Source: a bacterium
Lineage (GTDB): Bacteria; UBP13; UBA5359
Assembly (NCBI GenBank): GCA_028685295.1
Contig: JAQUEL010000009.1
Span: forward strand, 1 to 35,509
Direction: 5' to 3'
DNA: 35,509 bases
Shown here: positions 1-35,509 of the stretch, piece after piece
Numbering within the stretch: the first letter of the stretch is position 1
How the letters are laid out: every line of letters begins with the position of its first letter
Position numbers and translations under genes: made by a program
Notes under the pieces: model-generated
What the model was told of the DNA's origin: nothing
Seen by the model: only the letters and a program-made list of their open reading frames with translations
The model's database searches: none

Positions 1-264
1 CAGCGTCCCCTTTTTATCGGAATTGCATCTTATTCTATACATGGCCGGGCACAGGCTCGTTCAGCCGATCTTATATTTATCGTTTATACCTGATAAATAG
101 CAGATCGGAGGATTAAAGTCAATATTTCAGAACCCCTTGGGCGCCTTCGGGGAGTTGAAATTTTAATAGCGAACGCTGGTGGACTTTATATATAAAGCGC
201 CGGGCCGGCTATATGCTTGAAAAAGCCGTTCCGGTAAAACAAATAGTAAGTGAGGCTCGGCGGG

Positions 265-984
265 CTATCCAGGCAAACCGCTCCGCCAGCTATCCTGGCT
301 CAGCATCTTCTCCTCGCGTCGCACTTCTTCCCGCCAATCGGAACAGCTGAACCGCTGCAGCAGCCGGTAATGCAGAAAGGACCAGGCCCGATGCAGCAGA
401 TTGCCGATGAACAAAGCCGTGACTATAATAGCTAGAGAAAGCAGCCAAAAGGATACCTCGGAGGACATACCTTCACCCGGTCTTCTCAAGCTGTAGAGGC
501 TGTCATTGGGAGTGAAGAAGCTCCAGACCAGCTTTTGCCGCAAAAAGATAAAGGCCGCAGCATAGCCCAGTAATATCAATGAACCGCACCAGGCGGCATA
601 ATCGCAACTAAACTCCAACAGTCCATTGGACAGCAAAACGCTTTTGTCTCGGCGACACCCCTCCCGCTTGGCCAAAGCGGCCAGGGCACCAATCACACCG
701 CAGACCAGCATCGGCAGGATAAAAAAAGCCACCGGCAAAGATGCCCGAGCACCCGTTCCGGCCGCAAGAACGCGCTCCGTTTGCGCGAGAGTTCGCATAT
801 AACCTGTTCCGTGCATAGCTAGCGATTGTACCCCGCTGCCTATAAACGAGAGCAGCAGCAACAGCCCCAAACAGGCATAGATAAGCACTATCATCAACAC
901 TCCGGCAGCAAAGCCGGTTTGCAACGTGGTTCGCATATTTGCGCCCTTGGAAATGATATCGTATATGCGATTATGCTCCAGCAT
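265..984 (-). CDS. Multi-pass membrane protein of unknown function
   Basis: 239-aa ORF with several hydrophobic segments (AGVLMIVLIYACLGLLLLLSFIG; LPVAFFILPMLVCGVIGALAAL; CGSLILLGYAAAFIFL; FWLLSLAIIVTALFIGNLL). An RBS-like gaggtg precedes the ATG. Confidence 0.65.
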   Translation of the reverse strand: MLEHNRIYDIISKGANMRTTLQTGFAAGVLMIVLIYACLGLLLLLSFIGSGVQSLAMHGTGYMRTLAQTERVLAAGTGARASLPVAFFILPMLVCGVIGALAALAKREGCRRDKSVLLSNGLLEFSCDYAAWCGSLILLGYAAAFIFLRQKLVWSFFTPNDSLYSLRRPGEGMSSEVSFWLLSLAIIVTALFIGNLLHRAWSFLHYRLLQRFSCSDWREEVRREEKMLSQDSWRSGLPG

Positions 985-1037
985 ACTTACACCTCAGGCA
1001 GCATAATGATCAGACTTTTAACATTCGTCCATTTATT

Positions 1038-1066
1038 ATTATACTTTCTTCGCAACCAAGCGGCAA
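1038..1066 (-). promoter_or_regulatory. Candidate sigma70/A promoter for the 265..984 membrane protein (TTGCCG-17-TATAAT)
   Basis: Minus strand reads TTGCCG (1061-1066), 17-nt spacer, TATAAT (1038-1043), about 55 nt upstream of the start codon at 984. Confidence 0.45.
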
Positions 1067-1123
1067 ACAAAGCTTTAAAGTCAGTCCGGAAGCGATATAC
1101 AATTGTTCAGAAAAACCCGGTCT

Positions 1124-1150
1124 ATCCCGCCTTGGCCGGCAGGGCGGGAT
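1124..1150. repeat. Perfect inverted repeat / hairpin (ATCCCGCC-11nt-GGCGGGAT)
   Basis: ATCCCGCC 1124-1131 and GGCGGGAT 1143-1150, intergenic. Confidence 0.6.
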
Positions 1151-1323
1151 AATAATCATCTGGGCCAACAAGGGCGGCCCGGCACTCTAGCCCTTATATT
1201 TAAAGGCTCTTTTGCCTTCCGGCATATAGATCGTTCAGTTGGCAGGCAAAAAAAGGGATCCGGTTTAATTGCCTTCATCATAAAGATTAGGACGTACAGA
1301 CGAGACGGTCCTGGGGACATATC

Positions 1324-2337
1324 CTAAGGTCGCAGGCTCAGCTCCGTAAAGAGGATGCGCCTGAGGCATGGTGTCATGGCTTTAGCCATAAAGTAGAACC
1401 CCAGAGAATTGCAATGCACTCCATCTACCAAACCAAAAGCATTATCAGCCGAGATTCCCTTAAGAGCATTGAACAAATAAATGTTCTTATCCCCCAGGCA
1501 ATTCATAGTCCGAACAAAAGCACGGGCTGCCTTACGCTGTTTCGCTGAAATGGTCTCACCTGTGTTCTCTGCACAGAAATAAAATGGGCTGACTACTACT
1601 ATCGGAGTGGTCTTATGAATACGGCGTAATTCTTCTGTAAAGACGGGTAAGTTCTCTTCCCATCCCAACTTTATATTGGCCCAGTAATCCAGAACGATGC
1701 AGGAGGCATCTATCTCATTGATTGCTCGAGCCAGCTCCAGCTCGCCCATGCCGTTGCCGGAGAAACCTAAATTAATGAAATCTACATTCAGCCAGCGAGA
1801 GATAAAGGACTGGTAGGTAGTTCCCGGGGTTGAGGCGCATCCGCCCTGGGTAATGCTGGAGCCATAAAAGACTATAGGTTTATCCACAGCAAACGGAGCA
1901 GGAGGCTCGATAAGCGTCGCTTCATCCAGACCGATATAATTTATCTTGACTGTCTGATATAACGGCATATTAATAGTTATTTCCCGCATAGCCCGGTTTT
2001 CGGCGATATGCCATTCAGCCTTGACAGCACCTTTTTCATCCGGAGAGATGCTGCCCATAAACATGTCATCCACATAAATATCAAAGCCGCTCTGCCCTAT
2101 GCGAGTTATATGGTTCATAACCAAGTTATCCGGACATTTGGCTTTAATGCCTACATGCAAAGAATCGGTTTTGAACCTTATGCGCCCTCCGGCAGGGATC
2201 TGGGCAAGATCCCAGACGGGCTGCCGAAAACCTTTCTTCAAGCGCCGTGGCAGACGCCTGAGAGAGGGTTTCTCTTCCTCAAACCATGCCAGACCGTTAA
2301 CAGCAAACCTCTTATCCGGAAACTTAAACCATTCCAT
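1324..2337 (-). CDS. SGNH/GDSL-family hydrolase with N-terminal beta domain
   Basis: 337-aa ORF with the nucleophile block 'VFYGSSITQGG' and C-terminal 'DGVHCN' (D-x-x-H) catalytic block. Confidence 0.85.
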   Translation of the reverse strand: MEWFKFPDKRFAVNGLAWFEEEKPSLRRLPRRLKKGFRQPVWDLAQIPAGGRIRFKTDSLHVGIKAKCPDNLVMNHITRIGQSGFDIYVDDMFMGSISPDEKGAVKAEWHIAENRAMREITINMPLYQTVKINYIGLDEATLIEPPAPFAVDKPIVFYGSSITQGGCASTPGTTYQSFISRWLNVDFINLGFSGNGMGELELARAINEIDASCIVLDYWANIKLGWEENLPVFTEELRRIHKTTPIVVVSPFYFCAENTGETISAKQRKAARAFVRTMNCLGDKNIYLFNALKGISADNAFGLVDGVHCNSLGFYFMAKAMTPCLRRILFTELSLRP

Positions 2338-2369
2338 ATATCATTACTCCTTCAACTTATCCGTTCTTA

Positions 2370-3530
2370 TTACTTATTTTGAAAAGAGATCTTCGGGTAA
2401 CCGGAATAATCAACGATATACCTGCCGTTTGAAGTCGGATACTCTATCTTGTCTTTTCTGGCAAAATCGTTGGGTACATTCAATTTTTTGGCAAAGGCTC
2501 CGTCTTCCTTCAAATAAACATCAGCATATTTGATCACAACCTGTTCACGGTCCCCAACTGAATGTCCCGTGCCTTTAACGACAACGCCATCCATATCAAA
2601 CTCTGTCAGAAAATGTGCATCTACGCTTATGCCGGCGGCCAGCATATTTCTGTATTGAAGAATTTTTGCCGATACGGGACAGGAGGTATCCGCCACACCG
2701 TGAACTATAACTATCTTCAGTTGAGGGTTGGCGGCATGCAGGATTTTGCAATGTTCCGGATGACCAAAATCCCGAATTTCCTGCATATCCTTGCTTAAAA
2801 AGGTGGGGCTTTGGGGATCACGTGAATATCCGGCGTTCAAGTTGGTTCCCTCCCCGGTGCCGAAGGCAATAGCATCGATAAGACCGGGCATGCCGCAGAT
2901 ATCTACACCGCAGGCAAAGGTATGAGGGGCCAATTTCATGGCCATCTGAGTGACGTTGCCGCCGCCGCTCCCTCCCATGGAGTAAATTCTGTTTTCGTTA
3001 AACTCAATAGCCTGCAATTTAAGCTGTGTCCGGATTGTATAGAGTGCGCCGATAACATCCATAGCCTGTAGAAATCCATGGTCATACGGCAAAGCCTCTT
3101 TTCTCCATTCCGGCCCACTCTGAAGATAATTTACGGAAACGGCAATAACATTAAACCTGGCAGCAAAGGTCTTGCACCACTGGATATATTCGGAGGAGTT
3201 GTAAACCCCACCCCAGTTATGGAGCACCAGCATCAATCCAGTGTTCTTGTTTATGCCGGCAGGAGGTTCTTCCACCCACATTTTAACCATTCGTTTTCCG
3301 GGTTTCTGCGGCCACTCCTGGGCTTCAAACTCCTGCTCCCGGGCCAAAACTCCGGCGGTAGCTTTGACGAATTGAACTGTCTGCGGCACTGCCGTCACCT
3401 CACTTTCTAAGACCGGCAATAAAGCCAGCAAAAGTACCCCTGTCCAAGCAAAGGAGAACTTTATCTTTTTGGGCAAATTCTGATAAATAATGCAATTTTT
3501 GAGCTTGAGAACGTTCGTTTTGATCGCCAC
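2370..3530 (-). CDS. Alpha/beta hydrolase (prolyl oligopeptidase / PHB-depolymerase-like esterase), probably exported
   Basis: 386-aa ORF with N-terminal hydrophobic segment, 'LMLVLHNWGG', nucleophile elbow 'YSMGGSGGGN' and 'GTGHSVGD' His region. Start codon uncertain. Confidence 0.75.
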   Translation of the reverse strand: MAIKTNVLKLKNCIIYQNLPKKIKFSFAWTGVLLLALLPVLESEVTAVPQTVQFVKATAGVLAREQEFEAQEWPQKPGKRMVKMWVEEPPAGINKNTGLMLVLHNWGGVYNSSEYIQWCKTFAARFNVIAVSVNYLQSGPEWRKEALPYDHGFLQAMDVIGALYTIRTQLKLQAIEFNENRIYSMGGSGGGNVTQMAMKLAPHTFACGVDICGMPGLIDAIAFGTGEGTNLNAGYSRDPQSPTFLSKDMQEIRDFGHPEHCKILHAANPQLKIVIVHGVADTSCPVSAKILQYRNMLAAGISVDAHFLTEFDMDGVVVKGTGHSVGDREQVVIKYADVYLKEDGAFAKKLNVPNDFARKDKIEYPTSNGRYIVDYSGYPKISFQNK

Positions 3531-3537
3531 TACCCTT

Positions 3538-3936
3538 TTACCCCCTGGAATATACCTTGCATAACCGGGCTATCGCTTCAAACTTTTCAGTCACAACCAT
3601 TTTCCGGGGATATAATAGCAGAAGCGAGCTATCAAGGCAAACTATTTCGCCAGCCATCCTGTCTACCAGATAGGCATTCTCTCCAGTTTGCTTATTGCTG
3701 TAGTATGTCCGTTTGTATCTTACCGTCCCAAACTGCGTCAATATGCTCTTCTCATCTTCCCGGCGCTCTATTACCCAGCCTTTTCGCTCCTGCCGGTTTT
3801 CCATCAGGTATTTATCCATCCCTTCCAATACCAGCCCGCATACCTGTGCCCCCAAACTGTTCAGACTATCCCGCAACTCCTCCTGAAACTGCTGATACTC
3901 GACTCCTCCTCCAATTACCTCCAGCATCTTATCCAT
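3538..3936 (-). pseudogene. ISLre2-family (UPF0236) transposase, N-terminal fragment only
   Basis: 'RQERKGWVIERREDEKSILTQFGTVRYKRTYYSNKQTGENAYLVD' is the N-terminal signature of UPF0236/ISLre2 transposases. The ORF stops at 132 aa, before the catalytic part. Confidence 0.75.
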
Positions 3937-3978
3937 TACTTGCAGGAAATACCCCTCTGCACATTGAACTAATTACAT

Positions 3979-4029
3979 GAGATCTCACCTCTGAGTTTTT
4001 ACTCATCCTTCGAGGGATGGTGAGATCTC
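3979..4029. repeat. Inverted repeat GAGATCTCACC...GGTGAGATCTC enclosing two smaller hairpins
   Basis: Perfect 11-bp arms 3979-3989 / 4019-4029. Inside are TGAGT-TTTT-ACTCA and TCCT-TCGA-GGGA. Confidence 0.7.
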
Positions 4030-4088
4030 TTTTCTATTCCTCCGGAAATTTTCCCCTGCTTTTTTCCTACAATAACTTTACACCGCCC

Positions 4089-4106
4089 AAAAGCTCCATA
4101 GCTTTT
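4089..4106 (-). terminator. Candidate hairpin terminator immediately after the FG-GAP gene
   Basis: AAAAGCT-atgg-AGCTTTT on the minus strand, directly 3' of the stop codon at 4108-4110. Confidence 0.45.
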
Positions 4107-4107
4107 C

Positions 4108-5319
4108 TTAATTGGTTGGGTTCTTGTACCATCTACCGCCGCATATTATATCTATATCGCCATCGTTATCTACATCGCCTACAGCATAGTAGCTACCCAG
4201 GGAATTAGCGGTAATCTGGTTTTTAATCCAAGAAGAGCCACTGCCGTTGTTCTTATACCAGTAGCTGGCTGCGCTATCTTTCCTGTAGCAGATTACATCA
4301 TTGTAGCCATCAAGGTTTACATCCACAACCACCGGCAATTGCCCCTCAAGGCCGATCGTTGAGAGGGTATCCATTAGAATTCTGCTGCTCCAGGATGTGC
4401 CGTTGCTTTTGTTCTTATACCAACTGAGATAGGATTTAACAAACGGCTTTCTTATACCCACTATCACATCCATATCGCCATCCCCATCCAGGTCGCCGAC
4501 AGATATGGTCTCCATACAACTGTAAATGCTGGTATCCAATGTGTAGCAGGGCCAATTGCCGGTATTGCTCTTGGGGTTTAGCAACACAAACGTTGCGCCT
4601 GAGCCGCCCAAAGAAGCACAGCTGGTTGCGGCTATATCAAGGTAACCATCGCTGTTGAAATCTGTCAGGGCCATACCCTCTATATCGCAATAGGTGTTGG
4701 TGTAGAGGGTATAGTAGGACCAGTTGTTGCTCATGGTCCCGGGGTTAACATACCAGCGCACCTGATGGTTCTCACCGCCTGCTATTATATCCGGGTAGCC
4801 GTCGTTATTCATATCACCTATCTCTATGGCCTCAACTCCGTCCTCCGTGGCAGGCGTCAGAGTCCCTATATAGTAGAAACTCCATGTCCCCTGCGTGCCG
4901 GGGTTTATGGCGACGTATATGGAATCCCTCATGTTGGTAGGGACTCCCGCTGCCGAATCCCAGCCCATGGTTCCTATTACCATATCCGGCAGGCCATCTC
5001 CATTGACGTCTCCTACTCTCTGCCCGTCTATAAAGGTTGCTATCTTGGCGTGTCCTACCTGGTAGCCGCCATTCCAAATTTCCTGGTTCCAGCCGGTAGA
5101 TATTGCCTGCCAGCTGCCCGCGCCTGTTCCGGGATTTTTGTACCAGTAGTTTACAGTAAGAGAATCTACGTAGCCGTCGCTGTCTACATCCATCAGAGTG
5201 CGTTTCATACTGCCGCCGCCTATGCTTACGCTGGCCCAGTCTGCACAGACCGCTCCGGCAAGAAGCGCCACTAAAACTAGTGACAAAGCAACTCTAAGGC
5301 AAAACGCTCTTGCTTTCAT
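4108..5319 (-). CDS. Secreted FG-GAP/VCBS-repeat beta-propeller protein
   Basis: 403 aa; signal peptide 'LRVALSLVLVALLAGAVCA'; seven Asp-rich calcium-type motifs (DVDSDGYVD, DVNGDGLPDMVIG, DMNNDGYPDIIAGG, DFNSDGYLDIAA, DLDGDGDMDVIVG, DVNLDGYNDVI, DVDNDGDIDIICGG). Confidence 0.85.
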   Translation of the reverse strand: MKARAFCLRVALSLVLVALLAGAVCADWASVSIGGGSMKRTLMDVDSDGYVDSLTVNYWYKNPGTGAGSWQAISTGWNQEIWNGGYQVGHAKIATFIDGQRVGDVNGDGLPDMVIGTMGWDSAAGVPTNMRDSIYVAINPGTQGTWSFYYIGTLTPATEDGVEAIEIGDMNNDGYPDIIAGGENHQVRWYVNPGTMSNNWSYYTLYTNTYCDIEGMALTDFNSDGYLDIAATSCASLGGSGATFVLLNPKSNTGNWPCYTLDTSIYSCMETISVGDLDGDGDMDVIVGIRKPFVKSYLSWYKNKSNGTSWSSRILMDTLSTIGLEGQLPVVVDVNLDGYNDVICYRKDSAASYWYKNNGSGSSWIKNQITANSLGSYYAVGDVDNDGDIDIICGGRWYKNPTN

Positions 5320-5444
5320 AATCGTTCCCTCCTCGTATTTTTTCTACCATAACACTTTATTTAGCTTATGTTCTTCGGCCTGCTGAAGGCATATCTCTTT
5401 GCTTTATTTTATACCCTCCATTGGCAGATTATTAACCTTTTTGA

Positions 5445-5615
5445 TACCCGGTGAAATTACGCAAAAAGTTGAATATCAAAAGTAGTCAAAGGGTGTAAAC
5501 CCTGGTCAGGAACGGAATCTTTACGCTTGTGCCGGACAGCCCTCTCAAGAGCCTGAAAGGATTTGTAGAGGGTATTGATATAAACGGCTACAGGGAAGAG
5601 GAGGATAGATTATGA
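5445..5615 (+). pseudogene. Decayed AbrB/MazE-type (SpoVT-AbrB fold) antitoxin of a vapBC-like module
   Basis: One frame reads YPVKLRKKLNIKSSQRV*TLVRNGIFTLVPDSPLKSLKGFVEGIDINGYREEEDRL*, with an internal TAA at 5496-5498 and no intact start. Confidence 0.7.
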
Positions 5616-5873
5616 TCGTAATCGATTCCTGTGGCTGAGTATTTTTCAAATGGGTCGCTGGCCAATGCCTATACTAAATATCTCGAAGGCCATTTTGAAA
5701 CCCTACCGAGTGTTGTGTATCTAAAGAAGCTTGATAAGAATTAGGCTTTTGCGAAACTTTGGGCGGTCGTTCATCAAAGGATCGTTGTCAAGAGAGATGA
5801 TTACCCTTTTCCATGCTAAATATAAACTCCCGGCCCATTATCAAGCTGTTATTACCTATAATCGGCAGCTATC
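5612..5873 (+). pseudogene. Decayed VapC-like PIN-domain toxin
   Basis: ATG at 5612 overlaps the antitoxin TGA (ATGA). It reads MIVIDSCG, then a frameshift to ..AEYFSNGSLANAYTKYLEGHFETLPSVVYLKKLDKN*, then degenerate ..AFAKLWAVVHQRIVVKRDD.. and ..AKYKLPAHYQAVITYNRQLS. The N-terminus resembles the PIN pattern 'MIVIDSSGWLEYF..GPLA..YxxYL'. Confidence 0.65.
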
Positions 5874-6014
5874 TTAGCACAAGCCTCTTTTAATTTATTT
5901 TATCAGATTATCGGCTCTTTCCCCACCTGCTTGCCTGTAAAAGCCAGGTTATTATACTCCCTTTGCAGCCAGGCAACAAAATGCGGGTCCGGCATCCGGC
6001 TTTGACGAATATCA

Positions 6015-7040
6015 CTAAGGCAACTCAAGCTCAGCAAAGTAAACATCATTCGGCGTCAGCAGGCTCCCTTGATTATATGGCGCCTCTGCCTCCAGCCGGA
6101 AAGGCGGAGCCACTACGCCCATATGATAGGCATGCTGCGAGTAATAACTCAAGCAGACTCGGCCCTCAGGGTCCACAACCATACCAGGATATGCACAATC
6201 TCCGGTCGCCGGTATGCACAGCACCCGTTCCACCTGGCCTCGTTCCACCCGCCACACGCCCAAACTAGCCCGATCCAAGAAGGGGAAGGTATCATCACCT
6301 TCTATATCGACCATACGCCTCCCTGAAAGGTAGACCTCGCCTCGATACTCGATCATAACGGGACAGTGAATGGTTGTCGGCAGATAAACTATTTCCCAGT
6401 CTGTGTACGGCGGCTGGGCAATAGCCATAACGCTTTGCCCTGGCCTAACTTCACTGCGAGATATCAACCATGCCTCGCCATCATTACGGAAGAAGATATC
6501 CGCTTCATTCATACCATCATGGGGATCTCCTATATAGGCTAACGGCTGCCAATGCAGCAGGTCCGAGGAGGTCATTATTTCCAAGCGCCACCATCTCTCT
6601 TTAAGCTCGCTGCTGTTGAAAGAATACACCAGACCGTAGAAAAGTTCTGCATGCCGGCGCACTCGCCACAACCAGTGATTAGCGGGCAAAATAGGCACCG
6701 GTTCCTGCCAGATAAAACCATCCGAAGAGAAAGATACATATTGCTGTAGATTTCTTTTCTCACTGCCACCAATCCAACTGGGAAAGACCATGGATAAATG
6801 CTCTTCATCCAGGCAAATCAGCTTGGGATCCCGGTTGTCGCCAGGCACTTTGACCCGCGCCGCTTCCCGAAAACGAGTACGATCTACCGATACCGACAGC
6901 ACCGCCTCGCCGTCTATCGAAATATGCCCTGCTCCTTTTCTGTAACTGACCCAATAGGCTCCCTGCCAATAAGCCAGGTCGGTAAATGCGTTATGCATCC
7001 CATCCCTGACTACGGTAACTTGCCTCAGTATGCGTGCCAT
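6015..7040 (-). CDS. Sialidase-like / glycosyl-hydrolase-like beta-propeller protein
   Basis: 341 aa with repeated blade-like motifs ('VSFSSDGFIWQEPVPI', 'IMTSSDLLHWQPLAYIG') typical of exo-sialidase/GH43-type propellers. No signal peptide seen. Confidence 0.6.
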   Translation of the reverse strand: MARILRQVTVVRDGMHNAFTDLAYWQGAYWVSYRKGAGHISIDGEAVLSVSVDRTRFREAARVKVPGDNRDPKLICLDEEHLSMVFPSWIGGSEKRNLQQYVSFSSDGFIWQEPVPILPANHWLWRVRRHAELFYGLVYSFNSSELKERWWRLEIMTSSDLLHWQPLAYIGDPHDGMNEADIFFRNDGEAWLISRSEVRPGQSVMAIAQPPYTDWEIVYLPTTIHCPVMIEYRGEVYLSGRRMVDIEGDDTFPFLDRASLGVWRVERGQVERVLCIPATGDCAYPGMVVDPEGRVCLSYYSQHAYHMGVVAPPFRLEAEAPYNQGSLLTPNDVYFAELELP

Positions 7041-7105
7041 TCAAGCTCCTCCTCTATTTACTAACTTCCATTGTTTTCTTATGGTGTACCTCATATTTAG
7101 TACAA

Positions 7106-7442
7106 CTAAAGAGTAAAAATAAGGTAGTTTCTTTGCGCCGGAGTGTCTTCCCGCCGGCGGGCAAATTGAAGTACCCGGCGCCCTGGGTGAAGGCGAAGCA
7201 GATCCAGCAGCACTGCCGGATACAGCCATCTCTCTCTGGTCCAGATATACGTTATATCCCCCACCCAGGCTTTATCAGGCTCTTTTATGCTGAAGTTACG
7301 GTTGAGCAGATTCTCCGCCACCGGATGGTCGTGATCGGAAGCCGTCGTTACCTTGAACTTCTTAGCGGTTTTCGATCTCAGTCCCGCCTTGCGCATTAAG
7401 CGTAATACCGCCCAATTGGTTCTGGATATATTTGAAAGCCTT
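7106..7442 (-). pseudogene. IS3-family transposase (OrfB) fragment
   Basis: Minus frame reads ..SRTNWAVLRLMRKAGLRSKTAKKFKVTTASDHDHPVAENLLNRNFSIKEPDKAWVGDITYIWTRERWLYPAVLLDL.., the characteristic IS3 OrfB core start (first DDE Asp in 'WVGDITYI'). The rest is missing. Confidence 0.85.
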
Positions 7443-9595
7443 TACCTAATCCATACTGCAGCAAAGATTTTCAGAGTTGGTATTTCAAACTCTATGCCCT
7501 GGCCTGCACCGGCTTTAATAATCTTGCCGGAGAGCTTTTGGAGGGCGCTGCCGGGCTGATAGAGTTGCAGATCTGCCGATCTAGTCTTTTTATCCAGAGC
7601 GACTTTTACTTTGGTGTTTTGCACAGGCCGGCCGCTGTGATTGAGGAAGTAGAGCAGTGTGCCGCCGCCTTTTGCTTTACGGCGCATGGCCACCTCCATT
7701 GCAGGAGCAGTCTTTACTTCCAGCAGACGGTCTTTGCCCAGGGCATCCTGCATGATGGTTCCAAAAAGCTCCATGCACTGAGCTTCACGGGAGATTTTAT
7801 TCACCGGCTCCTCCAGAGAATCCGTAACCTCCCCCTGAAAAAGTGTGACGTCATTGGGGCCGATGTAATATACTTTGCCCTTGCCGTAATTATTTACGGT
7901 TATGGCCGATGTTCCGTCTTCATAGGCTGCCAGCGTTAAGGCGCCCTTCCCCGGAAGGATTGCTGCACTCACGGGCTTGGGCAGCTTCTCTGAGAAGAAT
8001 AGATCATAACCGTTGAATTTCATCTCCTTGCACTTTGCCTTCAACCATTCCGGGTGGCGGCTTGCCATGCGGTAGAAAAGGGTGGCATCGTTACAGTCAG
8101 CCGCTATGGATAATCCTCTTAGTTTTCTGGGGAGGCTTTTGTTGCTTAGCTTTAATGTGGCATGCTCTTTGGCCGACACGAGTTTGCCTTGAGTAAGGCT
8201 TAAGAGCGCCGGATTGGAATGGGGTTTGCCGTATTCATCATAGAAGGCAGTCTCTCCGGTAATAATAAGCGTGCCGCCGTTCTTTACATACCCGGCAAAG
8301 GAATCCGCCTCATATTTGCTCATGCATTTAACGTCCGGCAGTACTATTACAGAGTAGCCTTTCAACTTCTCCGGCAGGCCGCTCTCCTGGCAGAAGGGCA
8401 CGGAGATTATGTCCGCCGGTACCTGCATGCGGGAGAGGGCATAATAGGTGTATTCCGTCTGGAAGGATGCCCCGTAAAGCCCGGTCATCCTGCTCCAGGG
8501 GCCCCACATATCCTTCATGCGGAAGGTGTTTTCAGAGAAATAGATACCCACCTGGCTGACGGGATGCGTATCCTGCCACAGATGCTTGTTCTCCCGGGCA
8601 AAATCAAACGCTCTTCCCAAAGCTTCAACGTTTTGCGCTCTCTTTTGTGAAAACGCAGCCATAACAAACACCGTTAAGTTCGATGCACCATTCATCAGAT
8701 ACTCAAATGGCTGTCGATAAACATCTTCCGGATTTAGATCCATATAGCCCTCAACAGGCCAGCCGGTGTCACGATGTGAATCATAGAACTGAAGCACTCC
8801 GCCCAGAGGGCGCTCTGCCATTGCATTCCTCTTCCATCGGATCACATATCCAGCCCACTGCAATGGCCGACGAAAGGCTTGAAAATAAGGATCAATTATT
8901 AGCTGGCAATAAACAGGGAACTCCTTGAAGAGGTTAATATCAACCCCCATCTGCGACCCAGACTCATAAGCCGTAGGCGACAAGCAGATCAGCAACTTTT
9001 TATTGGGAAACGCCGTTTTGTACCCCTCTATAACATTTGATAGTCTATCGACAAAGAGTTGTTGCCTGAACTGCAAGGTGTTGCGCCAGCCGTTGGAATC
9101 CTTAAAGCGCTCTGCGCTAAGCGTCGGCCGGCAGCCAAACTTCTTGTAATATTCATTCCGCAGCTCTGCATCCTTCTCTAATTCAGGGATGCTCTGCTGC
9201 TTCCAATCGCCGAAGCCCCAGCTGGGTTCATCTATTTCAAAGCCATTTACTTCATCCAAGTGCTCAGAACCAATATTCTGCACACACCATGCCTTCAGCT
9301 GTTCAGCCGTTTTTTCCGACGACTGAATAGTCCAGAAGTTTCTCCATGGCATCCAGCCGCAAATTACGGGAAGCTCGTTTTCTCTGTAGGGCTTTTCTTC
9401 GCCCTTAGCCACATAACTGTGGTGCATAATTGTTTTTTCCACTCCGTACTTTTTACAGAATTCCAAACATTGAGGGGTATACCCGATATTAGGATAAAGA
9501 TAGATACTAATAAAATCTTCTGCCGCTATGGCAATTGATGTAAAACCGAGAAAAATGAGCAGCGTTAAGGTAAGGCTTGCGATCCTGGTTTTCAC
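7442..9595 (-). CDS. Secreted glycosidase-like protein with C-terminal beta-galactosidase trimerisation/GATase-like domain
   Basis: 717 aa with signal peptide. N-terminal TIM-barrel-like part ('VNGFEIDEPSWGFGDW') and later 'GYSVIVLPDVKCMSKYEADSFAGYVKNGGTLIITGETAFYDEYG', as in beta-galactosidase trimerisation domains. Start overlaps the upstream stop. Confidence 0.6.
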   Translation of the reverse strand: MKTRIASLTLTLLIFLGFTSIAIAAEDFISIYLYPNIGYTPQCLEFCKKYGVEKTIMHHSYVAKGEEKPYRENELPVICGWMPWRNFWTIQSSEKTAEQLKAWCVQNIGSEHLDEVNGFEIDEPSWGFGDWKQQSIPELEKDAELRNEYYKKFGCRPTLSAERFKDSNGWRNTLQFRQQLFVDRLSNVIEGYKTAFPNKKLLICLSPTAYESGSQMGVDINLFKEFPVYCQLIIDPYFQAFRRPLQWAGYVIRWKRNAMAERPLGGVLQFYDSHRDTGWPVEGYMDLNPEDVYRQPFEYLMNGASNLTVFVMAAFSQKRAQNVEALGRAFDFARENKHLWQDTHPVSQVGIYFSENTFRMKDMWGPWSRMTGLYGASFQTEYTYYALSRMQVPADIISVPFCQESGLPEKLKGYSVIVLPDVKCMSKYEADSFAGYVKNGGTLIITGETAFYDEYGKPHSNPALLSLTQGKLVSAKEHATLKLSNKSLPRKLRGLSIAADCNDATLFYRMASRHPEWLKAKCKEMKFNGYDLFFSEKLPKPVSAAILPGKGALTLAAYEDGTSAITVNNYGKGKVYYIGPNDVTLFQGEVTDSLEEPVNKISREAQCMELFGTIMQDALGKDRLLEVKTAPAMEVAMRRKAKGGGTLLYFLNHSGRPVQNTKVKVALDKKTRSADLQLYQPGSALQKLSGKIIKAGAGQGIEFEIPTLKIFAAVWIR

Positions 9596-11064
9596 TTGGG
9601 TTGTCCTCCATCGTCAATTTTTATCTCTTGCTGCAGCGGGCGGCAGGCGGGGTAATAAACTGTCAACCTTATCTTGCCGTCTGCGGGTTTGGCTGTTTTT
9701 ATGCGGTATACTCCGCCCTGCCCCCACCCTTCAGTGCCGTTGCCGTTCACTGTCTTTTCACTGCCGTTTATATTAACCACTACCCGGCACTTATCAGCGG
9801 GCTTGTTCAGGTAAGGCGCTACCGCCTCGCCCAGATCGACCAGGTATTCATCCCAACCATAAGGCTTGTTCCACGGCCCCCTTATAGGGTTCAGATAGCT
9901 CCAGATCAGAATGCCGTCCACCTCGCGTGCAAACGCCTCTCTGACGGCAACTTGAATTTCGCCCGGCTTCAGCGGCCCGGAGTTATCCCCGCAATCATAC
10001 CCCTGCAGCCAGTAATAACAGGAGAGGCCCCTCTTTTGCGCTGTGCCGACAAATTTGCGAGCAACTCTCTCATCACCTGCCGTAAGCGGCGACGCTTTAC
10101 CGACAGCCCAGTAGATGGCTGTTTGAATGCCGTCAAGCTGCCCAATATTCATAACGCCGTTCCAGAAATCCAACCCGTAGTAAGGGTGGATATCGGTTAA
10201 AGTGGTAACCTGGCAGGAGATTTGGGAAAATCCGCTGCGCAGGTGCTTAAAGATATCTTCAATCCGCTCCGTAACCGGCTCACAGTAAAACTCCGCCATC
10301 TTGCTCCAGGCAACCCGGCCGCTCTCTTGCATATACTTTGCCTTGGGCAGGCCGGCAGGCCAATTCACCGGTATGCTGCTTTGGGTCGATTCCTCCAGGT
10401 TCACCGGCTTGGGCATAGAAAGGTCGTGCTTCTGCTGAAAGAGCTTGCTGCAATGCCGGCAATAGCAAAACTCTCCGGCAATTTGGCCGGGTTCGTTCAT
10501 TATTATGCCTTCCGGATAAATATTATGCTTTACCATTGCCTGCACACATTCCTGCATGGCTTTGTTAAAGGCCTCTTTTACCTGGGGATTTCTATAGCAT
10601 GGCCTGTTGTTTATCTTTCTGCCTTTCCAATCCACCTTGGAGATATCCGCCTTTGAGGATAAAAAGCGTTCGCAGGATACGGGGTTCAGGCCGCTCAGCC
10701 AGAACACTGTAAAGCCTTTATCTTTAAGCATGCCGATAATACGTTTGGTCTCTTTGATTTCGTTCTCCTTAAGCGAGCCTAAAGGCAACCTCAAGGATAT
10801 TGTGTTGACTCCACATTCTTTCAATGCCTGCAAGTCTCGATTAGTAACCTGACCAGAGTTCATTTGCATGCCGATAATCGGTTCGCGCTGCACCTCGATG
10901 GTTAATTCTCCGCCACTCCCGGTCGCCGCATATTGGACATTCGTCTTGAGTATGCCTTTGATAGCAGTTTCGTTCACTGCCTGGGCATGGCAGCTGCCGG
11001 CACAGGCGGCAACCAGAAAGAGCATGGCATATACAGCAACTTTGCCTGCAAGCAGTGGTTTCAT
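9592..11064 (-). CDS. Secreted glycoside-hydrolase-like (TIM-barrel-like) protein
   Basis: 490 aa; signal peptide 'VAVYAMLFLVAACAGSCHAQA'; 'GIIMNEPGQ' and 'VDGILIWSYLNPIRGPWNKPYGWDEYL' resemble glycosidase active-site strands. ATGA overlap with the upstream gene. Confidence 0.55.
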   Translation of the reverse strand: MKPLLAGKVAVYAMLFLVAACAGSCHAQAVNETAIKGILKTNVQYAATGSGGELTIEVQREPIIGMQMNSGQVTNRDLQALKECGVNTISLRLPLGSLKENEIKETKRIIGMLKDKGFTVFWLSGLNPVSCERFLSSKADISKVDWKGRKINNRPCYRNPQVKEAFNKAMQECVQAMVKHNIYPEGIIMNEPGQIAGEFCYCRHCSKLFQQKHDLSMPKPVNLEESTQSSIPVNWPAGLPKAKYMQESGRVAWSKMAEFYCEPVTERIEDIFKHLRSGFSQISCQVTTLTDIHPYYGLDFWNGVMNIGQLDGIQTAIYWAVGKASPLTAGDERVARKFVGTAQKRGLSCYYWLQGYDCGDNSGPLKPGEIQVAVREAFAREVDGILIWSYLNPIRGPWNKPYGWDEYLVDLGEAVAPYLNKPADKCRVVVNINGSEKTVNGNGTEGWGQGGVYRIKTAKPADGKIRLTVYYPACRPLQQEIKIDDGGQPK

Positions 11065-12212
11065 GGGATAGCAACCTCCTTCTCTTGTGAAAGACCGGTT
11101 TTGCTCAGGCTCTTATCCAGCGCCAGCACGCGGTAGTAATAAGTAACCCCTTTTCCCAATAACGCCTTGCCATCCTTATTCTTTGCCGGGTCCTGATAAG
11201 AAGTCTGGTCTCCCTTTACCCTGGCAATAAAGCGCGTAGCCCGGTCAAGCATCTTTCCGGATTCGGTAAAACGGTAAATCCTGTACTCTGCGGCAGAAGG
11301 AGAAGGCTTCCAGGTAAGCGTAACGCCGCTCTCATCGGCAGTTGCCTTAACATCCGTAGCCGGCTCTATGACGGGGAGCTCATAAGTGAAAGGATACTCA
11401 AAGTTCTGCCAGCTTCCGCTCTCGCCCTTTATCTGGACTATAAGCTTGTAGGCGGATTTCCCAGAGTTATATGCAGGCAGAGTCAGAGGCCCCAGGTAAG
11501 CGGTGTTGTCGTCGCCATAGCTGGTCTTGGCTTTAATAATGCCGGATGGGCCGCTAATCAAGGTCCTAATATTAGCAGGGATTATCTGATCGGAGAATCG
11601 GACCTCCAGGATTTCCGGCAGCCCGTCTGTTGCCTGCATCTGCCCCTTGCTTAATTCCACCGGATAATAGGTGGTGAAATTGAAATCACAGCCAGCCCAT
11701 ATCTGGCCGTTGACGCTATATTCTCCCGCTGGATAAAAATTACCCTGGTATTGGTAGCTGTAATAGTAACAGTTTTCAGGAGCCAAAGGAACGGAAAATT
11801 CAAAATAGTAAGGCTCTCCTTGATCCACATCAACATTCATAGGGAAATAGAACCTATCTGCAAAGGCCGGCTTCTTTTCATCAGTAGTTGAGAGCAGCGG
11901 AAGCGAATTCTTGGTAGCCGCATAGCTTTCTTTGCACTTCCAGAGCCTGATCTCCAGATTCGCCTTGCCGGTATAGGCGCCGCCATCCGTCCTTCTATAT
12001 ACTATCGCCCGAAGAAAACTAAACCTTTTCTTGGAAGGAATGAAACTTTGACCAACAACTCTTTCACCAAACAACCATTTGGGGTCATTTGAGAAATAGT
12101 TGCCCTGATCCTGACAATGCATTACTACCTTGTCAGGTACTACATCGGCCGCGGCCGGATTAACCCCTATAAGGCCGACCAGACAGAGAAGATATGGAAA
12201 CCACCTTTTCAT
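11061..12212 (-). CDS. Secreted protein with C-terminal fibronectin type III domain
   Basis: 383 aa with signal peptide. C-terminal 'PATDVKATADESGVTLTWKPSPSAAEYRIYRFTESG...GVTYYYRVLALD' is FN3-like. Confidence 0.65.
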   Translation of the reverse strand: MKRWFPYLLCLVGLIGVNPAAADVVPDKVVMHCQDQGNYFSNDPKWLFGERVVGQSFIPSKKRFSFLRAIVYRRTDGGAYTGKANLEIRLWKCKESYAATKNSLPLLSTTDEKKPAFADRFYFPMNVDVDQGEPYYFEFSVPLAPENCYYYSYQYQGNFYPAGEYSVNGQIWAGCDFNFTTYYPVELSKGQMQATDGLPEILEVRFSDQIIPANIRTLISGPSGIIKAKTSYGDDNTAYLGPLTLPAYNSGKSAYKLIVQIKGESGSWQNFEYPFTYELPVIEPATDVKATADESGVTLTWKPSPSAAEYRIYRFTESGKMLDRATRFIARVKGDQTSYQDPAKNKDGKALLGKGVTYYYRVLALDKSLSKTGLSQEKEVAIP

Positions 12213-12257
12213 AGTTATACCTCCGTAACATATTATTGTTATCGCAGAAACAGCCTA

Positions 12258-12938
12258 TCACCAATTAGAGAGCACTTCGCCATTCAAAACGTAGTACCGT
12301 ACGTTCATCGCATTCAAATCTTCATGGCCGATAACGGCCACATGCCCATCGGCAAAGAAAGCGTTGGCTTTGCCATTATGGCGCAGATGAAAGTATCGTT
12401 CACTTGATATACGACCATAAATATGGTAATGCTGATATAGCTGAAGGTTACCTGCTGAATCTGCCAATACTATCTGCCCGGCAGGGCCTTTGCCTGTATA
12501 AGGCACTCCGCCTACTCCTTTATAATCATCGCCCCAGAGCCGTTGGTGCCAGCCAGAATCATAAGCCCATAGGCCATATGTCTGTGAATACGAGCCATTG
12601 AACTTATTCGGTTTGCAGCTTGGGCAGACCAAACAGGCCGAATCGCCAAGGTATTTACCTTCGACCAAAACCTGCGCCCAGGTCTTTCCCAAAAATGCAG
12701 AAAATGCAAGCGGAGTCCAACCATCATGGTCTTCCGCATAAAGCATCAAGGCCGTACCACACTGTTTTAGATTATTGACGCACGTCGTCTGGCGTGCCTT
12801 TTCCCTGGCCTGGGAAAAGACAGGGAAAAGAATAGCGGTAAGGATTGCAATTATGGCAATAACAACGAGTAATTCTATAAGAGTAAAGCCTTTTCCCGAT
12901 CCTCCGATATACTTATAGCACTTTCTCATAAGCCACAC
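12258..12938 (-). CDS. Prepilin-type N-terminal cleavage/methylation protein, DUF1559 (H-X9-DG) family
   Basis: '[61 protein letters not shown]' type IV pilin N-terminus, and C-terminal '[23 protein letters not shown]' H-X9-DG motif. Confidence 0.9.
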
Positions 12939-13008
12939 CTCCTAAAAGTTATCTCTCTCTTTTCGTAAGGCTGCCGCTCATATCTATTCACCGGCCGAAT
13001 TCTTCCCT

Positions 13009-14136
13009 TTATGCCACCGGCATCCTCGTTTCCGACATAAGGCTGGTCTTACGCACCTTCAATTCCACCGGTAAAATAATCTGTTGTCCACCTGACTCAC
13101 CGTTCTCAATGGCCTGCAGAAGCACCTCTATAGCTTTCCTCCCCATTTCAGCGGCAGGATGTCTGATGGTTGTCAGGTCTATGCCCCATTGTCCTGCCAG
13201 ATCGATATCATCAAAGCCACAAAGAGCAATATCCCGCGGCACCTTTATACCTTTTTCTCTCAACCCTCTCATAAGGCCTATGGCCATGGAATCGCCTATA
13301 GCAAAAACGGCAAAGGGCCTGTCTGTCATAGAGATAATTCTATCGGCCATCCGATAGCCGTCCTTTTCATATCCGTGCAGCGGGTCTGTATCTGCGGCTT
13401 CCAGGACAAATCTTTCATCAAAGGGAATCCCCGCGTCAGATAGGGCTTTTTTGTAGCCCAAAAACCTGTCCTGAATTTCCGGCTGTTTCTGCAACCCGAC
13501 CACAGTTAGAAAGAATACCCTCATATAGCCTGTATCCAACAAGTGCCTGGTGATCATATAGCCCCCCCGGTAATCATCCGGAATGACAAAGTCAATATTA
13601 TCGGCAACTTTATGCGAAGGCAGCCTGGAAACCAGAACAAAGGGTATCTCCTTCTGCAGAAGAAGCCGTACCCCGGGAGATAACTCTCCTTGCATATAGC
13701 TAGGGGAAATCAAAAAGCCGTCTACTTCGGAAAGCAAGCCCCTGATATATGATTCTTCCTTGAGAATATCTCCCTCGCTATTGCATAGGACTATGTAGAA
13801 TCCGTTTCTCTCGGCGTAATTCTCAATGCCACGGATAATCCTGGAGTAGTAAGGGTTATCGGAGTGATAAATGATCACTCCGATCCTATTCTTTCTTCTC
13901 GTCCTTGCAGGTGCAACAAAACTGCCCATACCCTGCCGGCGGCAAATCATTTCCTCGTTAATTAATTCATTTAACGCCTTGATAACGGTATGTCTGCTTA
14001 CGCTGAATTGCTGAGCCAATTCATTTTCAGAAGGTATCTTCTCTCCTTCGGCGTACTGACCGGTTGATATCCTATGCGCCAGAAAATCTTTTATCTGCTT
14101 ATATTTCGGTTTTATCTCTAAAAGCCTCTCTTCCAC
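13009..14136 (-). CDS. GntR-HTH / LacI-type periplasmic-binding transcriptional regulator (AraR-like)
   Basis: N-terminal GntR HTH ('YKQIKDFLAHRISTGQYAEGEKIPSENELAQQFSVSRHTVIKALNELINEEMICRRQGMGSFV') fused to a LacI-type sensor ('RIGVIIYHSDNPYYSRIIRGIE...'). The GTG at 14134-14136 with upstream GGGGAG is preferred over the ORF-track TTG at 14202, which would lie in the operator. Confidence 0.85.
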   Translation of the reverse strand: MEERLLEIKPKYKQIKDFLAHRISTGQYAEGEKIPSENELAQQFSVSRHTVIKALNELINEEMICRRQGMGSFVAPARTRRKNRIGVIIYHSDNPYYSRIIRGIENYAERNGFYIVLCNSEGDILKEESYIRGLLSEVDGFLISPSYMQGELSPGVRLLLQKEIPFVLVSRLPSHKVADNIDFVIPDDYRGGYMITRHLLDTGYMRVFFLTVVGLQKQPEIQDRFLGYKKALSDAGIPFDERFVLEAADTDPLHGYEKDGYRMADRIISMTDRPFAVFAIGDSMAIGLMRGLREKGIKVPRDIALCGFDDIDLAGQWGIDLTTIRHPAAEMGRKAIEVLLQAIENGESGGQQIILPVELKVRKTSLMSETRMPVA

Positions 14137-14168
14137 GCCGCTCCCCAATAACCTTTCTGTAATCAAGA

Positions 14169-14186
14169 GGTTGAGCACACTCAACC
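14169..14186. promoter_or_regulatory. Perfect inverted repeat GGTTGAG-CACA-CTCAACC in the regulator leader
   Basis: 7-bp perfect arms, 4-nt loop, 2 bp from the AraR-like operator. Confidence 0.55.
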
Positions 14187-14188
14187 GT

Positions 14189-14204
14189 ACTTGAGCGTAC
14201 AAGT
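14189..14204. promoter_or_regulatory. AraR-like operator ACTTGAGCGTACAAGT
   Basis: Near-palindromic 16-mer resembling the B. subtilis AraR operator consensus (ATTTGTACGNACAAAT-type), directly downstream of the regulator's -10. Confidence 0.6.
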
Positions 14205-14211
14205 TGATTAT

Positions 14212-14240
14212 ATATTACTGTGTAAGTGTCCAGTTGTCAA
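14212..14240 (-). promoter_or_regulatory. Promoter of the AraR-like regulator (TTGACA-17-TAATAT)
   Basis: Minus strand reads TTGACA (14235-14240), 17-nt spacer, TAATAT (14212-14217). Confidence 0.6.
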
Positions 14241-14352
14241 TAAGTATTTTAATTTTGCGTAAGGTTGACAAGGATATATTCATCGGTTAGCATGTCAAGC
14301 ATATTTAGCAAGCTTATATCAAAGTCCGCATATTGTATGGAGGCGTATCGTT

Positions 14353-15966
14353 ATGAAAGGCTGCTTTAAAGCATGGTTGGCTGACTCACTACACAGAATT
14401 TATCCTCATTCCGCTTCCGAAGACGGCGCTTCTCCTCTATTGGCAGGAGCCCGGGGTGAACGTCTCTCTTTCCAGATAGGCTGCCGGACGGGCGCCGTAT
14501 CCGGCAAGCTCAGGGCTGAGATAGAAGCCGGCGACAGCCTGATAACTACTGTACGGCGGGTGGGCTTCGTGCCGCTGCTGCACGTTACACCGGAGACTCC
14601 GGCAGAAGAGCTGGAAACCGGCGGGGCTGTGCCCGGCATGGTTCCCGATCCGTTGCTGCCTGAGAATGAAACGGCAATAGGCTGCTTTGAAACGGCCGTT
14701 TTCTGGGTGACGCTCAGGATAACTCCGGAAGCTTCGGCGGGCAGGCATAAAGTAGATGTTCAATTAAAGCTGAATGAAGAAACCGTAGCCCGGCTGAAGA
14801 CAGAGGTTGTCGTTTATCCATGTTTGCTGCCCGAAAGAGTGAATTTTCCGGTAACCAACTGGTTTTATGCCGATGCTTTGCTGGATTGGTATGGATTACA
14901 GCCTTTTGAGGAGAAATTTTGGAGCATCCTGAGTGGTTATATGACCGACCTGGCTGAGCACGGACAGGATACAATATACACTCCGGTTTTTACCCCGTCC
15001 CTTGATGGCGTGAAAAGACCTACTCAATTGTTGCGAGTAGCTAAAAATGATAACGGTTACCTTTTTGATTGGAGCCTGGTAAAGCGCTGGGTGGATACGG
15101 CCCGCTCCTGCGGGATAAGAAACTTTGAATGGGCACACCTTTTTACGCAGTGGGGAGCTGCCGGTGCCATTCGCATCTACGAGGGGCACGGACTGGAAGA
15201 ACAGCTGCTTTGGCCTCCGGACACAGGAGCGATATCGGATGTTTATAGAGCCTTTCTTTCCCAATACCTGCCGCAACTTCATAGCTTCCTGGATAAGGAG
15301 AGATTGCTGAAAAACAGTTTCTTCCATCTCTCTGATGAACCGCATGGTGAAGAGCATCTGATCAATTACCGCTCTGCCAGGAATATGCTGCAGGAGCTGG
15401 CTCCATGGATGAAGATCATGGATGCGTTGAGCGAGATCTCCTTTGCCAGAGAAGGGCTGACGGATATCCCCATTCCAAGTATAAACAACGCCCCGGAATT
15501 CATTGCAGAGGGTTTTCCGGCCTGGGCTTACTTTTGCTGTGGTCCACGTGGAAAATACTTGAACCGCTTTCTGGATACACCGCTTTTAAAGATAAGAATG
15601 ACCGGCTGGCTCCTTTATCGCCATAAAGCCCAAGGCTTCCTACATTGGGGCGGCAATTATTGGTATAGGGGCGGAACAAGGGAGCTGATCAATCCCTTTC
15701 ACGTAACCGATGCCGGAAGGTGGCCTGACTGGACTTTCGGTGATCCCTTTGTTATATATCCAGGTCCTAACGGCCCGATAGATTCCCTGCGCTGGGAAAT
15801 CTTTGCCGAAAGTCTGCAGGATTATGCCCTGCTGCAAGCCTGCGGCATAGATCCCGACGACGCCCTGCTGCAGGATATTCACGATTATGCCGATTTCCCC
15901 AGAGACAAGCAATGGATAAAACGGTACCGGCAAGAATTACTGGAGAGGTTGAACCGGGCTAAATAA
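14353..15966 (+). CDS. DUF4091-type glycoside-hydrolase-like protein (cytoplasmic)
   Basis: 537 aa; 'FFHLSDEPHGEEHLINYRSARNMLQELAPWMKIMDALSE' and 'LKIRMTGWLLYRHKAQGFLHWGGNYW' match the DUF4091 pattern. No signal peptide; RBS ggaggcg upstream. Confidence 0.7.
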   Translation: MKGCFKAWLADSLHRIYPHSASEDGASPLLAGARGERLSFQIGCRTGAVSGKLRAEIEAGDSLITTVRRVGFVPLLHVTPETPAEELETGGAVPGMVPDPLLPENETAIGCFETAVFWVTLRITPEASAGRHKVDVQLKLNEETVARLKTEVVVYPCLLPERVNFPVTNWFYADALLDWYGLQPFEEKFWSILSGYMTDLAEHGQDTIYTPVFTPSLDGVKRPTQLLRVAKNDNGYLFDWSLVKRWVDTARSCGIRNFEWAHLFTQWGAAGAIRIYEGHGLEEQLLWPPDTGAISDVYRAFLSQYLPQLHSFLDKERLLKNSFFHLSDEPHGEEHLINYRSARNMLQELAPWMKIMDALSEISFAREGLTDIPIPSINNAPEFIAEGFPAWAYFCCGPRGKYLNRFLDTPLLKIRMTGWLLYRHKAQGFLHWGGNYWYRGGTRELINPFHVTDAGRWPDWTFGDPFVIYPGPNGPIDSLRWEIFAESLQDYALLQACGIDPDDALLQDIHDYADFPRDKQWIKRYRQELLERLNRAK

Positions 15967-15994
15967 GGTCAACGGACGACCATAGAAGCAACCT

Positions 15995-16032
15995 TTTGGG
16001 CCGGGCCTTTACCTGTAAAGGCCCGGCCCAAA
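15995..16032. terminator. Bidirectional rho-independent terminator
   Basis: 17-bp perfect stem TTTGGGCCGGGCCTTTA-cctg-TAAAGGCCCGGCCCAAA between convergent genes. Confidence 0.9.
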
Positions 16033-16037
16033 TACAG

Positions 16038-17318
16038 TTACTTCTGCATGGCTCCGGCTATGCCCCTCTCCATCGCCTTGAGCGTCTTGTCCAGATCCTG
16101 GCTCAGAAGCACATATTTATCCATCTCTTCCGTGACGACTCGGTCGAATTGGTCGGGCACTACCCGGCTGCTGTACATGCTGCTATGGGGAATTATATAT
16201 TCCATACCCTTACGGATATTCTCAGCTACATCTTTGGGATGAGTGGGATTGTTCAACAAAAACTCCATCTCTTCTCCTTCGGGACGTATCGGCACGGAAT
16301 CTCCCATCCCTATCAGAAATTTGATGCTCTCCGGCTGGCACATGAACTTGGCCAGCTCAAAGGCCAACTCCTTGTTTTTGCTCTTAGCGTTGACTCCCAG
16401 GATATTGCCTCCTGCCAGATAAGCTCGCTTACCACCCTTGGGTACCGGCGCCATCACACAGCCGTAGTTCAACTTTTGTGCGGCTCTGTTCTGTATCTTG
16501 AAGGTGGCTATCTCCCAGGAGTGGCCCAGATACATGGCCGCCCTGCGGCCGATAAACTGCTCCCGGTTCCCCATATCCTTGGATTCCTGAGGATAGGGCG
16601 CTATTTTATAAGCATCATAGATATCCTTGGTGAACTTTATCCCCTTCTTGAAGGGCTCGCTGTTTATATTGCACTTGCTGCCATCCTTGCTCCAAAGCTG
16701 CCCGCCGTAAAGCACTCCCAGTTGCTGCCAGCTCATACCATTTATCAGGCCGAATTGCCTGGCTTTGCCGTTGGGCTCTCTTATAGTCATCTTTTTAGCT
16801 TGTTCCACCATTTCCTCAAGGGTCATGTCGTTGGTGGGATAGGGTACCTTCATCTTGTCGAAGATATCCTTATTGTAATAGAGAAGAGGTATGGAGCAAT
16901 TGCTCACCAGGCCATATACCTTCCCCTCGTAATTCACATCGTTCACCAAAGTCGGATAATACTGTTTGAGAAACTCTCTATCCTTATCCAAATATGGAGT
17001 CATATCCATCAGAACGCCTCTCTTGATAAAATCCCAATACATACTGGGAGGCACAAAGAAGACGTCCGGAGCCGTTCCGCCAGCTAACTGGGTCATTATC
17101 TTGCCGGGGTAATTGCCGCCGACCGGTTCATACTTTATTCTTACTTCCGGATGCAGCTTCTCAAAAGCTGCTGATTCATCATATCTGAATTTATCGTAGG
17201 CCGGGAAGGCATATCCCGACCATCTCAACTCCGTCTTGCCGCTTTCCTGCTGCCCGCAACCAAACAGCAGCGCTGATAGCAGCAGACTGATAACCCAGAC
17301 CGTTATTCTCTTCATCAA
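16038..17318 (-). CDS. Extracellular solute-binding protein (family 1, sugar ABC transporter) lipoprotein
   Basis: 426 aa; lipobox 'LLSALLFGCGQQ'; 'MTQLAGGTAPDVFFVPPSMYWDFIKRGVLMDMTPYLDKD' and 'LLYYNKDIFDKMKVPYPTNDMTLEEM' are typical of sugar SBPs. Confidence 0.9.
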   Translation of the reverse strand: MMKRITVWVISLLLSALLFGCGQQESGKTELRWSGYAFPAYDKFRYDESAAFEKLHPEVRIKYEPVGGNYPGKIMTQLAGGTAPDVFFVPPSMYWDFIKRGVLMDMTPYLDKDREFLKQYYPTLVNDVNYEGKVYGLVSNCSIPLLYYNKDIFDKMKVPYPTNDMTLEEMVEQAKKMTIREPNGKARQFGLINGMSWQQLGVLYGGQLWSKDGSKCNINSEPFKKGIKFTKDIYDAYKIAPYPQESKDMGNREQFIGRRAAMYLGHSWEIATFKIQNRAAQKLNYGCVMAPVPKGGKRAYLAGGNILGVNAKSKNKELAFELAKFMCQPESIKFLIGMGDSVPIRPEGEEMEFLLNNPTHPKDVAENIRKGMEYIIPHSSMYSSRVVPDQFDRVVTEEMDKYVLLSQDLDKTLKAMERGIAGAMQK

Positions 17319-17360
17319 CTAAGCCTCCCCATATTAATACAGCCCTAAAAAGCATCTATA

Positions 17361-17375
17361 TGATTATCATAATCA
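17361..17375. promoter_or_regulatory. 7-1-7 palindrome TGATTAT-C-ATAATCA in a divergent intergenic region
   Basis: Perfect inverted repeat, extended to ATGATTATcATAATCAT (17360-17376), between two divergent genes. Confidence 0.5.
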
Positions 17376-17444
17376 TTTCCAACAATAAATCAATAGTACC
17401 CTTCTCTTGCAGGACAAAAACGCTCGGTCACGAACTTATATACA

Positions 17445-18740
17445 GTGACTATATATTCTGGTGAGATCATGAGCTTTATCAGCAAAAGACACGTTATAAC
17501 TGTTGTAATTGCCGGGTTTTTCCTTGCCGCCTTACCCGCTGAAGCGGGTTACGGACATAAAGATTGGAGCCGCTATGCAGATGTAGCTGCCGGCAATAAG
17601 AATGCCGGCGGCTTTCGGCGCCTGGTCCTGCCGCCTCCAGTTCTCGGCAGATCGGCACCCGATCTAAGTGATCTGCGCCTGGTAACACGCTCTGGACGCG
17701 AAGTCCCTCATCTTTTACTGCCTCCCCGGCCGAATGGGGTGCATCCGACCATTCTGACAGCCAGAGTCACAAGCATCTCGAGCCATCCTGAAAAGGGAAC
17801 CGTCTTCACCGTAGATACCGGCCGAGATAAGCTCTTCCACGGCTCCATTACGCTGGATACAGGTATTACGAACTTCTTCAGGCCGGTGACAGTTGAAGGA
17901 AGTGACGATGCTCTTACCTGGAAGCTTTTGACAAAGAACAGCTTTATCTTTTCCTTGCCGGAAAAGAATGTGCTTGCCTGGAAAACGGTGGAGTACCCTC
18001 CCAGCAATTGCCGTTATTTGAGGATCAGTATAGCGAACGGCCAGGATAAACCACTGGGGATAGATGGTATCACTGTCAATAAAGCTCCCTATGTCAATAC
18101 GCCCCTGTCGGGTATACCCATAAAGCACTTCAAGATAGTCGAAGTGCCGGAGCATCATCTGACCAAGGTAAAGCTGGACCTAGGCTATGCCCATATCCCT
18201 TTAGCCGGATTATCGATGTATATAACCGATCCCTCCTTTATTCGTGAGGTCATGGTACTGGGAAGCCAGGATACCAAACGCTGGCGCCGGTTCTCCGGGG
18301 CTGTGATCTTCAGGAACAGCCTGAGCGGTACAATTCAGCAGAAAACACGGCTGCAATTGCCTGCCGGCACCTCCTACCGCCACCTAATGCTGGTCATACG
18401 CAACGACAAGGAAAAAGCACTGCATATAAAAAGGGTTACGGCTTATGGCCCACAGGTAAGCCTGGTATTCAGAGCGGACATCGGCAGGCAATACAGATTG
18501 TTCTTCGGCAAGCCGAATACAAAAGCGCCCGTCTACGATATCCAGCAATACCGCTCCCGCTTCCTGAATAAAAAACCGGCGACAGCATCCCTGGGTCCGA
18601 TAAAGGCGCGGGCGTCTATAGCCGCTCCGCTACAAAGAAGAAAAATGGATATTCTGCCGGCAGCAGCCGGCATTATCTTGCTGATCATCTTTGCCCTTCT
18701 GCTGCTCCAGTTGCGGCGACCGGTAAAAAGGCAGAATTAA
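17445..18740 (+). CDS. Exported membrane-anchored protein resembling DUF3999 (discoidin-like domains, C-terminal TM)
   Basis: 431 aa; N-terminal signal; 'YPPSNCRYLRISIANGQDKPLGIDGITV' and 'RADIGRQYRLFFGKPNTKAPVYDIQQY', then C-terminal TM 'AAAGIILLIIFALLLLQLRRP'. Confidence 0.55.
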   Translation: MTIYSGEIMSFISKRHVITVVIAGFFLAALPAEAGYGHKDWSRYADVAAGNKNAGGFRRLVLPPPVLGRSAPDLSDLRLVTRSGREVPHLLLPPRPNGVHPTILTARVTSISSHPEKGTVFTVDTGRDKLFHGSITLDTGITNFFRPVTVEGSDDALTWKLLTKNSFIFSLPEKNVLAWKTVEYPPSNCRYLRISIANGQDKPLGIDGITVNKAPYVNTPLSGIPIKHFKIVEVPEHHLTKVKLDLGYAHIPLAGLSMYITDPSFIREVMVLGSQDTKRWRRFSGAVIFRNSLSGTIQQKTRLQLPAGTSYRHLMLVIRNDKEKALHIKRVTAYGPQVSLVFRADIGRQYRLFFGKPNTKAPVYDIQQYRSRFLNKKPATASLGPIKARASIAAPLQRRKMDILPAAAGIILLIIFALLLLQLRRPVKRQN

Positions 18741-18787
18741 GACAGATTTTCACCACCCGGATATGCGCTTTGATTGGCAGTCAAAAT

Positions 18788-18823
18788 AAAACCCGGCGGC
18801 CGTTTTACGGCCTGCCGGGTTTT
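18788..18823. terminator. Bidirectional rho-independent terminator
   Basis: AAAACCCGGC...GCCGGGTTTT with inner ggc/gcc pairing and T/A tails, between convergent genes. Confidence 0.9.
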
Positions 18824-18844
18824 ATTCTACGATTTAAAGCGCGT

Positions 18845-19114
18845 TTACTTTACCGCTTTGCGCAGCTCGGTGCCGGGCTTAAAGAAGGGAACCTTGGAGG
18901 CGGCGATATTTATCTTTTCGCCGGTCTGCGGATTGATACCCGTACGAGCGGCTCTCTCCTTGACGCCAAAGGTACCAAAGCCCACCAGAGTGATCTTCTC
19001 CTCTTTCATTGTATCCTTGATTACATTGATGACGGCATCTACGGCTGCCTCTGCTTCCTTCTTGTTCAACTTGGCTCTCTGAGCCACTGCGGCAACGAGT
19101 TCTCCCTTATTCAT
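18845..19114 (-). CDS. hup: HU family DNA-binding protein
   Basis: 89 aa 'MNKGELVAAVAQRAKLNKKEAEAAVDAVINVIKDTMKEEKITLVGFGTFGVKERAARTGINPQTGEKINIAASKVPFFKPGTELRKAVK'. Confidence 0.98.
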   Translation of the reverse strand: MNKGELVAAVAQRAKLNKKEAEAAVDAVINVIKDTMKEEKITLVGFGTFGVKERAARTGINPQTGEKINIAASKVPFFKPGTELRKAVK

Positions 19115-19136
19115 AACTTTCCTCCTTTTTCTTCTT

Positions 19137-19154
19137 TGCCGATTTAAATCGGCA
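19137..19154. promoter_or_regulatory. Perfect 18-bp palindrome TGCCGATTTAAATCGGCA upstream of hup
   Basis: Self-complementary sequence between the mazG stop and the hup RBS. Confidence 0.6.
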
Positions 19155-19190
19155 GGTTGTTTTTATTTGTTACGCTAAAAAACTATCTTA

Positions 19191-20660
19191 TTACGTGCTT
19201 TCGGCCTTTGCCTCATTCCAAAAGATATCCAGCTCATCCAGAGTAAAGCTCTCCCAGGAACGCCCGGACTCCTTCACCTTTGTCTCTACAAAACTAAACC
19301 GCCTGATGAACTTATCCGCTGATCGGCGTAATGCCTCCTCTGCATCCAGGCCCAACTGTCTGGCTAGATTAACCAGCGCAAAGAAGAGATCTCCCAACTC
19401 GTCCAGAGCTTCCGCACGATGCTCCCGCTGTATCTCCCGGGTTAGCTCCATCACCTCCTCACAAATTTTCTCCAGCACACCTTTGGTATCAGGCCAATCA
19501 AGGCCTACTCTGGCGGCTTTCTCTTGGATTTTCTGTGCTCTGCTCAGAGCCGGCAATGTCCGGGGAATCCCCTGCATTATTTCAGATTCTCCCCCTCGAG
19601 CTTCCTTCTCCTCCAACTTTATGGCTTCCCAGTTACGCAGGACCTCTCCGGCACCACTGACAACCGCTTCTCCAAATACATGAGGATGACGGCGCCGCAA
19701 CTTACGACAAATGCCGGATACCACATCACTGAAATCAAAGGCCCCCTCTTCCGAGGCTACCTGAGCGTGAAAAACCACCTGCAAGAGCAGATCGCCCAGT
19801 TCCTCACAAAAATCTTCGATGTTTTCCCTGTCAAGAGCATCCAGAACCTCATACGCCTCTTCCAGAAGATAAGGACGCAGGCTGACATGATCCTGTTGCG
19901 CATCCCAGGGACAGCCACCGGGACCGCGCAGCTTACGCATGATATTCAAAAGTGTCGCTATCCTGCCATCCGCCTCTGCCGGCAAAGACGGAAGGTAGAG
20001 AATAGTCAAATGATCTGCCCGATGCTCCCTGTCTATCATATAGAGCGGCAGCCTGCTAATGCTCTCCTGCTGCGTTCCGACGGCTTGAAGCAGTATGACG
20101 GTGTAATCATCAGGATAGAACTCCATCAATCTCAACTTAACAGCCGAAGCAACAACAGCATTATATATTTGCAGCACCATTAGCGGCCGGCTGGGATCTA
20201 CATCCAGCGTTTCAATCTCCAAAGCATCTGCCAGAACTAGCCCCTCCAGCGGATCAATGCTCAGAGCGGCATAAGCAGCCTCTACGGAGCTGAGCCCCGG
20301 CAAAACGCGTACTTCCACCGCTTTATCAGGAGCAAGCTCCAGAAGATGATGAACGGAAGCTTCCGCTACCAATGGATGCCCGGGAACTGCATATACCAGT
20401 CTGCATCCCTGCCTGGCCCTGGCCAGCAGGTTAACAGCAATCTCTTCATAAACTCGCTCGAAAGTTTCGGCTGTTTCATAAAGATAATCGAAGCTGGAAA
20501 AATTGATGCCCCTGGCCGCTAATTCAGCAGCTATGGGATGGGAGGAGGTCCGCAAGCAGACCTCCTCCGCCTCCTCCATTGCTCTTAAAGCTCCACAGGT
20601 AAGATTGTCAAAGGACCCCGGCCCTAAGCCGATTACGGTTATGTACGCGGGCGTTGCCAA
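19191..20660 (-). CDS. mazG: Tetrapyrrole methylase / MazG nucleoside triphosphate pyrophosphohydrolase fusion (YabN-type)
   Basis: 489 aa; N-terminal 'ITVIGLGPGSFDNLTCGALRAM' methylase; 'LRGPGGCPWDAQQDHVSLRPYLLEEAYEVLDALD' MazG core. Confidence 0.95.
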   Translation of the reverse strand: MATPAYITVIGLGPGSFDNLTCGALRAMEEAEEVCLRTSSHPIAAELAARGINFSSFDYLYETAETFERVYEEIAVNLLARARQGCRLVYAVPGHPLVAEASVHHLLELAPDKAVEVRVLPGLSSVEAAYAALSIDPLEGLVLADALEIETLDVDPSRPLMVLQIYNAVVASAVKLRLMEFYPDDYTVILLQAVGTQQESISRLPLYMIDREHRADHLTILYLPSLPAEADGRIATLLNIMRKLRGPGGCPWDAQQDHVSLRPYLLEEAYEVLDALDRENIEDFCEELGDLLLQVVFHAQVASEEGAFDFSDVVSGICRKLRRRHPHVFGEAVVSGAGEVLRNWEAIKLEEKEARGGESEIMQGIPRTLPALSRAQKIQEKAARVGLDWPDTKGVLEKICEEVMELTREIQREHRAEALDELGDLFFALVNLARQLGLDAEEALRRSADKFIRRFSFVETKVKESGRSWESFTLDELDIFWNEAKAEST

Positions 20661-21545
20661 CTACTTAGAAGGCGTTGTAGGAGCCGCCGTCTGCTCCTGC
20701 TGCTTATCACCGCTGGCCTTAATGCTGTCAACAAGGTCCTTATACATATCCCGCTTTATATCTATCCTGGCGTTCTGGCGCAACCCGGCTATCCAAGTAT
20801 CCACCGGCTCTGCCTTCTCCTTTTTAATGGCTTCCTCGGCTTCCTTACGATCAGGCTTATCGCATTTGATGATATGGTAGCCATAAGGCGTTTTGACGAT
20901 GGAACTGGTCTCTCCCTCTTTTAAAGCAAAAGCTGCCTTTTCAAATTCCGGCACCATCTCGCCCTTCTTGACAAACCCCAACAACCCGCCACGGGTCTTG
21001 CTGCCCGGATCGGTAGAGCGCTGCTTGGCCAGTTGAGCAAAATCACCGCCGTCTTTCAACAGAGCTTGAAGAGCCGTGGCCTCGCTCTGATCACGCACAA
21101 GAATGTGCCTCAGATAGCGCCGCTCACCTAGGAATTTATTCAGATCGGCATCACTGACCTTAACACCCGATGTGCGTACTTTATTAGCCAGCTTATCGAG
21201 TTTGATCCGCTGCTTAAGCATATCTACCGACATGCCGTAATACTGTTTTACAGCATTAACAAACTCCTGCTCGGTGGGAAACATGCCCTTGATACGAGCC
21301 AGTTCTTCATCAACCTCTTTATCGGTTACCGTAATCTTCTTCTCGGCAGCTTCCTGCAGAACAATCTTTTCGGTAATCATTCTCTCCAGCACTTCACGCC
21401 CATGCTGCTTCTCCAGTTCTGCATAGAACTCCTTCTCCGTAACTTTGGCACCGTTCACGGTAGCCACTGTGCTCCAGCTGCACCCCGCCGCTACAGCCAG
21501 CAAAACTATTACAGCCAGAACCGGTATCCATTTTACATTCCTCAT
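20661..21545 (-). CDS. PpiC-type peptidylprolyl isomerase lipoprotein (PrsA/SurA-like foldase)
   Basis: Lipobox 'LLAVAAGCSWS'; 'RHILVRDQSEATALQALLKDGGDFAQLAKQRSTDPGSKTRGGLLGFVKKGEMVPEFEKAAFALKEGETSSIVKTPYGYHIIK' rotamase domain. Start set at MRNVKW (21543-21545). Confidence 0.92.
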   Translation of the reverse strand: MRNVKWIPVLAVIVLLAVAAGCSWSTVATVNGAKVTEKEFYAELEKQHGREVLERMITEKIVLQEAAEKKITVTDKEVDEELARIKGMFPTEQEFVNAVKQYYGMSVDMLKQRIKLDKLANKVRTSGVKVSDADLNKFLGERRYLRHILVRDQSEATALQALLKDGGDFAQLAKQRSTDPGSKTRGGLLGFVKKGEMVPEFEKAAFALKEGETSSIVKTPYGYHIIKCDKPDRKEAEEAIKKEKAEPVDTWIAGLRQNARIDIKRDMYKDLVDSIKASGDKQQEQTAAPTTPSK

Positions 21546-21573
21546 AATCTGTCTCCCTTCGATATTTAGGGTT

Positions 21574-21596
21574 ATTCTACGAAAAAGCCGTAGAAT
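21574..21596. repeat. Hairpin ATTCTACG-7nt-CGTAGAAT between mfd and prsA-like gene
   Basis: Perfect 8-bp arms 21574-21581 / 21589-21596. Confidence 0.55.
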
Positions 21597-21613
21597 CCTT
21601 CTTCTGCTGCCTT

Positions 21614-24600
21614 TTAAGCGCAAAGTTCCTTCCTGGCAAAGGTGTCCAGAGCCGCTTCAAGCAGCGTAGTCCACTCTCTCTGAGTCAAACCATCGGTGTT
21701 TATCACCAACCGGTCCGGCATCAACATCAAGTGCTTTCTATATCGGGCTATGACGCCGCCTCTCCCTCTCAGCATGTTTCTAGACGGCAGGCTGCCATTG
21801 ATCGTTATCTGCCCGCTCTCGGTGTAAATATTACGAATATCGCGCTGTGCTGCCAGAAGCCTGATCCTGACGACGAAGATAAGATTGTTGGCTTCCCTGG
21901 GACGCCGTCCAAACCGATCGGCCAGCTCTGCAGCAATGCGCTCCACGGCCATCTCATCTTCGGCACCGGCCAGCCGGCGGTAGAACTCCATGCGCAACCG
22001 CTCATCGTTGATATAGCTTCTGGGAATGAAAGCATCCAGCGGAATATCAATAGTAGCCTGCGGCTTATCTTCCTGTACCTGCCCTTTCAGCTCCTCCACA
22101 GATTCCGCCAGCAGCTGGCAATAAAGCTCTAATCCTACCGCCTGAATAAAGCCGTGCTGCTCTGCTCCCAGAATATTGCCGGCGCCTCTTATCTGGAGAT
22201 CCCGCATAGCCACCTTGAGCCCCGACCCCAATTCAGAAAAATCGCGTATGGCAGATAGCCGTTTCTCCGCCAGCTGCGAGACTGTATGCTCGTTTCTATA
22301 AAGAAGATAAGCATACGCCTGATGCTGTCCTCTGCCTACCCGCCCTCTCAATTGATACATCTGCGCCAATCCCAGATGATCGGCATCATTCATGATTATG
22401 GTATTGACATTAGGAATATCAACCCCATTCTCTATAATCGTCGTACAAACCAGAATATCATACTCTCCCCGGTAGAATTCCAGCATGATCTTTTCCAGCC
22501 TGGCCTCAGACATCTGGCCGTGAGCAATCGCTATTCTAGCATAGGGTATTAACTGCTGCAAGCGTAAAGCGTAGGACTCTATTCCTTCTATACGGTTGCT
22601 GACAAAGTAAATCTGCCCGCCTCTGTCGAGCTCACGCTCGACAGCCTGACGAATAAGGTTATCATCATATTGCGTCACCAGAGTTTTAACCGGCATCTTG
22701 CCCTCAGGCGGAGTGTCTATAACGCTCATATACCTTAGCCCGGACAGAGCCATATGCAGCGTTCGGGGTATGGGCGTTGCCGTCAAAGTCAGAACATCCA
22801 CTGCCAGGCGCATCTCCTTAAGCCGCTCTTTGTGCGTTACCCCAAAACGCTGCTCCTCATCGATTATCAGCAACCCGAGATTCTTAAAAGCAACATCCTT
22901 CTGAACCAGACGATGTGTGCCTATAACAATATCAAGTTCTCCAAGCGCCAAACATTCCAGAGTATCGCGCTGCTCTTTAGCGGAACGAAAACGGCTCAAC
23001 ATCTCTATCTTTACCGGATAAGCCCCCAGACGCTGACAAAAGGTGTTATAATGCTGCAAAGCCAAAACGGTAGTGGGAACTAATACCGCCACCTGCTTGC
23101 CATCCTGAACAGCCTTGAAGGCAGCCCTCACCGCCACTTCGGTCTTGCCGTAACCAACATCCCCGCAAATCAGCCGATCCATGGGTAATTCAGATTCCAT
23201 ATCACGCTTGGTTTCCTGTATAGCCCGAAGCTGATCCGGGGTTTCCGTATACGGAAAAGAACTCTCCAGCTCTCTTTGCCAGGGAGTATCGGCACTGAAG
23301 GCGAAACCTCTGCTTTGCTCTCTGCGGGCATAAAGATTAAGAAGTTCATGGGCCATATCCCTGGCGGCTTCCTTGACTCTACGCTTGATCCGATTCCATT
23401 CGTTGCTATCAAGACGATGCAACTTGGGCTCTTCATCACCGGCCGCTACGAACTTTTGCAATCTGTCGATCTGATCTGAGGGAACATAGAGCTTATCGTT
23501 TCCAGCGTATTGTATATGCAGATATTCCCTGGATATGCCATCACTCTCCAGCTTAACCAAACCTTTATAAAGGCCTATGCCGTGTTGAACATGGACGACA
23601 TAATCTCCTGCTTGCGCTTCCAGCAGCGATAATCTCTCACCATCACTGAAATAGAAGGAACTTTTGCGTGTCCGGCTCTTACGCCAGCCGAAAATTTCCT
23701 TATCGGTAAGAACTGCCAACCCTATCTCCGGCAGACGAAAACCGTGATAGATATTCTCTCTTAAAGCAATAACAGCTCCGCTGAGGGACTGTACCCTACC
23801 ACCGACAACAAGATCGTATTCCGCCAGAAGTTCCGCCAGCCGGGAAGCTTGATCGCTCACCAGTAATACCAGATAATCATCAGCTCGCCATGATTTAACA
23901 GCCTCCACAGCGTCAGATAATCGGCCTCCGAAGCTCTCCTGGCCAGCCGTTTCAAAATGCAGGGGCTCTCCGTAATCCTCCATTGCCAGTAGCGATAGGC
24001 TCAGCACTTGTTGTGCCTTCCAGCGGTATTGTGCCTCCTCCAGCGGCAGGATATGCTGATGGTTCTGTTTTATCCTCCTATAATGCGCTTCAAGGCGATG
24101 CGGCTCTTCCAGAACGACTATAGTATCGGACGGAAGATACTCTATCAATGTTGATATTTCCGTCTTAGCAGGCGAGGCCGTTTCTGCAGCAGGAGAAACG
24201 ATTACCTGCTCTACGATAGCTCGTGAAAGTTGACTGCGAGGATCAAAAAGACGAATGGAATCCACCGCCTCCCCCCAAAGCTCAAGACGAAAAGGCAAAT
24301 CGGATGCCGGGGGAAAAATATCCAGCACCCCGCCGCGCAGGCTGAATTGTCCGGGTTGACTGGTAAGCGTTTCGCGCTCATATCCCATTTCCAGTAAACG
24401 AGAAGAGACCGTTTCCGTTGAAATATTCTGACCGGAACATATTTCGAAACAGGCATCTTTCCAATCAGAAGGTAGACGCAATGGTTCAAGGGCGCTTCTC
24501 AACCCACTAACCACCACAGCTGCCTGCCCAGCCTCCATCCGCTGCAACAACGACAAGCGCAGCCGGGTTACCTCCGGTGCATCTCCGGCCGAAGCAGGGA

Positions 24601-24862
24601 AGAAGGAGACCTCTCGACTCACACCATTATCATCAAGAAAAGCGTGCAGTTCTTCCGAGATACGCTCTGCATTGCGATCATCAACAGTAATCAACAGCAA
24701 CGGCCTGCCGGAATATCGGCGCACCGCTGCCATCAGATAGGATATCTCTGAACCGGATAAACCCTCTATGTTCAGGTTGTTATTGCCGGCCGAGAGTTTT
24801 TCCATCAGCAGATTAAAAGATGCAGATCGCTTCCATAGCTGTACTAGCGGCCCGAGCGACAC
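21614..24862 (-). CDS. mfd: Transcription-repair coupling factor
   Basis: 1082 aa; 'DRLICGDVGYGKTEVAVRAAFKAV', 'LLIIDEEQRFGV', 'LTLTATPIPRTLHMALSG', 'QLRGRVGRG', RNAP-interacting domain 'GDYVVHVQHGIGLYKGL'. Confidence 0.98.
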   Translation of the reverse strand: MSLGPLVQLWKRSASFNLLMEKLSAGNNNLNIEGLSGSEISYLMAAVRRYSGRPLLLITVDDRNAERISEELHAFLDDNGVSREVSFFPASAGDAPEVTRLRLSLLQRMEAGQAAVVVSGLRSALEPLRLPSDWKDACFEICSGQNISTETVSSRLLEMGYERETLTSQPGQFSLRGGVLDIFPPASDLPFRLELWGEAVDSIRLFDPRSQLSRAIVEQVIVSPAAETASPAKTEISTLIEYLPSDTIVVLEEPHRLEAHYRRIKQNHQHILPLEEAQYRWKAQQVLSLSLLAMEDYGEPLHFETAGQESFGGRLSDAVEAVKSWRADDYLVLLVSDQASRLAELLAEYDLVVGGRVQSLSGAVIALRENIYHGFRLPEIGLAVLTDKEIFGWRKSRTRKSSFYFSDGERLSLLEAQAGDYVVHVQHGIGLYKGLVKLESDGISREYLHIQYAGNDKLYVPSDQIDRLQKFVAAGDEEPKLHRLDSNEWNRIKRRVKEAARDMAHELLNLYARREQSRGFAFSADTPWQRELESSFPYTETPDQLRAIQETKRDMESELPMDRLICGDVGYGKTEVAVRAAFKAVQDGKQVAVLVPTTVLALQHYNTFCQRLGAYPVKIEMLSRFRSAKEQRDTLECLALGELDIVIGTHRLVQKDVAFKNLGLLIIDEEQRFGVTHKERLKEMRLAVDVLTLTATPIPRTLHMALSGLRYMSVIDTPPEGKMPVKTLVTQYDDNLIRQAVERELDRGGQIYFVSNRIEGIESYALRLQQLIPYARIAIAHGQMSEARLEKIMLEFYRGEYDILVCTTIIENGVDIPNVNTIIMNDADHLGLAQMYQLRGRVGRGQHQAYAYLLYRNEHTVSQLAEKRLSAIRDFSELGSGLKVAMRDLQIRGAGNILGAEQHGFIQAVGLELYCQLLAESVEELKGQVQEDKPQATIDIPLDAFIPRSYINDERLRMEFYRRLAGAEDEMAVERIAAELADRFGRRPREANNLIFVVRIRLLAAQRDIRNIYTESGQITINGSLPSRNMLRGRGGVIARYRKHLMLMPDRLVINTDGLTQREWTTLLEAALDTFARKELCA

Positions 24863-24889
24863 AGAGCCTTCCTCCTTCTGGACTTCTTG

Positions 24890-25453
24890 TTATTTATCCC
24901 TATTATACTTATTCATCGCCGCTTCGAAGCTTTGCTCCAGAATTAATTCTACAGCATCAGCGGCCTGAGCTATCATCAGTTCCACTGCAGAGCGCTCTCC
25001 AGATGAAAACCGCCCCAAAACGTATTCCACCGCAATACCTGCTGCCGGCGCACCTATACCTATGCGTAAACGTCGTATATCCTGCCTGCCGAGACAGGAG
25101 ATGATAGACCGCATGCCATTATGCCCACCAGCTGATCCGGTTGTGCGCAACCGCAGCTGTCCCAGCGGCAGGTCCAAGTCATCATATATTATGAGCAGCC
25201 GATCAATGGAAACTTTATACCAGCCAAGCAGGGCAGCCACCGCTTCTCCACTCTTGTTCATAAAGGTTTGCGGCTTGGCCAGAACCACTCGCTCTTCGCA
25301 TAGACGTTCCTCAGCCACCAGGGATCGGCAATGACGACGATAATTGCTCCCTCCCCATCGACCAAGCAAAGCATCTATAACCATAAAACCGACATTATGC
25401 CGGGTATCGGCATACTTGGTGCCTGGATTGCCCAGCCCCACCAGCAGATACAT
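24890..25453 (-). CDS. pth: Peptidyl-tRNA hydrolase
   Basis: 187 aa; 'MYLLVGLGNPGTKYADTRHNVGFMVID', 'LAKPQTFMNKSGEAV', 'IYDDLDLPLGQLRLRTTGSAGGHNGMRSI'. Confidence 0.98.
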   Translation of the reverse strand: MYLLVGLGNPGTKYADTRHNVGFMVIDALLGRWGGSNYRRHCRSLVAEERLCEERVVLAKPQTFMNKSGEAVAALLGWYKVSIDRLLIIYDDLDLPLGQLRLRTTGSAGGHNGMRSIISCLGRQDIRRLRIGIGAPAAGIAVEYVLGRFSSGERSAVELMIAQAADAVELILEQSFEAAMNKYNRDK

Positions 25454-25456
25454 CCG

Positions 25457-26101
25457 TTAGGCCTCCGGTGCTGCAGCTTCCTCTCCAGGAACAGCTTCTC
25501 CGCTGGGAGCAGCTTCCTCCAGTGCCGCGGTTACCTCCGGCTCTATATGTGGCGCCACTACCGAGATGACCACTGTTTCCGGATCGGTCAAAATTGTTAC
25601 TCTCTCCGGCAACGCTAGATCGTTTACCAGCAGCACGCCGCCCATATCTAAGCCGGAAACATCTGCTTCAATTACCTCCGGTAGCTCCTGAGGCAATGCC
25701 TCGACTTCCATCTCCCAAAGAGACTGTTGTATAATACCGCCCTCTTTAGTGCCTGGAGCCTCTCCAATCATGCGAACAGGCACCATAGCCTTGATCGGCT
25801 CATCCATGTATACTCGCTGAAAATCTATATGCAATAGATTTCTTTTAACTCTATCGGTGTCCACAAATTTGACGATAGTATTGTAAATCTCCTTATCCCC
25901 GGAAATTTGCAAGCTGATAATGGCATTGTTTCCACCTTTGGAACGAGCTTCCTGAAAAGCCCGGCCATTGACGGAGAGCAGCTTGGACGTCTCTCCTCGC
26001 CCATAAAGGACCGCCGGCAACTGCCCGGCTGCTCTTAACTTTCTGGCTTCGCCCTTACCGGCTTTGCTGCGACTTTCCGCTTCGAGAATGATCTTTTCCA
26101 T
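25457..26101 (-). CDS. rplY: 50S ribosomal protein L25 / general stress protein Ctc
   Basis: 214 aa; 'GKGEARKLRAAGQLPAVLYG', 'LLHIDFQRVYMDEPIKAMVPV', 'VDVSGLDMG'-like C-terminal TL5 region. Confidence 0.95.
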   Translation of the reverse strand: MEKIILEAESRSKAGKGEARKLRAAGQLPAVLYGRGETSKLLSVNGRAFQEARSKGGNNAIISLQISGDKEIYNTIVKFVDTDRVKRNLLHIDFQRVYMDEPIKAMVPVRMIGEAPGTKEGGIIQQSLWEMEVEALPQELPEVIEADVSGLDMGGVLLVNDLALPERVTILTDPETVVISVVAPHIEPEVTAALEEAAPSGEAVPGEEAAAPEA

Positions 26102-26122
26102 GTTTTCTCCCTCTTTTTCCGA

Positions 26123-26171
26123 CGTTCGGCTTTGCCTTTAGTAATTTAAGACAAAGGCAACGTTTCGAACG
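26123..26171. repeat. Extended stem-loop between prs and rplY/ctc
   Basis: Nested arms CGTTCG/CGAACG (26123-26128 / 26166-26171) and TTGCCTTT/AAAGGCAA (26132-26139 / 26153-26160). Confidence 0.6.
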
Positions 26172-26210
26172 CCTATTCTATGCTTATATATCTTTGACTT
26201 ATCCCTGCCT

Positions 26211-27176
26211 CTACGTTCCGGACCAGTAAAACCCAAACATTTCACTGATGGAAACGTTCTTGTAAATACGCCGGATTGCCTCGCCCAACATCGGCGCCAC
26301 CGTCAGCACTTTTATTTTATCCAGCATCATCTCCGGAGGAACAGGAATGGTATCGGTAACAAGCACTTCTTTTATTGGTGCCTTCTTAAGGCGCTCAATG
26401 GCAGGTCCTGACAGCACGGCATGCGTAGCACAGGTATATATGGCCTTGGCACCGCAATTCACCAGAGCCTGGGCACCATTGACCAGAGTCCCGGCGGTAT
26501 CTATCATGTCGTCGGCCATAATACAGTTCTTTCCGGCCACCTGACCGATAATTTCGCTGATCTCAGCTTCGCCAGGTTGCGGCCGGCGCTTGACCAGAAT
26601 AGCTAGTGAAGCGCCCAGCCTTTCCGCCATGGTTCGGGAAAGTTTAACTCTTCCTACATCAGGGGAAACAACACAGAGATCGGGTATTCGTTTCTTGGAA
26701 AAGTAATCCACCAGCACCGGCATAGCGGTTAGGTGATCTACGTTAATATCAAAAAAGCCCTGTATCTGGCTGGAATGCAGGTCCATGGTCAGTATCCTGT
26801 CTGCACCTGCTACCGTGATGAGATCAGCCACCAGCTTGGCTGTTATGGGCTCTCTTCCTGTAGCCTTGCGATCCTGTCTGGCATAGCCGTAATACGGAAT
26901 TACGGCCGTGATATGGCGGGCAGAAGCGCGCTTAAGGGCATCTGTCATAACCAAAAGCTCCATCAAGCTATGGTTAACGGGCCTGGATGTGGGTTGTACA
27001 ACAAATACATCGCACCCGCGCACACTTTCTTCCAGCTTTATTCGAACCTCTCCATTGTTGAAAGTCGTCGCCAACGCTTTACCCAGCGGTAGATTCAGAT
27101 AACCGGCGATATTCTTTGCCAGCCTGGGATTGGCATTCCCCGTAAAAATCTTTACTTCCTTGCTGTCAACCTGCAT
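26211..27176 (-). CDS. prs: Ribose-phosphate pyrophosphokinase
   Basis: 'MQVDSKEVKIFTGNANPRLAKNIAGYLNLPLGKA', 'DLHSSQIQGFFDINVDHLTA', 'IMADDMIDTAGTLVNGAQAL'. ATG at 27174-27176; C-terminus 'VSISEMF'. Confidence 0.97.
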   Translation of the reverse strand: MQVDSKEVKIFTGNANPRLAKNIAGYLNLPLGKALATTFNNGEVRIKLEESVRGCDVFVVQPTSRPVNHSLMELLVMTDALKRASARHITAVIPYYGYARQDRKATGREPITAKLVADLITVAGADRILTMDLHSSQIQGFFDINVDHLTAMPVLVDYFSKKRIPDLCVVSPDVGRVKLSRTMAERLGASLAILVKRRPQPGEAEISEIIGQVAGKNCIMADDMIDTAGTLVNGAQALVNCGAKAIYTCATHAVLSGPAIERLKKAPIKEVLVTDTIPVPPEMMLDKIKVLTVAPMLGEAIRRIYKNVSISEMFGFYWSGT

Positions 27177-28539
27177 TGTTTCCCTTCCCCCAATCCCTCG
27201 TTTTAATAGCCCTGGCCGGCATACCGACGGCCACTTTCCAGGGAGGCACATCTTTATTCACCACCGCTCCGGCGCCTGTTACCGCACCATCACCTACCGT
27301 AACGGGAGCTATGAGCTTGGTATCACTGCCAATAAATGCCTCATCACCGACAACCGTATGATGCTTTTTCCGGCCATCATAGTTGCAGGTAATGGTCCCA
27401 GCCCCTATATTGACGTTCTCTCCCAAGCTGGCGTCGCCAATATAGCTGAGATGCGGCACTGCGCTGCCTTTACCTATCTGAGAGTTTTTGATCTCCACAA
27501 AGCTTCCTGCTCTGGATCCCTCTGCCAGCCTATTTCCCGGCCGGAGATAGGCGTATGGACCAATGGCTACGCCATCATCAAGATCGCTGTCCTGGACGGT
27601 ACTGTTCCGTATCTGGACATCTTTACCTAAGCGAACATTGATAAGATGAGCACCGGGACCTATGCTACAGCCTTTTCCGATGGATGTCTCTCCCTCTATA
27701 ATGGTAAAAGGATGAATTACGGTATCCTGCCCAATACTGACGGAATCTTCTATAAATGTGGAGTCGGGATCTATAATAGTGATGCCTTCGAGCATCCAGG
27801 ATTCAAGGATGCGGCTGCGCATGATCTTATCCGCTCGTGATAAATAAAGACGATCGTTTATACCCATAACCTCATTGGAATCGTCAGCTATCAGCGCTTC
27901 CGCCCTATCTTCATCCGCCAGCATAGCTACAACATCAGTTAGATAATACTCTCCCTGGGCATTATCACATCCTATTCTGCCCAGACAATTCAGTAGAAGC
28001 TCCGTATCAAAGGCGTAGACCGCCGCATTTATCTCTTTTATCTTTTGCTCTTCGATATTTGCATCCTTGGTTTCGACTATAGCTTTGACCTCTCCGTCTT
28101 TGCCTCGCACAACCCGCCCGTAGCTACCAGGATCGGCAAGAAGAGCTGACAACATGGCCACACCGACTTCCTTCTCACGCCGAAGCCGACAAAGCCTATC
28201 TATGGTCGCAGCTCTGAGTAAAGGGGTATCTCCCGGCAGGATCAGCGTAGTGCCGTCATAGCCTTTTAGCAGGGGAGCCGCCATCATGGCAGCATGACCG
28301 GTGCCCAACTGCTCTGTTTGCAACACAATTTCAGCCCGGCTGCGGCAAAGAGCCGATACCTGTTCAGCCCCATAGCCGGCGACGACTATGATGCGTCCTA
28401 CTCCCGCTGCATTCAGTATATTCAGAATATGATCCAGAATTGGCCGTCCACAGACCTTATGCAAAACCTTGGGCAAGGCGGATTTCATTCTGGTCCCCTT
28501 GCCGGCGGCTAGAACCACAGCCGTTATGGAAGCGCTCAT
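27166..28539 (-). CDS. glmU: Bifunctional UDP-N-acetylglucosamine pyrophosphorylase / glucosamine-1-phosphate acetyltransferase
   Basis: 457 aa; 'VVLAAGKGTRMKSALPKVLHKVCGRPILDHI', left-handed beta helix hexapeptides, 'GENVNIGAGTITCNYDGRKKHHTVVGDEAFIGSDTKLIAPV'. Overlaps the prs start. Confidence 0.98.
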   Translation of the reverse strand: MSASITAVVLAAGKGTRMKSALPKVLHKVCGRPILDHILNILNAAGVGRIIVVAGYGAEQVSALCRSRAEIVLQTEQLGTGHAAMMAAPLLKGYDGTTLILPGDTPLLRAATIDRLCRLRREKEVGVAMLSALLADPGSYGRVVRGKDGEVKAIVETKDANIEEQKIKEINAAVYAFDTELLLNCLGRIGCDNAQGEYYLTDVVAMLADEDRAEALIADDSNEVMGINDRLYLSRADKIMRSRILESWMLEGITIIDPDSTFIEDSVSIGQDTVIHPFTIIEGETSIGKGCSIGPGAHLINVRLGKDVQIRNSTVQDSDLDDGVAIGPYAYLRPGNRLAEGSRAGSFVEIKNSQIGKGSAVPHLSYIGDASLGENVNIGAGTITCNYDGRKKHHTVVGDEAFIGSDTKLIAPVTVGDGAVTGAGAVVNKDVPPWKVAVGMPARAIKTRDWGKGNNAG

Positions 28540-28565
28540 CAGGAACTCCTTCCCAACACCAATAG

Positions 28566-28585
28566 CCGAAGGAAGGCTCCTTCGG
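28566..28585. repeat. Hairpin CCGAAGGA-AGGC-TCCTTCGG between tRNA-Gln and glmU
   Basis: Perfect 8-bp arms. The T-run lies on the + strand side. Confidence 0.55.
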
Positions 28586-28607
28586 TCCTTTTTCAGCGCA
28601 AAGGGAT

Positions 28608-28681
28608 TGGCTTCGGGGCCAGGATTCGAACCTGGAACCTCGGCTCCAAAGGCCGGTGTGATACCTTTTCACCACCCCGAA
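28608..28681 (-). tRNA. tRNA-Gln (anticodon UUG), CCA encoded
   Basis: Minus strand TTCGGGGTGGTGAAAAGGTATCACACCGGCCTTTGGAGCCGAGGTTCCAGGTTCGAATCCTGGCCCCGAAGCCA. 7-bp acceptor stem, T-arm CCAGG-TTCGAAT-CCTGG, loop CTTTGGA. Confidence 0.96.
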
Positions 28682-28725
28682 ATATCATTGCGCAGTATGC
28701 ATGCCTACACGGCAGACACGGCTAG

Positions 28726-28754
28726 ATTATACTTAATTCGGGGAAGAGTGTCAA
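28726..28754 (-). promoter_or_regulatory. Consensus sigma70/A promoter TTGACA-17-TATAAT for tRNA-Gln (and possibly glmU operon)
   Basis: -35 at 28749-28754, 17-nt spacer, -10 at 28726-28731, about 45 nt upstream of the tRNA 5' end. Confidence 0.9.
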
Positions 28755-28885
28755 TTTTAAAAAACAGAAAAAGAGGCTTAAAGGATACCCTTGAGTCATC
28801 CATCACAGACCATAAAGAATCCTTCTACGTTAATGGCTTTAACGAAGCTAAAAAGGTTGTATGCTGTTAAGGAGCAGCCTTCTTT

Positions 28886-29137
28886 TCAGGCCTTGTTGTA
28901 AGCGTCCAGCACCGCCGCCTGAATCATCTCCCGAGCCTCTGTCGTGATGGGGTGAGCAATATCCTTATACTCTCCCTCTACCGTTTTACGACTGGGCATG
29001 GCTACAAACAGACCGTTTTGTCCTTCGATAACCTTGAGATCATGAACTACGAAAATTTCATCAATAGTTATCGAGACAAAAGCTCTGGTTCGCCCTTCAG
29101 ACTCGATCTTGCGTACGCGAACATCCGTAATATTCAT
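28886..29137 (-). CDS. spoVG: Septation/RNA-binding regulator SpoVG
   Basis: 83 aa '[80 protein letters not shown]'. Confidence 0.98.
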
Positions 29138-29158
29138 GCATTACCTCCTGATATATTT

Positions 29159-29187
29159 ATTATAAGAGTGCCCGCTATTTTTTGCAA
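29159..29187 (-). promoter_or_regulatory. Candidate spoVG promoter TTGCAA-17-TATAAT
   Basis: -35 at 29182-29187, 17-nt spacer, -10 at 29159-29164, just upstream of aggaggt and ATG. Confidence 0.6.
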
Positions 29188-29387
29188 GCAACCGCATTGA
29201 CCAGAGGAATTGAAAGCAGGAAGCGAACCGGCGGCATATCACAGAGAAACGATCGAAAATCCGGGCAATGAGAACACCTTACTTCTCTTGGAGAGGAGAA
29301 CGCCACCTGCAAACAGAGCTTTTCGAGACTGTCAGACACGTTTTGGGCATACATCCAGCCGGACAACAAGAGGGTGTAAAATAATTT

Positions 29388-29924
29388 GTGCTTTTACCTA
29401 ACTCAAATAAGCGCTACATAGAAGAAGCCGGCATAGAGGTCATCAGCAAGGTCAGGGATGACAGCAGTCCTGATAAATACAGCAAGAGCAATTTCGAGAT
29501 AAACCTTGAGCAGAATGAAGTAACCTGTCCGGCCGGACACATCACCAGCAAATACAGCTATGACAAGGATAACAAAAAGAGAAGGATTCGCAGTTACAAG
29601 TTCAAGGCCAGCTTATGTAACGAGTGCCTACATAAAGATAAATGCACCAAGTCCGGTAAAGGCAAAGCCATAACCCTGAATTACCATGAAGCCAAGCTGC
29701 AGAAGGCCAGACAAGATCAGCAGAGCGAAGAGTTTAAAAACCTATATTCCCGCAGGTCTACCGTCGAGCGTAAGGTATCCGAAGAGATGCATCGACACGA
29801 CTGTCGTCAGGCCCGGTGGATCGGCAGGGCCAAGACAAAGCAGCAATTACTGTTGGCGGCGGCTATGATCAATTTCAAGCGGCTGGGCAAAATAGCCCCG
29901 CTGGTGCTAATGCCGACAGAATGA
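29388..29924 (+). pseudogene. IS1182-family transposase, C-terminal fragment
   Basis: 'VTCPAGHITSKYSYDKDNKKRRIRSYKFKASLCNECLHKDKCTKSGKGKAITLNYHEAKLQKARQDQQSEEFKNLYSRRSTVERKVSEEMHRHDCRQARWIGRAKTKQQLLLAAAMINFKRL' is the zinc-ribbon plus DDE C-terminal pattern. The N-terminal half is absent. Confidence 0.85.
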
Positions 29925-30063
29925 AACGGAAAGACAGGGATAATACTATGCTCAAGGTGCGCCTATGCAATTATCAATGTGCTGCTGGCCTTAATCGGCC
30001 AGTTGTTTTGAAACAACCCTGTGAATTAAAGGCTGCTATCCAAGCGCCTTTGTCACTGGACTC

Positions 30064-30500
30064 CTAGTAAACAAGAGCAGCCTGATAAAGCTCTCTCACG
30101 CATTTCAACCAGATATTACCCGAGTCATAACCAAAATGTATATCTGCTATATCTTCATCTTTAGCGGGAAGGAACCAACAGGTTTCTTCTCCCCTTTCAA
30201 AAACTGCACCTAAAAAAGCAGCTATAATACCAGGACCGAAGTTAGGCCAGATAGCTGACAAAGCATCTTCCATGAATTTCAAACATGACTCATAATTCCA
30301 CCTGTCAGCTATAACCGATGAGGTATGAAAAGGTCGTAGAAAGCGGTGAAATCGTATCGTGGCAGAGCCGGCTCCTGCCTGCCTGGAGCACACCCACTGA
30401 TGATTATCTGTATTAAAGGCTGCTTCAGTTTACCTGCCCACCAACGACGACTACGTTCCTTGATACACTCCCAGCGTTCAACATTAAAATCAATGTTTAT
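30064..30500 (-). pseudogene. Uroporphyrinogen decarboxylase (URO-D)-family protein, N-terminal fragment with frameshift
   Basis: 30309..30500 reads INIDFNVERWECIKERSRRWWAGKLKQPLIQIIISGCAPGRQEPALPRYDFTAFYD..; after a frameshift, 30064..~30318 reads ADRWNYESCLKFMEDALSAIWPNFGPGIIAAFLGAVFERGEETCWFLPAKDEDIADIHFGYDSGNIWLKCVRELYQAALV. The C-terminal half is absent. Confidence 0.65.
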
Positions 30501-30586
30501 CTATTTTTCATTTCCAAATAAATATTTTGAGGATATTGCCCATATAATCAGTGCTCGGGGTGCAGAGAGTTATAAATGATTTTTGA

Positions 30587-31327
30587 TCATAAGCATGCAC
30601 GATTCAGGACTTTTTCCTGATATAGGAAATTCCCGAATTCGCTCATTCGATGTGCATCAGATCCTTTAAGCAAAGGAACTCCTCTTTTTAAGGCTAATTT
30701 AGCCATTTTAACATCAATCTCTTCAAAGGGGCGATGGGAGTTGATTTCAAGCCCAACATGATACTTCTCAGCCTTCTCTACCAACCATTCTATTAACTCT
30801 TCTCCCACCAATACTTCATTTTCAACCAAAAGGATTCTGAAAGGGTGCGCAAGAACATCCACTTTTCCGCTGGAAAGCAAAGCTATTGTACACCTTTTGA
30901 ACTCCTTTATAATCTCCTTGGGTCGTCTCGTGACAATAGACGGCAAAAAATGAACAGCTCCTATAACTATATCAAGTTCCTTCCAAAAATCTTCCTCAAA
31001 AATCAAAGTGCCGTCCGAATAAACATCCAACTCTATGCCTGATAAAGCGCCACTCTCCTTAACTTCTATAATATATCTCTCTATTTTATGCCTGCCTTCT
31101 TCTCTATATTTCCTCAGTAAATCCTTGAAATCCTCCCTAAAGATACTCCCGGCAAGTTCTTTTGGGAAATAGAGGTGCGTACTATGATCAGTTACTGCGT
31201 AAACGATATTATTTTCTTTCGCCTGTATCCTTAGCTGCTCTAAGGTTATATCCTCACAGCAAGCCGAATAGGAGGTATGCACATGGACATCCAAATTTTC
31301 TTTAAGGGTGATACTTCTATCTTTCAT
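30587..31327 (-). CDS. PHP-domain phosphoesterase (histidinol-phosphatase-like)
   Basis: 246 aa; 'LDVHVHTSYSACCEDITLEQLRIQAKENNIVYAVTDHSTHLYF', 'GIELDVYSDG', 'VDVLAHPFRI', 'GSDAHRMSEFG'. Confidence 0.88.
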   Translation of the reverse strand: MKDRSITLKENLDVHVHTSYSACCEDITLEQLRIQAKENNIVYAVTDHSTHLYFPKELAGSIFREDFKDLLRKYREEGRHKIERYIIEVKESGALSGIELDVYSDGTLIFEEDFWKELDIVIGAVHFLPSIVTRRPKEIIKEFKRCTIALLSSGKVDVLAHPFRILLVENEVLVGEELIEWLVEKAEKYHVGLEINSHRPFEEIDVKMAKLALKRGVPLLKGSDAHRMSEFGNFLYQEKVLNRACL

Positions 31328-31330
31328 TGC

Positions 31331-31557
31331 TTACCGCAGTCTCCAGCACTCATCGATCATAGTCATATAATTTTCCACCGGCATAAAGGCGGCTATGCTG
31401 TTCCCGGAGCCTAAAGCATACCCGCCGGTAGAATAGATGCCGGATCTGGCCAAGGGTAATCGTTAAAAGTCTGCCAATCCTTGATTCGGTTGAAATCCGG
31501 CATCGGCTTTATAACGGTATTTTCAAGGCTTCCATAATTAGACATTTGATGTTTCAT
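31331..31557 (-). pseudogene. URO-D-family gene with internal deletion (N-terminal and C-terminal remnants joined out of frame)
   Basis: ATG at 31555-31557 overlaps the SBP stop. Frame 1 reads MKHQMSNYGSLENTVIKPMPDFNRIKDWQTFNDYPWPDPASILPAGML*; a shifted frame then gives GIYSTGGYALGSGNSIAAFMPVENYMTMIDECWRLR*, typical of the URO-D C-terminal 'GGYxLGSGNSIxxxxPxENYxxM'. Confidence 0.75.
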
Positions 31558-32888
31558 TTTTTCAACCCTTCGTTAAGTAATTTGTTGATTTTATCTGTAG
31601 CATTCAATGCTGCCTGTAATGCCGTCTGTTTTCCCAAATAAGCCAGTTCCAATTCATCCCCGATAATCTTCCGCCACCGGTCGGTAGGAGCATACGGTGT
31701 CAGAGGGCTTGGCACCGTATACTTCACTTCATCCATAAATACTTTATTGTACCCAGCAGGGTGATTAGGATTGTTTAAGAACATATCGGAGTCCGCAACC
31801 TTTTTGATGGCAGGAATGTTATAACCTGCCTTGGCTAGTTCCTGTTCACAATCTCCCACTACCAGGTATTCCATCAGCTTCCAGGCGGCTTCGGGGTGCT
31901 TGACCTTGTTACTCATCACCCATCCAAACGGTCCGGTATTCATATTCACCCGTTTTTTCTGATGCAGACCTGGCGCCACCCCCCATTTGAATCCTTTGAC
32001 TTGCTTCTGCAATATAGGCACATAGAACCTTCCGGCCAGGAACATACCCAATCTTCCTGTCTGAAAAAGCTGTAGTTGATTAGAATTCTGCATATCGCTG
32101 AGAGATGGCATAACTCTATCTTTAGCCCTGAGATCCACCATATATTGGAAGGCTTCAACGGCCTGCGGGCTGTCCAGCAGGCATTTCCTACCGTTAGGGC
32201 TGAAAACACTGCCACCGTTCTGAGCTACCAGCAGAGATATATCTCCTACCAAGCACCCGTATTGCCTAAGTCCGCCCTTACCTATGGTCAATTTACTTGC
32301 CGTCCGCCGAAATTCGTCCCAACTCATACTCTTGGTAGGATAAGATAGCCCTGCCTTATCAAACATATCTTTGTTATAAAAGAGTGTGTAGGCAGGAGAC
32401 CAGTCGGTCCCAAAGCCGTAGAGTTTCCCCCGGCCTATGGTATGGGTTTGCTTTTCGTATTTATACTTGTACAGCACCTGAGGGTAGAAATCATCCAATT
32501 TCAATACATTACTTTCGGAGATATATTTATCCAGCGGTTCCAGCGTATCTCTCTGCACATAGGCGGGGATATAATCCGGTGCCAATCTGAAGACGTCAGG
32601 AGGGGTGCCCCCGGCTATCATAGTCATGAGCTTGGCAAAATAATCCTGAGTAAACCATGTTTTTTTCACTTTGATATCCGGATTCTGTTTCATGAATTCA
32701 TCAAGAGATTTATCGATGATCTGGCAACCTACATCAGAGGGAGAATAGCCGCAGGCTACGGTGACAATCATCTTGCCGGACTGCGTATCTCTCTTTCCGC
32801 AACTCGTAAGGGCCGCTAGTATCCAGATTATACATATTACGGTCAAGCCGTAGAGGAATTTTCTTTTCATTTCCTTGTTTATATACAC
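31554..32888 (-). CDS. Extracellular solute-binding protein (family 1, sugar ABC transporter) lipoprotein
   Basis: 444 aa; 'LTVICIIWILAALTSCGKRD' lipobox; 'LMTMIAGGTPPDVFRLAPDYIPAYVQRDTLEPLDKYI', 'YTLFYNKDMFDKAGLSYPTKSMSWDEF'. Start may be the internal M at MKRKFLYG. Confidence 0.9.
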   Translation of the reverse strand: MYINKEMKRKFLYGLTVICIIWILAALTSCGKRDTQSGKMIVTVACGYSPSDVGCQIIDKSLDEFMKQNPDIKVKKTWFTQDYFAKLMTMIAGGTPPDVFRLAPDYIPAYVQRDTLEPLDKYISESNVLKLDDFYPQVLYKYKYEKQTHTIGRGKLYGFGTDWSPAYTLFYNKDMFDKAGLSYPTKSMSWDEFRRTASKLTIGKGGLRQYGCLVGDISLLVAQNGGSVFSPNGRKCLLDSPQAVEAFQYMVDLRAKDRVMPSLSDMQNSNQLQLFQTGRLGMFLAGRFYVPILQKQVKGFKWGVAPGLHQKKRVNMNTGPFGWVMSNKVKHPEAAWKLMEYLVVGDCEQELAKAGYNIPAIKKVADSDMFLNNPNHPAGYNKVFMDEVKYTVPSPLTPYAPTDRWRKIIGDELELAYLGKQTALQAALNATDKINKLLNEGLKK

Positions 32889-32890
32889 TC

Positions 32891-33940
32891 CTATTCCCTG
32901 ATAATCGTAATCGGGGAGGTAACCAGATGCTCGTTCCCCATCTGCACGTGAATAATATAGCCTGCTTTTTTTTCAGTTGCCTTCTCATCGATCCATTCAA
33001 GGACCAACTCATCTTCATCGGTTCTTACCTCATGAGCATATGTCAAACATCCGTTACGATATATGCATACCTTTGCCATTTGCTTCTGCTCCCAACTTTT
33101 AAGCGTATGAAAATGAAGCTTTATCAGTGGCTTACCCTTAACTCTATAGGGCTGCAGCGACGGTACGGGATCTATTTCCCTGATACGTATATAGCCGTGT
33201 ACAGCATACGCTCTTCTGTCATTCCAGGCAGACATTAAATCAGACATCGTTAAGTTGCCATGCACGTAAAGGAATGTAGCATTCATAGGTATTCTAGGAT
33301 CATCAGACGGTGGCTTGAACGGTTCGCATCCATTGTCTATTCCGCTACAGCACGCTATACCTGATGAAGCCGGCAGAGATAGCAGATAAAGGTAAGTGTT
33401 AAAATCGTGTGTAAAATATCCCGGCCAATCGATGGTAAAAAGCTCCAGATAATCAAAGTTATGCAACGGTGCCGTTTCTTCCACAGACGGACCGCTAAAC
33501 GGGCAAACTCTGGTCAGATAAGGATGATTCAACACGGCAGAGGAACGCTTTCCCTTCACATGTGCCGTGTGCTTCACACGGACGACGGCATACGGTATCG
33601 CCCCGGGGTTAAGCGCCATATCCATTGCCGTCAACAGCGGCACACAGAAATGATGCTCGCTCCTTCGTTTACCCGGAAAGCGCAGATGATGTTCAAGTGC
33701 CGGCACAAGAAGAAAATCTGATGTGCAGGCTCCTGCACATGCATCCTCATATTCGGGATACTCATCACCCCAGCCCCAATATCCTCCACGTCCTTCAGCT
33801 TCGTCACCATGGTCGCCGGCACAGAAAACAAAACTCATTCCCTGTTGCTTCAATTCCGCTGCCAATCCCGACGGCGATACCCGATATTCCACGGGATATT
33901 TGAAACTGGTATGATAGTGCAGGAGTCCGCCATGCCACAT
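32891..33940 (-). CDS. PHP-like / CehA-McbA-type metallohydrolase
   Basis: 349 aa; 'GLLHYHTSFKYP' H-x-H start, 'FCAGDHGDEAEG', 'PALEHHLRF', and a C-terminal beta domain. Confidence 0.6.
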   Translation of the reverse strand: MWHGGLLHYHTSFKYPVEYRVSPSGLAAELKQQGMSFVFCAGDHGDEAEGRGGYWGWGDEYPEYEDACAGACTSDFLLVPALEHHLRFPGKRRSEHHFCVPLLTAMDMALNPGAIPYAVVRVKHTAHVKGKRSSAVLNHPYLTRVCPFSGPSVEETAPLHNFDYLELFTIDWPGYFTHDFNTYLYLLSLPASSGIACCSGIDNGCEPFKPPSDDPRIPMNATFLYVHGNLTMSDLMSAWNDRRAYAVHGYIRIREIDPVPSLQPYRVKGKPLIKLHFHTLKSWEQKQMAKVCIYRNGCLTYAHEVRTDEDELVLEWIDEKATEKKAGYIIHVQMGNEHLVTSPITIIRE

Positions 33941-33972
33941 CGCTTGTTACACCCTCTTCCTGTTAGTCTTTT

Positions 33973-35509
33973 TTATCCGTTGGTATATAACTTGACGACT
34001 TCATCACCAGTCAGTGCCTTCTTATATATTCTGACGCTGTCTATCTTGCCGTTGAAGAGCCAGGAGCTGGCATATCCGGGCATATGTCCTATATTCAGAT
34101 CTGAAGTCGAGATATTCATATTACCTATTGCATCAGTTTTGCTGGCACTCGGGCTTCCGTTAAGATATACCTTCATATTCGCACCTCGTTTGGTAGCAAC
34201 TATATGTACCCATTGATTAGCAGGCAACGTATAGGATAGTGATTGCCAAGAACTGCCATTATAGTACTGCCAGTTAAGAGCATTAAGGTTATACGCACCG
34301 CCCTTTCCTACTATGCAGTCCCATGAATCCGGCGTATGGTACACCCAGGCCTCTATGCTAATTTCATCCGCGGCACTAGGCACGGCATTAAGAGTAGCCG
34401 AGGACGGCACTACCACTTTATCATCCGTTCCGTCAAACTGAAGTGCATAATTCCCTTGCGACCTGCCGCTTATCCACGCAGCATTGCCCTCTATGATACC
34501 GTTATTGGCATTACCCAATATATCTACAACCTCCGTACCGGTGTTCTCATCTATCTGCCAATCTACAGCGGTTATTGCCTCTTTATACTTATCCTGCACT
34601 TCCGTATCAGCCAGCGCCTTATTATATATTCTGACACTGTCTATCTTGCCGTTAAAGTACCAGGAGCTGGCATATCCAGGCATATAGCCTATATTCAGTT
34701 CGGAAGTCGAGGTGGTTATATTGCCGACAGCATCGGTTTTACTGTAAGTCGAGCCTCCTCTGTTGTTTCCTCCGTTGATATATACCTTCATATTCGAGCC
34801 CTGTTTGGTGGCAACGATATGCACCCATTGGTTAGCAGGCAACGTATAGGATAGTGACTGCCAGGAACTGCCATTATAGTACTGCCAAGTGAGAGCATTA
34901 AGGTTATACGCACCGCCCTTTCCTACTATGCAGTCCCATGAATCCGGCGTATGGTACACCCAGGCCTCTATGCTGATTCCATCCATGGCATTAAGGGTAG
35001 CCGAGGATGGCACTACCACTCTATCATCCGTTCCGTCAAACTGAATCGCCACTCTCGACATATCGGTTGTCCACATAGCACCCGCTATGGTACCGTTATT
35101 GGCATACAATGAGCCGTCGTAAGAAATACCACCATAACCTTCATCAAGCTGCCAGTCTGCCGATATCTCGGAATGCTTTTTAATCGTCTTTTCATCCAAC
35201 GCCCTGTTATATATTCTGACGCTGTCTATCTTGCCGTTAAAGTACCAGGAGCTGGCATATTCAGGCATATAGCCTATATTCAGCTCGGAAGTCGAGGTGG
35301 TTATATTGCCGTAAGCATCCGCCTTGACGGCACTCAGGCTTCCGTTGATATATACCTTCATATTCGAGCCCTGTTTGGTGGCAACGATATGCACCCATTG
35401 GTTAGCAGGCAACGTATAGGATAGTGACTGCCAAGAACTGCCATTATAGTACTGCCAAGTGAGAGCATTAAGGTTATACGCACCGCCCTTTCCTACTATG
35501 CAGTCCCAT
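33973..35509 (-). CDS. LamG (concanavalin-like) repeat protein, partial (5' end beyond window)
   Basis: Repeated 'DGISIEAWVYHTPDSWDCIVGKGGAYNLNALTWQYYNGSSWQSLSYTLPANQWVHIVATKQGSNMKVYINGS...NGKIDSVRIYN+AL'. Frame stays open to the window end. Confidence 0.85.
   Translation of the reverse strand, partial: WDCIVGKGGAYNLNALTWQYYNGSSWQSLSYTLPANQWVHIVATKQGSNMKVYINGSLSAVKADAYGNITTSTSELNIGYMPEYASSWYFNGKIDSVRIYNRALDEKTIKKHSEISADWQLDEGYGGISYDGSLYANNGTIAGAMWTTDMSRVAIQFDGTDDRVVVPSSATLNAMDGISIEAWVYHTPDSWDCIVGKGGAYNLNALTWQYYNGSSWQSLSYTLPANQWVHIVATKQGSNMKVYINGGNNRGGSTYSKTDAVGNITTSTSELNIGYMPGYASSWYFNGKIDSVRIYNKALADTEVQDKYKEAITAVDWQIDENTGTEVVDILGNANNGIIEGNAAWISGRSQGNYALQFDGTDDKVVVPSSATLNAVPSAADEISIEAWVYHTPDSWDCIVGKGGAYNLNALNWQYYNGSSWQSLSYTLPANQWVHIVATKRGANMKVYLNGSPSASKTDAIGNMNISTSDLNIGHMPGYASSWLFNGKIDSVRIYKKALTGDEVVKLYTNG
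34200..35509. repeat. Near-identical in-frame DNA repeats encoding LamG units
   Basis: Block 'gcaggcaacgtataggatagtg...actgccattatagtactgcca...cgccctttcctactatgcagtcccat' recurs at about 34.22, 34.84 and 35.41 kb (spacing about 615 and 570 bp). Confidence 0.85.

Follow-up and report, generated by a model that had tools for sequence, protein, structure and literature searches.

The 227 nucleotides between the genes for an extracellular solute-binding protein (SBP) and a PHP-domain protein are very probably a pseudogene, left by the erosion, through multiple deletions, of a URO-D gene in what was probably an operon of the order SBP > URO-D > PHP > URO-D-like. The window, that is, the whole 35,509-nt stretch of DNA that was analyzed, corresponds to contig C52 in a draft genome comprising 2.0 Mb in 127 contigs; G001 and G002 are relatives from the same genus. 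Directly visible in the DNA are the blocks and gaps of the relic, its frames, the intact flanking genes, the relatives, a second relic, and an insertion sequence (IS) remnant. We favor the pseudogene reading because the blocks are ordered, the gaps recur across relatives, the junction can be read in two frames, a second relic and an IS remnant are found nearby, the locus is species-specific, and a split homologue exists elsewhere in the genome. The three blocks have counterparts, in the same order, in an intact subfamily found in a sister genome and in others.

Read on the minus strand from 31557 to 31331, the relic encodes MKHQMSNYGSLENTVIKPMPDFNRIKDWQTFNDYPWPDPASILPAGML up to a stop codon in one frame and GGYALGSGNSIAAFMPVENYMTMIDECWRLR up to a stop codon in another. 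Its ATG (31557-31555) overlaps the TGA of the SBP gene (31556-31554) as ATGA, and its TAA, which ends at 31331, is separated by 3 nt from the PHP ATG starting at 31327 (TAA-GCA-ATG). The initial annotation had described both URO-D ends within 227 nt in different frames, the ATGA overlap, and the stop 3 nt from the PHP ATG; the minus-strand reading bears out all of this, coordinates included. A 48-codon ORF is left, together with a tail of 31 codons in another frame that stops 3 nt short of the PHP start. Two marks of a pseudogene are present: the frame is disrupted relative to intact homologues, and the gene is strongly truncated in comparison with them, with conserved genes on its flanks.

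Features of the decayed cluster and its neighbors (positions in the window)
Feature	Positions	Strand	Description and basis
SBP gene, upstream	31554-32888	-	Extracellular solute-binding protein (SBP_bac_1), intact, 444 aa; Pfam; relatives 71-78% identical
URO-D-superfamily (MtaA/CmuA-like) pseudogene	31331-31557	-	227 nt left of ∼1,030 nt; frames, blastx against shuffles, alignment
Block A, native N terminus	31486-31557	-	MKHQMSNYGSLENTVIKPMPDFNR; approximately residues 1-25 of relatives
Block B	31435-31485	-	IKDWQTFNDYPWPDPAS; approximately residues 99-116 of relatives; IKDWETFEKYTWPDPGS in L131
Block B2	31417-31434	-	ILPAGM; conserved (V/I)LPxGM, exactly VLPAGM in L127
Junction, putative direct repeat	31417-31426	-	GGCGGGTATG, 10 nt; readable as (P)AGM and GGYA; inferred from two overlapping frames
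Block C, native C terminus	31331-31426	-	GGYALGSGNSIAAFMPVENYMTMIDECWRLR and stop; 74-77% identical to the G001 and G002 genes
PHP gene, downstream	30587-31327	-	PHP-domain protein, intact, 246 aa; Pfam
Second relic, URO-D-like gene	30073-30500	-	Two frames (30500-30405, 30351-30073); blastx to L137; C-terminal half or more missing
IS1182-family transposase, C-terminal third	29388-29924	+	NF033551, positions 326-485 of 488

In blastx searches with the 227 nt, alignment to an intact relative gave 59 bits (E 1e-15) for the C-terminal part, and the N-terminal parts scored up to 36 bits; none of 500 dinucleotide shuffles exceeded 28.5 bits. Both ends resemble URO-D relatives far more closely than expected by chance, as had been claimed. 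Whole-genome searches with the C-terminal part found matches in G001 and G002 (E ∼1e-11), a 352-codon frame in the former and, in the latter, a gene at a contig edge. Pfam recognizes neither fragment on its own, and the URO-D identity of the relic therefore rests on the intact relatives, which match PF01208 (URO-D) above its cut-off; their matches to the MtaA/CmuA models (TIGR01463 and NF004889) are weak and lie far below the cut-offs. These relatives comprise ∼340-360 aa, have the same N terminus, motifs, and C terminus, and occur in a sister genome (candidate phylum UBP13, UBA5359) as well as in many other phyla.

With this uncharacterized, MtaA/CmuA-like subfamily of the URO-D superfamily (PF01208), the relic shares the N terminus, the motifs IKDW..YPWPDP, LPxGM, and GGYALGSGNS, and the C terminus, and apart from the Pfam result on the fragments, its remaining parts match members in sequence. 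In contrast to intact members, it lacks ∼263 of 340 codons, including most of the barrel, and its frame is broken. The central motifs DDxGFK, LHSCG, and DAKHSYED, which fall within 179 missing codons, are absent together with the complete barrel. The N-terminal part matches the native N termini of intact genes. We also considered that block A might derive from the interior of a URO-D gene and begin at a spurious start codon, which is ruled out by the presence of SLEETCIKPAPDF at the N termini of the relatives themselves.

Counterparts of block A in intact relatives are SLEETCIKPAPDFD, SLEQTSIKPAPDFNR, and TLEDTVIRPEPDFDR. The residues PDFN-R at its end run straight into block B, whereas the two segments are 73 codons apart in L124, L125, L126, L127, and L131. 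This first gap (219 nt) is in frame and has the same length against all five. Block B2 is preceded by the second gap, again in frame, of 11 codons (33 nt). At the third, the motifs LPAGM and GGYALG overlap by 10 nt but are separated by 179 codons in relatives; ∼547 nt are therefore missing, and the frame is shifted. These lengths (73, 11, and 179 codons) are found repeatedly among relatives. Remaining and missing sequence together amount to ∼1,026 nt, or 341 codons, in agreement with the 343-359 codons of the intact genes, read between stops. Three internal deletions have reduced the gene from ∼340 to 75 codons, a loss of ∼78% of its length. The single clean interior loss described in the initial annotation does not fit this pattern, as the N-terminal part is itself made up of two to three blocks and there are three gaps; its figure of ∼900 bp from a ∼350-aa gene correctly conveyed a large loss, which we place at ∼800 nt of a ∼340-aa gene. 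One open URO-D relative in G002 (L132, 1614-2534, contig C521) lacks 32 codons inside the interval of the first gap.

The third gap is most simply read as a deletion bounded by direct repeats of ≤10 nt, of which one copy, the 10-nt junction, would have been left. Given the GGYA-coding sequence, the chance of finding LPxGM in the other frame is 0.00085. In distant relatives, short repeats at this junction were not confirmed, the shared stretches being 4-6 nt only. The absence of additional stops from the blocks suggests that the loss of the URO-D gene is not old.

Both flanking genes are full-length in comparison with their relatives, with amino acid changes well below the saturated silent changes; for the SBP, a sugar-binding protein, dN is far below dS. 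The PHP gene has full-length copies of 66% identity in G000:C84 and G001:C18. From its tight packing, the cluster can fairly be inferred to have had the ancestral order SBP > URO-D > PHP, as proposed in the initial annotation; neither the two sister genomes nor 80 loci with intact URO-D relatives, however, yielded an intact example. Comparison with the sibling genomes thus yielded intact relatives, such as the 352-codon frame of G001, but not the intact gene order. A PHP gene of the same type or a close SBP gene stood beside intact URO-D relatives at 0 of the 80 loci. The PHP paralogue adjoins a regulator and a TIM-barrel gene. The SBP family comprises several copies of 71-78% identity across G000, G001, and G002, all in other and mutually unlike contexts, and L061 (4650-4936; G000:C85:22649-22935) holds a relic of another SBP gene copy in two frames.

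The second relic, which the initial annotation did not mention, lies beyond the intact PHP gene, between it and the IS1182 remnant. It matches residues 11-42 and 49-151 of the 370 in L137 (E 1.6e-11), where a gene of its family directly follows a URO-D relative. "URO-D-like" is a weak label for this family, because Pfam gives it no more than a subthreshold URO-D match, in L143. The IS sequence extends to ∼30069, judging from the repeat ends in G002, and there the second relic is cut off.

Over positions 26200-29191, the two sister genomes share 94 and 79% identity with the window; in both, the similarity ends at 29191; past this point, beside spoVG, each species carries different genes. Therefore, the decayed cluster lies within a species-specific patch by spoVG. 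The 166 nt at 29202-29367 are 95% identical to G002:C427:3039-3204 and 88% identical to G000:C68:7128-7311, compared with 79% for core genes between species, and probably form part of a mobile element. Two other loci, L059 (G000:C84) and L060 (G001:C18), are 99.6% identical over 5.6 kb between two species, with 84-94% in other regions, which reflects either cross-binning contamination or recent transfer. In the right part of the window, a tRNA-Gln is the only Rfam match.

The draft state of the assembly, with its 127 contigs and its many URO-D paralogues, raises the question of whether the intact gene is present in the genome and its interior was merely skipped by the assembler. A homologous URO-D gene was indeed broken elsewhere: contig C44 begins with a fragment that the C-terminal part of the relic likewise matches, and the N-terminal half of that homologue sits at the edge of contig C11. 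The homologue of the G001 gene is therefore split by a contig gap but probably intact. An artefact at the relic, however, would need three separate ordered gaps, and a collapse calls for a long near-identical repeat at the junction. The visible repeat of at most 10 nt is too short to mislead an assembler, the best-matching DNA elsewhere in the genome shares only ∼75% identity over 84 nt and is too different to collapse, and the neighboring URO-D-like gene has decayed independently. Therefore, the assembly collapse put forward as an alternative in the initial annotation is highly unlikely.

The reading frame is preserved across two of the three deletions, an observation that counts against the pseudogene account and might point to a phase in which selection kept the frame open. 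Accordingly, the remnant might persist, after loss of the enzyme, as a short translated linker through which PHP translation is coupled to that of the SBP, with selection holding the first two deletions in frame. The 48-codon ORF is placed for translation from the SBP stop, with the ATGA overlap and AAGGG ∼8 nt 5′ of the ATG, and TAA-GCA-ATG leads into the PHP gene. However, this ORF ends ∼83 nt before the PHP ATG, such a short ORF is conserved in no relative, and the tight layout is inherited from the full-length gene. We regard a linker function as extremely improbable, and there is just as little to recommend its proposed route, in which ribosomes leaving the SBP gene translate the 48 codons and reinitiate toward PHP with a weak-looking ribosome-binding site.

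We conclude that the relic is a genuine pseudogene formed by ordinary bacterial gene decay, which will not surprise a specialist. The ancestral operon would have comprised the SBP gene, a gene for a URO-D-family methyltransferase-like protein, the PHP gene, and a second URO-D-like gene. At least three internal deletions would then have eroded the first URO-D gene, two of which kept the frame (219 and 33 nt) and one of which shifted it (∼547 nt), the latter probably via slippage or recombination between the short direct repeats (≤10 nt). An IS1182 insertion may have cut the second relic. The order of these events is provisional. Enzyme activity was presumably lost, while the flanking SBP and PHP genes stay open.

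Erosion of bacterial pseudogenes by deletions is documented (Kuo and Ochman 2010, PMC2916853). Like the relic, the pseudogenes of that study show broken frames and deletions, with conserved genes on either side; they mostly carry single inactivating mutations, with few losses above 20%, whereas the relic lost most of its length by several deletions. Positions 31331-31557 should be labeled as pseudogenic, and the URO-D-like genes on both sides of PHP appear to be dead in this genome. The relic is a readable case of stepwise deletion in UBP13, an uncultured lineage whose species differ widely in URO-D gene number, with 6, 9, and 37 family matches (E ≤ 1) in G000, G001, and G002 of one genus.
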